Position numbers and translations under genes: made by a program. Under the pieces are notes generated by a model, which had not been told where the DNA came from, ran no database searches, and worked only from the letters and a program-made list of their open reading frames with translations. Source: Flavobacteriaceae bacterium LYZ1037 (lineage in GTDB: Bacteria > Bacteroidota > Bacteroidia > Flavobacteriales > Flavobacteriaceae). Taken from it: 64,000 nucleotides of DNA. The stretch is taken from contig QFWS01000002.1 of the NCBI GenBank assembly GCA_003144015.1, forward strand, positions 558,001 to 622,000. Reading direction: 5' to 3'. Below, piece by piece: positions 1 to 64,000 of the stretch (position 1 is its first letter; the number at the start of each line of letters is the position of its first letter).

Positions 1-581
1 ACATTGGTTCTAATTCTTGTATATGCCTTTACTAATCTTTCTTCAATTTTAGCTTTATAATCTTCAGATTTCTTTATTAAAGCAGCTTCTTCTTTTTCAG
101 TTTCAGCTAAAATAGCATCTAATTCACTTTTCTTATGCTTTAAATGAGATTGACGAGCTTTTAAACGTTCTTTGGTTTCAGAAATAACTACTTTTTTCTG
201 CTCAATTTGAACTTTAAATTCTTTAATGTGCTTGTCTGCTAATTCAATCTCTAATTCTTGGAATTCAACTTCTTTTGTAATTGAGTTGTATTCTCTGTTA
301 TTTCTAACATTTTTTTGTTGTTCGCTGTATTTTTTAATTAACGCTTTAGATTCTTCAATAAGATTCTTTTTGTCGCCAATTTGATTGTCAATAGAGTCTA
401 AACTTGATTCAAGTTTCTCTAATCTGGTGCTTAATCCAGCAACTTCATCTTCTAAATCACGAACTTCTAAAGGAAGTTCTCCACGAACATTTCTAATTTC
501 ATCGATACGAGAATCGACAAGTTGTAAGTCGTATAAATCTCTTAAACGCTCTTCTACAGTTGCTTCTTTCTTTTTTGCCAT
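1..581 (-). CDS. Zinc-ribbon coiled-coil protein (DUF164 family), C-terminus cut by window edge
   Basis: The frame is open from the ATG at 581 to the window edge, giving the first 193 residues. The visible part starts MAKKKEATVEERL and is almost entirely charged heptad-like sequence, forming a long coiled-coil hairpin. In the zf-RING_7/DUF164 family this hairpin is followed by a C-terminal four-cysteine zinc ribbon, which would lie outside the window. Family members are thought to bind nucleic acid or act as scaffolds, but no reaction is established. The start lies 3 bases after the stop of the Nif3-like gene, so the two are very likely co-transcribed; this pairing is common in Flavobacteriia. 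The family call rests on the coiled-coil part and on gene order, because the cysteines cannot be seen. Confidence 0.8.
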   Translation of the reverse strand, partial: MAKKKEATVEERLRDLYDLQLVDSRIDEIRNVRGELPLEVRDLEDEVAGLSTRLEKLESSLDSIDNQIGDKKNLIEESKALIKKYSEQQKNVRNNREYNSITKEVEFQELEIELADKHIKEFKVQIEQKKVVISETKERLKARQSHLKHKKSELDAILAETEKEEAALIKKSEDYKAKIEERLVKAYTRIRTN

Positions 582-584
582 AGT

Positions 585-1679
585 TTAAAAATACTTAACA
601 GGATTGGTGTTAGTCCTTGATAAAACGATTGCAAAATTAGTAATTTTTTTTGTAAGATATGCAACTAAAAGGTTTTTTGTGAATTGTTCGCTTTCATAAT
701 GTCCAATATCTGCTAAAAGAATCTGATTATCAGCCATAAAAAAGTCATGATATTTTAAATCTGCAGTAATAAATATATCGGCATTTGCTGCTTTTGCAGC
801 AGCTATAGCAAAACTTCCAGAGCCCCCTAAGACAGCTACTTTTTTTATGTTTTTATGTAATAATTTAGAATGTCTAATGCATTCAGTATTCATGTGGTTT
901 TTTAAAAAGTTAAGAAACTCATTTTCAGACATGTCGTTTTCAAGTTCACCTATCATTCCCATACCAATGTGTTGGTTCGTGTTTTCAAGTGTTGTAACTT
1001 CATATGCTACTTCTTCGTAGGAATGTGTGTTAAAAAGTGTTTTTATGATGTTTGACTCTAAATGTTTTGGGAAAATAACCGAAATTTGCGTTTCGTTTTC
1101 AAAGTGTGTTTCCCCTTTTTTGCCTTTAGTTGGGGTGGAATCATCATTCCCGTTATAAGTGCCAATGCCTTCAGTATTAAAGCTGCAATGACTGTAGTTT
1201 CCTATACTTCCTGCACCAGCTTCAAATAAAGCGTTTCTAAGCGTTTCAGCTTCATTTTTGGGTACAAATGTGATGAGTTTTTTTATAGTTTGAGGTTGAG
1301 GTATCAATATTTTTCTGTTTGTTAAACCTAGTTTTTCACAAATCATAGCATTTACTCCTAAAAAGGAATTGTCTAAAGCAGTATGCATAGCATAAATGGC
1401 GACATCGTTTTTTAGAGCTTTAATAACAACACGTTCTACATAAGTTTTACCGGTGAGTTTTTTTAAACCTTTAAAAATTATAGGATGAAAACTAACAATT
1501 AGATTGCAATTGGATTCTATGGCTTCATCGACTACTGTTTCTAATGTGTCTAATGTTACCAAAACTCCTGTTAGCTTACTGTTTTTATCTCCAACTAACA
1601 GACCAACATTGTCAAAGTCTTCTGCATAAGCTAAAGGTGAAAGTGCTTCAATATGATTTATGACATCTTGAACAATCAT
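585..1679 (-). CDS. Nif3-like dinuclear metal centre hexameric protein
   Basis: The 364-residue protein matches the Nif3/YbgI/YqfO family (GTP cyclohydrolase I type 2 homologue in older annotation). Metal-ligand regions are visible: SFHPIIF near residue 65, AMHTALD near residue 99, and DIGHYESE close to the C-terminus. The usual first motif has two adjacent histidines; here the first is Phe. Residues of about 125-240 form the CutA/PII-like insertion of the long YqfO type, which fits the length. The enzymatic role is unsettled in the family; a phosphatase or metal-dependent hydrolase role has been suggested. The downstream gene is the zinc-ribbon coiled-coil protein, 3 bases away. A TATCTTTG box on this strand lies 25 bases before the start. 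Confidence 0.88.
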   Translation of the reverse strand: MIVQDVINHIEALSPLAYAEDFDNVGLLVGDKNSKLTGVLVTLDTLETVVDEAIESNCNLIVSFHPIIFKGLKKLTGKTYVERVVIKALKNDVAIYAMHTALDNSFLGVNAMICEKLGLTNRKILIPQPQTIKKLITFVPKNEAETLRNALFEAGAGSIGNYSHCSFNTEGIGTYNGNDDSTPTKGKKGETHFENETQISVIFPKHLESNIIKTLFNTHSYEEVAYEVTTLENTNQHIGMGMIGELENDMSENEFLNFLKNHMNTECIRHSKLLHKNIKKVAVLGGSGSFAIAAAKAANADIFITADLKYHDFFMADNQILLADIGHYESEQFTKNLLVAYLTKKITNFAIVLSRTNTNPVKYF

Positions 1680-1703
1680 AATTTTATGTTATTAAGTTTC
1701 TAA

Positions 1704-1711
1704 CAAAGATA
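1704..1711 (-). promoter_or_regulatory. Promoter -7 box for the Nif3-like gene
   Basis: TATCTTTG on the minus strand fits the Bacteroidota -7 consensus TAnnTTTG, 24 bases before the ATG at 1679. No clear -33 TTTG was found at the usual spacing, so this rests on the -7 box alone. Confidence 0.5.
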
Positions 1712-1731
1712 AAATTTTTAAATTCGCTTTA

Positions 1732-2736
1732 ATGAAATTCTTACGTTACATCTTGCTTCCTATTGTTCCAATCTACTTTTTAGTGACTTGGGCAAGAAAT
1801 AAATTATACGATTTTGGCTGGAAAAAAAGTAAATCTTATAAGATTCCTGTTATTTGTGTTGGGAACCTGAGCGTTGGTGGTACTGGAAAATCGCCAATGA
1901 TTGAGTATTTAATACGCATATTAAAAATGGATTATAAATTGGCCACTTTAAGTAGAGGTTATAAAAGAGAAACAAGTGGTTTTAAGTTGGCTGATGCAAG
2001 CGATTCGGCTAAAACAATTGGAGATGAACCTTTTCAATTTTTTAATAAATTTGGTGAAACTATTTTAGTTGCCGTTGATGCTAATAGACAGAATGGTATT
2101 GCAAATTTACTTAACATAAATAATAATCTCGATGTTATTTTACTAGATGATGCTTTTCAACATCGGAAAGTGCAAGCAGGTTTTAATATACTTCTCACCT
2201 CTTATGGTGATTTGTATTGTGATGATATATTGCTGCCAACTGGTAATTTAAGAGAGCCCAAAAGTGGAGCTAAACGTGCAAATATTATTATGGTTACTAA
2301 ATGCCCTAATACAATTGCTGAAAGTGAAAAAACACAAATCATTACTAAATTAAAGCCAAGAAAAGAACAGCATGTGTTTTTTAGTTCTATAACGTATTCT
2401 AATTATGTATTTTCTTTATCAACTAAGCAAGAGATTTCTCAATTGTCAGCCTTTACCTTGGTAACAGGCATTGCTAATGCAACTCCATTAGTGGATTATT
2501 TAAAATTTAAAGCGTTAGATTTTGAACATTTAAACTTTAATGACCATCATGTGTTTTCGGAAAAAGAGATTGAAGAATTATCGAAATCAGATTGTATTGT
2601 TACAACCGAAAAGGATTTTATGCGTTTAAAATCTGAAAGTAAATTACAGGAAAAATTATTTTATCTGCCTATAGAGTTTTCGATAGATAAGGAAGAAATG
2701 TTTAATAATTTAGTTTTAGATACTGTGAAACGTTAA
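1732..2736 (+). CDS. lpxK: Tetraacyldisaccharide 4'-kinase (lipid A 4'-kinase)
   Basis: LpxK phosphorylates the 4' position of the lipid A disaccharide at the inner face of the cytoplasmic membrane, the sixth step of the Raetz pathway. The 334-residue protein has an N-terminal membrane helix (about 4-20), the P-loop GNLSVGGTGKSP at 44-55, and the conserved LLDDAFQHR segment near 140. The C-terminal TTEKDFMRL near 291 is also typical. Length is normal for Bacteroidota LpxK. The gene is divergent from the Nif3-like gene and convergent with the histidine kinase, sharing 4 bases at the stop codons (TTAA). It stands alone rather than in a lipid A operon. Confidence 0.95.
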   Translation: MKFLRYILLPIVPIYFLVTWARNKLYDFGWKKSKSYKIPVICVGNLSVGGTGKSPMIEYLIRILKMDYKLATLSRGYKRETSGFKLADASDSAKTIGDEPFQFFNKFGETILVAVDANRQNGIANLLNINNNLDVILLDDAFQHRKVQAGFNILLTSYGDLYCDDILLPTGNLREPKSGAKRANIIMVTKCPNTIAESEKTQIITKLKPRKEQHVFFSSITYSNYVFSLSTKQEISQLSAFTLVTGIANATPLVDYLKFKALDFEHLNFNDHHVFSEKEIEELSKSDCIVTTEKDFMRLKSESKLQEKLFYLPIEFSIDKEEMFNNLVLDTVKR

Positions 2737-4958
2737 GCCGTTTTTGGATCTTGTTTAATTAAAGTGTCAAAAAGTTTCTTCTCAAAATCTTCTTGTTTGA
2801 ATGGTTTAGAGATAATATCGTCGAAGCCAGCTTCATCAAATTCATGCATTTTATCTTCTAAAGTAACTGCAGTAAGCGCAAAAATAGTTATCTCTTTATT
2901 AAAAGTTCTAATAATTCTAGTTGCTTCCAAGCCACTAATTCCAGGCATGTGAATATCCATCAAAATAACATGATAGTTTTTGTCTTTTACCATGCTAACA
3001 GCGTCTTCACCATTATCAACAACTTCACAATGAAGCTTCATTTTGTTAAGGATCTTTTTGGTAATCATTTGATTGATTTTGTTGTCCTCAACAACCAGAA
3101 TATTAATGTCTTTTAGGTCTATTTCATTAATGTCTTTAAAGTAACTTACTTCTTTAACTTCAGCTACTTTTTCGGCATATTTAAGTGGTATCTCAAACGT
3201 AAATTTCGAACCTTTACCAAGTTCACTTTTTAAAGATATTTTACCATTTAAAATTTGAATGAGGCCTTTTACAATAGAGAGTCCTAAGCCTGTGCCACCA
3301 TACTTTCTGTTAATTTGTATGGACCCTTGAGAAAAGCTTTCAAAAAGTTGATTTTGTTTTTCTTGACTAATACCAATTCCGTTATTTTCTATTTCGAATC
3401 GAACATTATATTGGTCGCCTTGTTTGTCTACTTCATGGGCTCTTACCCAGATATCTCCATCTTTTGTAAACTTAATAGCATTACCAATTAAGTTGATTAA
3501 AATTTGAGATATTTTAATTTGATCTGCCATGAAATTATTAGGGAGATTGGAATCGTATTCTAAGTGAATTTGCACATTGTTGTCTGTTGCAGAATTGTTT
3601 AAAGCAGCAATAATATTTGTCATTTTCTTTTTAAGACTAAAAGCTTCAGGTTCAATTTCTACTTTATTGGCTTCAATTTTATTGATTTGGAGAATATCGT
3701 TAATAAATGTCAATAGATAATCTCCAGAAAACTTCAAAGACTTCAGGTGTTGTATTTGATTTGGTTTAGGGTTTTCTTCTAATAGCATGTTGGTTAATCC
3801 AGTTACAGCGTAGAGAGGTGTTCTTAACTCATGGGTAACCGTCGATAAAAAGTTTGCTTTGGTTTTCGAAGCTAGCTCTGCTTTTTCTTTCGAAACAATT
3901 AATTCTGCATTTTTTTTATGCAGCATGTTGTTTGTTTTTAATCGAATATTATTGTTTTTATATAAGGAAAGCGTTAATAACGACAGAATAGTAATTAAAG
4001 CAATGCTTAAAATAGTAGTTAATTTATTTAAATTGTTGGCTGCTTTTTGTTCTTCTAAATCGGCAAGTTGCTTTTTCTGGTACTCAGTTTGATTTTCAAT
4101 TAATAATTGCATTCTCTTTTCTTGAGAAAGACTACTTCTTTTAGCTTCAAGTAGTGAGTCTGATAACGCAATATGCTTTCTTAAATATTCGGTTGCCGCT
4201 TTATAGTTTCCTGTTTCTTGATTTAAGGTGCTTAGTACTAAATAACCATTATTTATAACATTATTAAAGTTGTTTTTTTTAGCTAAAGCTAAGCCTTCAT
4301 TTGCTTGATTTAAAGCGCCTTCTGGATCGTTTAAATAGAATAGTGTTGTGCCTAAGTTTATTTTGGCGCTACTTAATATTTTATCTAAATCGTATCTTTT
4401 AGAAACAGTTATAGACTTAAGTAAATGTTGTTTTGCATTCTTATAATCTTTTAAATAGATATAAGTAATTCCTTCGTTGAGCAAAACTTCGGCGACGAAA
4501 TTATTTAAATCTTCTTGCTCAAAAAGTGTTTTTGAAGACTTGTAATAATCTAATGCTTGTTTGTATTGTTTTTTACTTGTATAAACATTACCTAATGTTT
4601 TATAGGTTTCTGCTAGATTGATATCGTCTTTTGCAAATCGTTGTACTTCATTAGCTTTAATTAGCGATTTAATAGCTTCGTCTGGTTCTTCAATAATATA
4701 TTGAAGTTTTCCAATTTTAGAGTAAATAATTCCAATACTCTTCTTATTGTCTATTTTTATGGCAAGCTGTAATGCTTCATCATATTTTTCACGAGCATCA
4801 AAATATGCGTTTTTATCTATGTCAAGTTGTGCTTGATTAATTCTATAATCTATTGTATTTTGGATAGTTTCAGGGTCTTCGTCAAAAGATGTTTGAGCTG
4901 AAGTATGAAAACTCAACAACAGTATAATAGCACATATGTAATTGCTGATTTGGGACAT
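2733..4958 (-). CDS. TPR-containing hybrid sensor histidine kinase/response regulator
   Basis: This 741-residue hybrid kinase has a signal peptide (1-21), a tetratricopeptide-rich sensor part (about 35-270) placed in the periplasm, a coiled stretch, and one membrane helix (about 311-333). In the cytoplasm follow a HisKA domain with phospho-acceptor His376 in THELRTPL, an HATPase domain with N-box NLIGNAIKF and G-box GTGLGLSIVKG, and a C-terminal receiver with Asp668 in LMDIHMPG and the SKPF lysine. There is no DNA-binding domain, so output must pass through an unlinked partner or phosphorelay. The signal is unknown; TPR sensors of this type usually read protein or envelope state. The stop codon overlaps that of lpxK. 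Confidence 0.92.
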   Translation of the reverse strand: MSQISNYICAIILLLSFHTSAQTSFDEDPETIQNTIDYRINQAQLDIDKNAYFDAREKYDEALQLAIKIDNKKSIGIIYSKIGKLQYIIEEPDEAIKSLIKANEVQRFAKDDINLAETYKTLGNVYTSKKQYKQALDYYKSSKTLFEQEDLNNFVAEVLLNEGITYIYLKDYKNAKQHLLKSITVSKRYDLDKILSSAKINLGTTLFYLNDPEGALNQANEGLALAKKNNFNNVINNGYLVLSTLNQETGNYKAATEYLRKHIALSDSLLEAKRSSLSQEKRMQLLIENQTEYQKKQLADLEEQKAANNLNKLTTILSIALITILSLLTLSLYKNNNIRLKTNNMLHKKNAELIVSKEKAELASKTKANFLSTVTHELRTPLYAVTGLTNMLLEENPKPNQIQHLKSLKFSGDYLLTFINDILQINKIEANKVEIEPEAFSLKKKMTNIIAALNNSATDNNVQIHLEYDSNLPNNFMADQIKISQILINLIGNAIKFTKDGDIWVRAHEVDKQGDQYNVRFEIENNGIGISQEKQNQLFESFSQGSIQINRKYGGTGLGLSIVKGLIQILNGKISLKSELGKGSKFTFEIPLKYAEKVAEVKEVSYFKDINEIDLKDINILVVEDNKINQMITKKILNKMKLHCEVVDNGEDAVSMVKDKNYHVILMDIHMPGISGLEATRIIRTFNKEITIFALTAVTLEDKMHEFDEAGFDDIISKPFKQEDFEKKLFDTLIKQDPKTA

Positions 4959-4979
4959 TTTTTATATCTCTTATAAAAA

Positions 4980-4987
4980 CAAATATA
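4980..4987 (-). promoter_or_regulatory. Promoter -7 box for the hybrid kinase
   Basis: TATATTTG on the minus strand matches TAnnTTTG and lies 21 bases before the ATG at 4958, leaving a leader of roughly 15 bases. It sits in the 48-base gap between this gene and gap. Confidence 0.5.
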
Positions 4988-5006
4988 AATATTTATTCGA
5001 TAAAAG

Positions 5007-6005
5007 TTACTTTTTCATCGATAAATTGCAAATTAAATCAATAATTCTACTAGAATATCCAGTTTCATTATCGTACCAACCAATTATTTTTACCATATTT
5101 CCAATAACAGAAGTCATTTGAGAATCGAAAATACAAGAGTGAGTATTTCCAACAATATCAATAGAAACAATAGGGTCTTCGGTATATTCTAGAATGCCTT
5201 TATAGCTGTGTAAAGAGGCATCTTTAAAAGCACTATTTATATCTTCTATAGTTACAGTTTTTTCAACATTCAATGTAATATCTGTTAAAGATCCGTTAGC
5301 AACAGGAACTCTTATGCCACAGCCACCAATAACACTAGATAATTCTGGAAATATTTTAGTTAATGCTTTTGCAGCTCCAGTAGTTGTTGGAACAATAGAT
5401 TGTCCAGCTGCTCTGGCTCGTCGTAAATCTTTATGTGGTTGGTCGTGTAGGCTTTGATCGGACGTGTAGGAGTGAACCGTTGTTATGTACGCTTGTTTTA
5501 CACCACATAGTTTGTTGATAATATCAATCATTGGAGCTGCGTTGTTGGTTGTACATGAAGCGTTAGACAACATGGTTTCTTCTCCTGTTAATATTTCGTC
5601 ATTAACACCTAAAACAATAGTTTCAATATCGTCTTCTAATGGAGGTACACTTAAAATAACTTTTTTTGCTCCATTTTTTATATGATATTCTAATGCTTCT
5701 CTAGTTTTAAATTTCCCCGTAGCTTCAATGACAAAATCGACTTGATAAGGCTTCCAGTTAATATCTTTAGGGTGTATTGCCTTTGAGAATGGAATTTTCT
5801 TGTCATTTACTATCACATGATTTTCATCTGAAGAAATAGCTTCTTTAAAAATACCATGAATACTATCGTATTTTAATAAATGACCGAGTGTTTTTGTGTC
5901 TGCTAGATCATTAACTGCAACAACCTGAATGTCTTTATTATCTTGTAATAATCTAAAAACACGTCTGCCAATGCGTCCAAAACCGTTAATTGCAACATGT
6001 ATCAT
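5007..6005 (-). CDS. gap: Glyceraldehyde-3-phosphate dehydrogenase, type I
   Basis: The enzyme interconverts glyceraldehyde 3-phosphate and 1,3-bisphosphoglycerate in central carbon metabolism. The 332-residue protein carries the Rossmann motif NGFGRIGR (7-14), Asp33 in the VNDLAD segment (favouring NAD), the catalytic Cys151 in SNASCTTN, and the base His178 in TTVHSYTSDQ. The length is standard. The start ATG overlaps the lipA stop codon by one base (TAATG), so it is translated from the lipA message. Flavobacteriia often carry two or more gap genes; whether this copy is glycolytic or gluconeogenic cannot be told from sequence alone. Confidence 0.95.
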   Translation of the reverse strand: MIHVAINGFGRIGRRVFRLLQDNKDIQVVAVNDLADTKTLGHLLKYDSIHGIFKEAISSDENHVIVNDKKIPFSKAIHPKDINWKPYQVDFVIEATGKFKTREALEYHIKNGAKKVILSVPPLEDDIETIVLGVNDEILTGEETMLSNASCTTNNAAPMIDIINKLCGVKQAYITTVHSYTSDQSLHDQPHKDLRRARAAGQSIVPTTTGAAKALTKIFPELSSVIGGCGIRVPVANGSLTDITLNVEKTVTIEDINSAFKDASLHSYKGILEYTEDPIVSIDIVGNTHSCIFDSQMTSVIGNMVKIIGWYDNETGYSSRIIDLICNLSMKK

Positions 6006-6883
6006 TAATTGATATGTTTTTGGGCTTTATACGAAGATCTAACTAGGGCACTACTTTCTACATGTCTAAAACCTAGATCTAATCCAATTTGTTTGTATTC
6101 ATCAAATTGATCCGGAAGAATAAATTGTTTTACAGGTAAATGTTTTTTACTTGGCTGTAAATATTGTCCAATGGTTACTACATCCACATCATTGTCTTTA
6201 AGATCATGAAGGGTTGCAATAACTTCTTCCCGAGTTTCACCAAGTCCAAGCATAATGCCAGATTTTGTTCTGCGTTGTCCTTGTGTTTTTAAATATTTTA
6301 AAACACCAAGACTTCTATCGTATTTGGCTTGAATTCGAACTTCTCTGGTTAATCTTCTAACGGTTTCAATATTATGAGATACAACTTCAGGGGCTACTTC
6401 AATAATTCTGTCGATATGTTGTTCTACTCCTTGAAAATCTGGAATTAAAGTTTCTAATGTAGTTTCAGGATTCATTCTACGAACAGCTTTTACAGTTTCT
6501 GCCCACATAATGCTTCCCATGTCTTTTAAATCGTCTCTATCTACACTTGTTAAAACGGCGTGTTTTATGCTCATAAGTTTAATAGAACGTGCTACTTTTT
6601 CAGGCTCGTCCCAATCCACAGTCTCTGGTCTTCCTGTTTTAACACCACAAAAACCACATGAGCGTGTACAAATGTTTCCAAGAATCATAAAAGTTGCTGT
6701 TCCTTCTCCCCAGCATTCGCCCATATTTGGGCAACTTCCAGATGTACAAATAGTATTTAATTTATATTTATCTACAAGACTACGTAGTTCGGTATATTTT
6801 TTACCTGTTGGTAATTTTACACGTAACCACTTAGGTTTTGCTTCCCTGGCAGGTAAAATATTCGAAGCTGTTTTGGTGTTCAT
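6005..6883 (-). CDS. lipA: Lipoyl synthase
   Basis: LipA is a radical SAM enzyme that inserts two sulfurs into protein-bound octanoyl groups to make the lipoyl cofactor of 2-oxoacid dehydrogenases and of the glycine cleavage system. The 292-residue protein shows the auxiliary cluster cysteines 46, 51 and 57 ([12 protein letters not shown]) and the radical SAM cysteines 72, 76 and 79 (CTRSCGFC). The C-terminal RSSY serine motif that ligates the auxiliary cluster is present. The start ATG at 6883 follows tandem -7 boxes. It forms a two-gene operon with gap. One client, the glycine cleavage system, is represented in this window by gcvP. Confidence 0.97.
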
Positions 6884-6904
6884 TTACTGTCTGTTTTTGT
6901 AATG

Positions 6905-6920
6905 CAAAGATACAAAAGTA
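6905..6920 (-). promoter_or_regulatory. Tandem promoter -7 boxes upstream of lipA-gap
   Basis: On the minus strand TACTTTTG (6913-6920) is followed immediately by TATCTTTG (6905-6912), two head-to-tail matches to TAnnTTTG. The boxes end 22 bases before the lipA ATG. Which one is used is not clear. Confidence 0.5.
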
Positions 6921-6975
6921 ATATGTTACAATGACTTTAAGGAATTAAAAATGGAAAAGGAATGAAAGCTGTAAT

Positions 6976-7530
6976 TTAAATGGTTTTGTTTTTAATTATT
7001 TCGGCAAGCAGTTTTTTTGCACGTAATAATTTAACCTTCACATTATTTATTGGTTCATTTAATTCTTGAGAAATTGCTTTATAACTTAATTCTTGAAAAT
7101 ATCTTAGATTAATAACTTCTTGATAGTGAGGCTTAAGCTTTTTTATATCTCTTAGTAATTTATCTAGATTTTGTTCGGTGATTAATTTGTCTTCAGCCGA
7201 TGGACTTTCGTCTAAAATTTGATGATACGAATGGTTGTCATCGTTAGAAATGGTTTGGGAAAAATTGTTTTTTTCTTTTCTAATTAAATCTATTTGAATG
7301 TTTTTTGAAATAGTTATTAGCCAAGTTTTGAAAGTGTAGCTTTCATTAAAAGTATGAATCTTATCAAAGGCTTTAGAAAAGGCTTGAATAGTTATATCTT
7401 CAGCATCATTTTCATTCTCAATGCGTTTTAATTGAAATCCGTACACATAATCCCAATAAGTGTCTAGCAAGAAGTTAAATGCTTTTTGGTCATTATTTTT
7501 TGCTTTTTTTATAGCTTCTTCTATTTCCAA
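6976..7530 (-). CDS. ECF-type RNA polymerase sigma factor
   Basis: The 184-residue protein has a region 2 helix around DAEDITIQAFSKAF that binds the -10 element and core polymerase, a short acidic linker, and a region 4 helix-turn-helix around LSYKAISQELNEP ending in KLLRAKKLL. The size and lack of regions 1 and 3 make it an extracytoplasmic-function sigma factor. No anti-sigma gene adjoins it. Its start lies inside the 3' end of the upstream glycosyltransferase gene, overlapping by 10 bases, so it is probably translated from the same message. The regulon is unknown. Confidence 0.9.
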   Translation of the reverse strand: MEIEEAIKKAKNNDQKAFNFLLDTYWDYVYGFQLKRIENENDAEDITIQAFSKAFDKIHTFNESYTFKTWLITISKNIQIDLIRKEKNNFSQTISNDDNHSYHQILDESPSAEDKLITEQNLDKLLRDIKKLKPHYQEVINLRYFQELSYKAISQELNEPINNVKVKLLRAKKLLAEIIKNKTI

Positions 7531-8636
7531 TGTTTTGGTTTAGAGATTAGATTTGATATAAAGATACTTAATTGCAAAGCAATTAAAAAAAGTTCTAATA
7601 CTGGCAAGTATAAAATTAAATCCTTTTCATTGAGTTTATTTGACACTCTTCCAAAAATAATAAACTGAACTAGAAGTCTAATAGCAATTAGTAATAGCAC
7701 AAATTGCCATTTAAAAAAAGAGATTAATAATACTATAGCTAAAAGCCAAAACAAGAATTGCGATATGTAAAATAAGGCTAAAAGGCTTTTGTGTTTGGTT
7801 TTATAATGGTTAGCCGTTGTAATATGTCGTCTTTTTTGCCTTATCCAATTTCTAAGGGTTGTTTTAGGGATAGACTCTGTAAAACTATCTTTTGAAATAC
7901 AAATTTCAGTATTGTTTTTATTTGCAATTTGATTGATAAATAAATCGTCATCTCCAGATCTAATATACATATGGTTCATAAACCCATTTGCATTAAAAAA
8001 ATCTTTTTTAGTATAGGCCAAGTTTCTACCTACACCCATATATGGTAAACCAATTTTTGCAAATGAAATATATTGAAGCGCCGTTAAAAGTGTTTCAAAG
8101 CGAATTAATTTATTAAGAAACGAATGTTTGACTTTATTATAAGCACCATACCCTAATATAATTGTTTTGCTTTGATTAAAGCAGGCGCTCATTTCAGATA
8201 TCCAGTGTTTTGAAACTGGTCTACAATCTGCATCAGTAAAAAGCAGGTGCTCATACTTTGAAGCTTTAATGCCAAGTGTTAGAGCGTATTTCTTGTTTGC
8301 CCAAAAAGCTTCGTTATTTAAAACGTTTACTATTTTAATGTTATGATGCCTGCTTGCAAAATCTTCCATAACATCTAATGTAGTATCATAAGAAGCATCA
8401 TTAATTAAAACAATTTGAAAATTTGGATATTCTTGAGCAATGATAGCCGGTAAGAATTTTTTTAAGTTTTCAGCTTCATTTTTTGCACAAATTAACACTG
8501 AAATAGGAACATTATTATAAGGTGCTTTTTTTTTGTCTTTTAGAAAAGCAAATTTCCCTAATATTAAGATAAAGTACAACACTTGAATACATGCTACAAA
8601 TAAAAAGGTGTAGAACACTAAATCAAGTAATATCAT
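7521..8636 (-). CDS. Membrane glycosyltransferase, family 2
   Basis: The 371-residue protein has an N-terminal membrane helix (about 5-28), a GT-A catalytic domain starting PISVLICAKNEA (44-55), the metal-binding Asp-Ala-Asp at 135-137 (TDADCRP), a later GDDD and an RQKRR motif as in processive family 2 enzymes, and two or three hydrophobic C-terminal helices. It probably adds sugars to a lipid-linked or extracellular glycan at the inner membrane; donor and acceptor cannot be read from the sequence. It overlaps the downstream sigma factor by 10 bases and follows the small NqrM-like gene by 6 bases. Confidence 0.87.
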   Translation of the reverse strand: MILLDLVFYTFLFVACIQVLYFILILGKFAFLKDKKKAPYNNVPISVLICAKNEAENLKKFLPAIIAQEYPNFQIVLINDASYDTTLDVMEDFASRHHNIKIVNVLNNEAFWANKKYALTLGIKASKYEHLLFTDADCRPVSKHWISEMSACFNQSKTIILGYGAYNKVKHSFLNKLIRFETLLTALQYISFAKIGLPYMGVGRNLAYTKKDFFNANGFMNHMYIRSGDDDLFINQIANKNNTEICISKDSFTESIPKTTLRNWIRQKRRHITTANHYKTKHKSLLALFYISQFLFWLLAIVLLISFFKWQFVLLLIAIRLLVQFIIFGRVSNKLNEKDLILYLPVLELFLIALQLSIFISNLISKPKHWK

Positions 8637-8642
8637 AAAGTA

Positions 8643-8846
8643 TTATGAGTGTTTAGGTTCGTTGCAATCGCTAAATTGGTCTGGCGTTTTTCCACAAAAA
8701 CCACAAGCATCACCATCTTTATTAAGCATCGGGTTTTGGCTTGCGCAAGTTCCTGCAAATTTCCCATCTTTTTTTGCCCAAAGTTTAATAGCTATTCCTG
8801 CAACTGCAATACCTAATAAGAGTAAAGTTATTAAGAGTAATTTCAT
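8643..8846 (-). CDS. Small cysteine-containing membrane protein, NqrM-like
   Basis: This 67-residue protein has one N-terminal membrane helix (about 2-22), then a short polar domain with GTCASQNP (Cys near 34), ACGFCGKTPDQF (two Cys separated by two residues) and a final DCNEP. The layout, one helix followed by a GxC segment and a CxxCG segment, resembles NqrM (DUF539), a small factor needed for assembly of the Na+-translocating NADH:quinone reductase. I infer similarity of that kind; no nqr genes are in the window. Flavobacterial relatives are usually annotated only as membrane or secreted protein. It leads the glycosyltransferase-sigma factor message and has a hairpin in its leader. Confidence 0.6.
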   Translation of the reverse strand: MKLLLITLLLLGIAVAGIAIKLWAKKDGKFAGTCASQNPMLNKDGDACGFCGKTPDQFSDCNEPKHS

Positions 8847-8870
8847 GAGTTTTCTTATTTTTTAAGTAAG

Positions 8871-8893
8871 AAGGAACCTTGTTAAGGTGCCTT
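8871..8893 (-). promoter_or_regulatory. Hairpin in the leader of the NqrM-like gene
   Basis: Arms 8871-8880 and 8884-8893 pair with one mismatch across a three-base loop (core ACCTT-GTT-AAGGT). It lies between the -7 box at 8904-8911 and the start codon at 8846, so it would be in the 5' leader. Its function is unknown. Confidence 0.35.
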
Positions 8894-8903
8894 TAAATTT
8901 CTG

Positions 8904-8911
8904 CAAATTTA
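8904..8911 (-). promoter_or_regulatory. Promoter -7 box for the NqrM-like gene
   Basis: TAAATTTG on the minus strand matches TAnnTTTG, 57 bases before the start codon at 8846, giving a leader that holds the hairpin at 8871-8893. Confidence 0.4.
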
Positions 8912-8936
8912 CAGATTTTTAATGACACTTTTAAAT

Positions 8937-8976
8937 AATAAAGCCTCACTTTATAATTTAAAAGTGAGGCTTTATT
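8937..8976 (-). terminator. Rho-independent terminator after the anti-sigma gene
   Basis: Perfect 16-base arms (8937-8952 and 8961-8976) enclose an 8-base loop, with GC-rich core AAGCCTCAC and a T-rich outer stem. It lies 21 bases past the stop of the anti-sigma gene at 8998 and separates that operon from the NqrM-like gene. Confidence 0.8.
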
Positions 8977-8997
8977 TTAAAAAGTTGAGGGAACTTT

Positions 8998-9795
8998 TTA
9001 TTTGTGTTTTTGAAGGGTTATCTCTGCAACAGCATTTTCTTTAGAACCGGTTTGATTTCCACCTTTATTTTCTATAGTAATACTTAATCCAAGAGCATTT
9101 TCTGTATAAGGTATTTGTTTAAGCTCTCTATCTGTTTCGCTTAAAATACCTAGACTAACCATTCTATCTTGAACTTCTGCCCAAATTTGATAGCATTGTT
9201 CTTCTGGTAATTGAGGTAAAGAAACCACATCAATCATTGATGTTTTTTCTTTTGGATTAATGTATGCAACTGTTTTTAAGTTTTTAGCTCTATTGTTTCC
9301 TTTAATAATATATTTCTCAGTTTCAGGATTATTAAGTTGTTTAAATTGTTGCATGATATCGTCTAACTTACTGTTATTTGATGTGATATCATTTCTTAAA
9401 TCGTAAATCTCATCTACAATTTTTTGGTTTTCTGTTTTTAAATTTTGGTTTTGCACATAAAAAATAAATGAGCTTCCTGCAAATATCAAGGCTGCAACAC
9501 TTGCAGCAACACTAAATCGATACCATTTTTTATATCTCTTTGTTGGTTTTAATATAACAACAGGTGTGTTGTCTAGCTCGTTTAAAATATTGTTTAATAG
9601 CATTTTAGGTGCTTCAACAGCATTTTTCTTAGAAACTATTTCTAAGTTAGTCTGTAAGGTATTATATGCATTCTGTACTTCTGGATATTTAGAAATGTAA
9701 GTTTCAACTGTTTCTGTTTCAACAGAAGTCGTATTCCCTAAAAGATATTTTTCTAATAGGTCAGAATTTAAAAATGTAGTTATTTTATCATTCAT
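8998..9795 (-). CDS. Membrane anti-sigma factor, RskA family
   Basis: The 265-residue protein has a cytoplasmic N-terminal part (about 1-90) that should hold the sigma factor, one membrane helix (about 93-113), a periplasmic coiled stretch (about 114-155) and an RskA-like C-terminal domain containing EQCYQIWAEVQDR. Family members bind their cognate ECF sigma at the membrane and release it after proteolysis or redox change. No classical zinc-binding HxxxCxxC motif is present in the N-terminal part, as is normal for this subgroup. The partner sigma factor gene lies 8 bases upstream. A strong terminator follows. Confidence 0.88.
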   Translation of the reverse strand: MNDKITTFLNSDLLEKYLLGNTTSVETETVETYISKYPEVQNAYNTLQTNLEIVSKKNAVEAPKMLLNNILNELDNTPVVILKPTKRYKKWYRFSVAASVAALIFAGSSFIFYVQNQNLKTENQKIVDEIYDLRNDITSNNSKLDDIMQQFKQLNNPETEKYIIKGNNRAKNLKTVAYINPKEKTSMIDVVSLPQLPEEQCYQIWAEVQDRMVSLGILSETDRELKQIPYTENALGLSITIENKGGNQTGSKENAVAEITLQKHK

Positions 9796-9803
9796 GACTT
9801 GTT

Positions 9804-10337
9804 TTATTCGGGATCGTAAATTTTTTTCAATTCACGTAATCCAATTTTTAATCTTGACTTTATTGTACCAAGCGGAATTTCTAGTTCATCGCTTGCTTCT
9901 TGTTGTGTCATGCCTTCAAAAAAGAGGGCATTAATAACAATTTGATATTTTTCATCTATTGATTTTAGATGGGTTTTAATATCCATAACATCTTGATTTA
10001 AACTTTCAGATGTTAACTTATATACGTTAGAAGCATCCATTTGGATTTCCTTACTGTCTTTATTTGATTGGGACCTAACTTTATCTATGGCTGTGTTGTA
10101 TGCAATTCTGTAGAGCCATGTGAAAAGTTTTGCTTTGTCAGGATTATAAGATTTGGGCTTTTTCCAAACTTTAATAAAGGTTTCTTGAAGGGCATCTTGA
10201 GCAAGTTCTTCGTTATTTAAAACCTTTAAAATAACACCATAGAGTGCGTCTGCATAATTCTCATATAACAGTGTTATGGCTTTTTTATCTCCTTTTTGAA
10301 GAAGCCTAACTATTTCCTTTTCGATTGGTGTAGTCAA
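9804..10337 (-). CDS. ECF sigma factor, SigK-like, partner of the adjacent anti-sigma
   Basis: The 177-residue protein has region 2 with NNEELAQDALQETFIKVW and TWLYRIAYNTAIDKVR, and region 4 with MTQQEASDELEIP and GTIKSRLKIGLREL. The size and arrangement match ECF sigma factors of the SigK type, whose anti-sigma is RskA. The next gene is exactly such an anti-sigma, 8 bases downstream, so this is a two-gene autoregulated unit. The signal is unknown; in other bacteria such pairs answer to redox or envelope stress. A TAACTTTG box lies 36 bases upstream of the start. Confidence 0.92.
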   Translation of the reverse strand: MTTPIEKEIVRLLQKGDKKAITLLYENYADALYGVILKVLNNEELAQDALQETFIKVWKKPKSYNPDKAKLFTWLYRIAYNTAIDKVRSQSNKDSKEIQMDASNVYKLTSESLNQDVMDIKTHLKSIDEKYQIVINALFFEGMTQQEASDELEIPLGTIKSRLKIGLRELKKIYDPE

Positions 10338-10373
10338 GGTTTTGAAAATTAATGTGATTAGTGTCTATACTAT

Positions 10374-10381
10374 CAAAGTTA
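10374..10381 (-). promoter_or_regulatory. Promoter -7 box for the sigma/anti-sigma operon
   Basis: TAACTTTG on the minus strand fits TAnnTTTG, 36 bases before the sigma factor ATG at 10337. Confidence 0.4.
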
Positions 10382-10396
10382 GAGATTTCTTTTTAA

Positions 10397-11410
10397 TTAA
10401 AGAACATTTACTTCGGCTTCTATAGATATGTTAAAGATTAATTTAATGGTATGTTGGATTAATTTAGATAATTCTAAAATATCTGAGCCCTTAGCATTGC
10501 CATAATTTACTAGCACTAAAGCTTGTGCTTTATGAACGCCATAAGTGCCAAATTGTTTTCCTTTAAACCCCGTTTTTTCTATTAACCAACCAGCAGGAAC
10601 TTTAATTTCTGTTTCTGAAACAGGGTATCCGGGAATATCCTGAAAGTTTTCTTTTAATTTAAGATAGGCCTTTTTAGTTATTACAGGGTTTTTAAAGAAA
10701 CTCCCGCTATTGCCAATTTTCTTCGGGTCGGGAAGTTTCGATTGTCTAATTTTTATAACCGCATTAGACACATCCTGAATGGTTGGACATTCTATTTTCA
10801 TAACACTTAATTGGTCTGAAATAGAGCCATAAGATGTATGGAGTGTATGATTTTTTTTTGAGAGTTTAAAAGTGACATTGCAAATAATGTATTTTCCTTT
10901 TTCTTCTTGTTTAAAGACCGAATTTCTATAATCGAAACGGCAGTCTTCTTTTGTAAATGTTCTTATTGTTTTGGTTGCAATATGTAAAGCGTTGCACGAA
11001 ACAAAAGAATCTTTTAATTCAATACCATAAGCCCCAATGTTTTGAATTGGCGCAGTGCCAACGTTTCCTGGGATTAACGATAAGTTTTCTAATCCGCCAA
11101 AATTATTATTCAAGCACCACAGAACAAACTCATGCCAGTTTTCCCCTGCATTTGCTTTAATTAAAACAAAGTCTTCATCTTCAGAAAGTATGGTTATCCC
11201 TTTTAAATTGATATGCATCACAAGAGCTTCAATATCTTTCGTTAAAAGCATATTGCTTCCTCCTCCTAAAATAAATATATCTGGATATTCATTTAGAGAA
11301 AGGACTTGTTTAAGTTCCTCAATACTTTCAATAGAGATATATTGTTTGGCAAGCACGTCGATGCCAAACGTATTATAAGGTTTTAAAGATATGTTGTGTT
11401 TAATTTGCAC
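10397..11410 (-). CDS. murB: UDP-N-acetylmuramate dehydrogenase
   Basis: MurB is a flavoenzyme that reduces UDP-GlcNAc-enolpyruvate to UDP-MurNAc in peptidoglycan precursor synthesis. The 337-residue protein shows FAD-binding segments ILGGGSNML (47-55) and GNVGTAPIQNIGAYG (115-129), the catalytic Ser237 in GNSGSFFKNP, and the C-terminal substrate-binding part with PAGWLIE. Length is close to the E. coli type I enzyme. The start is a GTG at 11410 that overlaps the TAG stop of the upstream aminotransferase by one base (TAGTG), which points to translational coupling; a downstream ATG is not available near the domain start. Confidence 0.95.
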   Translation of the reverse strand: MQIKHNISLKPYNTFGIDVLAKQYISIESIEELKQVLSLNEYPDIFILGGGSNMLLTKDIEALVMHINLKGITILSEDEDFVLIKANAGENWHEFVLWCLNNNFGGLENLSLIPGNVGTAPIQNIGAYGIELKDSFVSCNALHIATKTIRTFTKEDCRFDYRNSVFKQEEKGKYIICNVTFKLSKKNHTLHTSYGSISDQLSVMKIECPTIQDVSNAVIKIRQSKLPDPKKIGNSGSFFKNPVITKKAYLKLKENFQDIPGYPVSETEIKVPAGWLIEKTGFKGKQFGTYGVHKAQALVLVNYGNAKGSDILELSKLIQHTIKLIFNISIEAEVNVL

Positions 11411-12600
11411 TAATCTTTATAAATTTTAAGTGCTTCTCTTAAGATATTTACAGCTTTAACTAAACTTTCATTGTTAAGAACATAGGCTATTCTAATTTGA
11501 TTTAATCCAACTCCAGGAGTTGAGTAAAAACCAGCAGCAGGTGCAACCATAATAGTTTCTCCATCAATATCAAAACTTTCTAATAACCATTGTGCAAAAT
11601 GGTCTGCGTTTTTAATTGGGAGCTCTACAATACAATAAAAAGCCCCTTTTGGCTTAGCTACTTTTATACCATCTATCTTTTCTAATTCAGAAATTAACGT
11701 ATTTCTTCTGCCTACGTATTCATCAATGACATTATCGAAATAGCTTTGTGGCGTTTCTAAAGCTGCTTCACTAGCAATTTGAGCTAATGTTGGAGGGCTT
11801 AATCTGGCTTGGGCAAATTTCAAAGTTGTAGAAATAACTTCTTTGTTTTTTGAAACCAAACAACCAATTCTAGCACCACACATACTATAACGCTTCGATA
11901 CAGAATCAATCATTATGGCATTATCTGCAATGCCTTCTTCTTGCATAATGGAGTAGTGTTTTGCACCATCGTATGCAAATTCTCTATAAACTTCATCTGA
12001 AATTAAAAACAAATTATGCTTTTTTACGATGCCTGCTAATTTTTTAATTTCTTCTTTAGAATATAAATATCCAGTTGGATTTCCAGGATTACAGATTAAT
12101 ATAGCTTTTGTTTTAGGTGTTATTAATTTTTCAAACTCTTCAATAGGTGGTAATGCAAAATTATCTTCTATTTTAGAAATTACAGGAACAATGTTGACGC
12201 CTGAGGCTGTTGAGAAACCATTATAGTTAGCATAGAATGGTTCAGGAATAATAATTTCATCATCTGTATCCATAATGGTTCCAAAAGCAAACAATAGGGC
12301 TTCACTACCTCCGGTAGTTACAATGATGTCTTTTTTTGTAACATGAATATCATGCTGACTATAATAATTAGCTATTTTGGTTCTATACTCATCAGAACCT
12401 TCAGATCTGGTATAAGCTAAAATATCTAACGAATGCACTTTTACAGCGTCTAAAGCGATGTCGGGAGTTTTAATATCTGGTTGTCCAATATTTAAATGAT
12501 AAACAGTTTTTCCTTGCTTATAAGCTGCTTCAGCAAAAGGAACTAATTTTCTTATTGGCGATTGTGGCATGAGTTGCCCTTTTTTTGATATACTTGGCAT
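11410..12600 (-). CDS. Class I/II PLP-dependent aminotransferase
   Basis: The 396-residue protein is a fold-type I aminotransferase of the aspartate aminotransferase Ib group. Visible motifs are NIGQPDI near 38, NPGNPTG (171-177), SDEVYREF (201-208), and the Schiff-base Lys236 in SVSKRYSMCGARIG. The late conserved arginine lies in LNQIRIAY. Likely substrates are aspartate, an aromatic amino acid or alanine with 2-oxoglutarate; sequence alone does not decide. It is translationally coupled to murB, a common order in Flavobacteriia that has no obvious pathway reason beyond amino-acid supply to the cell wall. Confidence 0.9.
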   Translation of the reverse strand: MPSISKKGQLMPQSPIRKLVPFAEAAYKQGKTVYHLNIGQPDIKTPDIALDAVKVHSLDILAYTRSEGSDEYRTKIANYYSQHDIHVTKKDIIVTTGGSEALLFAFGTIMDTDDEIIIPEPFYANYNGFSTASGVNIVPVISKIEDNFALPPIEEFEKLITPKTKAILICNPGNPTGYLYSKEEIKKLAGIVKKHNLFLISDEVYREFAYDGAKHYSIMQEEGIADNAIMIDSVSKRYSMCGARIGCLVSKNKEVISTTLKFAQARLSPPTLAQIASEAALETPQSYFDNVIDEYVGRRNTLISELEKIDGIKVAKPKGAFYCIVELPIKNADHFAQWLLESFDIDGETIMVAPAAGFYSTPGVGLNQIRIAYVLNNESLVKAVNILREALKIYKD

Positions 12601-12725
12601 GATACAGTTAAATTAAGTAAACAAAGTTCCGAAATTAATCTTAAAGTTTTTTTAAAATTCGGTATAAATGATAATTCAAAACCTAAAGTTTCGTAAATTT
12701 AAAGGAAAACTCCCTCCTGTTGCCT

Positions 12726-14069
12726 ATGAAAAATATTATCTGGATTATTTTAATTATGTGTTTTATTAATAATCTAAGCTTTTCTCAAAGTAAGTTTATT
12801 GTTCAAAATAAAAATGGGTCAGATAAGATCCGTTTTAAACTAATTCATAATTTAATTATAATTCCAGTTGAAATTAACGGTGTAGAATTATCTTTTTTAT
12901 TAGATACAGGAGTTAATAAATCTATCATTTTCAATTTCCTAAACATTACAGATTCACTTCAAATTAAAAACACTGAAACCATCTATTTAAGAGGTTTAGG
13001 AGAAGGGGAAGCTATTAAAGCGTTAAAGTCTAAAGGGAATACTTTAAAAGTAGGTGATGCTATTAATCTCGATCAAGAACTGTTTGCAGTTTATAACCCA
13101 AACCTCAATTTTGCACCACGATTAGGAGTACAATTACATGGAATTATTGGGTATGATTTATTTAAGGATTTGGTTGTAGAAATTAATTATTCTTCAAGAA
13201 AAATAACACTAACTAATTCAAATAAGTATAAATATAACACCTGTGCTTCTTGCGAAACATTAAATATGGAATTTTATAAAAATAAACCATATATATATGC
13301 GAATGTTAGAATAAGAGAGAAACAAATTCCTGTTAAATTATTGATTGATTCTGGAGGGAGTGATGCTTTATGGCTTTTTGAAGATGATAGTTTAGGAATA
13401 CAAGTTGGCGATCATTTTTTTGACGATTTTCTAGGTCATGGCTTAACAGGTAGCGTTTATGGAAAACGTTCTAAAATTGAAGGGTTTTCCATCAATAGCT
13501 TTGACCTAGATCATGTAAATGTGTCTTTTCCAGAACCGACATCTTTAGTCTATGTGAAGCTGCATAAAGATAGAAATGGTAGTATTGCTGGTAATGTTTT
13601 AAAACGATTTAATTTAATTGTAGATTATCAAAAAAGTTTAATAACATTTAAGAAAAATAAGTATTTTTCCGACCCTTTTACTTATAACAGAAGTGGTATT
13701 GAATTAGAGCAAGATGGTGTTAGATTTGTAAAGCAAAAAGATTACAATTATTCAGATAAAATAAAATTTCTTGGAAGTAACCAGAAAACCTCAAGTTCAA
13801 CCATTGTATTAGAAACTAAATATAAGCTAGCATTAAAACCAGCTTATTCAATTGTGGAATTAAGGCCAGATTCACCTGCTGAAAAAGCGGGATTGATGGT
13901 TGGAGATTATCTTTTGTCAATTAACAATAAATCTACTGACAAGTATAGTCTTCAAGAATTAATGCAGATGTTTTTTGAAGATAAAGATGAGCGCATCAAA
14001 TTAGTTGTTGAAAGAGGAGAGGCCATTTTAACTTTTGTTTTCTATTTAGAAGATGTTTTTAAACAATAA
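12726..14069 (+). CDS. Exported two-lobed aspartyl protease with PDZ domain
   Basis: The protein has a signal peptide (about 1-21) and two retropepsin-like lobes in one chain: Asp60 in LDTGVNKS and Asp208 in IDSGGSDA. A C-terminal PDZ domain (about 360-445) includes RPDSPAEKAGL and GDYLLSIN. Proteins of this family are periplasmic or outer-membrane-associated proteases whose substrates are unknown. I chose the ATG at 12726 (447 residues), which begins MKNIIW; the frame also has a TTG six bases earlier, with no merit over the ATG. The gene ends into a hairpin shared with the convergent DUF1573 gene. Confidence 0.85.
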   Translation: MKNIIWIILIMCFINNLSFSQSKFIVQNKNGSDKIRFKLIHNLIIIPVEINGVELSFLLDTGVNKSIIFNFLNITDSLQIKNTETIYLRGLGEGEAIKALKSKGNTLKVGDAINLDQELFAVYNPNLNFAPRLGVQLHGIIGYDLFKDLVVEINYSSRKITLTNSNKYKYNTCASCETLNMEFYKNKPYIYANVRIREKQIPVKLLIDSGGSDALWLFEDDSLGIQVGDHFFDDFLGHGLTGSVYGKRSKIEGFSINSFDLDHVNVSFPEPTSLVYVKLHKDRNGSIAGNVLKRFNLIVDYQKSLITFKKNKYFSDPFTYNRSGIELEQDGVRFVKQKDYNYSDKIKFLGSNQKTSSSTIVLETKYKLALKPAYSIVELRPDSPAEKAGLMVGDYLLSINNKSTDKYSLQELMQMFFEDKDERIKLVVERGEAILTFVFYLEDVFKQ

Positions 14070-14071
14070 AA

Positions 14072-14096
14072 AAGCCTTAAGAAATTCTTAAGGCTT
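14072..14096. terminator. Bidirectional terminator between convergent genes
   Basis: Ten-base arms AAGCCTTAAG and CTTAAGGCTT flank a short AAATT loop. It lies 2 bases after the stop of the aspartyl protease gene and 23 bases after the stop of the DUF1573 gene on the other strand, with A/T runs on both sides. Confidence 0.8.
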
Positions 14097-14119
14097 AATA
14101 TATTGATAAAAGAAAATAA

Positions 14120-14545
14120 TTATTGTTGCATAACACTCTCATTCTTTTTTTCAAGAACACTTGTTTTGCTTGGGTCAATAACTTCTCCTTTAATTTTTAA
14201 AGCTACAGTTGGTGTATCTGCATTAGAGATTACTGTTATTGTTTTTCTAATTGGGTTTACTCTATTAGTATCGTACTTAACTTCAATTTGTCCAGTTTCT
14301 CCTGGTTGAATTGGTCCTTCTGGTTTTTTTGGAACAGTACATCCACAACTAGAATTTACTTTAGAAATAATTAATGGCGCATTACCAGTATTGGTAAATT
14401 CGAATACACGAACTCCATCAGCTCCTTTTTCGATTGTCCCATAATCAATAACATCTGTTTTAAATTCAATTTTCGCTGCTTTTTCTTGTGCAGTAACTGA
14501 AAAACTTAATAAACCGATGAACAATAATGTAAATAAATGTTTCAT
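14120..14545 (-). CDS. DUF1573 domain-containing exported protein
   Basis: This 141-residue protein has a signal peptide (about 1-19) and an immunoglobulin-like DUF1573 domain, recognised by FEFTNTGNAPLII, the SSCGCTVP cysteine motif near residue 66, and GEVIDP near the end. DUF1573 proteins are abundant exported proteins in Bacteroidota and resemble ASPM/hydin domains; no function is settled. The two cysteines in SCGC could bind a metal or form a disulphide. It is a single gene, convergent with the aspartyl protease, sharing the hairpin at 14072-14096. Confidence 0.88.
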   Translation of the reverse strand: MKHLFTLLFIGLLSFSVTAQEKAAKIEFKTDVIDYGTIEKGADGVRVFEFTNTGNAPLIISKVNSSCGCTVPKKPEGPIQPGETGQIEVKYDTNRVNPIRKTITVISNADTPTVALKIKGEVIDPSKTSVLEKKNESVMQQ

Positions 14546-14690
14546 AATTTTATTATTTATATGTGGTAAACTTACTTACTTTTTATTCATTTTACAAAAT
14601 TTTTAGACGTATGACCTAGTTGTATTAATATTAAACTTAGATATAAGGACATTATACATCCAGATAATTTTATAAAAAAATAAATATAAG

Positions 14691-14698
14691 TACTTTTG
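14691..14698 (+). promoter_or_regulatory. Promoter -7 box for valS
   Basis: TACTTTTG matches TAnnTTTG, 30 bases before the valS ATG at 14729. An in-frame TTG at 14696 is part of this box and so cannot be the translation start if the box is used. Confidence 0.6.
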
Positions 14699-14728
14699 CA
14701 TGTTATATTTCAAAAACTATTCCAAAGT

Positions 14729-17365
14729 ATGCAAATTCCATCAAAATATGATGCTAGTCAAGTAGAAAGTAAATGGTACGACTACTGGATGAAACACAAT
14801 TATTTTCATTCTACACCAGACGAAAGAGAACCATATACCATTGTAATTCCTCCGCCAAACGTAACAGGAGTTCTGCATATGGGACATATGCTTAATAATA
14901 CAATTCAAGACGTACTTATTCGTCGTGCACGTTTGTTAGGTAAAAACGCGTGTTGGGTTCCAGGAACAGATCATGCATCAATTGCTACCGAGGCAAAAGT
15001 AGTTGCCAGACTAAAAGAACAAGGTATAGATAAAAACGATTTAACACGTGATGAATTCTTAGCACATGCTTGGGATTGGACGCATGAATATGGAGGTGTT
15101 ATCTTAGAACAACTTAAAAAATTAGGTTGTTCTTGCGATTGGGATAGAACTAAATTTACCATGGACGACGATATGTCTGAGGCTGTCATTAAAGTGTTCG
15201 TGGATCTACATAAAAAAGGTTTGATTTATCGTGGATACAGAATGGTAAATTGGGACCCAGAGGCAAAAACAACCCTTTCTGATGAAGAAGTGATTCATGA
15301 AGAACGTCAAGGGTTATTGTATTATTTACAATATAACATTGAAGGAAGTGATGAAAAAGTAACCATAGCAACCACACGTCCTGAAACTATATTAGGTGAT
15401 ACTGCTATTTGTATCAATCCAAACGATGAGCGTTTTACGCATTTAAAAGGAAAAAAAGCCATAGTGCCTTTATGTAATCGTGTCATTCCAATTATAGAAG
15501 ATGAGTATGTTGATGTAGAATTTGGAACTGGATGTTTAAAAGTAACTCCAGCTCACGACGAAAATGATAAGAACCTTGGAGATAAACACAATCTTGAAGT
15601 AATTGATATTTTTAATGATGATGCTTCATTAAATAGTTTTGGATTACATTATGAAGGAAAAGACCGTTTTGTTGTTAGAAAAGAAATTTCAAAAGAACTA
15701 GAAGAGAAAGGGTTTCTGGTAAAAACTGAGACACATATTAATAAAGTCGGAACTTCTGAACGCACCAAAGCTGTTATCGAACCAAGATTAAGCGACCAAT
15801 GGTTCTTAAAAATGGGAGACTTAGTAAAACCTGCTATTGAAGCCGTTTTAGGCGAAGATGCTGAAATTAAGTTATTCCCTAAAAAGTTTGAAAACACCTA
15901 CAGACATTGGATGGAGAATATTCGCGATTGGAATATTTCTAGACAATTACTTTGGGGACAACAAATACCAGCTTATTATTTTGGCGATGGTAAAGAAGAT
16001 TTTGTAGTAGCTGAAAGCATCGAAGATGCCGTTAAGCTTGCAAAAACAAAATCAAACAACCAACAGTTAACAGTAAACGACCTACGTCAAGATACAGATG
16101 CACTTGATACTTGGTTTTCTTCTTGGTTATGGCCAATGTCTGTATTCGATGGTATCCGTAATCCAGAAAATGAAGACATCAAATATTACTATCCTACTAA
16201 CGACTTGGTAACAGGTCCAGATATTTTATTCTTTTGGGTAGCACGTATGATTATTGCGGGTTATGAGTATAAAGACGAAAAACCTTTCAATAATGTTTAT
16301 TTAACAGGATTGGTTCGTGATAAGCAACGTCGAAAAATGAGTAAATCCTTAGGGAACTCACCTGATGCTTTAAAATTGATTGACGATTATGGCGCAGATG
16401 GCGTTCGCGTTGGTTTGTTGTTGAGTTCGGCAGCTGGAAACGACTTGATGTTCGATGAAGCTTTATGTCAGCAAGGAAAAGGCTTTGCCAATAAAATCTG
16501 GAATGCGTTTAGATTGGTAAAAGGCTGGGAGATTGATGATACCATCCCACAACCAAAATCAAGTGCGATTGCTATAGAATGGTTTGAAGCAAAATTCCAG
16601 AAAACCTTAATAGAACTGGAAGATCATTATAGTAAATACAGATTATCTGATGCTTTAATGTCTACTTATAAATTAATTTGGGACGACTATGCTTCTTGGT
16701 TATTGGAAATAGTTAAACCAGCTTACCAACAACCTATTGATGCTAAAACATTAAAAAGTATCGTAGCTATTTTTGAGGATATTCTAAAAGTGTTACATCC
16801 ATTTATGCCATTTCTTACTGAAGAAATTTGGCAATATATTACTGAAAGAACACCAGAAGATGCTTTAATAATTGCGAAATGGCCAGAGACTAAACCTATT
16901 AATGATACTTTGATTTCTGAATTTGAATTTACACAAGATGTCGTTTCAGGCATTAGAAACATTAGAAAAGAAAAGAACATTGCCTTTAAAGATGCTATCG
17001 GTTTTTCAGTAATAAATAATGAAGATACTAAAAACACCTTTGATGAAGTTATAGCAAAATTAGGGAATTTAGAAGCTATAGATTATACTAAAGAAGCTAT
17101 TGAAGGCGCTTTAACTTTTAGAGTGAAATCTAATGAATATTTTATACCAATAGCCGGAGCTATCAATGTTGAAGAAGAAATCAAAAAACTCTCAGAGGAG
17201 TTAAAATATACAGAAGGTTTCTTAAAATCTGTTCAAAAGAAATTAGCAAACGAGCGTTTTGTTGCTGGAGCACCAGAACAAGTTATTGCTAACGAACGTA
17301 ATAAAGAAGCTGATGCTTTGGCTAAAATTGAGACATTGAAAGCTAGTTTGGCATCCTTACAATAA
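14729..17365 (+). CDS. valS: Valine-tRNA ligase
   Basis: ValRS charges tRNA-Val with valine and edits misactivated threonine. The 878-residue protein has the class Ia HIGH motif in [14 protein letters not shown], the CP1 editing domain with [11 protein letters not shown], the KMSKS loop in [12 protein letters not shown], an anticodon-binding domain, and the C-terminal coiled coil (about 815-878) typical of ValRS. The ATG at 14729 gives [13 protein letters not shown], matching the usual ValRS N-terminus. An upstream in-frame TTG at 14696 would add 11 residues but lies within the promoter box. A terminator follows directly. Confidence 0.97.
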
Positions 17366-17372
17366 ATCTATC

Positions 17373-17408
17373 AACCTACAAGGTTTTTATAATGTTGTAG
17401 GTTTTTTA
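17373..17408 (+). terminator. Rho-independent terminator after valS
   Basis: Nine-base arms AACCTACAA (17373-17381) and TTGTAGGTT (17395-17403) are followed by a T run. The nuclease ATG at 17410 follows immediately. Confidence 0.8.
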
Positions 17409-17409
17409 T

Positions 17410-18219
17410 ATGAAAAAAAGAACCACATTTTCCATCATTGCCATTCTTCTTTTTTGTGGTGTTTTATATTTTGAAATCTATTTAGATGAAAAAGAACAAC
17501 AAGACATTGTAGATACTGGTAAAACTGTAAAAAGCGATACGAACGAATTCTTTTTGCCAACAAGTACCACGGGACAAATAATCCATCATGAAGGCTATTC
17601 TTTATCTTATAGTGAACCTCATGAACAAGCAGAATGGGTGGCTTACGAATTAAAGAAAGAACATCTATCAAATACCAATTTCAAACGCCCTTATTTTGAA
17701 ATAGATCCAGCTGTAAAAACAGGAGCTGCACATTGGAGGAATTATAAAAAATCAGGTTTCGATAGAGGTCATTTATGTCCTGCAGGTGACAAGGCCTATA
17801 GTCAAAAGGCTTATAATGAAACTTTTTTAACTAGTAACATAAGTCCTCAAAATCATGAGTTTAATTCTGGCATTTGGAATTCTTTAGAACAAAAAGTAAG
17901 ATATTGGGCAAGTAAATACAATGGTGTTTTTGTAATTACTGGAGGTGTTTTAAATGGCGATATGGAAACCATAGGTGATGAGCGAGTTTCTGTTCCAAAT
18001 CAGTTTTATAAAATCTTAATAGACAACAATACTGGAAAAACAAAAATGATTGCTTTCTTAATGCCTCATGTAAATTCTCAAAAACCTTTATATAAGTTTG
18101 TCGTGTCAGTAGATTCCATTGAAACACTTACAGGAATTGACTTCTTTCCTGAGTTAGAAGCCTCTCTTGAAAATGAATTAGAAGCCTCTTCGAGTTATAA
18201 AGATTGGAGTTTTAATTAA
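17410..18219 (+). CDS. Exported DNA/RNA non-specific endonuclease
   Basis: The 269-residue protein has an N-terminal membrane or signal segment (about 5-23) and a beta-beta-alpha metal nuclease domain. The signature DRGHLCPAGD gives catalytic His121, and SPQNHEFNSGIWNSLE holds the metal-binding asparagine near 152. The family (NUC1, Serratia nuclease type) cuts DNA and RNA non-specifically outside the cytoplasm, fitting nutrient scavenging or defence against foreign DNA. No immunity gene is adjacent, which fits an exported enzyme. The ATG lies directly after the valS terminator, so expression probably depends on read-through or a promoter inside the valS end. Confidence 0.9.
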   Translation: MKKRTTFSIIAILLFCGVLYFEIYLDEKEQQDIVDTGKTVKSDTNEFFLPTSTTGQIIHHEGYSLSYSEPHEQAEWVAYELKKEHLSNTNFKRPYFEIDPAVKTGAAHWRNYKKSGFDRGHLCPAGDKAYSQKAYNETFLTSNISPQNHEFNSGIWNSLEQKVRYWASKYNGVFVITGGVLNGDMETIGDERVSVPNQFYKILIDNNTGKTKMIAFLMPHVNSQKPLYKFVVSVDSIETLTGIDFFPELEASLENELEASSSYKDWSFN

Positions 18220-18276
18220 ATTCCTAGTCTCATACAGAACGCTGTCGAAGTATTTTATTTTTAAGATTCCTTGAAA

Positions 18277-19125
18277 TTATTTAAGCTTACTAAAAATCCC
18301 TTTCCAACGCAAGTTTCTAATAAATTCTCCTTGTTCTTCTGAAACCAAATAAGGAAGTTTTTCTTTTCTTGCTTTAAAAAATCCACCCATATACTCTTTA
18401 AATAAACTGAAACTACCTTTTTTATAAGCTAATTTTAAAGCTGATATAAGCGTTATCAAAAAACCATAACGCATTTTGTACATGGCTTCTCCTTGAAGGT
18501 GTTTGGATGCTTTGTTATAACTAATTCCTGTAGGTTTTAAATGTTTTACATGGAGAGAATCATCTGTTAGTAATTCCCAACCATAAAATTTGGCTAATAA
18601 CTCATCAACCGTATCCCAACCCATCGATGTTTTTAGTTTTCCAATTTGTTCAAAACATGCTTTTTTATAGGCTTTTAAAGCACCTCGAATATGATCTTTT
18701 CTGGTGAGGTTTTCTAATACCCATTGATTGTTTTTTTCGATATAACAAAAACCAGAAGCCATCCCAAGTTTCTCATTTACTTTAAAATGAAAAGCTAATT
18801 GTTCTAAATAGTTCTTCGGAAAAATTAAATCGGCATCAAACTTACAAATTACATCATAATTGTTATCTAGTGTTTCATAGCCTTTATAAAAGGCATTAAT
18901 GATTTTTGATCCTGGTAAATGTGTGTCTGAGGAGATAGTGTTCACTAAAGTAATCCAGTCATGTTTTGAAGTGAATTCAGCTACAATCTGTTGTGTTTTA
19001 TCTGTAGAATGGTCATTCACTACAACTAGCTGTTTTGGTAAAAGAGTTTGATTAACCAAAGAGCTCAAAGTTTGCTGGATGCAAGCTTCTTCGTTATGGG
19101 CAGGAATGACAATGTAAAAGTTCAA
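18277..19125 (-). CDS. Glycosyltransferase family 2
   Basis: The 282-residue protein begins with a GT-A fold, VIPAHNEEACIQQTL (5-19) and VVVNDHSTD, and has the metal-binding KFDADLIFP near residue 95. There is no convincing membrane helix, so it is a soluble or peripheral enzyme. The sugar donor and acceptor are unknown. It follows the methyltransferase gene by 25 bases on the same strand; together they look like a small glycan-modification unit, but two genes are too few to identify the glycan. Confidence 0.85.
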   Translation of the reverse strand: MNFYIVIPAHNEEACIQQTLSSLVNQTLLPKQLVVVNDHSTDKTQQIVAEFTSKHDWITLVNTISSDTHLPGSKIINAFYKGYETLDNNYDVICKFDADLIFPKNYLEQLAFHFKVNEKLGMASGFCYIEKNNQWVLENLTRKDHIRGALKAYKKACFEQIGKLKTSMGWDTVDELLAKFYGWELLTDDSLHVKHLKPTGISYNKASKHLQGEAMYKMRYGFLITLISALKLAYKKGSFSLFKEYMGGFFKARKEKLPYLVSEEQGEFIRNLRWKGIFSKLK

Positions 19126-19150
19126 AAGTTTAAGTTTTTAAAATTCAAAG

Positions 19151-19672
19151 TTAAACTCTTTCAGCATAAACAATATAGTATCTTGGTGTAAACAATCGTA
19201 AAATAGGTCTGATTCCAATTTTTTTAGTAGGATTAGTCCATTTTTGTCTATCAATAATTTTCCATCCAGCCTTTTCTAAAAGCCAATCAAATTGCCAATC
19301 TTCAAACTCATGATAGTGTCTGTCTCGCATATCTGTTTTGCTTCTGTAAGCCGAAGAAAACCATAATTTTAAGGGAACACTGGCTACAAGTTTATCAGCT
19401 TTTATAGATTGTAAAACCGTAAAAGGAGAGAGAAGGTGTTCGAAAATTTCAAAAGCAGTAACAACTTCAGCATTCGAATTTTCTATGGTTATTGTCTCTA
19501 AATCTAAATCTTCACCTTTCGTGTTTTCAACAGAAAAACCTTGCTGTTTCATGATTTGAGTAAACGGATTTTCAACACCTAAATCTAATATCTTAGAATG
19601 GGTAGAAATGTGTTTGTTTAAAAAAGCAGAAGTATGTTTAAAACGTTTATTTGGAAAAGTATTTTCGTACAT
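19151..19672 (-). CDS. Class I SAM-dependent methyltransferase
   Basis: The 173-residue protein is a short class I methyltransferase. Motif I is degenerate (KILDLGVENPF near residue 27) and the acidic post-I region is weak, while the later FEIFEHLLSPF segment matches the motif seen in Methyltransf_11/23 proteins. The substrate is unknown. It sits between a family 2 glycosyltransferase (25 bases downstream) and a ketoacyl synthase III (34 bases upstream), all on the minus strand and possibly co-transcribed. Confidence 0.78.
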   Translation of the reverse strand: MYENTFPNKRFKHTSAFLNKHISTHSKILDLGVENPFTQIMKQQGFSVENTKGEDLDLETITIENSNAEVVTAFEIFEHLLSPFTVLQSIKADKLVASVPLKLWFSSAYRSKTDMRDRHYHEFEDWQFDWLLEKAGWKIIDRQKWTNPTKKIGIRPILRLFTPRYYIVYAERV

Positions 19673-19706
19673 CTAGAGTTTCCTTTAAAACGGGATTTAT
19701 TTTGAG

Positions 19707-20765
19707 TTAATATTTATAAACAATGGCATTAATATTCATTCCTGCACCAACACTAGCAAACATAATCACATCACCTTCGTTAATAGAATGTCCTTCAAGT
19801 TCGCCTTGTAAAATTAAATCGTATAAAGTTGGAACCGTTGCAACACTTGAGTTTCCTAGTTTATTGATGGTCATTGGCATAATGCCTTTTGGCATATCCA
19901 TGTTGTAAAGCTTGTAGAATCGTTGAACAATGGCTTCATCCATTTTCTCATTAGCTTGATGAATTAAGATTTTCTTTAAATCTCCAATTTCATAACCACT
20001 TTTATCTAGACAAGATTTCATAGCAGCAGGAACGTTGTTTAGAGCAAATTCATATATTTTTCTGCCATACATTTTTATGTATCGACGTTTGTCTGTAATT
20101 TCTGGATGGTTTGTTTCTCCAAAATAAATAAAATGAGCTTCATCAAGAGCATAAGTGGCGCTTTCATGAGCAATAATACCACCTTCATTAGAAGTGTCTT
20201 CAACAATAACTGCTCCAGCTCCATCACTGTATATCATAGAATCCCTATCGTGTTTATCTACAACTCGAGATAAGGTTTCTGCTCCAATGACCAAACATTT
20301 TTTAGCAATTCCAGCTTTAATAAACGCATTTGCTTGAATAACCCCTTCATTCCAACCTGGACAGCCAAATAAAATGTCGTAAGCCACACATTTTGGATTT
20401 TTTATTCCAAGAAGATGTTTTACTCTAGAGGCAATACTAGGAACAGTATCACTTTGTTCTGCTTTGTGTTTAACATCGCCATAATTATGACCAACAATAA
20501 TGTAATCAATCTCTTCTTGATTGATTTTTGAGTTTTCAATTGCCTTTTGAGCAGCAAAGTATGCGATATCTGAAGTGTTTAAATCGCTTTCTACGTAACG
20601 TCTCTCGCCAATTCCAGTAATAGCTTTGAATTTTTCAATAATTACTTCATTGTGATGATTTATGGATGAACCATCTTCATTAAGAAATTCATGCTGATGA
20701 AAATCTTCATTTTTTTCAATGGTACTCGGAATGTAACTGCCAGTTCCTGTAATTTTTATTGCCAT
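19707..20765 (-). CDS. 3-oxoacyl-ACP synthase III family protein
   Basis: The 352-residue thiolase-fold enzyme has the complete Cys-His-Asn triad: Cys135 in FGCPGWNEG, His269 in LIHQANEKM and Asn305 in KLGNSSVAT. These catalyse Claisen condensation of an acyl-CoA with malonyl-ACP. It is longer than typical FabH (about 320) and belongs to the broader FabH-like group, so it may either start fatty acid synthesis or act in a special pathway. No acyl carrier protein or other fab gene lies nearby. The downstream methyltransferase and glycosyltransferase may be part of the same transcript. Confidence 0.88.
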   Translation of the reverse strand: MAIKITGTGSYIPSTIEKNEDFHQHEFLNEDGSSINHHNEVIIEKFKAITGIGERRYVESDLNTSDIAYFAAQKAIENSKINQEEIDYIIVGHNYGDVKHKAEQSDTVPSIASRVKHLLGIKNPKCVAYDILFGCPGWNEGVIQANAFIKAGIAKKCLVIGAETLSRVVDKHDRDSMIYSDGAGAVIVEDTSNEGGIIAHESATYALDEAHFIYFGETNHPEITDKRRYIKMYGRKIYEFALNNVPAAMKSCLDKSGYEIGDLKKILIHQANEKMDEAIVQRFYKLYNMDMPKGIMPMTINKLGNSSVATVPTLYDLILQGELEGHSINEGDVIMFASVGAGMNINAIVYKY

Positions 20766-20897
20766 TAGGTTGCTATTAAGTGTTAGGCTTTGCTAAATTA
20801 ATCATTATTAAATTGTTAATGTATTCATTTTTTAATTATTAGTCAATATTTGTCAAATTCGCATTAATTGAGGCTTATTTTTGTTTTTATATAAAAA

Positions 20898-20920
20898 AAA
20901 GCCCTCCAAATGAGGACTTT
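20898..20920 (-). terminator. Terminator after gcvP
   Basis: Arms AAAGCCCTC and GAGGACTTT pair around a five-base loop. The one non-Watson-Crick position is C/A on the plus strand but a G-U wobble in minus-strand RNA, so the hairpin serves gcvP, which stops at 20942. Confidence 0.7.
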
Positions 20921-20941
20921 CTAATTTAAGTATTTTAAAAA

Positions 20942-23791
20942 TTAAGCTTCCATGTATTCTTCAATAGGTGCGCAAGTACAAATAAGGTTTCTATCTCCAT
21001 AAGCGTCATCTACACGTCTAACGCTTGGCCAGAACTTATTTTCTTTTACATATTCTAAAGGAAAAGCTGCAGTTTCTCTACTGTAAGGCATGAGCCATTC
21101 AGAAGATGTTAGCATTTCTAAGGTATGTGGTGCATTTTTTAAAACATTGTTATCATCGTCTTTAGATGCCATATCAATTTCTTTTTTTATTGATATCATA
21201 GCATCACAAAAACGATCCATTTCAGCTTTGCTTTCGCTTTCTGTTGGCTCAATCATCAAAGTTCCAGCAACTGGAAACGACACTGTTGGTGCATGAAATC
21301 CGTAATCCATTAAACGTTTTGCTATGTCTGTTACTTCAATACCATTGGCTTTAAAAGGCCTGCAGTCTACAATCATTTCGTGTGCTGCACGACCACATTC
21401 TCCAGAATATAAGGTATCGAACTGACCTTGTAAGCGATGTTTGATGTAATTAGCATTTAAAATAGCAATTTTAGTGGACTGTGTTAAACCTTCAGCGCCT
21501 AACATTTTAATGTAGGCATATGAAATTAAACAAACTAATGATGAGCCATAAGGAGCAGCAGATATTGCTGTAATGGCTTGGTCTCCTCCTGTTTTTATGA
21601 TAGGATTTCCAGGTAAAAAAGGCACTAATTGTTTTGCAACACATATTGGTCCAACTCCAGGACCACCACCACCATGTGGTATGGCAAATGTTTTGTGTAA
21701 GTTTAAATGACACACATCTGCGCCAATGTTTCCAGGATTAGTTAATCCTACTTGAGCATTCATATTGGCTCCATCCATATAAACTTGTCCGCCATTATCA
21801 TGAATTATTTGCGTAATTTCCATAATTGCAGATTCGTAAACACCATGTGTTGATGGGTAGGTTACCATGATACAAGATAAATTGTCTTTGTGCAATTCAG
21901 CTTTTTCTCGTAAATCTTCAACATCGATATTTCCTTTTTCAGTAGATTTTGTTACAACTACTTTCATACCAGCCATTACAGCACTTGCAGGATTGGTTCC
22001 ATGAGCCGAAGATGGAATTAAACAGATGTTTCTATGGTGATCTCCACGGGATTCGTGATAGGCTTTAATAACCATTAATCCGGCAAATTCTCCTTGAGCT
22101 CCAGAATTAGGTTGAAGAGATGTAGCCGCAAAACCAGTGATTTCTGTTAACTGATCTTCCAATTCTTTTAAAATGGTTTGATACCCTTGAGCCTGTTCTA
22201 CAGGGACAAATGGGTGCACACTTCCCCAATTAGGCGAACTTAATGGCAACATTTCGGCAGCTGCATTTAATTTCATGGTACAAGACCCTAATGAAATCAT
22301 AGAATGATTTAAAGATAAATCTTTGCGTTCTAATTTTTTGATATAACGCATCAATTCTGTTTCAGAATGATGAGAATTGAAAATATCTAAACTTAAGAAA
22401 TCTGATGTTCTTTGCAAATTTGCAGAAATTAGATTAGATTCTTGAAGGGCTGTGATTTCTATAGTTTCTTTTCCAACAGCTTCTGCAAAAATGGCAATAA
22501 TCTCGTTAGCATCTTTTAAGTTAGTCGTTTCATTAATTGAAATAGTTACTGTGTTTTTTTCTGGATAATAAAAGTTAACATGATGTTTCTCTGCAATAGT
22601 TTTAATTTTTGAAGCCTCAGCTTGAATGCTTAAGGTATCAAAATAAGAGGTGTTTGTTTGTGTAAACCCTAATTTTTCTATACTATTAGAGATAGTAGAT
22701 GCTGTATTGTGTACTTTATTTGCTATAAACTGTAAACCTTTTGGGCCATGATATACGGCGTACATACCAGCCATAACAGCTAACAATACTTGAGCTGTGC
22801 AAATGTTTGAAGTTGCTCTGTCTCGTTTAATATGTTGTTCTCTTGTTTGTAAAGCCATACGTAAAGCTCTATTTCCATTGACATCTTTGGTAACACCAAT
22901 AATACGTCCAGGAATATCCCTTTTATAGGCTTCTTTAGTTGCAAAATATGCTGCATGTGGTCCACCATAACCCATTGGTACACCAAAGCGTTGAGTAGTA
23001 CCTACTACAACATCTGCTCCAAATTTACCTGGAGCTTCAAGCATTACTAAACTTAAAATATCTGCTGCAACAGCCACTTTAATTTGGGCTTTATTGGCTT
23101 TTTCTATAAATGATTTAATGTCTGTTACCTGACCGTTTTTCCCTGGATATTGGAGAATGGCTCCAAAATATTCAGTTGAAAAATCGAAAGTATCTTCATT
23201 ACCTACAACCAATTCAATACCAATAGGCTTTGCTCTAGTTTCAAGTAATGAAAGCGTTTGAGGTAAAATATTTTCTGAAACAAAAAATTTAGTGACATTA
23301 GCTTTCTTTTGATCTCTTTCTCTAACAGCAAACAATAAACTCATAGCTTCAGCTGCAGCTGTGCTTTCGTCTAAAAGCGAAGCGTTAGCTAGTTCCATTC
23401 CTGTAAGGTCTGTAACCATGGTTTGGAAGTTTAATAAAGCTTCTAAACGACCTTGAGCTATTTCAGCTTGATAAGGTGTGTATGCAGTGTACCAACCTGG
23501 ATTTTCAAGGATGTTACGTTGAATAACAGGTGGTAATATGGTTGGATGATATCCAAGACCAATATATGTTTTATAGGTCTTATTTAGTTTTGAGAGTTCG
23601 TGAATATGTGTTAAATATTCTTGTTCGCTCATTGGCTCACTAAGTTCCAGTGCTTTTTTTAATTTAATACCATCTGGTAATGTTTCAAAAATAAGCTGAT
23701 TTAAAGAGTCTACACCTATGGCTTTTAACATGAGGTTTTGGTCTTCTTCTCTAGGACCAATGTGACGAAGTGCAAAATTAGTTGTGTTCAT
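20942..23791 (-). CDS. gcvP: Glycine dehydrogenase (aminomethyl-transferring), P-protein
   Basis: The P-protein decarboxylates glycine with PLP and passes the aminomethyl group to lipoylated H-protein. This is the full-length fused form (949 residues, alpha and beta halves in one chain). It has the N-terminal RHIGP start, the PLP lysine near residue 700 in LNLHKTF followed by the glycine-rich IPHGGGGPG, and the NSGAQGE segment. gcvT and gcvH are not adjacent, which is common in Bacteroidota. No glycine riboswitch is seen in the 185-base upstream gap. lipA, which supplies the lipoyl group of H-protein, is elsewhere in this window. Confidence 0.97.
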   Translation of the reverse strand: MNTTNFALRHIGPREEDQNLMLKAIGVDSLNQLIFETLPDGIKLKKALELSEPMSEQEYLTHIHELSKLNKTYKTYIGLGYHPTILPPVIQRNILENPGWYTAYTPYQAEIAQGRLEALLNFQTMVTDLTGMELANASLLDESTAAAEAMSLLFAVRERDQKKANVTKFFVSENILPQTLSLLETRAKPIGIELVVGNEDTFDFSTEYFGAILQYPGKNGQVTDIKSFIEKANKAQIKVAVAADILSLVMLEAPGKFGADVVVGTTQRFGVPMGYGGPHAAYFATKEAYKRDIPGRIIGVTKDVNGNRALRMALQTREQHIKRDRATSNICTAQVLLAVMAGMYAVYHGPKGLQFIANKVHNTASTISNSIEKLGFTQTNTSYFDTLSIQAEASKIKTIAEKHHVNFYYPEKNTVTISINETTNLKDANEIIAIFAEAVGKETIEITALQESNLISANLQRTSDFLSLDIFNSHHSETELMRYIKKLERKDLSLNHSMISLGSCTMKLNAAAEMLPLSSPNWGSVHPFVPVEQAQGYQTILKELEDQLTEITGFAATSLQPNSGAQGEFAGLMVIKAYHESRGDHHRNICLIPSSAHGTNPASAVMAGMKVVVTKSTEKGNIDVEDLREKAELHKDNLSCIMVTYPSTHGVYESAIMEITQIIHDNGGQVYMDGANMNAQVGLTNPGNIGADVCHLNLHKTFAIPHGGGGPGVGPICVAKQLVPFLPGNPIIKTGGDQAITAISAAPYGSSLVCLISYAYIKMLGAEGLTQSTKIAILNANYIKHRLQGQFDTLYSGECGRAAHEMIVDCRPFKANGIEVTDIAKRLMDYGFHAPTVSFPVAGTLMIEPTESESKAEMDRFCDAMISIKKEIDMASKDDDNNVLKNAPHTLEMLTSSEWLMPYSRETAAFPLEYVKENKFWPSVRRVDDAYGDRNLICTCAPIEEYMEA

Positions 23792-23882
23792 TAAAAATGA
23801 GTTGTGTTAAGTTTTCGATGTCTCGAAAATGACCGTTTTAATGTGGCTATAAATTAAATAGTAATAGCCCTTTTTTCAAGCG

Positions 23883-23890
23883 CAAAATTA
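23883..23890 (-). promoter_or_regulatory. Promoter -7 box for gcvP
   Basis: TAATTTTG on the minus strand matches TAnnTTTG and would give a leader of about 85 bases before the gcvP ATG at 23791. Confidence 0.4.
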
Positions 23891-23964
23891 CGCAATAATT
23901 CATGTTATTTTGTTAATGAAAACTAAAGTTTTTAACCAATTATAAAGATTATTAACACTTTGCG

Positions 23965-23972
23965 TACTTTTG
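23965..23972 (+). promoter_or_regulatory. Promoter -7 box directly abutting the start codon
   Basis: TACTTTTG ends 4 bases before the ATG at 23977. As transcription normally starts a few bases after this box, the mRNA would have almost no leader. Confidence 0.55.
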
Positions 23973-23976
23973 TTTT

Positions 23977-24810
23977 ATGCGTTTTTGGAAACAAATATTT
24001 AATTTCTATCTAGACAGTAGTATTCACGTGGCTTTAGCGGTTTTTGCTATGTCATGGGTAACACTCTTAGAGTTTCGTATTCCTTTTGATGGTGTTGTCC
24101 TTTACTTTATTTTTTTTGCTTCAATTTCTGGTTATAATTTTGTGAAGTATTTTGGGTTAGCACGTTTTCACCATAGAAGTTTGGCTAATTGGCTTAAATG
24201 GATTCAATTGTTTTCGTTGCTTTGTTTTTTACTGATGTGTTATTATGCTTTGCAACTAAAGTTTAAAACCCAAATGGTTATTTTGGTCTTTGGTTTGGTT
24301 ACTTTTTTATATGCGATTCCTTTTTTGCCTAGTAAAGTGATTTATGACAAACATAAAAACTTAAGGAATATTAGTGGTTTAAAAGTCTATATTATTGCAT
24401 TGGTTTGGTCTGGAGTAACAGTTGTTTTGCCATTGATAAATAATAACATACCTATCAATGCAGATGTGATTATTACAATTATACAGAGGTTTGTGTTTGT
24501 TGTAGTTTTAATGTTGCCATTTGAGATTAGGGACTTAAATTATGATAGTTTGAAATTAGCAACCATTCCACAACAAATAGGAATCAAAAACACAAAAATA
24601 ATTGGCGTTATATTACTGATGATTTTCTTTTTCTTAGAGTATCTTAAAGATGTAATGAATGCTTATAGCGTAATAATCTTGTTAATAATTACTTTTATAA
24701 GTCTATTGTTTTTGGTGTTTTCAACAAAAAAACAAGGAAGCTATTATAGCTCTTTTTTTGTAGAAGGAATCCCTATTTATTGGTTGTTATTAATGATGCT
24801 GATTTTCTAA
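23977..24810 (+). CDS. UbiA-like multi-helix membrane protein with a missing first Asp motif
   Basis: The 277-residue protein has about eight hydrophobic helices. A second-motif-like segment, RDLNYDSLKLATIPQQIG (Asp186 and Asp190), resembles the second Asp-rich motif of UbiA prenyltransferases, and KNLRNISGLKV (127-137) matches the region before the central helix in that family. The first motif NDxxDxxxD is replaced by YNFVKYFG (53-60). I infer a UbiA-superfamily relative that may have lost prenyl-diphosphate chemistry, or binds another substrate. The gene is convergent with the small zinc-finger-like gene, overlapping it by 21 bases, and divergent from gcvP. Confidence 0.6.
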   Translation: MRFWKQIFNFYLDSSIHVALAVFAMSWVTLLEFRIPFDGVVLYFIFFASISGYNFVKYFGLARFHHRSLANWLKWIQLFSLLCFLLMCYYALQLKFKTQMVILVFGLVTFLYAIPFLPSKVIYDKHKNLRNISGLKVYIIALVWSGVTVVLPLINNNIPINADVIITIIQRFVFVVVLMLPFEIRDLNYDSLKLATIPQQIGIKNTKIIGVILLMIFFFLEYLKDVMNAYSVIILLIITFISLLFLVFSTKKQGSYYSSFFVEGIPIYWLLLMMLIF

Positions 24811-25053
24811 TTCTTCTCGAAAAAGGTTTTTTAATTGCTCTTTCTCAGAGTTTTTTAAACAAGTAATTTTTGAAGATTCTACGGCTTTTGAAAGCTTTTT
24901 ATTCCTTTTAACATAAGCTCTGGTGATCTGACACCAAAGATATCGTAGGTTTAGTTTTAATTTTTCCCAAGGAGTGGCTTCATTATATTGTGCTTTATCG
25001 CAAATATGCTTTGCTTCATCACATGATATAAATAAAAAGGATTTATTTTTCAT
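24790..25053 (-). CDS. Small zinc-finger-like putative anti-sigma protein
   Basis: The 87-residue protein lies 2 bases downstream of an ECF sigma gene, the place of an anti-sigma. The N-terminal half resembles a zf-HC2 anti-sigma domain: SCDEAKHICDKAQ at 10-22 and RYLWCQITRAY at 37-47. In the classical HxxxCxxC motif the histidine is Arg37 and the second cysteine is Thr44, so only Cys41 remains. There is no membrane helix. I infer a soluble sigma-binding protein with degenerate or altered metal binding; Cys11 and Cys18 could supply other ligands. It overlaps the convergent UbiA-like gene by 21 bases. Confidence 0.6.
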   Translation of the reverse strand: MKNKSFLFISCDEAKHICDKAQYNEATPWEKLKLNLRYLWCQITRAYVKRNKKLSKAVESSKITCLKNSEKEQLKNLFREELENQHH

Positions 25054-25055
25054 GA

Positions 25056-25613
25056 CTATTTAAACCAGTTTTTTTCCATACATTCTGCCATTGCAATTCT
25101 AGCTCTGTGGACAATGACCCAAAGGTTAGACGCAGTGATATTTAATTCATTACAAATTGTTTCAGTTTCTAAACCTTCAATGGTTTTCATTCTAAAAACG
25201 GTAGCCTGTTTTTCGGGCAATTTATTTAAACAATCGAATATAGCCTCACCAAGTTCCTCGTTTATTAGAGTTTCTTCAGCTGTTTTATATTGAGAATCTG
25301 CAACTCTTTCTTCTAACCAATTACCTTCATCATCATCATCAGACTTGAAATCCATTCGGACTTCAGCTTTCCCTTTTTTTGAATTAATTTTCCTGTAATA
25401 ATCAATTATTTTTCGTTTTAAAATTGAAACCAACCATGTGCGTTCGCTTGCTTCACCTTTAAAGTTTTTCATCGATTTTAAACTAGCAAAAAAGGTATCC
25501 TGAACCAAATCCTTAGCAATTTCCCTATCGTTTACACGAGTTATGGTGAAATTGTATAAGTAATCTGAATAACGGTCAATCCAAGTATTTGGATCTAATT
25601 GGTGTTTTGGCAT
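25056..25613 (-). CDS. ECF-type RNA polymerase sigma factor
   Basis: The 185-residue protein has region 2 around REIAKDLVQDTFFASLKSM and TWLVSILKRKIIDYYRK, an acidic linker with DDDDEGNW, and region 4 with LETETICNELNIT and NLWVIVHRARIAMAECM. The NLWVIVHRAR recognition helix is characteristic of a group of ECF sigmas whose partner is a tiny zinc-finger protein, and such a gene follows 2 bases downstream. The regulon is unknown. A TATTTTTG box lies 20 bases upstream of the start. Confidence 0.9.
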   Translation of the reverse strand: MPKHQLDPNTWIDRYSDYLYNFTITRVNDREIAKDLVQDTFFASLKSMKNFKGEASERTWLVSILKRKIIDYYRKINSKKGKAEVRMDFKSDDDDEGNWLEERVADSQYKTAEETLINEELGEAIFDCLNKLPEKQATVFRMKTIEGLETETICNELNITASNLWVIVHRARIAMAECMEKNWFK

Positions 25614-25633
25614 TCTTTAGCTAGCTTTTTTAT

Positions 25634-25641
25634 CAAAAATA
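25634..25641 (-). promoter_or_regulatory. Promoter -7 box for the ECF sigma factor
   Basis: TATTTTTG on the minus strand matches TAnnTTTG, 20 bases before the start at 25613 and within the 38-base gap after the M3 peptidase gene. Confidence 0.4.
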
Positions 25642-25651
25642 GGTAAAATAT

Positions 25652-27688
25652 TTATTTTTCTATTAATCCAGCTCGTTTTAATAATGCATCTGGTTGAGGT
25701 TCTTGTCCTCTAAAGCGTTTGTAAAGAATCATTGGGTCTTCTGTTCCTCCTTGAGATAAGACGTAATTTTTAAATTTTGTAGCTACGTCTTTATTGAATA
25801 TACCTTTTTCTTTAAAATACTCGAAAGCATCTGCATCTAGAACTTCAGCCCATTTGTAACTGTAATAACCAGAACTGTATCCTCCTTGAAAAATATGCGA
25901 AAATGCTGTACTCATACAATTTTCTTCCACATCTGGAAATAATTTTGTGTTCTCAAATGCTTTCTTTTCGTGTAACTTTACATTTGTTATAGTTTCTGGA
26001 GAATCGCTAGCATGCCAACTCATATCTAATAAACTAAAACTTAATTGACGTAAAGTTTGCATGCCTTCATGAAACGTTGATGATGCTTTAATTTTTTCGA
26101 TTAAATCCATTGGAATTAGATCTCCTGTTTCGTAATGAGTTGCAAATAACTCCAAAGCTTCTTTTTCGTAACACCAGTTTTCCAACACCTGACTTGGTAA
26201 TTCTACAAAGTCCCAAAAGACACTAGTTCCAGAAATACTTGGATAAGTTGTGTTTGCCAGCATGCCATGTAGTGCATGTCCAAATTCATGAAATAGCGTA
26301 GTAACCTCATTAAAGGTTAAAAGTGAAGGTTTGCTTTTTGTGGGTTTTGTAAAGTTGCAAACTATTGAAATGTGAGGACGTGAGTTTTCATTGTTTTTAA
26401 TGTATTGAGGTTTGTAAGAGGTCATCCAAGCACCATTTCTTTTTCCAGGTCTTGGAAAAAAATCGGCATAAAAAACGGAAATCAATTCGCCTTTTTTATT
26501 GGTTACTTTATAGGTCAACACATCTTCGTGATATTTGTCGATGGTAGAAATTTCCTCAAAATGAAGGTCATATAGCTTTTCAGAAACTTTAAAAACACCT
26601 TGAATCACGTTTTCAAGTTTAAAATAGGGTTTAAGTTTCTCGTCGTCTAAATTGAAACGTTCTTGTTTTAATTTTTCTGCATAATAAGAACCATCCCATT
26701 TTTCTAATCGATCGATTTGGTCTAATTCTTTAGCAAAAGCTTCTAGCTCGTTAAATTCTTTTAAAGCAGCAGGTTTAGCTTTTTCTAGAAGTTCATTTAA
26801 AAAAGCTTCTACTTTTGCTGGAGTTTTTGCCATCCGTTCTTCTAAAACAAAATGGGCATGTGTTTTATAACCTAATAAATTAGCTCTTTGATGGCGAAGT
26901 TTTACAATTTGCAACACATTTTCTTGATTATCTAATGCGTCATTTTTAAATGCTTTAGTCCCAGATGCGATGGCTAATGTTTTGCGCAATTTTCGATTAT
27001 TAGCATAGGTCATAAATGGAATATAACTAGGGTAATCCAAGGTAATTAACCAACCTTTTTTGTCTTTAGATTCTGCTAATTGTTGAGCAGCTTCTTTAGC
27101 GCCTTCAGGTAAACCAGATAAGTCTTTTTCGTTTGTGATTAGCATTTCAAATTTATTGGTTTCAGCGAGAATGTTTTCGCCAAATTTTAATTTGAGTTTG
27201 CTTAATTCCTTATCAATTTTTCTAAGTTGAAGTTTTTTAGCTTCAGGTAGATTAGCACCATTTCTAGAGAACCCTTTATATTTTTTGTCTAATAATGTGT
27301 GTTGTTCTGTCGTTAAGTTTAAGGTGTTTCTTTCTTGATAAACAGTTTTAATACGTGCAAATAGTTCTTCATTTAAAGTAATATCATTGCTGAATTCAGA
27401 TAAAAGCGGTGACACTTCCTGAGCGATTTTTTGGATATCTTCGTTGGTTTCTGCTGAATTTAAATTAAAAAAGATACTTGAAATTCTGTCAAGTTCTTCC
27501 CCAGAAAAATCTAGAGCTTCAACTGTGTTTTTAAAAGTTGCTTTTTCAGAATTATTTGTAATAGCATCTATTTCATTTTTTGCTTTTTCTATCGCTTTTA
27601 TAAAAGCAGGTAAAAAGTGCTCATTTTTTATTTTTGAAAAAGGAGAAGTATGAAACTGTGTATCAAATGGTTTGTTAAGGATATTCAT
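25652..27688 (-). CDS. M3 family zinc metallopeptidase (peptidyl-dipeptidase/oligopeptidase A type)
   Basis: The 678-residue protein is a thimet-oligopeptidase family enzyme that trims peptides. The zinc site HEFGH lies near residue 466 (TLFHEFGHALHGM), and the third ligand is expected in the ENWCYE segment about 30 residues on. The C-terminal part has YSSGYYSYKWAEVLDADAF, typical of the family. There is no signal peptide, so it acts in the cytoplasm, completing breakdown of imported or proteasome-like peptide fragments. It may be called Dcp or OpdA; the sequence does not decide dipeptidyl versus oligopeptide preference. Confidence 0.93.
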   Translation of the reverse strand: MNILNKPFDTQFHTSPFSKIKNEHFLPAFIKAIEKAKNEIDAITNNSEKATFKNTVEALDFSGEELDRISSIFFNLNSAETNEDIQKIAQEVSPLLSEFSNDITLNEELFARIKTVYQERNTLNLTTEQHTLLDKKYKGFSRNGANLPEAKKLQLRKIDKELSKLKLKFGENILAETNKFEMLITNEKDLSGLPEGAKEAAQQLAESKDKKGWLITLDYPSYIPFMTYANNRKLRKTLAIASGTKAFKNDALDNQENVLQIVKLRHQRANLLGYKTHAHFVLEERMAKTPAKVEAFLNELLEKAKPAALKEFNELEAFAKELDQIDRLEKWDGSYYAEKLKQERFNLDDEKLKPYFKLENVIQGVFKVSEKLYDLHFEEISTIDKYHEDVLTYKVTNKKGELISVFYADFFPRPGKRNGAWMTSYKPQYIKNNENSRPHISIVCNFTKPTKSKPSLLTFNEVTTLFHEFGHALHGMLANTTYPSISGTSVFWDFVELPSQVLENWCYEKEALELFATHYETGDLIPMDLIEKIKASSTFHEGMQTLRQLSFSLLDMSWHASDSPETITNVKLHEKKAFENTKLFPDVEENCMSTAFSHIFQGGYSSGYYSYKWAEVLDADAFEYFKEKGIFNKDVATKFKNYVLSQGGTEDPMILYKRFRGQEPQPDALLKRAGLIEK

Positions 27689-27792
27689 TTATTAATGGCA
27701 TCTGTCAAAAAATCTATGTCCTACTTTTCTTACTAAGAGTTTGATTTTCTGATAATTAACGTTATTTTAAGAGTTTATTTGAATTTAAATTC

Positions 27793-27800
27793 TACTTTTG
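27793..27800 (+). promoter_or_regulatory. Promoter -7 box facing a region with no gene
   Basis: TACTTTTG fits TAnnTTTG on the plus strand, yet no plus-strand gene follows for almost 2 kb. A terminator hairpin lies about 60 bases downstream on the same strand. Confidence 0.4.
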
Positions 27801-27805
27801 CATCA

Positions 27806-27890
27806 GATTTTTCATGAGAGTTTTAAGTGACTCTTTTAAATAATTGATTAATAGCGTTTAAAACCCTGACTGTAGTTGGGGTTTTTTATT
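27806..27890 (+). ncRNA. Candidate small RNA between the M3 peptidase and purE
   Basis: The interval lies between two minus-strand genes and holds a plus-strand promoter-like box (27793-27800), a possible small hairpin with arms AGAGT/ACTCT, and a terminator at 27860-27890. The start near 27806 is inferred from the usual distance after a -7 box. No known RNA family was recognised. The 3' end reaches the last codon of purE on the opposite strand. It could equally be only a purE terminator. Confidence 0.35.
27860..27890 (+). terminator. Strand-asymmetric terminator hairpin
   Basis: An eleven-pair stem (27860-27870 with 27875-27885) closes a TGTA loop. Two pairs are G-U wobbles in plus-strand RNA but would be A/C mismatches in minus-strand RNA, and the T run (TTTTTTATTTT) follows on the plus strand. 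It therefore favours rightward transcription, though it could also end purE. Confidence 0.6.
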
Positions 27891-28368
27891 TTAAGTCTTT
27901 TGCAGACTCAATCACTTTTGCTTTTAATCCTTCTTTATAATGTATAATTTTGTCTAAAACAGAACAGTCTGAGCTTCCAATAATCTGAGCTGCTAAAATA
28001 CCTGCATTTTTTGCACCGTTAAGAGCTACTGTAGCCACAGGGACACCTCCTGGCATTTGTAAAATGGATAAAACAGAATCCCAACCATCTATAGAATTAC
28101 TGCTTTTTACAGGAACTCCAATAACAGGAAGTGGAGATAAAGATGCTATCATTCCTGGTAAATGTGCTGCTCCACCAGCTCCAGCAATAATGACTGAAAA
28201 TCCACGTGTATGTGCATGTTTTCCATAATCGAACAATTTTTCTGGTGTTCTATGTGCCGAAACAATATCTACTTCCACATCAATTTTAAAATCTTTTAAA
28301 ATATCTATGGCTTCTTGCATAACTGGAAGGTCGCTTTTGCTTCCCATAATAATTCCTACTTTGCTCAT
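27886..28368 (-). CDS. purE: N5-carboxyaminoimidazole ribonucleotide mutase
   Basis: PurE moves the carboxyl group of N5-CAIR to C4 of the imidazole in de novo purine synthesis. The 160-residue class I protein has the GSKSDLPVM motif (9-17), the SAHRTPE motif (39-45) with the catalytic histidine, and the glycine-rich GAGGAAHLPGM. It lies 2 bases after purK, giving the two-step ATP-dependent carboxylation route. The stop lies in the flank of the hairpin at 27860-27890. Confidence 0.96.
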   Translation of the reverse strand: MSKVGIIMGSKSDLPVMQEAIDILKDFKIDVEVDIVSAHRTPEKLFDYGKHAHTRGFSVIIAGAGGAAHLPGMIASLSPLPVIGVPVKSSNSIDGWDSVLSILQMPGGVPVATVALNGAKNAGILAAQIIGSSDCSVLDKIIHYKEGLKAKVIESAKDLK

Positions 28369-28370
28369 AA

Positions 28371-29525
28371 TTATTTGCTTATAACTTTAATGGTGTTTTT
28401 AACTTTTTCGGCAATATTTCGTGCTTCATTTAAATCCTTATTAACGATGGTAACATGACCCATTTTTCTGAAAGGTCTGGTTTGTTTTTTACCGTAGATA
28501 TGTGGTGTTACTCCTGGCATTTTCATAATGTCATCAATATTTTGGTAAACCACAGGTCCAGTGTAGCCTTCAGCACCAACCAAATTTACCATTATCCCTC
28601 CAACTTGGCTGTCGGTTTTTCCTAACGGTAAATTTAAAATGGCTCTTAAGTGTTGCTCAAATTGCGAGGTATAACTTGATTCAATGGTGTGATGCCCAGA
28701 ATTATGAGGTCTTGGAGCTACTTCGTTAACTAAAATATCATCATTTTCTGTTTGAAACATTTCAACGGCTAAAAGACCAACATGATTAAATGCCTGAGAA
28801 ACCTTTAAGGCTGTTTCTTTAGCTTTTTCAGCTACTTTATGGTCTATTCTTGCTGGACAAATAACATACTCTACTTGGTTAGCTTCTGGATGAAATTCCA
28901 TTTCAACTACAGGGTAAACCGCAACCTCACCATCAGGATTTCTTGCAACAATTACTGCCAATTCGTTTTTAAAAGGAATTAGGCTTTCGGTAATACATTC
29001 AACATTTGGTAGCTCTTTTAAATCGGCTTCTGTTCTAACAATTTTTACCCCATTGCCGTCATATCCAAACTGTGCGCTTTTCCAAACAAAAGGAAATTTT
29101 AATCCACCATTGTGTATTGCATCTTTTATTTCGGAAGGATAAGCAAATCGGGAGAATTCTGCCGTTGGAATGTCGTGATCTCTATAAAATAGTTTTTGGG
29201 TTGCTTTATTTTGAATGGTTTTCAATGTTTTAGATGAAGGGAACACTTTCACTCCTTCTTTTTCTAGAGCTTCTAGAGCATTGGTATTTACGTTTTCAAT
29301 TTCAAATGTTAGCACATCTACATTCTTACCAAAATTGTAAACAGCATCAAAATCCATTAAATCTCCTAAATGAAACTCATTACAAGCTATTTTGCAAGGT
29401 GCTTCATTGTTTGCTTCTAAAACAGTTGTGTAAATGTCGAATTTTCTAGTATCATAAAGTAACATTTTACCTAACTGTCCACCACCTAGTATGCCTAATT
29501 TAAATTTTGAAGAAAAGTAATTCAT
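28371..29525 (-). CDS. purK: N5-carboxyaminoimidazole ribonucleotide synthase
   Basis: PurK carboxylates aminoimidazole ribonucleotide with ATP and bicarbonate. The 384-residue ATP-grasp protein opens with the dinucleotide-like LGILGGGQLGKML (9-21) and has ATP-grasp segments KSAQFGYDGNG and, near the metal site, NEVAPRPHNSGHHTIE. Length is usual. It is the first gene of a purK-purE operon with a 2-base gap. A TATCTTTG box lies about 58 bases upstream; no purine riboswitch was recognised in this leader. Confidence 0.95.
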   Translation of the reverse strand: MNYFSSKFKLGILGGGQLGKMLLYDTRKFDIYTTVLEANNEAPCKIACNEFHLGDLMDFDAVYNFGKNVDVLTFEIENVNTNALEALEKEGVKVFPSSKTLKTIQNKATQKLFYRDHDIPTAEFSRFAYPSEIKDAIHNGGLKFPFVWKSAQFGYDGNGVKIVRTEADLKELPNVECITESLIPFKNELAVIVARNPDGEVAVYPVVEMEFHPEANQVEYVICPARIDHKVAEKAKETALKVSQAFNHVGLLAVEMFQTENDDILVNEVAPRPHNSGHHTIESSYTSQFEQHLRAILNLPLGKTDSQVGGIMVNLVGAEGYTGPVVYQNIDDIMKMPGVTPHIYGKKQTRPFRKMGHVTIVNKDLNEARNIAEKVKNTIKVISK

Positions 29526-29582
29526 ATGTTTTTTAGTTTAAACTAATTCCAGGTGTAGGAAAGTTGATTGTTCGATTGAAAG

Positions 29583-29590
29583 CAAAGATA
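29583..29590 (-). promoter_or_regulatory. Promoter -7 box for purK-purE
   Basis: TATCTTTG on the minus strand matches TAnnTTTG and would leave a leader of about 50 bases before the purK ATG at 29525. Confidence 0.45.
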
Positions 29591-29672
29591 AATAGACCTA
29601 TTAAAATATAAACTTATTTTTTTATAAAACTTATTTTATTTATATTTAAAATAATAACTTAAAACATTTATT

Positions 29673-31226
29673 ATGATGAAAAAAATACTTTTTTTGATGA
29701 GTTTTATGGTGTTGCCCATGTTAAGTCAAGCTCAATTTCTTGAAGATTTTGAAGGTGGTGAAACCATACCCGCAGGTTGGTCTGTAATAGACGGTGGAGA
29801 TGCTAGTAATACCTGGGATGTTATTGATTTGTCAGCTTCCGAGCTTACTGCTCATAGTGGAACAAATATTGCTTATATAATTTATGGTAGTACTCCTCAC
29901 GATGATTATTTAATTTCGCCACAGGTAACTGTGACTGCAGGCGTTTCAGATTTTCTAATTTTTTGGGCAAGGAGTAGAGACCCATTATATCCTGAATCTA
30001 TTAGTGTAAAACTATCGACTTCAGGTAATTCTGCTTCCGATTTTACAGTTACGTTGGATGCTAATGTTGCTCCAGCTAGTGGCCCTGATTTTTATAAATA
30101 TCAGTACGATTTAACTGATTATGTGGGAGAAACAATCTATATCGGTTTTCACTCAACTACAAACGATATGTTTGCTTTTGATTTAGATGATGTCCAGGTT
30201 ACTTTTATTCCATCTTGTTTGGAGCCAGCTAATCCTGTTGTCGATGCAGTGACTACAACTACAGCAGATTTGTCATGGACTTCTGATGTTGGAGATTTTG
30301 AAGTTGAATATGGTGCTCCAGGATTTAGTATTGGCTCTGGTACATCTGCTCCTGCTATAATAGGTGCAGTTTCAACAACTCTAACAGGTTTAACACCTAA
30401 TACACCTTATGAGTATTATGTTAGAAAAGATTGTGGCAATTCTGATTATAGTGTTTGGGTAGGACCAATTGCTTTCAATACACCTTGCGAAGCAAACACA
30501 GCATTTCCTGTTGAAGAAGGATTTGAAAGTGGTGTACTTCCTGTGTGTTGGAGTAACGAAACAGTTGTAGGTTCTACAGTATGGACATTCGTTTCTCAAA
30601 ATGGAAATGGTACAATTACACCAAGAACGGGTAACACTATGGCAGAGTTTAGAACAAGTACTACAGGAGCAAAAACGAAATTAGTGTCACAGCCTTTAGA
30701 TTTATCTAGTGCTACAAATCCAGAATTGGAATTTTATTATGCCAATGTAAATTGGGTAGGTGATATTGATGAGTTACGTGTTTTTTATAAAACTGATGCT
30801 TCTCAACCATGGGTGCAAATAGGGACAGATTATCTTGCTGAACAAACTCAATGGACAAATGTTACTTTAACATTGCCAAATCCATCTGCGACTTATTATG
30901 TTGCTTTTGAAGGTACTTCAAATTGGGCAAGAGGATTGAATGTGGATGATGTTACTATTAGACTAGCACCACTATCGGTTGAAGATTTTAGTATAACGGA
31001 ATTATCTTATTATCCAAACCCGGTTAAAAACACATTTTATATTTCTCATTCTTCTCAAATAACGTCTGTTGAAGTTTATGATTTATTAGGAAAGAAGGTT
31101 CTGGAAAATAATAACCATCAAGGCACTTCAATTCAATTAGATATGAGTGGAGTTGCAACTGGAAGTTATATTGCTAAAATATACAGTGGTAATAATTTTC
31201 AAACAATTAAAATCCAGAAACAGTAA
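29673..31226 (+). CDS. Secreted T9SS cargo protein with adhesin-like and fibronectin type III domains
   Basis: The 517-residue protein has a signal peptide (about 1-20), a choice-of-anchor J/cleaved-adhesin-like domain (about 22-175, starting FLEDFEGGE), a fibronectin type III domain (about 180-270), a second anchor-J/MAM-like domain (about 280-430, EEGFESGVLP), and a type A T9SS sorting domain (about 445-517) with YYPNPVKN and GSYIAKIY. It is therefore exported across the outer membrane by the type IX system and anchored or released. It may bind glycans or proteins; there is no catalytic motif. A very long hairpin follows the stop. Confidence 0.9.
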   Translation: MMKKILFLMSFMVLPMLSQAQFLEDFEGGETIPAGWSVIDGGDASNTWDVIDLSASELTAHSGTNIAYIIYGSTPHDDYLISPQVTVTAGVSDFLIFWARSRDPLYPESISVKLSTSGNSASDFTVTLDANVAPASGPDFYKYQYDLTDYVGETIYIGFHSTTNDMFAFDLDDVQVTFIPSCLEPANPVVDAVTTTTADLSWTSDVGDFEVEYGAPGFSIGSGTSAPAIIGAVSTTLTGLTPNTPYEYYVRKDCGNSDYSVWVGPIAFNTPCEANTAFPVEEGFESGVLPVCWSNETVVGSTVWTFVSQNGNGTITPRTGNTMAEFRTSTTGAKTKLVSQPLDLSSATNPELEFYYANVNWVGDIDELRVFYKTDASQPWVQIGTDYLAEQTQWTNVTLTLPNPSATYYVAFEGTSNWARGLNVDDVTIRLAPLSVEDFSITELSYYPNPVKNTFYISHSSQITSVEVYDLLGKKVLENNNHQGTSIQLDMSGVATGSYIAKIYSGNNFQTIKIQKQ

Positions 31227-31233
31227 TTTAATT

Positions 31234-31298
31234 GTAATATTTTTATACAAAAAAAGGGCACCTTAATAAGATGTCCTTTTTTTGTATAAAAATATTAC
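31234..31298. terminator. Long hairpin terminator
   Basis: Arms of 31 bases (31234-31264 and 31268-31298) flank a three-base loop. Of the 31 positions only two depart from Watson-Crick pairing, one of them a G-U. The inner part has a purine run and T run as in a terminator; the outer 15 bases are perfectly paired. It follows the T9SS protein gene by 7 bases. Confidence 0.75.
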
Positions 31299-31380
31299 AT
31301 AAATCCTTAGACCAGTGGTTTTTTTAAAACTTAATACCCAACAAAATATTCAAGAATTCGTATAACCTTAATCAAATGAT

Positions 31381-31388
31381 TATCTTTG
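31381..31388 (+). promoter_or_regulatory. Promoter -7 box for the hpt-adk fusion
   Basis: TATCTTTG matches TAnnTTTG, 25 bases before the GTG start at 31414. Confidence 0.5.
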
Positions 31389-31413
31389 CATTTCTAAAAA
31401 AAAAATATAACAA

Positions 31414-32523
31414 GTGGTTAAGCTTCACGATTTACAATTTAAGCCTTTTATTTCTGAAGAAGAAATTCAATCGACAGTACAACGTTTGGCAAATGAGATA
31501 GCTAGTGAATTAAAAGACGAAGTGCCTGTGTTTATAGGCATCTTGAATGGGTCTTTTATGTTTGTTAGCGATTTTGTTAAAAAATATCCAAAACCTTGCG
31601 AAGTTACTTTTATTAAATTAGCTTCTTATGAAGGTGTGAAATCTACAGAGGATATTCAACGATTAATTGGGTTAACACAAGATTTAAGTGGTAGAACAGT
31701 CGTTATTTTAGAAGATATTATAGATTCTGGAAATACCCTAGAAGAAGTTCATAGAATTTTTAAAAATGAAAACGTTAAACAATTAATTATTGCCACTTTA
31801 TTTTATAAACCAGCAGCTTATAAAAAAGATTATAAATTACATTATATAGGTATTGAAATTCCAAATAAATTTATAGTAGGCTATGGATTAGACTACAATG
31901 GGTTAGGTAGAGATTTACCATCTGTATATCAATTAAAAACAACACAACATATGACTAACATAGTACTATTTGGCCCTCCAGGTGCTGGAAAAGGAACACA
32001 AGCAAACTTTTTAAAAGAAAAATATCAATTAATCCATATTTCAACTGGTGATGTGTTTCGTTTTAATATTAAAAATGAAACGGCTCTTGGAATGATTGCT
32101 AAATCTTATATGGATAAAGGCGAGCTAGTACCAGATCAAGTTACTATAGATATGTTGAATGCTGAAGTTGAGAAAAATGCCGATGCCAATGGTTTTATTT
32201 TTGATGGTTTTCCTAGAACAAATGCACAAGCGGATGCATTAGATAAATTAATGGACAGCAAAGATTCTCAAATTGATGCCATGGTTGCTCTAGAAGTTCC
32301 AGACGAAGTTTTAGTGGAACGTTTGTTAGAACGAGGAAAAACAAGTGGGCGTCGTGATGATGCTGATGAAGGTATTATTAGAAATAGAATTAAAGAATAC
32401 TACAATAAAACAGCAATTCTAAAAGACTATTATTCTGCTCAAAATAAATATTATGGAGTAGATGGTGTAGGAAGTATAGAAGATATTACTAATCGATTAA
32501 GTTCTGTAATAGATAAATTATAA
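31414..32523 (+). CDS. adk: Fused hypoxanthine phosphoribosyltransferase and adenylate kinase
   Basis: One 369-residue frame joins two purine enzymes. Residues 1-175 form a hypoxanthine-type phosphoribosyltransferase with the PRPP loop VVILEDIIDSGNTL (96-109) and YGLDYNGLGRDLP. Residues 180-369 form a short-type adenylate kinase with P-loop GPPGAGKGT (187-195), a GFPRTNAQAD segment and a short LID without zinc cysteines (GKTSGRRDDADE). The frame between domains is open without a stop; Met180 would be the start of a free kinase. The GTG at 31414 is the start, since the domain begins directly after it. Such fusions are known in Flavobacteriia. It joins purine salvage to AMP phosphorylation. Confidence 0.93.
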   Translation: MVKLHDLQFKPFISEEEIQSTVQRLANEIASELKDEVPVFIGILNGSFMFVSDFVKKYPKPCEVTFIKLASYEGVKSTEDIQRLIGLTQDLSGRTVVILEDIIDSGNTLEEVHRIFKNENVKQLIIATLFYKPAAYKKDYKLHYIGIEIPNKFIVGYGLDYNGLGRDLPSVYQLKTTQHMTNIVLFGPPGAGKGTQANFLKEKYQLIHISTGDVFRFNIKNETALGMIAKSYMDKGELVPDQVTIDMLNAEVEKNADANGFIFDGFPRTNAQADALDKLMDSKDSQIDAMVALEVPDEVLVERLLERGKTSGRRDDADEGIIRNRIKEYYNKTAILKDYYSAQNKYYGVDGVGSIEDITNRLSSVIDKL

Positions 32524-32626
32524 TAACTTTTTCTTGATGTTTAAACTGAACTTGAAAAGTATAAAGGAAGAAAAATAAAAGTAAAAGTTTCATTAAATAC
32601 AATCCCTATTTGACTGGGAAAATGCT

Positions 32627-33625
32627 ATGACTGAGGGAAATTTTGTAGACTACGTTAAACTTCATGTATCTTCTGGAAAAGGAGGTAAGGGTTCTATGCA
32701 CTTACATCGTGAAAAATTTATTGAAAAAGGTGGTCCAGATGGTGGAGATGGTGGACGTGGAGGTCATGTAATTATGAGAGGTAATCCTAATTTATGGACA
32801 CTTTACACCTATAAATTTAAACGACATTTTAGAGCTGGACATGGAGAACATGGAAGTAAAAGTAGAAGTACTGGAGCAGATGGTCAGGATGTCTATATGG
32901 ATGTCCCTTTAGGAACTATTGTTAGAGACAGAGAATCCAACGAGATTATTTTTGAAATTACTGAAGTTGGAGAAGAAAAAATAATCGCCAAAGGTGGCAT
33001 GGGTGGACGTGGTAACTGGCATTTTAAAACACCTACAAATCAAACTCCAAGATATGCACAGCCAGGAACCCCTGGTGAAGAATTAGATATTATTTTAGAA
33101 CTTAAAGTATTAGCTGATGTTGGTCTGGTAGGATTCCCTAATGCAGGAAAATCAACGCTGCTTTCTGTAGTAAGTGCTGCAAAACCTAAAATTGCTGACT
33201 ACGAGTTTACGACCTTAAAACCAAATTTAGGTATCGTAGAATATCGTGAGTTTAAAAGTTTTGTTATGGCAGATATCCCAGGAATTATTGAAGGTGCTGC
33301 CGAAGGTAAAGGGTTAGGCCATTACTTTTTGAGACATATTGAGCGTAATTCTGTTTTGTTATTTTTAATTCCTGCAGATGCAGACGATATTAGAAAACAA
33401 TACGATATTCTGCTTGATGAATTAAAACGATATAATCCAGAAATTCTTGATAAAGAACGTTTTATTGCTATTTCTAAAAGCGATATGCTAGACGACGAAT
33501 TAAAAGCAGAACTTAAAGTAGAACTTGATAAAACTCTACCAGTTGAATATATGTTTATCTCTTCAGTAGCACAACAAGGCCTTACCGAATTAAAAGATAA
33601 ACTCTGGAAGATGCTGAATGTGTAG
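32627..33625 (+). CDS. obgE: GTPase ObgE/CgtA
   Basis: Obg is an essential GTPase that binds the 50S ribosomal subunit late in assembly and responds to nucleotide levels. The 332-residue protein has the glycine-rich Obg domain (about 3-160, [10 protein letters not shown]), then a G domain with G1 [10 protein letters not shown]2 YEFTTLKP, G3 DIPGIIEGA and a SKSDM-type G4. It lacks the extra C-terminal OCT domain, as is usual in Bacteroidota. It lies about 100 bases downstream of the purine fusion gene and is followed by the channel gene 6 bases away. Confidence 0.96.
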
Positions 33626-33631
33626 ATCCTT

Positions 33632-34345
33632 ATGAAACAACGAATAAAAAGCATTGTTGAAATAAATGATAATAAGGCTAGTAAAGTCTTTGCTATTTTT
33701 ATTCAAGTACTAATTTTAATTTCTATAGTCACTTTTACTATAGAAACCTTACCCAACTTAAAACCTAGAACCAGATCCATTTTGTATGTTATCGAGGTTT
33801 TTAGTGTTATTGTTTTTACTCTTGAATACCTCATGCGTATTTATGTTAGAGACAAAAAACTAAAATTTATTTTTAGTTTTTTTGGCATTATAGATTTACT
33901 TGCCATCTTACCATTTTATTTAAGTTTTGGTGTCGATTTACGTTCGTTAAGAGCTTTGCGTTTTTTAAGACTTTTCAGGATCTTAAAATTAGTGCGTTAC
34001 AATCGTGCAATGAACCATTTTACAACGGCTATAAAATCTGCTAAAGAAGAAATACTCCTATTTCTTTTTATTACTTTAATCTTAATTTATTTTGCTGCTG
34101 TGGGTATTTATTATTTCGAAAATGAAGCGCAACCAGAACATTTTTCATCAATATTCGACAGTCTGTGGTGGGCTATTGTAACGCTAACAACTGTTGGGTA
34201 TGGTGATGTTTACCCAATTACAGTAGGAGGTAAAGTGTTTACTTTTTTTATACTATTAATTGGGCTAGGAATTGTGGCTATTCCTACAGGAATTATTTCT
34301 TCTGCATTAACAAAATCTGTAGATCATAATGAAACAGAGAAATAA
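33632..34345 (+). CDS. Voltage-gated-type potassium channel
   Basis: The 237-residue membrane protein has six helices: a voltage-sensor module (about 20-125) with a strongly basic S4 (104-122) carrying arginines at every third position, a pore helix near 176-186, and the selectivity filter TTVGYGD (186-192). It ends shortly after S6, without a cytoplasmic regulatory RCK or cyclic-nucleotide domain. This fits the ion_trans/KvAP-like bacterial K+ channel group. It begins 6 bases after obgE and is probably co-transcribed with it. Confidence 0.92.
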   Translation: MKQRIKSIVEINDNKASKVFAIFIQVLILISIVTFTIETLPNLKPRTRSILYVIEVFSVIVFTLEYLMRIYVRDKKLKFIFSFFGIIDLLAILPFYLSFGVDLRSLRALRFLRLFRILKLVRYNRAMNHFTTAIKSAKEEILLFLFITLILIYFAAVGIYYFENEAQPEHFSSIFDSLWWAIVTLTTVGYGDVYPITVGGKVFTFFILLIGLGIVAIPTGIISSALTKSVDHNETEK

Positions 34346-34388
34346 TTCTTAAAACGTTTAAAGAGGATTTCTTATCTTTAAAAGAAAA

Positions 34389-34910
34389 ATGAAAAAGTTA
34401 GCCTCAATATTTTTTCTGTTTATTTGCTTATCCTGTGGTGTTACCGTTAATTACGATTACGAAAAAGCCACTGACTTTTCCAAATACAAATCATACAGTT
34501 ATTTCACGAACATGGATACAGGTTTGAGTGAATTTGATGCCAAGCGCTTGTTTAAAGCCTTAGATGATGCTATGGCGTTAAAAGGAATGACACTCTTAGA
34601 AGATTCTGATTTTATCATAAATATTAAAAGCGCAACCTTCCAAGAAGTACAAAGTCGATCGTCCGTAGGTGTTGGCGTTGGAGGAGGTGGAGGCAATGTT
34701 GGAGGAGGTGTCTCGGTAGGGATTCCTATTGGTCAGGCCAACATGTCTCGACAAATAACATTCGAATTTGTCGATGCGAATACCAATCAATTATTTTGGC
34801 AAGCCATCAGTAGTGAAACAGATATTCCAAGAGACTATCCTGAAGAACGTGAAGCCAAGTTTAAACAAATAGTTACTAAAGTTCTAGAAGGATTTCCTCC
34901 AAAAAAATGA
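34389..34910 (+). CDS. DUF4136 lipoprotein
   Basis: The 173-residue protein has a lipoprotein signal peptide with Cys16 in the LSCG lipobox and a DUF4136 domain, seen as YDYEKATDFSKYKSYSYF near the start. A flexible glycine-rich loop (residues of about 98-113, with repeated GVGGG) interrupts the middle. DUF4136 proteins are outer-membrane-associated lipoproteins of unknown role, widespread in Bacteroidota. It follows the channel gene by 43 bases. Confidence 0.85.
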   Translation: MKKLASIFFLFICLSCGVTVNYDYEKATDFSKYKSYSYFTNMDTGLSEFDAKRLFKALDDAMALKGMTLLEDSDFIINIKSATFQEVQSRSSVGVGVGGGGGNVGGGVSVGIPIGQANMSRQITFEFVDANTNQLFWQAISSETDIPRDYPEEREAKFKQIVTKVLEGFPPKK

Positions 34911-34966
34911 CAACAACTTTATCATTTTCATAACATTTCAAAATGCCAAAGCGTTATTTCGTTTTG

Positions 34967-34974
34967 TAACTTTG
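34967..34974 (+). promoter_or_regulatory. Promoter -7 box for the SDR gene
   Basis: TAACTTTG matches TAnnTTTG, 22 bases before the SDR start at 34997. Confidence 0.4.
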
Positions 34975-34996
34975 GGTTCATTTAAAAATTTACTTC

Positions 34997-35722
34997 ATGG
35001 AAACATTACAAAATAAAGTGGCTTTAATCACTGGAGGCACTAAAGGAATAGGTTATGGAATTGCTCAATCACTAATTAATCAGAGAGTTAATGTTGCAAT
35101 AACTAGTAGAAGCTTGGATGCTGCAGAAGAGGCTGCTAAACAATTAAATCTATATTCTAAAACATCTGCTAAAGCAGTGGGTTTGGAAGCCGATGTTCGT
35201 AGTTTAGAGAGTCAGAAACAAGCTGTAAAACAGGTTAAATATCAGTTTGGGAAATTAGACATAGTAATTGCTAATGCAGGTTTAGGTCATTTTGGAAGTA
35301 TTGAAGACTTAACTAAAGAGCAATGGGATGAAACAATTGACACCAATTTAACTGGTGTTTTTAATTCTATAAAAGCTAGTATAGATGCGTTAAAAGAAAC
35401 CAAAGGTTACTATATCACTATTTCAAGTTTAGCAGGCACTAACTTCTTTGCTGGTGGTTCAGCTTATAACGCCAGTAAATTTGGTGTTACTGGATTTACT
35501 CAAGCAGTTATGTTAGATTTAAGACAATATGGAGTCAAAGTTAGTACCATTATGCCTGGTTCGGTTTCTACATATTTTAATGGCAATGAACCCGATGAAA
35601 GCGATGCTTGGAAAATTCAAATTGAAGATATTGGAGAACTGGTAGTCGATTTATTAAAAATGAATCCAAGAACCCTACCAAGTAAAATTGAAGTAAGACC
35701 TAGCAAAACATCTAATAAGTAA
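34997..35722 (+). CDS. Short-chain dehydrogenase/reductase
   Basis: The 241-residue protein is a classical SDR: cofactor motif TGGTKGIGYG (13-22), the NAG motif in IANAGLG, and the catalytic Ser, Tyr and Lys in ISSLAG and YNASK. It reduces or oxidises an alcohol/carbonyl group with NAD(P)(H); the arginines near SRS (residue 36) suggest NADPH. The substrate cannot be deduced and there are no pathway neighbours. It sits alone between a lipoprotein gene and an exported DinB gene, each with its own spacing. Confidence 0.88.
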   Translation: METLQNKVALITGGTKGIGYGIAQSLINQRVNVAITSRSLDAAEEAAKQLNLYSKTSAKAVGLEADVRSLESQKQAVKQVKYQFGKLDIVIANAGLGHFGSIEDLTKEQWDETIDTNLTGVFNSIKASIDALKETKGYYITISSLAGTNFFAGGSAYNASKFGVTGFTQAVMLDLRQYGVKVSTIMPGSVSTYFNGNEPDESDAWKIQIEDIGELVVDLLKMNPRTLPSKIEVRPSKTSNK

Positions 35723-35814
35723 GTTGCAAGTCGTTTAGAGTTAAGTCTCTGTTAAATAGAAACATGTTTTAGTTTGCATTGCGTTAATTTGAAAAACTAA
35801 AACCAACTAAAAAC

Positions 35815-36375
35815 ATGAGAACACTAGGGAGACTACTTGCATTATTTGTAATTTCAATCACAACTCAGGCACAAAACATAATTGGCCCTCAAGAAGGATT
35901 TACACCTAAAATAGGAACCATGGTGTCCATGCTTAACGATTTAAGTAACCGCGTAGAATACACAGTTAAAGATTTGAACACTGAAGAATTAGATTTCTTA
36001 ATGGACGACAATGCCAATAGAATTGGCTCTTTAATCATGCATTTGGCTGCAACCGAAGCTTTTTATCAAGTTTATACATTTGAAAACAGAGAATTTAACA
36101 AATCAGAAGCGAAACAATGGCAAGTAGCCATGAGTCTTGGTGATGAAGCTCGGGAAACATACCAAGGACATGATGTCAATTATTATTTAGATATCTATAA
36201 ATCCGTTAGACAGAAAACTATAAACTTGATGAAAGAGAAGGACGATGCTTGGTTTGCTAGTGTGCCAGAAGGTTATAATATGAATAATCATTGGGCTTGG
36301 TTTCACGTAATGGAACATCAATCAAGTCATTTAGGACAAATCTTATTACTTAAAAAACGACTCCCAAAACAATAA
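35815..36375 (+). CDS. Exported DinB-family metal-binding protein
   Basis: The 186-residue protein has a cleavable signal peptide (about 1-19, ending TQAQ) followed by a DinB/YfiT four-helix bundle. The three likely metal ligands are His76 (LIMHLAAT), His168 and His172 (MEHQSSHLGQ). DinB-superfamily proteins include DNA-damage-inducible proteins and thiol transferases (bacillithiol or mycothiol S-transferases), nearly all cytoplasmic. Here the signal peptide puts it in the periplasm. Function is unknown. Confidence 0.82.
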   Translation: MRTLGRLLALFVISITTQAQNIIGPQEGFTPKIGTMVSMLNDLSNRVEYTVKDLNTEELDFLMDDNANRIGSLIMHLAATEAFYQVYTFENREFNKSEAKQWQVAMSLGDEARETYQGHDVNYYLDIYKSVRQKTINLMKEKDDAWFASVPEGYNMNNHWAWFHVMEHQSSHLGQILLLKKRLPKQ

Positions 36376-36405
36376 ATAAAACGAAGCTTTATAATTTTAC
36401 TTATT

Positions 36406-37797
36406 TTACTTTTTAACTAGCTTCTTATTGGCTATTAGCACTTTGTCTGAATAAAACTTAATTAGGTAAACTCCTGAATTAAACTGACTGATATCAATGG
36501 CTGATGTTTCATTATTAAAAAAATTAGTTGTCATTAGCTTTTTACCATCTAAGCTGAAAATTTCTACAGATAAGTGAGACCCTAAAGAGCTTTTAGAAGT
36601 GAAATTCACAAGGTCTTGCGTAGGGTTTGGAAACATGTTAATGCTAATATTGTTTTGTTCGCTAGTAATTTCAGCAATACCTATTGTTGATGAATTTATA
36701 GTCCAATTTACCATATAAGCATGTATGGTTTCATGATTATCGATTCTTTGTAGGCTTGTATTGTCTGTAACTACAACGGTTAAATTATTATCACCTTCAA
36801 TCAAATCAGATTCCAGAATATTAACAACATCTACATTTGAAGCGACGTTATTAGAGTTTAGAGACCATGAACTTTCTAAAGTGTTTGGAAAGGGTTGAAC
36901 TAGAGATAAACTAAATTCAATAGGAAAACTAGGATCTTGAATAGAACTGTTTTCTGGAAGATAAGAATCGATTGGCGAAACAAGATCGTGAATTTTTTCA
37001 ATGATGCCTTGTGTGCAAACTGAACAAAAATCATTTCCTAAAATACGCATTTTGCAACTTTGATGTGGTCTATACCAATCTTTAGCAACTCCAGATGTTC
37101 CATAAGCATATATGCCAATTCCGTTAGCATTTATCCAGTTGGTCCATTTTACCAAATTAGGATCTGTTTCTTGAGTCATGTTGATGCCTTCCTCTACCCA
37201 AAAGTCTCCAGGATAATATTCATCTTTTAAATCTACTAAAGAATGTCCCATTTCATGAATGGCAATTTCGCTGGAACTTGTATGTGTTGAAGCTATTGGA
37301 AATTCACCACCACTTCCACCATAATAAGGAGAATTAACAAGAATAAGACCTTGATCGTAGAGAGGGAAATTATCTTGTAAAACACTCATAATGGTCGCAG
37401 AATTCTCTGTATATAAGGATCTATGATACCCATAACTGTCGAAACTAGTTCCAAAATAGTTGTCAACGGTTGCTACAGGAACGTTATAACTTGCTTCATC
37501 GGTTGCAGTGCCAGGATGACTAGCTCCACTTTCGTTTGAAGGTACTTTTATTATATATACATTGAAAAAATTGGTGTATTCAGAAAATGGCGATTGGCTA
37601 AACATGTCCGTTACAATGGCATTCGCATCGATTACAAATTGTGGAAATTCACTAGTTTGATAACCATCACTCATAATCACGATATTAATTCTTTTATCAA
37701 TATCTCCAGTAAATTTTATGTTTTCAACTTCAAATACTTGTGAAAATGAAATTTGAAAAGTAATTACAGTAATAATAAAAAGTAATGTGCGTTTCAT
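36406..37797 (-). CDS. Secreted M64-family metallopeptidase with T9SS sorting domain
   Basis: The 463-residue protein has a signal peptide (1-19) and a zinc-metallopeptidase domain with HEMGHSLVDLKDE (His181, Glu182, His185 and acidic residues at 192-193). This matches the M64 (IgA peptidase-like) family. Serine/threonine-rich later segments precede a C-terminal type A T9SS sorting domain with MFPNPTQDLV and GVYLIKFY. It is exported across the outer membrane as an extracellular protease. The gene follows the small lipoprotein gene by 4 bases, so the two form an operon. Confidence 0.88.
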   Translation of the reverse strand: MKRTLLFIITVITFQISFSQVFEVENIKFTGDIDKRINIVIMSDGYQTSEFPQFVIDANAIVTDMFSQSPFSEYTNFFNVYIIKVPSNESGASHPGTATDEASYNVPVATVDNYFGTSFDSYGYHRSLYTENSATIMSVLQDNFPLYDQGLILVNSPYYGGSGGEFPIASTHTSSSEIAIHEMGHSLVDLKDEYYPGDFWVEEGINMTQETDPNLVKWTNWINANGIGIYAYGTSGVAKDWYRPHQSCKMRILGNDFCSVCTQGIIEKIHDLVSPIDSYLPENSSIQDPSFPIEFSLSLVQPFPNTLESSWSLNSNNVASNVDVVNILESDLIEGDNNLTVVVTDNTSLQRIDNHETIHAYMVNWTINSSTIGIAEITSEQNNISINMFPNPTQDLVNFTSKSSLGSHLSVEIFSLDGKKLMTTNFFNNETSAIDISQFNSGVYLIKFYSDKVLIANKKLVKK

Positions 37798-37801
37798 ATA
37801 A

Positions 37802-38269
37802 TTACAATTTGGTTGTGATTATTTTTTTTAATGTTTTGCCTGATGTTTTCTCACTAATTTCTATAAACCTGGTGTTAGCAAAATAAGGAGCTCTAATAAC
37901 AAATTGGGTACTATCCATCTCAAATATTTTTTTCTCTAAATTACCAGAATTATTTACAAACTCCACTAATTTTTTGAGAGGGTTTTTTATATGTACAATT
38001 TGTAATATGTTCTTGTTTTTATCTAAAAAAGAGCATTCTAAATCACCCATAGTTTGGTTCTGATTATTATTCGAAAAACCTTTAATTTTTCCATTTACAA
38101 TTTTTAGTTTTTCGAATATAATTTCTGTTTCCTTTTCTGTGTTTTTTTTAATATTATAAGTTAAGAACACGATTTTTGGTGTTTCTTTTTTATTATTAGT
38201 TAAATCGTTACTACTAGCGCACGAATGTATTAGAAATAAAACAGTTAATAATTTCAATGGATTTTTCAC
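37802..38269 (-). CDS. Small lipoprotein of unknown function
   Basis: The 155-residue protein has a lipoprotein signal peptide with Cys17 in the HSCASS lipobox. The mature part is lysine-rich and beta-strand-like, with no domain that I recognise. It lies 4 bases upstream of the secreted M64 peptidase on the same strand, which suggests shared expression; an accessory role with the peptidase is only inference. Confidence 0.7.
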   Translation of the reverse strand: MKNPLKLLTVLFLIHSCASSNDLTNNKKETPKIVFLTYNIKKNTEKETEIIFEKLKIVNGKIKGFSNNNQNQTMGDLECSFLDKNKNILQIVHIKNPLKKLVEFVNNSGNLEKKIFEMDSTQFVIRAPYFANTRFIEISEKTSGKTLKKIITTKL

Positions 38270-38334
38270 TCAAAACCTAATATAGATTAATGCCGTAAAG
38301 TTAATAATTAAAGTGCGAATGAGATGTATAAATA

Positions 38335-38365
38335 AAAAAAGAGGCTTTTAAGAAGCCTCTTTTTT
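38335..38365 (-). terminator. Terminator after the DoxX-like gene
   Basis: Thirteen-base arms (38335-38347 and 38353-38365) with core GAGGCTT/AAGCCTC enclose a five-base loop; the T run works on either strand. It follows the stop of the DoxX-like gene at 38381. Confidence 0.8.
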
Positions 38366-38380
38366 AAAATATGTATGTAA

Positions 38381-38752
38381 TTAATGAAGCAAATCTTTAT
38401 ATCGATCTCTATAACCATAGATAGCAATGATATTCAGGATTAATAAAACTACAGCTCCTGCAATGTTATCTGGATCTAAAGTAGCATGAAAAAGGACTGC
38501 GTTAATGGAAATACTCATAAGTATTAATGCCATCAAGGCGCCAAATTTATTAAGTAAGAGAGCTATTCCAGCAGTAATCTCTACAATGCCGACTAACATT
38601 AGTGTTTTAGAGCTTGCTAAAGCACCAAAATAGGCTCCTGCATCTCCTGTTGGTGGATCCATTGGAATAAAATTAAAAAACTTATTTAATCCGAAGACTA
38701 AGATAAAAACACCCAAGAGTATTCTTAAAACCATAATGACTTTTGAATTCAT
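38381..38752 (-). CDS. DoxX-like four-helix membrane protein
   Basis: The 123-residue protein has four hydrophobic helices, a FGLNKFFNF segment after helix one and polar loops at the ends, matching the DoxX/DUF417-like family. These are small inner-membrane proteins of uncertain role, in some species tied to quinone or sulphur redox chemistry. It stands between the small lipoprotein gene and the alpha-2-macroglobulin gene on the same strand, with its own terminator, so it seems monocistronic. Confidence 0.78.
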   Translation of the reverse strand: MNSKVIMVLRILLGVFILVFGLNKFFNFIPMDPPTGDAGAYFGALASSKTLMLVGIVEITAGIALLLNKFGALMALILMSISINAVLFHATLDPDNIAGAVVLLILNIIAIYGYRDRYKDLLH

Positions 38753-38844
38753 AATATTTTGATTATTAGTTAGTAATACAATTTAGGAAATAATTATTTC
38801 GCTAATATGAAACTTTTGTCGTATTATAAATTGGTTACTAACAA

Positions 38845-41800
38845 TTAATCGTTATTTACTTGAATTCTAACACCTTCGCTATGACTACTAAATTCTGGTG
38901 CATACATGCTTTGAATGGTGGTAATGCCATTGCTCATGTTTCCAGCATTGCTTACGCGTAAATCGTATTCGAATACGTAAACACCTTTTGGTAGATAATC
39001 GAAAAAGAAATTGGTAGCAGCATCTTTAGTGCTTTCATAATAACCCAAGCCATCTTGCCATTTGTATTGAGACAACACATTAACGGGTTCTAAACCACTT
39101 GCTCTCATGTCTTTCATATGAAGGAATTCCATGTCTCTATCGCTTGTTAGCTCTATACGAATGCGAACCAAATCACCAATTTTTAATTGGGTGTAAGTTG
39201 ATATTTCAGAAAGTTCTTCACCCAAATCTGTGTTGGTTTTTAAGAAGAGTTTTTTCTTAAGAGTTAAAGGGGTTTCACCCGAAGTAATTTTATCTAAATC
39301 TTCAAAATATTGCCAGTATAAACTACCCCAAGCTATGCCTTCGCCTTTTTTGGTTAAGGTCACTTCTGCCATGTCTGGTTTAATTTCAGAACCAGTCCAA
39401 GCCGTTTTATAATAACCGGTTCCAGCCTCTATTTTCACGTCTTCCAGTTTAGAAGGTTCTATGCTATTGCCACCTATAACCACATCAACCATATCTGTTA
39501 CAGATAACCAATCACTTCCTTGAAGCAATAAGGCATAGACAGCTTCGGTGGTTGCTTTTGTGGTTTTCCAACGGTTGGTTTGCTTATTTTTTAGAAGCCA
39601 GATTTTAAGGTTGTCAATAGTTTCTATGTCGTTTTCAATTTCTGAAAAGGTTTCAATCAGCAAGGCTTGTGTTTCAATTGGAGCCTGATACCAATACCAC
39701 GAGCTTGTGTTTGCTTTCCAGTACATGCCTAACTCATCACTTGTAATACTGTTTTCTTTTAAAGACTTTAGGATTTTTACTGCTGTAACATCATCCTCTA
39801 ATCTATGCGATACTAAGGCCATTAAGCCTTTAGAATATAACGAACGGCTTGCCCAATATTTCTGAATTTGTGTTTGGTAATAGGCGATGATTTTTTCAAC
39901 TTCATTCGATTTCTTAATCTCAGGAAAAAAGCTTCGCATGTATAAATAATGCAATTGGGTATAACTTAAATGATCTAAGCTTAAATCTGCCTTGGCGTTG
40001 TATTTGGTGATGTCTTTGTATTCTTCAATAAATTCTTTGTCTAGATAAGACATAGCTCTTTTAATCATAGTTTCTTCGCTATCACTCTGATTGACATCTA
40101 GCTTATCTAAATGACCAAAACCAGTAATGATATGTTGTGTGATATACCTATTTGATCTGCCACCTTGAAACCAGGCCCAAGCTCCATTACCCATTTGGTT
40201 TTGTTCCAACTTGCGAATATTAGCTTCCAATTCGCTGGTCATTTTATTTAAATCGAACAGCAAAGCAATCCGTTTCTTTTGTTCGCTTTCACTCTCAGCA
40301 TCTCGTAACCAAGGCGTTTCTTCAATCAATATCGATTTTAGTTCTTGGTTCTTTTCTAAATTAGAAAGTAAGGCATCTGTGTTTTTCCAATGATTAAAGA
40401 CTTCTTGAATTCTAGGATTCGAATTGACAATATGGCTTGCCAAGGAATTTGCATAATATCTACTAAATATTTGTTCATTACACTCATAAGGATATTCCAT
40501 TAAATAAGGTAATGCTTGCACAGCATACCAAGCAGGATTCGAGGTCATCTCTAACGTCAGCTTATGATGTTTTAAGGTGGTTGAGGTATTTGTCTTTAGT
40601 TTATCTAAAGTGAAGGTTCTAGATTCGTTCGAACGGATCCACATAGGAAGCGTTTCAGTAACCAACATTCTATTAGAAAGTACAGGAAGGGCATTTTGCT
40701 CGCCATCGCTAAAATCGCCAGCTTTGGCAATTATTTTATATTGAACAGCATCTACATCATCTGGAATAGACAAGCTCCAAGATACTTCTGTATTCCCTTT
40801 TTCATCTACAGTAAAAGCCTTTGTATTTTGAGTATTGTTTAAATCAGCATCAATGGCTTTGCCATTGGTTGCATTAAAAAGTTGCAAAATGGCTTGTCCT
40901 GACAATTCTTTTTTAGTCAAGTTTGCAATTTTAGTGCTGATGGTTATTTGGTCTCCTTGACGTAAAAAACGTGGTGCATTTGGAAGCACCATCAGTTCTT
41001 TTTGAGTCACTGTTTCTAAACTGGTTGTTGCAGACTCCAACGTTTTGGTATGTGCTACTAATTGCAGTTTCCATTTTGTTAAAGCTTCTGGTGTTGTGAA
41101 GCTAAAACTCACGTTGCCTTTGTTGTCTGTTTGTAATTGTGGAAAGAAAAAAGCCGTTTCCTGAAGGTTTTTACGAATTTTTACTTGTGTGAAGTCTTCT
41201 TTTGTTGTGTTAGTTGGGTTTTCAATGAGTTTTTCTTTACTTAAATCATCCATTTCTGAATTGCCATTTAAGCTAGAAGCTCCTCTAATTATAATATTTG
41301 AAGAAGCTCCAGGAGCAGCACTGTCTTCTGTAATTTGAACACCCGCTACCTTACCAGATAATGCTTTTACAACAACTGATTCTTCCAATTCTACGCTATC
41401 ATAGAATACTTCATATTGATTATTATATCCAAGATGGAACCCAAACCAATCTAATTGGTCGTAGTTATTCTGAGGATAATAAGCATGATATCTTTGCATG
41501 TTTTGAACTCTAAACCCTTCAGTAGAAAAACTAATTCTGGCATTTCTATAGCTATTAGAATAATAAGTAGGAAGATTTATTGGATTAAAACTCCAGTTGT
41601 GAGGTTTAAATTGGTCTAAAGACATGTCGTACATACTAGCTAATATTTCGGCAGATACCTGTTCGCCTTTTGGGCCTTTAATTTTAAAACTCCAAGTCTC
41701 ATCTTGTCCTGGCTGAAGCTTATCTCTAAACGAGGTAGTTTCAATCTCTAAATCGGTTTTAGGATAAGGCACAGAAATAGATCTGGTGCCAGATTCAAAA

Positions 41801-44800
41801 CTATTGGCATAAGCCAAACTATAATGCACGGCAAAACCACCTAAATCTGCTTTATTAACAGGAATGCTTAATGTTTTCTTGCTATTATTTAGTTGAATGA
41901 TATAGGTATTTACAGTTTGTTTGTTCTTTTCAATTTCAACTGTTACTGATATGTTTTCGGCAGCCGAAGCCAACGTTAGTAGAACAGTTTCGTTTATTTT
42001 GTACGTTACTTTATCGGTCGATAGGCTAAAAAGCTGCTTGTCAGCAAGTGTGTTATCGGTGTTACTAAATAACGTGGTTCTGACTTCGTCTTTCACCTCT
42101 TGTCCAAATTTGTCTTTGCTTTCCAAGATAACAACATACTGTCCCGAGAGCCATTTCTTTATGTTTCCTAACTCTAATGTTTTAGACTTTTCGGTATTGA
42201 AAGACTTTTCAAAAACAAGGTCTCCTTTTTTCCAGTTATTAGGATTGTCTTCACCTTTATAGGCTTCAAAAGGGAACTTGGTTTTAAACTCTTTCTCAGA
42301 AAGTACTTGATAATCTGGAGCCTTCCAAGGTCTTGGTCGCAATACAAAATCGGGTGCTTGAAGCTTGTAGATTTTTACGGTTCCTTGAGCAGGAACAAAT
42401 TCGCCATTCAGGTTTTTTGTTTCAATGTTAAGGAGGTGTTCTTTATTTGTCTTATCTAAAGTTACATCTACTGAAACCGTTGCAAGCAAAGCATGATAGC
42501 CAACATGAACAGTGGTTGTAGCAGAACGTGTTTCCCCATTTAAATCGGTTACATCTGCTGTCACCTCATAATTAAAAATAGGAAGATTATCTTTATTAAC
42601 ACTTGTATCTGGAAGGGCTTTAAACGTGATTTCAAACTCGCCTTTCTCGTTAGTGGTAGCTTCACCATGAGTTATTTCTTGCGACTCGCTAGAATAGGAA
42701 GGTCTGTACCAATAATACCAACGTGGATATTGCACTTGTCTATGTACGCGATAAACTACTTTAGCATTGGTAATATTACTTCCAGCATAAGCCAGAGCAT
42801 GTCCTTTGATGGTCACAGAATCGTTTACTTTGTAACTGTCTGTAACAGGTTTAAATTGGGCTTCAAACTTGGGGCGTTTGTATTCTTCAACTGAAAAATA
42901 ATACTCAATATCAACATCATTAGCAGCACCATAAAAATTAATACTATACTCTCCGTTTAATCCTGAATTGGGTAGCATAAATTCTCCAGAAACAGAACCA
43001 AATTCATTTGTTGTTAATTCTAGTTCTGTAACTTCATTGTAGTTTGTGTCATAAACTTCAATATGAAATAATTCGTTTGCAATTATTTCTGATTTACCAT
43101 TTTTAGTTTTTACAGCTACCCCTTTAAAATAGACAACTTGTCCAGGTCTGTATATGCTTCGGTCTGTAAATAAAAAGGCGTTATAATCCTCTGTATCGTC
43201 TTCCCAGTCGTATTTTCTATTGAGATAATAATCTCCAAAAAAGGCTTTTTCGTCTGAACAAGTTGCTTCTATGCGAACATTGGACCATGTGTTAGACCCT
43301 TTAATCAAAGCAATTTCTCCAGAAGCATTTGTTGAATACGTTTTACTACTTTGATTATCTTTATAATTTTTACGATACGTGATGTTAACTTGAAGATTGC
43401 TTAATGGTTTTCCGTTGTTTCTATCAATAAACTGATAGATTTGTTTGTCTTGTTCTGTTTTTTCAACAACAGCAATGTTGGTCACCTGAAAGGTGTTGTA
43501 TGCAAAGATGTTTTCTTTGTTATGGGTTTTTGCAACAATTAAATATCTGCCATTATCAAGCTTTGGCAATAAGAGCTCGGTACAGTGTTGTTGAAAATCT
43601 AATTCGTTTTTTAGAGTGCTTTTCCAAGAGGTCTCTGCTTTTAGCTTGTTAATATAATCAAGCTTATCAACTAGATTATGGATTTTGTCGATGGCTTCAA
43701 ACTGTTTTTCAAATATCTTATAAGCACTAAAATCTAGCTGCTCTAAATTTTTATACCTCACTAATATTTTAGCATCTTGCTGAATTGGTAAATAGTTTTC
43801 AGCCTGTATATTTAAGGACTCTTGATGTATTTTTTTTAAAAGAATCTGTGCCTTCACAGCTGCATGACTCTTAGGAAATTTGATGATAATACTCTGACAT
43901 AGTTGTTCGGCATCTTTTATTTTCCAGCGATTGGTTTCATTGGTTATTGGCTGATAATCTTGCCCTTGTTTATAGTAAATATTGGCAATCTCAAAAGTAT
44001 ATAAACCAGAAGCTTCATGTGTTTTTATACGTTCTGCTTCTGTGGCATATGCTTGAATTAATAAGTTGTCTTTATTTTTAAAGGTGGCATGTTCTTTTAC
44101 AAAGTTGTATCGTAAAATATTAACGTCTGCCAACGCATCAGGTTTGTTGTCTTTTAGATGAAACCGAATTAAATCTTGATATACTTTTAAAGCTTGTAAT
44201 TCTAACGACGTGGAATCTTTTGAAGTGATGTTTAAATTTGAAAAAGTTTTGGAATCGCTTAAATAAGCGTCATCATCAATTTCAAATTTATAAGCCGGTT
44301 TGGTAATGCTATTTTCAGAGGTTTGATAAAAACCAAGTGCATTATGTGCTAGCAAATCAAATAACGTTGGTCTGAATATTTTAGAATCTTTTTGTTCAAG
44401 CAGAATGCTGGAGTAGGTCTTTAAATTTTCTTGCTGAAGAAGTTCAGCATTTTTTAAAGAATTGGTATAATGCAGTTGAATCTCAGTAAAAAGGGTTTCC
44501 AAATCCCAGGTTCTAAAATCAGTAGCAACAGTTTTATCAGCTACTTTGGTTCTATTGTAAAATTTGTATCTGTTCTGCTGAAAATATTGCCAATAGATAG
44601 TAGCCAGCATATTTTCTAACACATTCTTTATGGGAGCTTCGTTCTTAGAAATAGCAGTTTTAAAATCTGTTACAACCTTTAGTTGCGCCTCTTCTTCAAG
44701 AATTAAGGCAAACTTACTTTTAAAAAGCAAGGTCTTTATTTGTTGAGGTTTGTTTTTGTCTTTGATGGCTTGAACGGAAATTTGTTCAACAATCTTTAAA

Positions 44801-44928
44801 GCAGATTTTGGTAAATCGTCTCTTTCAAAAGCTTCTACTTGTTTCCATAGCTTTTCATAATCATTGTTTTGAGCTTCAGAAAAATTTGAGAATAGTAAAA
44901 CCATTAATATTGTAACGTAGTATTTCAT
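38845..44928 (-). CDS. Alpha-2-macroglobulin family protein with an embedded SusC plug-like segment
   Basis: The 2027-residue exported protein has a signal peptide (1-19), a long helical N-terminal region (about 25-370), macroglobulin domains including the MG2-type YRPGQVVYFKG near 593, the A2M domain starting RKNLQETAFFFPQL near 1260, and an alpha-helical thioester-type domain with CNEQ at 1483-1486 (canonical CGEQ; Cys and Gln are kept). Such proteins trap proteases, probably in the periplasm here as no lipobox is seen. Residues of about 1183-1225 match the plug of SusC-like receptors: ALSGKVAGVQIT and IIIRGASSLNGNS. It is not paired with a penicillin-binding protein 1C gene, the usual partner in proteobacteria. 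Confidence 0.9.
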   Translation of the reverse strand: MKYYVTILMVLLFSNFSEAQNNDYEKLWKQVEAFERDDLPKSALKIVEQISVQAIKDKNKPQQIKTLLFKSKFALILEEEAQLKVVTDFKTAISKNEAPIKNVLENMLATIYWQYFQQNRYKFYNRTKVADKTVATDFRTWDLETLFTEIQLHYTNSLKNAELLQQENLKTYSSILLEQKDSKIFRPTLFDLLAHNALGFYQTSENSITKPAYKFEIDDDAYLSDSKTFSNLNITSKDSTSLELQALKVYQDLIRFHLKDNKPDALADVNILRYNFVKEHATFKNKDNLLIQAYATEAERIKTHEASGLYTFEIANIYYKQGQDYQPITNETNRWKIKDAEQLCQSIIIKFPKSHAAVKAQILLKKIHQESLNIQAENYLPIQQDAKILVRYKNLEQLDFSAYKIFEKQFEAIDKIHNLVDKLDYINKLKAETSWKSTLKNELDFQQHCTELLLPKLDNGRYLIVAKTHNKENIFAYNTFQVTNIAVVEKTEQDKQIYQFIDRNNGKPLSNLQVNITYRKNYKDNQSSKTYSTNASGEIALIKGSNTWSNVRIEATCSDEKAFFGDYYLNRKYDWEDDTEDYNAFLFTDRSIYRPGQVVYFKGVAVKTKNGKSEIIANELFHIEVYDTNYNEVTELELTTNEFGSVSGEFMLPNSGLNGEYSINFYGAANDVDIEYYFSVEEYKRPKFEAQFKPVTDSYKVNDSVTIKGHALAYAGSNITNAKVVYRVHRQVQYPRWYYWYRPSYSSESQEITHGEATTNEKGEFEITFKALPDTSVNKDNLPIFNYEVTADVTDLNGETRSATTTVHVGYHALLATVSVDVTLDKTNKEHLLNIETKNLNGEFVPAQGTVKIYKLQAPDFVLRPRPWKAPDYQVLSEKEFKTKFPFEAYKGEDNPNNWKKGDLVFEKSFNTEKSKTLELGNIKKWLSGQYVVILESKDKFGQEVKDEVRTTLFSNTDNTLADKQLFSLSTDKVTYKINETVLLTLASAAENISVTVEIEKNKQTVNTYIIQLNNSKKTLSIPVNKADLGGFAVHYSLAYANSFESGTRSISVPYPKTDLEIETTSFRDKLQPGQDETWSFKIKGPKGEQVSAEILASMYDMSLDQFKPHNWSFNPINLPTYYSNSYRNARISFSTEGFRVQNMQRYHAYYPQNNYDQLDWFGFHLGYNNQYEVFYDSVELEESVVVKALSGKVAGVQITEDSAAPGASSNIIIRGASSLNGNSEMDDLSKEKLIENPTNTTKEDFTQVKIRKNLQETAFFFPQLQTDNKGNVSFSFTTPEALTKWKLQLVAHTKTLESATTSLETVTQKELMVLPNAPRFLRQGDQITISTKIANLTKKELSGQAILQLFNATNGKAIDADLNNTQNTKAFTVDEKGNTEVSWSLSIPDDVDAVQYKIIAKAGDFSDGEQNALPVLSNRMLVTETLPMWIRSNESRTFTLDKLKTNTSTTLKHHKLTLEMTSNPAWYAVQALPYLMEYPYECNEQIFSRYYANSLASHIVNSNPRIQEVFNHWKNTDALLSNLEKNQELKSILIEETPWLRDAESESEQKKRIALLFDLNKMTSELEANIRKLEQNQMGNGAWAWFQGGRSNRYITQHIITGFGHLDKLDVNQSDSEETMIKRAMSYLDKEFIEEYKDITKYNAKADLSLDHLSYTQLHYLYMRSFFPEIKKSNEVEKIIAYYQTQIQKYWASRSLYSKGLMALVSHRLEDDVTAVKILKSLKENSITSDELGMYWKANTSSWYWYQAPIETQALLIETFSEIENDIETIDNLKIWLLKNKQTNRWKTTKATTEAVYALLLQGSDWLSVTDMVDVVIGGNSIEPSKLEDVKIEAGTGYYKTAWTGSEIKPDMAEVTLTKKGEGIAWGSLYWQYFEDLDKITSGETPLTLKKKLFLKTNTDLGEELSEISTYTQLKIGDLVRIRIELTSDRDMEFLHMKDMRASGLEPVNVLSQYKWQDGLGYYESTKDAATNFFFDYLPKGVYVFEYDLRVSNAGNMSNGITTIQSMYAPEFSSHSEGVRIQVNND
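41256..41382 (-). other. SusC plug-like segment inside the alpha-2-macroglobulin
   Basis: Residues 1189-1224 align without gaps to residues 142-177 of the SusC protein at 59499-62681 with 23 identities in 36 positions (hand count). The shared signature is ALSGKVAGV, then GAS, IRG and GNS. It lies between a macroglobulin domain and the A2M domain, where animal homologues hold the bait region. No barrel or TonB box follows. Confidence 0.7.
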
Positions 44929-45041
44929 TTGTAAGATTTTGTGTCAGTAGCAAATCAAAATGTGTTCCAAAAAAAAACACAGCTATAATATTTGTACTTG
45001 CTAGTGTGAAAATAGACATTTTTTAAGTGATTAAGAAAGGT

Positions 45042-45049
45042 TACTTTTG
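45042..45049 (+). promoter_or_regulatory. Promoter -7 box for the TPR protein gene
   Basis: TACTTTTG matches TAnnTTTG. It lies downstream of an in-frame GTG at 45027, so that GTG would not be transcribed from here. The ATG codons at 45063 and 45069 follow it. Confidence 0.5.
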
Positions 45050-45068
45050 TTATTCCGACGATATGTAT

Positions 45069-46022
45069 ATGAACAGGTATGTTTTATTTTTACTATTTCC
45101 AATGTTGTGCGTTTCGCAAACAGCTTTCTATGAAGTTGAATTTCAAATGGAACAAAAAAACTATGTCAAAGCACAGCAATTAATCCAACCAGTGGTGCTT
45201 GAAAATCCAAATAATCTGGAAGCCGTAGAATTATTGGGTGATGCTTATGGCTATCAAGAAAAGTGGGATGAAGCTATCGGTCAATATAAGAAGTTAGTGG
45301 ACTTAAAGCCCAAGGTAGCCAATTACCATTACAAGTATGGAGGTGCTTTAGGCATGAAAGCCCTTTCGGTAAACAAACTCTTAGCATTAACCTATTTAAG
45401 CGATATTAAAGAAGCCTTTTTAACGGCTGCAGCTTTAGATGAGAACCATATAGAAACCCGTTGGGCTTTGGTAGAACTGTACATGCAATTACCTGCTATT
45501 GTTGGAGGAAGTATTAGCACCTCAATAAAATATGCAAACGAATTAGAACAACTTTCCGAAGTCGATGGTTATCTAGCCAAAGGCTATATTTATGAGTACG
45601 ACAACGAGCCAGAACTTGCCGAATTATATTATAAGAAAGCCATTCATGTAGGAGGGTCTTTAACTTGCTATACTAAATTGAGTGAGTTTTACGAAAAACA
45701 AGATCAGCCAGAAAAAGCTATTATTAATATTGAGGAAGCTCAAGATAAATTGCAACGTAATGCTTTGCACTATCAGTTAGGAAAGGTGTCTGCCGAATAT
45801 AACGTACAGCTTTCTAAAGGTGAAGCTTGCTTAAAAAACTATATTAAAAATTATTCTCCTGAAGATGGTGTTCCCATAGCTTGGGCAAATTACAGATTAG
45901 CACAGATTTACAAAAATAAAAACAATAAAGCACAAGCCTTAGAGTACATCAACCTTGCTATTAAAGAACTTCCAGAGATTAAGGTTTTTAAGGAAGAACG
46001 TGAAATTATCTTGGCATTTTAA
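45069..46022 (+). CDS. Exported tetratricopeptide repeat protein
   Basis: The chosen ATG at 45069 gives MNRYVLFLLFPMLCVSQ, a good signal peptide, and 317 residues. The mature part is a run of tetratricopeptide-like helical pairs (for example EKWDEAIGQYKKLVDLKP and KNNKAQALEYINLA). The frame is open upstream to a GTG at 45027, but a promoter box lies in between; ATG 45063 is also possible. TPR proteins of this sort act as periplasmic scaffolds. It is divergent from the alpha-2-macroglobulin gene, which may or may not imply a shared task. Confidence 0.82.
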   Translation: MNRYVLFLLFPMLCVSQTAFYEVEFQMEQKNYVKAQQLIQPVVLENPNNLEAVELLGDAYGYQEKWDEAIGQYKKLVDLKPKVANYHYKYGGALGMKALSVNKLLALTYLSDIKEAFLTAAALDENHIETRWALVELYMQLPAIVGGSISTSIKYANELEQLSEVDGYLAKGYIYEYDNEPELAELYYKKAIHVGGSLTCYTKLSEFYEKQDQPEKAIINIEEAQDKLQRNALHYQLGKVSAEYNVQLSKGEACLKNYIKNYSPEDGVPIAWANYRLAQIYKNKNNKAQALEYINLAIKELPEIKVFKEEREIILAF

Positions 46023-46098
46023 TTTTTTTTTTAAATCAAAGACTCAATTAACAGCTAAACAACTGCCATTTTTATTCGCAAGTTAGTTTCAAAAAAAG

Positions 46099-46106
46099 TA
46101 TCTTTG
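46099..46106 (+). promoter_or_regulatory. Promoter -7 box for mpl
   Basis: TATCTTTG matches TAnnTTTG. An in-frame TTG at 46104 forms part of this box and is therefore not the translation start; the ATG at 46128 follows 21 bases later. Confidence 0.6.
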
Positions 46107-46127
46107 AAACCATTACAAATTACAACA

Positions 46128-47483
46128 ATGAACGTACATTTTATAGCCATTGGAGGCTCTGCCATGCATAATCTAGCTCTGGCCTTGCACAATAAAGGAT
46201 CTCAAGTTACAGGAAGTGACGACACCATTTTCGAACCTTCAAAATCCAGATTAGCAGCTAAAGGATTATTGCCTGAAGCCTATGGTTGGTTTCCAGAAAA
46301 AATTGCTGCGAACCTAGATGCCATAGTTTTAGGAATGCACGCCAAAGCTGATAATCCGGAACTTTTAAAAGCGCAAGAATTAGGCTTAAAGATTTATAGT
46401 TATCCAGAGTTTTTGTACGAACAATCTAAAAACAAAACACGTGTGGTTATTGGTGGAAGTCATGGAAAGACAACCATTACATCCATGATTTTACATGTGA
46501 TGCATTATCATAATCGCGATGTCGATTATATGGTTGGTGCACAACTGGAAGGGTTCGATGTCATGGTAAAACTAACCGAAGACAACGACTTTATCGTTCT
46601 GGAAGGCGACGAGTATTTAAGCTCACCTATAGACAGACGTCCAAAGTTTCATCTCTACAAACCTAACATTGCCTTGTTAAGTGGTATTGCTTGGGATCAT
46701 ATTAATGTTTTTCCAACTTACGAGAATTACTTAGAGCAGTTTAGCATCTTTGTAGATAGCATTGTAAGAGGAGGAAGCATCACGTATAATGAAGAAGATG
46801 CCGAAGTTGTAAAAGTGGTAGAGGCAAGCTTAAACACCATTAGAAAGTTACCTTATCAAACACCTAATTATACTGTTGATAACGGACAAACCCTTTTGGA
46901 AACGCCTGAAGGGCCTTTGCCAATTGAAGTATTTGGAAAACACAACCTTAACAATCTAGCAGGAGCTAAGTGGATTTGCCAACATATGGGCATCGATGAA
47001 GACGATTTCTACGAAGCCATTGCCACCTTTAAAGGAGCTAGTAAACGTCTGGAAAAAATTGCTGAAAGCAAAAACGCTGTAGCTTATAAAGATTTTGCAC
47101 ATTCACCTTCCAAAGTGGAAGCCACTACAAATGCTGTAAAAGAACAATACGAAAATAGAACCTTGGTAGCTTGCCTAGAACTACACACCTATAGTAGTTT
47201 AAATGCTGAATTTTTAAAAGAATATAAAGGCGCTTTAGATAAAGCAGATGTTGCTGTTGTTTTTTACTCACCACATGCTGTAGAAATTAAAAAGTTAGAA
47301 GAAGTCACCCACGAGCAAATTGCCAATGCTTTTCAGCGAGACGATTTAATTGTTTATACAAATCCCGAAGAATTTAAAGGCTTCTTGTTTAAACAAAACT
47401 TTGAAAATAAAGCCTTGTTGTTAATGAGTTCCGGAAATTATGGTGGATTGGATTTTGAAGAAGTTAAAGGGTTGATTAAATAA
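46128..47483 (+). CDS. mpl: UDP-N-acetylmuramate:tripeptide ligase (Mpl-type Mur ligase)
   Basis: Mpl recycles cell-wall tripeptide by joining it to UDP-MurNAc. The 451-residue protein has the Mur ligase N-terminal domain with AIGGSAMHNLALAL (7-20), the ATP P-loop IGGSHGKTTI (108-117), GDEYLSSPIDRR in the central domain, and DFAHSPSKV in the C-terminal domain. The HNLALAL start distinguishes Mpl from MurC-type GTCM segments. The ATG at 46128 gives MNVHFIAIGG, a standard N-terminus. It is a single gene with its own promoter box. Confidence 0.92.
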   Translation: MNVHFIAIGGSAMHNLALALHNKGSQVTGSDDTIFEPSKSRLAAKGLLPEAYGWFPEKIAANLDAIVLGMHAKADNPELLKAQELGLKIYSYPEFLYEQSKNKTRVVIGGSHGKTTITSMILHVMHYHNRDVDYMVGAQLEGFDVMVKLTEDNDFIVLEGDEYLSSPIDRRPKFHLYKPNIALLSGIAWDHINVFPTYENYLEQFSIFVDSIVRGGSITYNEEDAEVVKVVEASLNTIRKLPYQTPNYTVDNGQTLLETPEGPLPIEVFGKHNLNNLAGAKWICQHMGIDEDDFYEAIATFKGASKRLEKIAESKNAVAYKDFAHSPSKVEATTNAVKEQYENRTLVACLELHTYSSLNAEFLKEYKGALDKADVAVVFYSPHAVEIKKLEEVTHEQIANAFQRDDLIVYTNPEEFKGFLFKQNFENKALLLMSSGNYGGLDFEEVKGLIK

Positions 47484-47559
47484 TAACTCTCCATCATAGA
47501 ATACTAATCTTATTTGAGTTTTCTCTTCTGGATTATGTACGTAATTGAACTTTCGTTAT

Positions 47560-48333
47560 TTAGTTTTTATTCAATTCCTTTATCTCATTTTCTAATAGTG
47601 AAATATTACTAGTGTTTAATTTTGAAAAAGCATCATAACTTTCCAATACAGAATTAAAGTCATACATTTTGTTGTCGACCATACCCTCAAACTTTACATC
47701 ACTTAAAACTATTCTATTGTCAACCTTACTTAAATTACTCTTACCTAATCTGTTTTTTATAGCCGCAAAGGTTCCGTCTATTTGTCGTAAAGAAATATTA
47801 TCATAGAGATAGGGCATTAAATTATTTTTATAATCATCTAAAATCAGTTTTTCAAAAAATAAAACATTATTAAAAGCATTAGGTACTTGATATAATTGAT
47901 CACGCAAACTGTCTGATTGAATTAGTGAGACAATTCCTGAACTTAACGCTTCATCTAATGTAGAAGATTTATAATTAAAACGTGGTGTATAAAGTAAATC
48001 ATAAATCAATGAATCGACAGTTCTAATATTATTGTTCGTATATTCATCATTAAATAATATTATTAAATTTTCAGCGCTATTTAATAAGGAGTTTACTACT
48101 TGGATTCTAATTTTTAATTCTTCTTGATTTTGTTCACTTTCTACTAATATTCTCGACATTAACTTTAATGCATCATTATCGCTTTTTCGTTTTGTATTCC
48201 AGTTATTAACCTGAAGTGCAATTAAAATTCCGATGACAACTAGTATGATTTCACCTATGGCATACTTTAAATACTTTCCAGTTTTATTTTTGTCCATAAG
48301 GTTGTAACGTATTTTTCTAAAGTATTTTATCAT
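47560..48333 (-). CDS. DUF6090 membrane protein
   Basis: The 257-residue protein begins MIKYFRKIRYNLM, with a single membrane helix (about 27-46: IGEIILVVIGILIALQVNNW) and a mainly helical extracytoplasmic part. That opening is the hallmark of the DUF6090 family, common and often multicopy in Flavobacteriia and of unknown function. I chose the ATG at 48333; an upstream TTG adds ten unlikely residues. It lacks close partners and lies between mpl (convergent) and a 328-base gap. Confidence 0.8.
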   Translation of the reverse strand: MIKYFRKIRYNLMDKNKTGKYLKYAIGEIILVVIGILIALQVNNWNTKRKSDNDALKLMSRILVESEQNQEELKIRIQVVNSLLNSAENLIILFNDEYTNNNIRTVDSLIYDLLYTPRFNYKSSTLDEALSSGIVSLIQSDSLRDQLYQVPNAFNNVLFFEKLILDDYKNNLMPYLYDNISLRQIDGTFAAIKNRLGKSNLSKVDNRIVLSDVKFEGMVDNKMYDFNSVLESYDAFSKLNTSNISLLENEIKELNKN

Positions 48334-48661
48334 TGGTTTGTAGTTTTTAATAATGAAGCACAACGGATATATATGAATCTGTTTTAATACTGAAACAAGT
48401 ACAGCACATGTAAATTATATCATGGTGCGTTCACCTTTTGACAGATTGGAACTAAGTTCGGGATATTTTTTAAAAAGCAATAAATAGTGCCCGTAATTTG
48501 CTTTAAATCATCTGTTTACTAAGAAGAAACTTATAGTTTGCCCGTTTTTCACCTAGGTCTAGTTCGGGTTAACTTCAAGTTTCTTTCTATTTTAGTTCAA
48601 CTAAAGCTTCCAGTGTTTATAGAATTCTGCTTTAGAGCTTAAAAAAAAACAGCTTATTAAA
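48334..48661. other. Gene-free stretch of 328 bases
   Basis: It separates the DUF6090 gene start from the PaiB-like gene end. No convincing open frame, promoter box, tRNA or repeat was found. GTTCGGG occurs twice (about 48456 and 48561), and GGTGCGTTCACC at about 48423 is a short hairpin. A degraded gene is possible but cannot be shown. Confidence 0.4.
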
Positions 48662-49255
48662 TTAAAACACGCTGTCCAAAAACGTTTTAATACTTTCTTG
48701 ATTGGCACGTAACAATTCAGCCCTAGCATTAGCCATATCTTGTGGTTTTTTATCTTGAGAGAGCTTAAACTTACCTTCCCATGAAGTTATGTTAATTTCA
48801 AAACCTAACACATAGTTTATAAACTGATTCATTTTGTCATTGTCCATGTCTAAAACGTATTTGTATTCAGGAGCCTCCAAAAATTCTGTCATAGCAATCA
48901 TAGACTGCTTTACGGTTTCTAAATTGGTTATTTCAAACGCAGTTCCAGTAACGTGGACTTTAATATAATTCCAGGTAGGTAATTGATTGGTGGTATAAAT
49001 ACTAGGCGAAATATAACACTGTGGACCAGAAAAAATAAGAGTTACAGGATGCCCCTTTTTTAATAATTCAGCTTGAGGATTGTTTCTATCTATATGCCCA
49101 ATTAATTTCCCAGCCTCGTAAATTAATGGCAAATGTGTAACTATAGGGTTATTATCTTTTACAGAAATTACGGTTGCTAACGGATAGGCTTTAACCACTT
49201 CAAGCAGGTGCGTCAAGTCGGTCTCTTGGTGATGTTTTGGTGGATAGGCACTCAT
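48662..49255 (-). CDS. PaiB-like FMN-binding protein (putative transcriptional repressor)
   Basis: The 197-residue protein starts MSAYPPKHHQ and matches PaiB: the HLPLIYE segment, GHIDRNNPQ, a YISPSIY core, and PTWNYIKVHVTG. PaiB family members fold as FMN-binding split barrels and are described in Bacillus as negative regulators, though a flavin-dependent enzyme role is also possible. The ATG at 49255 fits the family; a longer upstream reading would run into the preceding gene. It lies 2 bases after the DUF1569 gene. Confidence 0.85.
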   Translation of the reverse strand: MSAYPPKHHQETDLTHLLEVVKAYPLATVISVKDNNPIVTHLPLIYEAGKLIGHIDRNNPQAELLKKGHPVTLIFSGPQCYISPSIYTTNQLPTWNYIKVHVTGTAFEITNLETVKQSMIAMTEFLEAPEYKYVLDMDNDKMNQFINYVLGFEINITSWEGKFKLSQDKKPQDMANARAELLRANQESIKTFLDSVF

Positions 49256-49257
49256 AA

Positions 49258-49710
49258 TTAAACCCCAAATTGCGTTAAATGATGATCTAAATGTTTGTAC
49301 TGCATTTTCCCCCATTGTTCCGTGTTAAAAGTCCCAAACATAGGATGTGCTGGCCAGTCTTGTTTATTTTTTTTTGTAGAAAACTCATTGATAATATGTA
49401 CTAATTTATCCTTTTCAGCATGGAACTCATGGGTGTCTGTAATTCTAAATTCTTTTACAGTCCCTAGGTTTTTTTGCCAAGGTTTATCGTTATACATCAC
49501 AGGTTTAAAAAGTTTAAACATGAGTTTTTTAGCAAAGCCTATTTGGGTGTTTAATTCTAAATTTCCATTGGCAACTTCTAATGGTTTTTGGCAATGAGTT
49601 AGCATTTGACCAACATCCATCGTTCCCCATTTTGGTTGCGATTTTTCATGGAGATTATTTATACGTTTTATAATATCTGCTTGTGTATCAGTGTTAAATA
49701 AAGAGTTCAT
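49258..49710 (-). CDS. DUF1569 (DinB-fold) protein
   Basis: The 150-residue protein has WGTMDVGQMLTHCQKPLE near the start and HLDHHLTQFG at the end, giving three histidines arranged as in DinB metal sites, plus the MKLF-type middle segment. DUF1569 belongs to the DinB superfamily; its function is unknown. There is no signal peptide. It precedes the PaiB-like gene by 2 bases and both are probably one transcript. Confidence 0.82.
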   Translation of the reverse strand: MNSLFNTDTQADIIKRINNLHEKSQPKWGTMDVGQMLTHCQKPLEVANGNLELNTQIGFAKKLMFKLFKPVMYNDKPWQKNLGTVKEFRITDTHEFHAEKDKLVHIINEFSTKKNKQDWPAHPMFGTFNTEQWGKMQYKHLDHHLTQFGV

Positions 49711-49759
49711 ATTAAAAGTTTTTATTGCAGTTGAAATTTACAATATTTATCTTTACTAG

Positions 49760-50458
49760 ATGCAGGAAAAACCAACATCCTTTTCTATAAAAAACTGGAA
49801 TCAAGACGACCAGCCTCGTGAAAAACTACGCGATAAAGGTAAAGTCAATCTTAGCGATGCAGAATTGGTGGCAATTCTTATTGGTTCTGGAAGCAGAAAT
49901 GAAAGTGCTGTAGACCTAAGTAAACGCATTTTAGCGAGTGCAGATAACAACTTAAATGCTTTAGGGAAATTGTCATTAAAACAGTTAATGACATTCAAAG
50001 GCATTGGAGAAGCAAAAGCTATAACCATTGCTGCTGCTTTAGAGTTAGGTAGAAGAAGAGGAGGAGAGGAAGTTGTCCAAAAAAAGAAAATAACCTCCAG
50101 TCAGTCGGTTTTTCAAATCATGCAACCCATTCTTGGAGAGCTGCCTCATGAAGAATTCTGGATTCTCTATTTAAATAATTCCAATAAAATCATTCAAAAA
50201 AACCAATTGAGTAAAGGTGGCATTACAGGTACATTGGTAGATGTACGCTTGGTTCTTAAAAATGCTTTAGAAGTTGGTGCAACTGGACTTATTTTGGTAC
50301 ATAATCATCCATCGGGTACTTTAAAGCCTAGTGAAGCCGACAAGCAAATTACACAAAAGCTGAAACACGCTGGAGAAAGTTTAGATATAAAAGTCTTGGA
50401 TCACGTAATCGTAACCGAAAATGCCTACTTTAGCTTTGCTGACGAAAATATCTTTTAA
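49760..50458 (+). CDS. radC: RadC family JAMM-domain protein
   Basis: The 232-residue protein has a helix-hairpin-helix-like N-terminal part (about 70-90, FKGIGEAKA) and a JAMM/MPN+ domain with His181, His183 and Asp194 in LVHNHPSGTLKPSEAD. RadC was named for DNA repair, but that phenotype was later reassigned; the present role is unknown, perhaps nucleic-acid processing or defence-related. The stop codon is directly followed by the GTG start of the next gene. A near -7 box, TATCTTTA, lies 5 bases before the ATG region. Confidence 0.93.
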   Translation: MQEKPTSFSIKNWNQDDQPREKLRDKGKVNLSDAELVAILIGSGSRNESAVDLSKRILASADNNLNALGKLSLKQLMTFKGIGEAKAITIAAALELGRRRGGEEVVQKKKITSSQSVFQIMQPILGELPHEEFWILYLNNSNKIIQKNQLSKGGITGTLVDVRLVLKNALEVGATGLILVHNHPSGTLKPSEADKQITQKLKHAGESLDIKVLDHVIVTENAYFSFADENIF

Positions 50459-51760
50459 GTGCTTTTAGTTTATACCCATAAAATATCACCTCGATTAAAA
50501 TATGCCTTTAAGCATATCTTTACAAGAATATTAGGCATTCCAGTTAATTTTACAACAACTATCGAAGATTTTATTGCTCACGACAGCTTAAAAATGTCTT
50601 ATACCAGACAACCATTAAGTAACGAGATTTTTGTAAAAAGTCACGATATTTTATACGAACAAGGCCTTGAAGATGTTGAGATTCATGTGCAAGACTGGGA
50701 GGAAACCAAGTGTTTTTTTTCCAGTGGAGAAAAAAGTGCCATTCCTTTCGATATTTTTTCAGCTTCCTTCTATTTGCTAAGTAGATACGAAGAGTATTTG
50801 CCACATGTAAAAGATGAGTATGGCCGATTTACAGCTCAGGAGAGTTTAGCGTTTAAGCATCATTTTTTGCATCAACCAGTGGTAGATATTTGGGCTTATA
50901 AATTTAGAAAGGTATTAGAAGAAAATTTTCCAGATTTCGTTTTCCCTGAAAGACACTATGCCATAAAACCTATTATCGATGTGCCATCGGCTTATAACTT
51001 CAAATTAAAAGGCATCTTAAGAACCTTAGGTGGAACCGTAAAAGATATCTTTAGTTTTAGTTTCAAGAAACTGTATTACAGATATATGGTGCTTTTTGGT
51101 TTTAAACGCGATACTTACGATACGTTTAAGTACATTATTAACAAACAAAAACACAGCCAATTTAAGTTCCTGTTCTTTTTCTTAATTGGTGATTATTCAA
51201 CTTACGACAAGGGAATTGATGCACAAAAGAAGAAGTTTATTTCGCTTATAAAACAAGTGGCAGATTATTGCCAAGTTGGTTTAAAAGCATCTTATTTTGC
51301 CTTAGAGGATATTGCTGTTTTAAAGAAAGAAAAGTTAAGAATGGAGTCTATTTTAAACACCTCTCTAACAGCTTCAAGGCATTCGTTTTCTAAATTAAAT
51401 TTACCAGAATCCTATAGAAACTTAGTGGAATTAGAGATTTTAGAAGACTATACCATGGGTTATGTCAACCACCCTGGATTTAGAGCAGGTACCTGTACCC
51501 CTTTTTTCTTTTACGATTTAGATTATGAAATTCAGACGCCATTAAAGATCTATTCCTACCATGTATTAGATTATTCCTTACTAAAATACCATTCTCTTTT
51601 GGATAAAAAGAAGGCTTTAAACGAAGTTGTTTATCAGATTAAAAAAGTACGTGGAGAATTTGTTCCGGTATTTCATAATTATACCTTTAGCGAAGTCGAT
51701 AGATGGAAAGGATATAAAGAATTATTCAATATTATTTTAGAATCAACACATGAAGATTAA
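50459..51760 (+). CDS. Polysaccharide-deacetylase-like protein (DUF7033 type)
   Basis: The 433-residue protein has an N-terminal domain found with deacetylases of this type (DUF7033) and a C-terminal NodB-like part with HSFSKLNLPESYRNL (about 302-316) and HPGFRAGTC (about 340-348). In this family the catalytic block usually reads like TFDID; here it is PIIDVPSAYNF near 175, with the second acidic residue replaced by Pro. Whether it is still an active deacetylase of an envelope glycan is uncertain. The GTG start at 50459 directly abuts the radC stop. The next gene overlaps by 11 bases. Confidence 0.7.
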   Translation: MLLVYTHKISPRLKYAFKHIFTRILGIPVNFTTTIEDFIAHDSLKMSYTRQPLSNEIFVKSHDILYEQGLEDVEIHVQDWEETKCFFSSGEKSAIPFDIFSASFYLLSRYEEYLPHVKDEYGRFTAQESLAFKHHFLHQPVVDIWAYKFRKVLEENFPDFVFPERHYAIKPIIDVPSAYNFKLKGILRTLGGTVKDIFSFSFKKLYYRYMVLFGFKRDTYDTFKYIINKQKHSQFKFLFFFLIGDYSTYDKGIDAQKKKFISLIKQVADYCQVGLKASYFALEDIAVLKKEKLRMESILNTSLTASRHSFSKLNLPESYRNLVELEILEDYTMGYVNHPGFRAGTCTPFFFYDLDYEIQTPLKIYSYHVLDYSLLKYHSLLDKKKALNEVVYQIKKVRGEFVPVFHNYTFSEVDRWKGYKELFNIILESTHED

Positions 51761-52439
51761 CGGTATTAAGGATGTTTATTTCGATTTAGATCATACCCTT
51801 TGGGATTTTGATAAAAACTCAGCTCTGACATTTGATAAAATTTTTAAAATGCATAAGGTTCCTGTAGATTTAGACGCGTTTTTAAGTCACTACGAGCCCA
51901 TCAATTTAGATTATTGGAAACTGTATCGAGAAGAAAAAATTGACAAAGAATCTTTAAGGTATAACCGATTAAATGATACTTTTAATAAAGTAGCCTTCCA
52001 GGCAGACAGCACCTTAATCAATAAACTTTCTATAGATTATATTGCACATCTATCCACATTTAATCATTTATTCGAACATACCATTGATATTTTAAACTAT
52101 CTGAAACCCAAATACCATTTACACATAATAACCAATGGTTTTCAAGAAGCCCAAGCAAGTAAATTAAAGAACTCGAACATTCAACATTTTTTTAAAACGG
52201 TTACAGACTCTGAACAAATAGGTGTTAAGAAGCCAAATCCGAAGATTTTTAATTATGCTCTAAATAAAGGAAATGCAAAACCAGAAACTAGCGTCATGAT
52301 TGGAGATAATATAGAAGCAGATATTTTAGGAGCCTTACATATTGGTATGGAAGCTATTTATTTTAATTATCAAAAGAAATTAGATAAACTCCAATTGAAG
52401 CAAGTAAATAATCTAAATGAATTAAAATTATTTTTATAA
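51750..52439 (+). CDS. HAD-family nucleotidase (YjjG type)
   Basis: The 229-residue protein is a HAD phosphatase: motif I DLDHTLWDFD with Asp12 and Asp14, motif II IITNG, a conserved lysine in GVKKPNPKIF, and motif IV GDNIEADILGA. The motif I form and length fit YjjG-like noncanonical pyrimidine nucleotidases, which clean the pool of unusual nucleotides. It overlaps the deacetylase-like gene by 11 bases, completing a three-gene radC operon. Confidence 0.88.
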   Translation: MKINGIKDVYFDLDHTLWDFDKNSALTFDKIFKMHKVPVDLDAFLSHYEPINLDYWKLYREEKIDKESLRYNRLNDTFNKVAFQADSTLINKLSIDYIAHLSTFNHLFEHTIDILNYLKPKYHLHIITNGFQEAQASKLKNSNIQHFFKTVTDSEQIGVKKPNPKIFNYALNKGNAKPETSVMIGDNIEADILGALHIGMEAIYFNYQKKLDKLQLKQVNNLNELKLFL

Positions 52440-52477
52440 ATCTTAGTTATCTTTACACGAATTAAATTGTACTCAAA

Positions 52478-53320
52478 ATGTTTAAGAAATTTCTTTGTAT
52501 TGCTATAGTAATCTTTTCTTCGCTTTCAGCCTTTTCACAGAACAGTGTTAATGACTATAAATACGTTATTGTTCCAAGTGAATTCAGATTTTTGGACGAA
52601 CCAGATGAATTTCAGCTAAATTCAATTTCTCATTTTTTATTTAATAAATATGGTTTTATTGCTCTAAAAGAAGACGAACAATTTCCAGAAGATTTAATAT
52701 TTAATCCATGCTTAGGTTTAAAATCGGATGTTATTGATGTGTCCGGAACTTTTAAAAGAAAACTAATTATAGAATTAAAAAACTGCAATAACGAAGTCAT
52801 TTTTCTATCACAAGAAGGGGAGAGTACTGAAAAAACTTATTCAATAGCTTATAATAAAGCATTAAGAGATGCTTTTTTATATGTAAATGCTTTAAATTAT
52901 AACTACAAGCCTAATGAAACTATTTTAGCAAAGGGAAGTTCAAAAAATAAAGCAGCAGACCAAGAAATAGAACAACTAAAAGAAGAAATTGCTATCTTAA
53001 AACAAGAAAAAGAAACTCAAATAGTTTCAGAAACTGCAGTTGCTGTATCAACTGTCGATTCTGTTGTAAATGAAACACCAGAGCTGGCTTCTGAAAGTGT
53101 TGAAACAAAAGAAACTGTTTTATTTGCACAGAAAACAAACAGTGGTTATCAATTGGTAAATAATGCTTCAAAAGTCGTTATGGTTTTATTGCAAACCAGA
53201 AACCCTGAAGTGTTTATTGTTCAAGATAAAAATGCCATTGTAATAAAGGAAGGCACTTTTTGGTATGTGTCTGAAAACGATGGTCAGGTAAAAGATACCA
53301 GATTAAATATTAAATTCTAA
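52478..53320 (+). CDS. Exported protein of unknown function with a coiled coil
   Basis: The 280-residue protein has a signal peptide (about 1-21, ending SAFSQ), an N-terminal globular part with a LFNKYGFIAL segment, then a coiled coil near residue 165-180 (EIEQLKEEIAILKQEKE), and a C-terminal small beta domain with FAQKTNSGYQLVNNASKVVM. I recognise no domain. The stop overlaps the rarA stop by 4 bases on the opposite strand. It begins 38 bases after the HAD gene and may belong to the radC transcript. Confidence 0.65.
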   Translation: MFKKFLCIAIVIFSSLSAFSQNSVNDYKYVIVPSEFRFLDEPDEFQLNSISHFLFNKYGFIALKEDEQFPEDLIFNPCLGLKSDVIDVSGTFKRKLIIELKNCNNEVIFLSQEGESTEKTYSIAYNKALRDAFLYVNALNYNYKPNETILAKGSSKNKAADQEIEQLKEEIAILKQEKETQIVSETAVAVSTVDSVVNETPELASESVETKETVLFAQKTNSGYQLVNNASKVVMVLLQTRNPEVFIVQDKNAIVIKEGTFWYVSENDGQVKDTRLNIKF

Positions 53321-54594
53321 TAGGAGTATTTATCTTTCCAACGAAGTTTTAGAAATTCACGATGGGCATTTTCTCGAGCATTGTTACCTGGATCGTATAA
53401 CTTCGAATTTTTAATTTCCTCGGGTAAAAATTCTTGCTCAGCAAAATTGTTTTGATAATTATGGGCATATTTATAATTGTCGCCATAACCCAGTTCTTTC
53501 ATCAATTTGGTTGGTGCATTTCTAATTTCTAATGGCACCGATAAGTCACCAGTGTTTTTAACCAATTGTTGTGCTTTAATAATAGCTTGATATGCAGCAT
53601 TACTTTTTGGCGAACAAGCTAAATACGTAGCACATTGACTTAAAATAATGCGCGATTCTGGATGCCCAATGGTAGATACTGCTTGGAAAGTATTATTGGC
53701 CATAATTAAAGCTGTAGGATTGGCATTCCCAATATCTTCACTTGCAAGAATAAGTAATCTTCTAGCAATAAATTTCACATCTTCTCCACCTTCAATCATT
53801 CTAGCTAACCAATATACAGCTCCATTTGGGTCGCTTCCACGAATCGATTTTATAAATGCTGAAATAATGTCGTAATGCTGTTCACCTGTTTTATCATATC
53901 GAACGGTGTTGTTTTGAACTTTTTGTAAAACAGCTTCGTTTGTAATTGTAATATGTTCTGTCGCTTCAGAATTCACTATCAGTTCGAAGATGTTTAATAA
54001 TTTTCTAGCATCTCCTCCAGAAAGACGTAATAGGGCGTCTGTTTCTTTAAGCTTGATGTTTTTTTTAGATATTATCTCATCTTTTTCAATTGCACGCTTT
54101 AAAAGCGCTTCTAAATCGTTTTTGCTAAAAGAATTTAAAATATAAACTTGACACCTTGACAAAAGTGCAGGAATAACTTCGAAGCTAGGATTTTCGGTAG
54201 TGGCTCCAATTAAAGTCACCCAACCTTTTTCAACAGCTTGTAATAAAGAATCTTGTTGCGATTTGCTAAACCTATGAATTTCATCAATAAAAAGAATTGG
54301 ATTTTTAGTTGTAAATAAGCCTCCACTTGTTTTTGCTTTTTCAATTACATCCCTAACATCTTTAACACCTGAACTAATGGCACTTAATGTGTAAAAAGGT
54401 CTGCCAGATTCAGTTGCAATTATATTAGCTAAAGTAGTTTTTCCAATTCCAGGAGGTCCCCATAAAATCATGGAAGGTATTAAGCCCTGCTTGATTTGTT
54501 TGGTTAATGCACCATGTTCACCAATTAGATGTGTTTGACTGATATAGTCATCTAAAGTTTTTGGACGTAATCTTTCAGCTAATGGCTCATTCAT
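53317..54594 (-). CDS. rarA: Replication-associated recombination protein RarA (MgsA)
   Basis: RarA is a AAA+ ATPase that acts at stalled replication forks. The 425-residue protein has Walker [10 protein letters not shown] (46-54), Walker [11 protein letters not shown], sensor ATTENPSFE, and a C-terminal tetramerisation region with [11 protein letters not shown]. The ATG at 54594 gives [17 protein letters not shown], the usual start; an upstream in-frame codon at 54612 adds six residues without support. It is convergent with the exported coiled-coil gene. Confidence 0.95.
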
Positions 54595-54730
54595 AATGTA
54601 AAAATAACACAAAATAAGACGAAGACTGAATTTTCTTAAAAAGAAATGTGGTACTTTTTAATTGTTCTGACAATTTAACACGAATATTAACTATGGTCGT
54701 GTATTTGTAATAAATAGTTTAAATTTAAAT

Positions 54731-55492
54731 ATGAAAACAAAAGAAGAATTTCAATTTTCAAATGCTGTTGTATTGGTACCCATTTTTTTTGTGTTACTTA
54801 TATGGACGATATTTTGGATTGAAATTCGATTTGGTTTAGATTTTACAAAATTTGGGATTTATCCGCAAACCCTTAAAGGATTACGTGGTGTTTTGTTTAG
54901 TCCGTTTATTCATTCTGGCTTGTCTCACTTATATCATAATACCATTCCTCTATTTGTTTTAACAGCAGCTATATTTTATTTCTATAAACCTATTGCTTGG
55001 AAAATCTTAATTTATGGCATATTGTTATCGGGTTTAATAACTTGGAGTATAGGGCGACCATCTTATCATATTGGAGCCAGTGGACTTATTTATGTGTTGG
55101 TAAGTTTTACTTTTTTTAAAGGCATTTTAGCAAAACATTATCGGTTAATTGCTTTATCCTTACTTGTTGTCTTTCTTTATGGGAGTATGATATGGTATGT
55201 CTTACCTATTAAAGAAGGGGTTTCTTGGGAAGGCCATACGGCTGGTTTAGTAACTGGGATGCTTTTTGCTTTAATATTTAAAAAGGAAATTGCTAGACCT
55301 AAAAAATATGTTTGGGAAGAAGAGGATTTTAAAGAAGACGAAGATCCTTTTTTAAAACATTTCGATGAAAATGGTAACTTTATTGAACACTTAGAGACTG
55401 AAACAGTACTTGAAATAGAAAAGGAGGTAAGTCCAACAATCCACTATACGTTTATTCCTAAAGAGAAACATGTAGATAGTGATGAAACTTAA
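54731..55492 (+). CDS. Rhomboid-family intramembrane serine protease
   Basis: The 253-residue protein has about six membrane helices and the catalytic pair Ser117 in HIGASGLIY and His169 in WEGHTAGLVTG, with the HSGLSHLYHN loop near 61-70. Rhomboids cut substrates within the membrane. The C-terminal tail (about 190-253) is highly acidic and cytoplasmic, with EEEDFKEDEDPF and a second basic-acidic part; no domain is recognised there. The substrate is unknown. It is convergent with rlmB, 7 bases between stops. Confidence 0.9.
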   Translation: MKTKEEFQFSNAVVLVPIFFVLLIWTIFWIEIRFGLDFTKFGIYPQTLKGLRGVLFSPFIHSGLSHLYHNTIPLFVLTAAIFYFYKPIAWKILIYGILLSGLITWSIGRPSYHIGASGLIYVLVSFTFFKGILAKHYRLIALSLLVVFLYGSMIWYVLPIKEGVSWEGHTAGLVTGMLFALIFKKEIARPKKYVWEEEDFKEDEDPFLKHFDENGNFIEHLETETVLEIEKEVSPTIHYTFIPKEKHVDSDET

Positions 55493-55499
55493 TAAACAA

Positions 55500-56234
55500 T
55501 TAACGTCTTTGTCTTATGGTTTCATAAAGTATAGCACCACACGCAACAGATACATTTAAAGATTCTATCTCACCTAATAATGGTAATTTCGCTTTAGCAT
55601 CTACTAGTTTTAAAACCGATGGATTAATACCTCTACCTTCCGAGCCCATAATTATGGCACATGGTTCTATAAATGAGACATCATAAATCGTTTGATCTGT
55701 TTTTTCTGTAGCAGCAATCACTTTAATGCCAGAAGCTTGTAAATAAAACATCGCATCTTTAATATGGTCTACTTTACAAATAGGTACTTTAAATACAGCA
55801 CCTGCACTTGTTTTTATAGTATCACCATTTACGGGTGCACCACCTTTTTTCTGTATTATTATAGCATCAACTCCGGTACATTCAGCAGTTCTAATAATTG
55901 CGCCAAAATTTCTAACATCACTTATTTGATCAAGAAGTAAGAACAATGGTACTTTTCCAGATTCCACTACACGTAACACAAGGTCTTCTATATTATGAAA
56001 TTCTATAGGAGAAATTTGAGCTACAGCTCCTTGATGGTTTTTAGTTGTCAACCTGTTTAATTTCTCTACAGGAACATAAGAACTATTAACATTTTCTTTT
56101 CTTATCAACGTTTCTAAATCGTTAAATAGATCTCCATGTAAACCCTTTTGAAGAAACACTTTTTCAATAGTTTTTCCAGAATTTATGGCTTCTATAATGG
56201 CTCTTAAACCAAATATTTGTGTGCTATTTTCCAT
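55500..56234 (-). CDS. rlmB: 23S rRNA (guanosine-2'-O)-methyltransferase RlmB-type
   Basis: The 244-residue SpoU-family protein has an N-terminal substrate-binding domain (about 1-75) and the knotted methyltransferase domain with DVRNFGAIIRTAEC near 107, IIMGSEGRGI, and SLNVSVACGAILYE at the end, which form the SAM-binding knot. It methylates the 2' oxygen of a guanosine in 23S rRNA domain V (G2251 in E. coli). A -7 box lies 5 bases upstream of the ATG, so the message would be almost leaderless. Confidence 0.92.
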   Translation of the reverse strand: MENSTQIFGLRAIIEAINSGKTIEKVFLQKGLHGDLFNDLETLIRKENVNSSYVPVEKLNRLTTKNHQGAVAQISPIEFHNIEDLVLRVVESGKVPLFLLLDQISDVRNFGAIIRTAECTGVDAIIIQKKGGAPVNGDTIKTSAGAVFKVPICKVDHIKDAMFYLQASGIKVIAATEKTDQTIYDVSFIEPCAIIMGSEGRGINPSVLKLVDAKAKLPLLGEIESLNVSVACGAILYETIRQRR

Positions 56235-56239
56235 AAAAA

Positions 56240-56247
56240 CAAATGTA
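56240..56247 (-). promoter_or_regulatory. Promoter -7 box abutting the rlmB start
   Basis: TACATTTG on the minus strand matches TAnnTTTG and ends 5 bases before the ATG at 56234, leaving almost no leader, as at 23965-23972. Confidence 0.45.
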
Positions 56248-56252
56248 TAAAA

Positions 56253-56278
56253 AAAACCACCTCTTTCGAGATGGTTTT
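56253..56278 (-). terminator. Terminator closing the SusC/SusD operon
   Basis: Arms AAAACCACCTC and GAGATGGTTTT pair around a TTTC loop. The single C/A mismatch becomes a U-G pair in minus-strand RNA with a GAAA loop, so it serves the leftward lipoprotein operon that stops at 56302. Confidence 0.75.
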
Positions 56279-56301
56279 TAGAATTATAATTTGATTACTT
56301 A

Positions 56302-57135
56302 CTATAAAGGAGTAACAGTAAAACTAAATCCATTTTTAGTTACGGTTGCAACTTCAATGTCACCACTTGTTGAATTGGTTGTATAATCATCCAAAATAAT
56401 AGTTCCATTAGCAGAACCGTTATAGTTTAGAGTAACTGGCATTTCAGCACCTAAGCCTAAACTAGAAAGAGGATTATCATATAAACTAACAACTAAAGTG
56501 TAAACACCATCAGCAAGTGTTGAATCAAAATTAAGATATTCTGGACAATCACCAGTAGCTGCATCATATATTCCAGTATCATTACCCATTGAATCCATAA
56601 CTAATAAGTCGAAATCAACATCACATAAGCTGTAAGTATTCCCACCACTAACTACTTCACCAGACCAATCTAATACAGAATTAAGTGTGTCATCTACTAA
56701 ATTAATAGAAACTGTAAAGTCGTTTACATTAGCATTAGCTACGTTATCGCTAGCTCCAACTTGTAAAGTTTTAGCACCAGCCATACCACTATCCCAAACA
56801 GTAACTACTCCAGTACCACTTGTTGATCCAGCAGCTAAAGCAATAGTTCCAAGCTCATAATAATCTGAACCAATAGTTCCACCAGTTTTAACTAAAGGAA
56901 TATATATATCAGCTTTAACAGCCTCTGGAATAGATACTGTTACACTAACATCATATCCATCTCCCGGGTCAATCATGCTTTCAGGAACATCTACAGCACT
57001 ACTACTAGCTAAAGCTACTGTAGGAGCTGTAAAGTTTATCATACTATCTCCAGTATAATCGTCTTCACTACAAGAAGTAGTTATTACACCTGTACATAAT
57101 GCAAATAAGAATAATAATTTATTTATTTTTTTCAT
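56302..57135 (-). CDS. Lipoprotein encoded at the end of the SusC/SusD operon
   Basis: The 277-residue protein has a lipoprotein signal with Cys22 in the TTSCSEDD lipobox; the acidic residues after the cysteine suit export to the outer-membrane surface in Bacteroidota. The mature part is a beta-sandwich-like repeat with DPGDGYDVSVTVSIPEA, similar in style to Calx-beta or SusE-type domains, without catalytic motifs. It probably assists substrate capture by the SusC/D pair. It is 28 bases downstream of the other lipoprotein gene and followed by a terminator. Confidence 0.68.
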   Translation of the reverse strand: MKKINKLLFLFALCTGVITTSCSEDDYTGDSMINFTAPTVALASSSAVDVPESMIDPGDGYDVSVTVSIPEAVKADIYIPLVKTGGTIGSDYYELGTIALAAGSTSGTGVVTVWDSGMAGAKTLQVGASDNVANANVNDFTVSINLVDDTLNSVLDWSGEVVSGGNTYSLCDVDFDLLVMDSMGNDTGIYDAATGDCPEYLNFDSTLADGVYTLVVSLYDNPLSSLGLGAEMPVTLNYNGSANGTIILDDYTTNSTSGDIEVATVTKNGFSFTVTPL

Positions 57136-57163
57136 TTTGTTTAAATTTATTAAGTGTTACTAA

Positions 57164-58051
57164 CTAGTTTCTTACGTATGTCGAAGTATAAGCTCCTACA
57201 CCAAAGAAATCATCTTGATGTTCTAACTGTAATACCCCAGTATCTTGATTCCAAGAACCACCAGTAATACAACCAATTGCACCACCTGAATACGTACAGT
57301 AATCTGGACCACCTGAAGTACCAGATGCATCAACAACACCACCACAACCAATAGCAAAGCTACCTGGGTTAGGAATATTGTTGCTAGTACAGAATTGTAA
57401 TAAACCACCATCAGCAGTTTCAGCATACCAAGTACCATCAGAGTTTTGTGTAATTGCAACTGGAGGAATTCCACCATTAGTAGTTCCAGGTCCACATACA
57501 GAATTTGTTACTGTATAGATTCCATTTAAATCACTAGCGCAATTAACAGTTAGTGCATATCTTCCCATTGGATTATGGTAGTAATATACATCCCCATCTG
57601 TTTGGTGAATTTTAACTCTAAATACAAAGTTATCACCAATTCTTAATTGGTCTTCTGTTACTCCAGAACCAGCTAAGAATTCATCTATAGTAGTAAGACT
57701 GAAAGTATAAGGAAGTGTTGTTGTTTCAGCAACTGTTACTTCAGTTTTACCTTGGTTTAAATCTCCATTGTAAATTTTAACAACTTCTAATTTAGACACA
57801 CCATCCATACTACCTGAAGTTTGTAATAAATTGAAAGTCATCCCTACTTCTGTGAAAGTTACTGTTGCATCTTCAATAGGTACCCCTGATTCAGGTGATC
57901 CTAATAAAGCTCCAGAAGAGGTAGATACGCTAATTAAAACTCCAGCAGTATCTTTATCATTTAAGACTTCAGACTCATCATCAGTATCGCAAGAAAATAC
58001 GGATACTAATAAAGCCAAAATCATGATTTTTGTAAAATATTTAGTTTTCAT
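57164..58051 (-). CDS. Lipoprotein in the SusC/SusD operon
   Basis: The 295-residue protein has Cys21 in the VFSCDTDDE lipobox, again with acidic residues after it, suggesting surface exposure. The first half resembles a beta-sandwich; the second half is rich in Cys and Gly (five or more cysteines, as in VNCASDL, SVCGPGT, QFCTSNN), perhaps disulphide-linked. No known domain is recognised. Position 19 bases after susD implies a role in capture or hand-off of the imported substrate, as for SusE/SusF. Confidence 0.65.
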   Translation of the reverse strand: MKTKYFTKIMILALLVSVFSCDTDDESEVLNDKDTAGVLISVSTSSGALLGSPESGVPIEDATVTFTEVGMTFNLLQTSGSMDGVSKLEVVKIYNGDLNQGKTEVTVAETTTLPYTFSLTTIDEFLAGSGVTEDQLRIGDNFVFRVKIHQTDGDVYYYHNPMGRYALTVNCASDLNGIYTVTNSVCGPGTTNGGIPPVAITQNSDGTWYAETADGGLLQFCTSNNIPNPGSFAIGCGGVVDASGTSGGPDYCTYSGGAIGCITGGSWNQDTGVLQLEHQDDFFGVGAYTSTYVRN

Positions 58052-58070
58052 CTTTTTTATTTTTTTTTAA

Positions 58071-59486
58071 TTAATTTCTATCCCAATCTACTTTCGTAGT
58101 CAATAAATCTGGACCTTGATTTGCAATTGCAGCAGCAAGATTTGCAGCATTTAAAGATTGTTCACTAGTAGGGTAAGTATATCTAGTTGGTATTGAATTA
58201 ACACCAGGAGCATTATCTACAGCTAATGGTAAATTAGCAGGGATATCTGTTCTTCTCCACTCGTTCCATGGCTCTAAACCTTGCATATAAGTCGAAACCC
58301 ATAATTGCTCAGCAATAGCTTGTGTTGAGAATGCAGGAGAGAAAGAACCTGAAGCTAAACCGTTTCTAACTAAAGAAGCATTGATACCAGCTTGGAAATA
58401 ATTTGCTGCGTTACCACCAATATAACCTGCATCAGCAGCTTCTGCTAATAATAAGTTTATTTGAGCAGCAGACAATAAATATACAGGAGCATCAGCAGCC
58501 ATATAAGCATCACCAATTTCAGAAACTAAACCAGGAGCATAACCTGCTAAACCTGGATTAAGGTATCCTGCTGGTTTCCCAACATATCCACCAGCATCTA
58601 CTTCATTTGCGTATACTGGAAGTCTAGGATCTCCAGTTGAAAGCATATGATCTACAAGAGCTTTACCCATACACCATTCTCCAGATCTACCACCTTGTAC
58701 AATTCCGTAATATGGATTTGTATTTGGTGCATTTTCTGTTGCATATGTAATAAAGGCATCATCAGAAGCATTTACAATTAAATTACCACTATTTGCTAAA
58801 GCTTGTAAAACACTTGCATCAAATTGACCAGTATCAGAAATTCTCATCATGGCTCTAAATTTAACTGAAGCAGCTAATTTTTTCCATTTAGAAATATCTC
58901 CACCATACATTAAATCTTGAGCAGGAGTAATAGCTCCAGTTCCATCTAACATTGCCATAGCAGAATCTAACATATTAAAGATCTGTCCATAAGCAGCAGC
59001 TTGAGTGTCGTAAGCTGGAAATGGGTTTGCACCTCCTTGATTAGCTTCGCTTACTGGAATATCTCCAAAAGCATCAGCTAAAGTTTGAAATGCCATTGCT
59101 TGTATAGTTAAAGCAACACCTTGAACAGCTCTATTACCTTCAGCAGCAGCTAAGGCTTGCATATCTTGAGCCTCATTAATGACACTAGTATATATGTTTA
59201 CAAATAAATTATCTATAGAACCTATTCTAGGGAAATATCTATCAGCATCGTTATATACTGGCTTAGATAAATGTTGCGTCCAAGCATTTGCAGCTTCTCC
59301 TGTTAAAAAGTAATCATTTACTCTATTAACAAAAGTTCTTTCAATAAAACCTAATTCTAAATCTACAATAATTTCTGTAGGATTATTAGGATCTGTATTA
59401 ACTTCATCGAAATCTTTATCACAACTAGTAAGTCCTAATGCAAGGAATAAAGACAACAATAAAGATATTTTATTATATTTTTTCAT
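58071..59486 (-). CDS. SusD/RagB-like nutrient-binding lipoprotein (SusD-like_2 type)
   Basis: The 471-residue protein has Cys22 in the LTSCDKDF lipobox, the family-typical DPNNP segment near residue 33, helical TPR-like repeats, and a conserved EPWNEWRRTDIP motif in the last quarter, which marks the SusD-like_2 (PF12771-type) group. It caps the SusC channel 13 bases upstream and delivers ligand into it. The group is often linked to peptide or other non-glycan uptake, but the substrate here is unknown as no degradative enzyme is encoded nearby. Confidence 0.92.
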   Translation of the reverse strand: MKKYNKISLLLSLFLALGLTSCDKDFDEVNTDPNNPTEIIVDLELGFIERTFVNRVNDYFLTGEAANAWTQHLSKPVYNDADRYFPRIGSIDNLFVNIYTSVINEAQDMQALAAAEGNRAVQGVALTIQAMAFQTLADAFGDIPVSEANQGGANPFPAYDTQAAAYGQIFNMLDSAMAMLDGTGAITPAQDLMYGGDISKWKKLAASVKFRAMMRISDTGQFDASVLQALANSGNLIVNASDDAFITYATENAPNTNPYYGIVQGGRSGEWCMGKALVDHMLSTGDPRLPVYANEVDAGGYVGKPAGYLNPGLAGYAPGLVSEIGDAYMAADAPVYLLSAAQINLLLAEAADAGYIGGNAANYFQAGINASLVRNGLASGSFSPAFSTQAIAEQLWVSTYMQGLEPWNEWRRTDIPANLPLAVDNAPGVNSIPTRYTYPTSEQSLNAANLAAAIANQGPDLLTTKVDWDRN

Positions 59487-59498
59487 CTTTTTTTTTAA

Positions 59499-62400
59499 TT
59501 AAAATTTAACATTTACGCTAAAGCCTATTGTTCTAGCCGATGGAGTTTGAGCATACTCTAAACCTTGTTGACCAGTACCTGTACCAAATGCAGTTTCAGG
59601 ATCAATATGTGGAGCCTTTTTATAAAGTATAGCAAGATTTCTTACATTCAAACCTAAATCGATAGATTGGATTGGAATGTTATTGAATAATTTCGAAGGA
59701 ATTGAATATCCTAATGAAAGTTCTCTCCATTTTACAAAAGATGCATCGAATACAGAAGATTCTGCAACCCCTTGACTAAATGCAGTAGAGTAGTAACCTT
59801 GAGCTGTTTGAACTACATTGTTAGGTACATATCCACCGTTTCCGTCAGACATTACACCATTTCCAATAACTCCAGTTTCTCTACCAGGAAGTGTTTCAGC
59901 AAGTACTCCAGATAACATACCCCAAGTATTAGTTTGAGAATATACATCACCACCACTTTTCACATCGAATAAAGTTCTAAAACTAAATCCTTTATAAGAA
60001 GCATTAAGTGCTAAACCACCAGTCCAATCTGCTTGAGAGTTTCCTAATACTTTGTATTCACTATCGTAAACAGGTAAACCATTATCGTAAATAATTTCAC
60101 CGCTATCAGTACGAGCAAAAGCAGGACCGTAGATTACACCAATTGGGTAACCATTTCTAGCTTGTGTATTTACGTTCCATAAATTACCTGATGTTAAATT
60201 TACAGCATCACCAGCTATATCGCTAACTTCGTTATCGTTTTTACCAAAGTTTACATCAATACCAAAATTGAATCCACCAGCTTCTTTGCTTCTAATAATA
60301 TCAGCACCAAGAACTAACTCAATACCTTTATTTGTAATAGTAGCAGCATTATCCCATACACTAGCAAAGCCAGATGCAGCAGATACATCAACAGGTAAAA
60401 TTACATCAACAGCTTCTTTGTTGTAATAAGAGAAATCTACTCTTAATCTGTTAGAGAAAAATCTTCCATCAAATCCAACTTCAAATTCTGTTTCTTCTTG
60501 AGGCTTAATGTTTTCATTCCATAAAGTTGTTCCAATAAAAGCTGTTGGGTCAGTTCCGTTTAAAGGGAAACCACTTAAGCTATAAGATGGTGCAACATTG
60601 TAAGCACTTAAAGGACCTGCACTACCAGTTTTTGCCCAAGAACCTCTTACTTTTAAGAAAGAAACTATGTTCTTATCAATGCTTAACATATCACTAGCAA
60701 CAACACTTAAAGATGCAGCAGGATAGAAGAAGCTATTGTTAGATGCTGGAAGCACTGAAGCCCAGTCATTTCTACCACTAAAATCTAAATAGATATAGTT
60801 TTTATAGCTAATTTGACCTGTACCAAATAAACTGTTAATAGCACTTTCAGAACTAGTATCAGTAATTAATGGAGATGAACTAGAGTTTGATAAATTAAAT
60901 AATTTATCTAAAACTAATTGTTCAGCAATACCTTGAAAAGCTCTGTATTTAGTTTTCATGATATTTCCACCAACACTTAAGTTTAAACCAAAGTCTTCAC
61001 TAGCTCCAATTTTAGTATCGTAAGATAAAATGGCTTGTGTATTTACTTCATAACTATTTCTATTAGTTAAGCTGTAATACCCATTACGGTTATCTACAGT
61101 ACCAAAAGAACGTTGTACCTCTCTTGTATCATCAAAATAATCGATACCAGTAGAAGCAGAAATGTTTAAGTTATCTGTAATCTCGTAAGCAAGATTCACA
61201 GAACCTAACCATCTGTTTCTTTCCCAAGGGTGTAAGTTGTTATCAAGTGCCCAGAAAGGGTTATTGTTGAAATTTAAATTCCAGTTTAGTGGAGTATAGA
61301 TACCAGGATTGTTGGTTTCAATTAATGGAAGGTTTTGCCAGTCTCTTAATAAAGACCAATCAACTTGTCTTGCTCCCCATACTAATTGACCAATTTGGTT
61401 GTCTACATCACCATATCCAACTGCATTTCTGTTATCAGATTGACTTTTAACATACATTGCTGTAACTCCAGCACTCCATCTGTCGCTTAAATCAAAGTTC
61501 ACATTTGCAGAAATGTTGTATTTTTTCAAATCTGTATTGTAGATAATACCTTCAGCATCTGTTAATCCCATAGATAATCTATAAGAAGCATTATCAGAAG
61601 AACCATTTAAAGATAACGTGTTTGTTGTAGATAATCCAGTGTTATAGAAATCATCTTTCACACTGTCAGGGTTAGAAACCCATGGTTGTGCTTGAGGATT
61701 GTCTGGATTGTCAATTAATGATTGGAATTGAATAAAATCAAAACCAGCATCTAAAGCAGGTCCCCAACTTTCGTCAGTACCACCGTCTCCAGAAACAGCT
61801 CCACCATCATAACCAAAACCATCTTTAAATTCAAAGTAACTTTGTGAGTGACCTTGACCATAAGAGTTTTGATAATCTGGGAAGATATAAGGGTTAGAGA
61901 AGCTTACATTACTAGATAATGAAATACCTAAAGCTTCTTTTTTAGATCCTGTTTTAGTTGTAATTACAATTACACCATTTTGACCTCTCATACCATACAG
62001 AGACGTTGCAGCACCACCTTTAAGAACATTTAAACTTTCAATGTCTTCAGGGTTGATATCTGCAAGACCATTAGGTAAATCTGTACCTGAATTTGTTTCT
62101 GCAAATGTAGAGTTGTTCATTATTACACCATCAACAACAATTAAAGGCTGTGAGTTTCCGTAAATAGTAGAAATACCTCTAATCGTAATACGCGTAGAAG
62201 CACCTATATCTCCAGAAGATTTAGTAATGTTAACCCCAGCTACTTTACCTGATAATGCGTCAACGACGTTTGTAACAGGAACTGTGGTTAATTCATCAGA
62301 TTTAAGGTTTTGGGCAGAATACCCAATACTTCTCTCTTCTTTTTTAATACCAAGAGCCGTTACAACAACTTCATCAATTGCAGTAACATCTGGTGCCATA

Positions 62401-62681
62401 CTAAAACTCATGTTGTTGGAAGCTCCAACAGTCATTTCTTTTTTAGTATAACCTACGAAAGAGTAAGATAAGACATCACCAGCACTTGCAGATATGGAGT
62501 AATTTCCATCAAAATCTGTTTGTGTACCATTTGTCGTACCTTTTACAATAATATTAACTCCAGGAAGGGGTAACCCGTTTTCATCGGACACAGTTCCTGA
62601 AATTGTTTTTTCCTGTGCAAACGTAAATTGCACAACAAACGCTAGGAATAGCGTTAAAATTCCACTAAACTTTGTTTTCAT
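59499..62681 (-). CDS. SusC/RagA-family TonB-linked outer-membrane transporter
   Basis: The 1060-residue protein has a signal peptide (1-22), a carboxypeptidase-regulatory-like domain (about 25-100, LPLPGVNIIVKGT), a TonB-box-like VVVTALG near 106, the plug with ALSGKVAGVNI (142-152) and ITIRGIS, and a long beta-barrel ending in an aromatic residue (SVNVKF). It imports large ligands with energy from TonB. It is the first gene of a four-gene operon with a SusD-like lipoprotein and two lipoproteins. No sigma/anti-sigma or glycoside hydrolase adjoins it. Confidence 0.96.
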   Translation of the reverse strand: MKTKFSGILTLFLAFVVQFTFAQEKTISGTVSDENGLPLPGVNIIVKGTTNGTQTDFDGNYSISASAGDVLSYSFVGYTKKEMTVGASNNMSFSMAPDVTAIDEVVVTALGIKKEERSIGYSAQNLKSDELTTVPVTNVVDALSGKVAGVNITKSSGDIGASTRITIRGISTIYGNSQPLIVVDGVIMNNSTFAETNSGTDLPNGLADINPEDIESLNVLKGGAATSLYGMRGQNGVIVITTKTGSKKEALGISLSSNVSFSNPYIFPDYQNSYGQGHSQSYFEFKDGFGYDGGAVSGDGGTDESWGPALDAGFDFIQFQSLIDNPDNPQAQPWVSNPDSVKDDFYNTGLSTTNTLSLNGSSDNASYRLSMGLTDAEGIIYNTDLKKYNISANVNFDLSDRWSAGVTAMYVKSQSDNRNAVGYGDVDNQIGQLVWGARQVDWSLLRDWQNLPLIETNNPGIYTPLNWNLNFNNNPFWALDNNLHPWERNRWLGSVNLAYEITDNLNISASTGIDYFDDTREVQRSFGTVDNRNGYYSLTNRNSYEVNTQAILSYDTKIGASEDFGLNLSVGGNIMKTKYRAFQGIAEQLVLDKLFNLSNSSSSPLITDTSSESAINSLFGTGQISYKNYIYLDFSGRNDWASVLPASNNSFFYPAASLSVVASDMLSIDKNIVSFLKVRGSWAKTGSAGPLSAYNVAPSYSLSGFPLNGTDPTAFIGTTLWNENIKPQEETEFEVGFDGRFFSNRLRVDFSYYNKEAVDVILPVDVSAASGFASVWDNAATITNKGIELVLGADIIRSKEAGGFNFGIDVNFGKNDNEVSDIAGDAVNLTSGNLWNVNTQARNGYPIGVIYGPAFARTDSGEIIYDNGLPVYDSEYKVLGNSQADWTGGLALNASYKGFSFRTLFDVKSGGDVYSQTNTWGMLSGVLAETLPGRETGVIGNGVMSDGNGGYVPNNVVQTAQGYYSTAFSQGVAESSVFDASFVKWRELSLGYSIPSKLFNNIPIQSIDLGLNVRNLAILYKKAPHIDPETAFGTGTGQQGLEYAQTPSARTIGFSVNVKF

Positions 62682-62801
62682 TTTATATTTTATTTGAATT
62701 AGTCTACGCCAAAAATCATAATAAAAAGTTAATTAAACAATATTTAAGGGTTAAAATTTCATTTTTTTTTAAAAATAGCCTCATTTTTAGTTAATATACC
62801 C

Positions 62802-64000
62802 TTAAAAAAATGCTGTTAAACTTAAATGTACTTGAGAATTAGAGAACTTAAAGGATTGATTTTCTGTTTTCCCATTCGCAAAATTAAATTTTAAGAGTCC
62901 AGCTTTTGTAATTAAGCCAAATCCAAACCCAAAACCATATAACTTTTCTTTCTGCTCCGTTATTTTATTTTCAAAATAAGCAACGTCTATAATTGTATGA
63001 ACATAGATACTATTGTTAAACATATATCTGTATTCTGTATTAAATAGCCCATATAGAGTTGCAGATAAACTATTTTCCTCAAAACCTCTTATGGAATTGA
63101 TACCTCCAAAACGAATTAATTCATTTTCGAGATAGGTGTCGGAAAATAACCCATAGCTATTAACTCTAAAGTAAATGCTGTTTTTAAGGTTTAGATGGAA
63201 TATATGAAAAGTATCAAAATAATATTGATACTGTTTTGTTGAAGTGTTCTCGTAGTCGCGAGACCCTGTTTCAACTTGAAAATCTAATAACGAAGTCGTG
63301 CTAAATAATACACTTTCTTTTTGTCGTTTTTTATATTGATACCTTACATTATAAAACAAAGTTTTAAAATCCTTTATAAGTGGGTCTCTATAAATGGAAT
63401 CTAATAAGTTATTTGATTGAATAGATCTTACTCCTGCAAATACTTTGTTTCTTGGGTTTAATTGATAAAATAATTTAGCATTTTGGTTCGAGGTTGAATA
63501 CGATGAATCTCTTTTTAATAACCCTAACTCTAATTCTGTGCCTAATGGTGTGCCAAATATATATGGGAGGTTTAATTTAACATTAAATGTTTTTTGCTCA
63601 TTTTCATCACTTTTATATATTAACCTAAAAGACTCTCCATAATTTAAATTATTAATAAGCTCTAAATTTAGGTAGCCACTAAATTCAATGTTGTTGGTTT
63701 CTTCATTGGTGCCAAACCCTATGAAACCATCAAAATTGTTACTCCTGCTTTTGTCAATATATAAATATACCGTTGTCGAATCTTTGCTGAATAATATTTC
63801 GGGATCTTTTATTTGGTTAGCAAAAGGTAATTCGCTTAAAGATTTGGATTGATTCTTAATTTCAGATAGATTGAAAATGTCGCCTTCTTTTATTTTTAAA
63901 TAATATTTTAAATACGATTTTGGAAATTTCTCATAACCTTTCACAACAATCTTATCGATATGGCGAATCATTATTTTGTCAGACAATATTAGAGTGGCAT
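62802..64000 (-). CDS. Omp85/TamA-like outer-membrane protein, N-terminus cut by window edge
   Basis: The frame is open to the right edge, so at least 398 residues are seen and the signal peptide is missing; the TTG at 63986 is not a credible start. A POTRA-like segment (IDKIVVKGYEKFPKSYL) opens the visible part, followed by a beta-barrel with the RFGGINSIRGFEENSL motif, which resembles the conserved RGF loop of BamA/TamA barrels, and a C-terminal strand ending in Phe-Phe. With a single POTRA visible, it fits the TamA or patatin-linked Omp85 group. It follows the SusC operon start by 120 bases on the same strand. Confidence 0.78.
   Translation of the reverse strand, partial: ATLILSDKIMIRHIDKIVVKGYEKFPKSYLKYYLKIKEGDIFNLSEIKNQSKSLSELPFANQIKDPEILFSKDSTTVYLYIDKSRSNNFDGFIGFGTNEETNNIEFSGYLNLELINNLNYGESFRLIYKSDENEQKTFNVKLNLPYIFGTPLGTELELGLLKRDSSYSTSNQNAKLFYQLNPRNKVFAGVRSIQSNNLLDSIYRDPLIKDFKTLFYNVRYQYKKRQKESVLFSTTSLLDFQVETGSRDYENTSTKQYQYYFDTFHIFHLNLKNSIYFRVNSYGLFSDTYLENELIRFGGINSIRGFEENSLSATLYGLFNTEYRYMFNNSIYVHTIIDVAYFENKITEQKEKLYGFGFGFGLITKAGLLKFNFANGKTENQSFKFSNSQVHLSLTAFF

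Follow-up and report, generated by a model that had tools for sequence, protein, structure and literature searches.

Pieces of SusC, LptD and GldJ in macroglobulin baits of Bacteroidota: a possible self-mimicking protease trap

Results

A macroglobulin gene with a SusC-like piece at the bait position

The window analysed here is a stretch of 64,000 nucleotides. The product of 38845..44928, a gene that an earlier sequence-only reading had placed correctly and that we found on the minus strand, is a thioester alpha-2-macroglobulin, in which MG2 (66.7 bits, cut-off 32.8), the bait-region domain (28.8, cut-off 22.7), A2M (66.1, cut-off 21) and bMG10 (115.7, cut-off 26.2) were all recognised by Pfam. 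Inspection by eye showed no lipoprotein-anchor Cys of the inner-membrane, ECAM-like kind at the end of the apparent signal peptide (...SEAQ). We do not treat a lipid anchor as a defining trait of macroglobulins in Bacteroidota, and the protein is most likely periplasmic.

38845..44928 (-), alpha-2-macroglobulin gene, 2027 aa, ATG start (ORF and Pfam domains)
N-terminus of the macroglobulin, apparent signal peptide, then Gln: MKYYVTILMVLLFSNFSEAQ (read by eye)
42889-43179 (-), MG2 domain (Pfam)
41683..42027 (-), A2M_BRD (bait region domain), residues 968-1082 (Pfam)
41179..41436 (-), hypervariable bait interval, residues 1165-1250 (86 residues), between conserved WFGF and IRKNLQET (alignment; mostly pLDDT <50)
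41368..41385 (-), EESVVV at residues 1182-1187, perhaps a degenerate TonB box, cf. SusC DEVVV (by eye; weak, insignificant alone)
41257..41364 (-), SusC plug-derived piece, residues 1189-1224, ALSGKVAGV...IIIRGASSLNGNS (alignment, TIGR04056, PDB phmmer)
40897..41157 (-), A2M domain, residues 1258-1344 (Pfam)
40471..40482 (-), thioester motif CNEQ, residues 1483-1486 (sequence motif, CXEQ type)
38893-39264 (-), bMG10 domain (Pfam)

Along the protein, A2M_BRD (968-1082) is followed by the SusC-like piece and then by the A2M domain (1258-1344), which puts the piece at the bait position, just where the sequence-only reading had located it. Our recount agreed with its 23 identities in 36 ungapped positions between residues 1189-1224 and residues 142-177 of the SusC protein encoded in the window. 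Local alignment of the bait segment with this SusC scored 114, compared with a mean of 38.4 (s.d. 5.8, maximum 66) for 500 shuffles. The profile search proposed at the time gave a divided answer. Neither Pfam Plug nor an NCBIfam SusC model appeared at E<=1 when the whole protein was the query, and Pfam returned nothing at E<=0.01, Plug PF07715 included, for the 103-aa bait alone. TIGR04056 (SusC/RagA), on the other hand, matched the bait alone with E=5.6e-10 over profile positions 110-152 (38.2 bits over 43 positions, far below the family cut-off of 368.25 bits), and the same stretch came up at E=5.4e-9 when the whole own genome was scanned with TIGR04056. When all 2027 residues were compared with the PDB using phmmer, SusC BT_2264 (5fq6; query 1180-1225, E=1.5e-5) outranked the four macroglobulin sequences found. 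At the level of sequence, we regard homology of the bait piece to the SusC plug as confirmed. Neither a SusC barrel, whose absence had been anticipated, nor a complete plug was matched in the macroglobulin. The predicted structure had pLDDT below 50 for model residues 197-294. Two strands of 3 residues each precede the SusC-derived piece, which itself had pLDDT of about 25-31 and lacked secondary structure; since low pLDDT is usual for a hypervariable insert, this is weak evidence that the piece is disordered.

The SusC gene of the window as a candidate donor

The window contains the only SusC gene above the TIGR04056 cut-off in its genome.

59499..62681 (-), SusC gene, 14.6 kb from the macroglobulin gene, same strand (TIGR04056)
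62361-62603 (-), SusC N-terminal extension (domain search)
62361-62375 (-), SusC TonB box DEVVV (sequence motif)
61971-62333 (-), SusC plug (domain search)
62151..62258 (-), SusC residues 142-177, matched by the bait piece (alignment)

DNA comparison did not support this gene as a recent direct donor: the bait piece matched its own SusC at 71 of 108 nucleotides and the SusC of another genome, G003, equally at 71 of 108. A DNA search with the bait piece in its own genome and six congeners yielded A2M loci only (scoring covered 40 of 45-70 first-look candidates in each genome). With no close DNA match for the piece, its capture would be old, or the donor has been lost.

Baits of relatives contain pieces of three envelope proteins

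We surveyed baits of related macroglobulins, beginning with the best 80 of 507 relatives and adding 40 that were fetched out of 55 phylum matches that had no ready locus. Eight repeat genomes, L176/L177, and L315 and L333, whose longest frame was other than the A2M frame, were left out, and eight baits were merged as near-identical. Ten distant rows (L318, L323-L330, L332) had no anchor, and for them the 300 aa up to frame position 530 served as the bait. Among the resulting 225 distinct baits, 108 held recognisable pieces of SusC (95, counting L291, L292, L304 and L332, whose regulatory-like domain may represent a general fold and not be SusC-derived), LptD (15, with a weak member in L008 at E of about 0.01) or GldJ (5, with a weak member in L251 at model positions 317-347), and 117 had no recognised donor. 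Bait-donor E-values reached 1e-35 and 1e-89, and neither the 450 reversed or shuffled baits nor the 729 non-bait windows held any donor piece.

The matches were confined to particular donor regions, namely model positions 10-258 of 1021 for SusC (N-terminal extension, TonB box and plug, with no match to the barrel), 151-264 of 764 for LptD and 317-484 of 576 for GldJ. Designed propeller proteins of the PDB were matched by GldJ residues 378-430 as well; LptD (L165) and profile A3 had no sequence match there. Most of the SusC plug was covered by 23 of the SusC-matching baits (for example L015, L025, L217, L246 and L250), in line with the statement of the sequence-only reading that some Bacteroidota macroglobulins bear plugs; the Plug domain PF07715 was found in 3 of the 87 baits of the first survey. 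When baits were compared by blastp with sampled donor genes in six frames (30 SusC, 15 LptD, 6 GldJ), all matches fell in frame 0, and no out-of-frame or antisense copies of these genes were seen.

Pieces of ten baits, picked by eye for want of clear SusC pieces, were also searched against nine genomes with tblastn (E<=0.1), which returned nothing but A2M itself and frames as long as GldJ or LptD; three of these frames were identified via family scans. LptD and GldJ were each found as one copy per genome. An own-genome search for a fourth donor of the 'W.PKN' bait pieces found none, the one weak match having E=0.7, and comparison of 16 unexplained baits with their 16 own genomes gave no donor save one 1111-aa frame at E=0.05.

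In congeners, the exact segment of the window protein was missing, but other SusC pieces filled the same spot. The refutation proposed by the sequence-only reading, lack of a Plug match together with absence of the segment from homologues, would for this reason have misled here. The phenomenon is broader than the plug, with pieces of SusC N-terminal extension, TonB box, LptD and GldJ sharing the slot in relatives.

Turnover and ancestry of the bait pieces

The orthologues L002 and L003 shared 94.9% and 92.3% identity with each other outside the bait and 30.1% inside it, and mean column identity was 14% over 87 aligned bait regions versus 75% in the C-terminal flank (12 of those sequences). The bait is a mosaic with fast turnover. 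For 14 of the 15 LptD-bearing baits (L008 was left out), the own LptD ranked first in 7 and had a mean rank of 1.7 among 15, a value as low being reached in 0 of 20000 permutations; the own GldJ ranked first, third and sixth among 6 for L049, L021 and L045, respectively. On the scaffold tree, the 12 stricter LptD carriers corresponded to 12 changes and the 5 GldJ carriers to 5. Both labels were spread as in shuffles (LptD, 14 changes versus 14.6; GldJ, 5 versus 4.9), which fits turnover as well as detection noise. The SusC label, with 42 changes versus 60 in shuffles, was more clustered and is hence partly inherited. Seven of the 14 LptD pieces (L002, L004, L022, L035, L060, L188, L205) had their best score with another bait, above every LptD in the panel, and the other seven were closer to an LptD (L003, L007, L012, L028, L045, L228, L277), so that their spread partly reflects shared ancestry or bait exchange and captures are fewer than carriers.

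Within the window's genus, extension/TonB-box modules of four species grouped with the SusC of that genus (support 95/94, bootstrap not settled) in a module tree that excluded seven A2M rows, long or odd ones, and six SusC rows (two and two in the fuller set). An AU test did not reject that all A2M extension modules arose once (p-AU 0.27). A single ancestral fusion followed by vertical decay alone is permitted by this value for the extension modules; it gives no LptD or GldJ pieces, and we rejected it.

Discussion

We lean, at slightly less than even confidence, towards the explanation that bait cassettes are copied in frame from the cell's own outer-membrane proteins, yielding a trap with a self-imitating bait. 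The macroglobulin would trap proteases, and its bait would be a quickly replaced cassette taken from the SusC extension, TonB box and plug, from a short pre-barrel region of LptD or from a stretch of GldJ. The cassette of the window protein would be a trimmed SusC plug piece. Bait cleavage causes collapse of a macroglobulin and thioester attachment of the protease. A protease attacking envelope proteins would also cut the bait and be trapped, and it could escape the bait by evolution only if it gave up its target as well; we infer that the bait would act as a decoy in this manner. We take the LptD and GldJ donor regions to face the periplasm, and a published paper places the SusC TonB box and N-terminal extension on that side. 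Sequence comparison shows homology, location, confinement to donor regions, donor frame and turnover, and it shows that several lineages acquired LptD pieces resembling the LptD that they carry themselves. More tentatively, Bacteroidota may possess a germline-diversified decoy defence of the envelope, a self-mimicking protease trap whose bait repertoire is rebuilt repeatedly from protease-accessible segments of SusC, LptD and GldJ.

The main rival, possible if somewhat doubtful, is that the bait needs only length, flexibility, cleavability and periplasmic tolerance and that the origin of its pieces carries no function. Homologous recombination with SusC genes would keep an ancestral SusC N-terminal module fluid while deletions eroded it, and rare illegitimate recombination would add LptD or GldJ pieces, which would spread by descent or bait exchange. 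Extension-to-plug SusC modules are present in 17 rows of the scaffold tree, which would account for the N-terminal part being the only part of SusC found. Compared with their own LptD, the LptD pieces had a pooled dN/dS of about 0.29, further-drifted pieces being undetectable, and the four of lowest synonymous divergence had 0.4-0.7, which is compatible with near-neutral drift. The half of the tested LptD pieces that lie nearer another bait, and the piece junctions of L004, L035, L021 and L277, which by eye resemble short shared stretches, favour such filler too. However, LptD and GldJ are single genes without prior homology to the bait, one and the same short stretch of LptD turns up in distant lineages and resembles the own LptD, and the sampled donors gave no out-of-frame or antisense copies. 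The longer extension modules also keep their amino acids (pS 0.67, near saturation; pN 0.29), although capture from the SusC of related species would look the same.

It is improbable that the inserted extension, TonB box and plug serve in docking or signalling by attaching to TonB, to the barrel of a SusC or to the machinery of outer-membrane assembly, with short baits as degenerate relics. LptD and GldJ pieces are, to our knowledge, not TonB binders, and an insert that is cut to fire the trap would be an odd site for a permanent dock. Near-complete modules do exist in relatives, and among 175 baits from the family of the window, 73 had a TonB-box-like motif versus a shuffled mean of 2.3, the pattern being absent from the other 102. 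According to PMC7782687, Bt1763 has the TonB box VDEVVV and deletion of its extension abolished growth on levan. Among the roles offered by the sequence-only reading, a cleavable bait fits the window protein best; a docking plug was rejected as its main reading because only a short piece of 36 matching residues is left, modelled without structure. That the similarity is due to chance, to convergence or to an assembly artefact is very unlikely: the window segment alone is short and escapes Pfam Plug, but the strongest E-values, the clean controls and recurrence in many independently assembled genomes speak against it.

The targets of bacterial macroglobulin defence are poorly known, and our literature search found no description of macroglobulin baits made from outer-membrane protein pieces. 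If baits do copy host envelope segments, as the self-imitating trap supposes, the copies would name candidate targets of the trapped proteases, and function would be directly testable through bait swaps, reading which proteases get caught. Baits of this origin would also offer a clear example of a bacterial protein in which one region is diversified with pieces from unrelated genes that the cell itself carries.

Comparison with known systems

The bait piece resembles SusC/RagA transporters (TIGR04056) in its homology to the plug, to which relatives add the N-terminal extension and TonB box, but the window protein has neither barrel nor complete plug and transport would be impossible from the piece alone. 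Animal thioester proteins and macroglobulins have hypervariable bait regions, and there, as here, the bait diversifies far faster than the scaffold. In contrast, the bacterial bait sequence would come from unrelated genes of the own envelope, a source that our literature search did not find named for animal baits. ECAM and SaA2M, as described in PMC4498604, share with the window protein the MG2, BRD, A2M and bMG10 domains, the CXEQ thioester and a probably disordered bait between the BRD and A2M domains; the window protein differs from ECAM in having no apparent lipid-anchor Cys at the end of its apparent signal peptide. Whereas 20 bait residues (Arg923-Leu942) are without density in cleaved ECAM (PMC4498604), the variable interval of the window protein spans 86 residues, and that of its relatives holds whole outer-membrane-protein modules.

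Results

The window macroglobulin carries a SusC-like segment in its bait

The protein in question is encoded by the following gene:

38845-44928, minus strand, macroglobulin gene (2027 aa)

Pfam identifies MG2, A2M_BRD, A2M and bMG10 domains in this protein, the thioester motif CNEQ lies at residues 1483-1486, and a PF00207 search found it to be the sole macroglobulin of its genome. The sequence-only reading had reported 23 identities in 36 positions between residues 1189-1224 and residues 142-177 of the SusC encoded in the same window; this count proved exact, and the match scores far above 500 shuffles. The segment had also been placed at the bait position, and by Pfam it indeed follows the bait-region domain and precedes the A2M domain. 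Its likeness to a plug held for one profile and not for the other: Pfam Plug reported nothing, while the NCBIfam SusC model matched the bait alone at E=5.6e-10, and also picked up the segment when run over the whole genome. When the entire protein was used to search the PDB, the top match was a SusC, via the same segment. We modelled residues 950-1430 with AlphaFold2, using an alignment with 40 relatives. The pLDDT was below 50 across model residues 197-294 (1146-1243), with two 3-residue strands predicted ahead of the copied piece and none within it; because mean pLDDT of the model is 58.1, the flanks of the bait are also only partly reliable. At the DNA level the piece is identical to the genome's own SusC at 71/108 positions, which is no special closeness, and it is therefore not a fresh copy.

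Baits of many relatives hold SusC, LptD or GldJ pieces

Reading the bait as the interval between the conserved WFGF and IRKNLQET in the best 80 of 507 relatives, and adding six congeners and the window, we obtained 87 baits, of which 27 matched the SusC model, 4 the GldJ model, 3 Plug and 4 a carboxypeptidase-regulatory-like domain, which corresponds to the N-terminal extension of SusC. Within the window's genus, a macroglobulin was found in 7/8 genomes searched, the eighth (75% complete) giving SusC only. The window bait holds a plug piece, that of congener G005 a different plug stretch, that of G001 a TonB box (the bait of the relative L009 is near-identical), and those of G002, G003, G006 and G007 the N-terminal extension plus TonB box.

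Matches to LptD and GldJ came from tblastn. The queries were pieces of ten baits in which visual inspection had shown no clear SusC piece, and the targets were nine genomes (the hosts of eight of these baits and the window's genome). At E<=0.1 only A2M itself and frames of 559-594 aa and 922-944 aa were matched, with a single further match at E=0.2. One of the shorter frames is GldJ (L164; TIGR03524, E=1e-284) and two of the longer are LptD (PF19838; L165, E=7e-172; L173, E=1.6e-176); the remaining frames were named from frame length and matching query.

In a wider survey, the macroglobulin C-flank was matched in 85/159 genomes of Flavobacteriaceae (E<=1e-10) and in 73/296 Bacteroidota genomes, all at least 90% complete (E<=1e-8). 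The pooled set of 233 baits came down to 225 once near-identical ones were merged; of these 225, 95 matched SusC, 15 LptD and 5 GldJ (108 any of the three), and SusC matches beyond Flavobacteriaceae include L308, L314, L319 and L330. The controls gave no match to SusC, LptD or GldJ, with 0/450 for baits after reversal or shuffling and 0/729 for non-bait windows from 81 full-length proteins. The matches fall on positions 10-258 of 1021 in the SusC model, 151-264 of 764 in LptD and 317-484 of 576 in GldJ. When six frames of 51 sampled donor genes were compared, frame 0 was matched by 91 baits for SusC, 16 for LptD and 6 for GldJ, and no bait matched any other frame. The bait is a mosaic, and chimeric baits combine SusC, LptD and plug (L003), LptD and plug (L277), GldJ and LptD (L045) or SusC and GldJ (L014).

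By eye, a short motif like 'W.PKN' recurs in baits of several lineages (L010, L031, L033, L199, L247, L269), for which the genomes searched yielded no donor. Three baits from another Bacteroidota family (L288, L291, L292) are filled by a regulatory-like domain of different look, GTITGTVYYEDGKK..., and L291 and L292 were counted as SusC matches although the origin of this domain may be other.

Genomic surroundings

In all seven genomes of the genus that have both genes, 14.3-18.4 kb separate the macroglobulin from the genus's SusC, and the window's own genome (G000) has no other SusC over the cut-off. The window gene's two neighbours, a TPR protein and a Mur-ligase-like gene, both recur in 4/7 loci examined (L003, L015, L025, L070), are partly kept in L050 and L061 and are absent in L063, as judged by size, order and strand. 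Three further genes of the window were recorded:

36406-37797, minus strand, M64 (IgA peptidase-like) metallopeptidase bearing a sorting tail for type IX secretion; it shares the macroglobulin's strand and comes two genes downstream, a secreted protease beside a protease trap
12720-14069, plus strand, aspartyl protease with a PDZ domain; a possible endogenous candidate to cut the bait, if exported
31414-32523, plus strand, phosphoribosyltransferase and adenylate kinase domains within one frame

Bait content turns over on a conserved scaffold

Between L002 and L003 the flanks are 94.9% and 92.3% identical and the baits 30.1%; at the level of sequence, the scaffold is conserved and the bait is not. 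On a scaffold tree of 181 sequences (175 Flavobacteriaceae and 6 outgroup), the SusC label required 42 changes against 60.4 in shuffles (minimum 49), and SusC content is therefore partly inherited. The LptD label required 14 changes for 15 carriers (shuffles 14.6) and 12 for 12 stricter carriers, and the GldJ label 5 for 5 carriers (shuffles 4.9). Among the 14 LptD-bearing baits with searched genomes, the host's own LptD ranked first for 7, and its mean rank of 1.7 among 15 was reached by 0/20000 permutations. An LptD was nearer than any bait for the pieces of L277, L003, L028, L012, L045, L228 and L007; since the other 7/14 were nearer another bait than any LptD of the panel, separate LptD captures are fewer than carriers. 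For GldJ, the own protein ranked 1, 3 and 6 of 6 in the three testable baits. The bait extension modules of the window's genus group with the genus's SusC (support 95/94; bootstrap not settled), and one clade of all A2M extension modules was not rejected.

Discussion

The portion of LptD ahead of its barrel is periplasmic. The SusC extension precedes the TonB box, which was tested as VDEVVV in Bt1763 (PMC7782687), and GldJ is described as having an FGE-like fold with significant insertions (PMC12421860). We assume that the stretch copied from GldJ is one of these insertions. As far as known, the copied donor regions face the periplasm. In macroglobulins, bait cleavage sets off a conformational change and uncovers the thioester, to which the protease becomes bound (PMC4498604, PMC9352918). 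The bait may imitate protease-accessible segments of the envelope, such that proteases attacking these envelope proteins would be caught through the imitation. We give this reading roughly an even chance. Its chief rival is that the pieces are neutral filler: the LptD pieces have a pooled dN/dS of 0.29 (bootstrap 0.21-0.37), but the value is 0.4-0.7 in the four with low divergence, and detection of pieces is biased. No source is recognised for 117/225 baits, a subset of which gave no significant donor in own-genome searches.

As to whether such imitation baits are known, we found no literature description of macroglobulins baited with SusC/TonB plug, TonB-box or LptD pieces, and met none in bacterial-macroglobulin literature on the bait region, the periplasm or bait hypervariability, subscription journals and preprints lying outside the search. 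The domain combination itself is presumably already visible in databases. We class the window protein as a macroglobulin whose bait is of a new kind.
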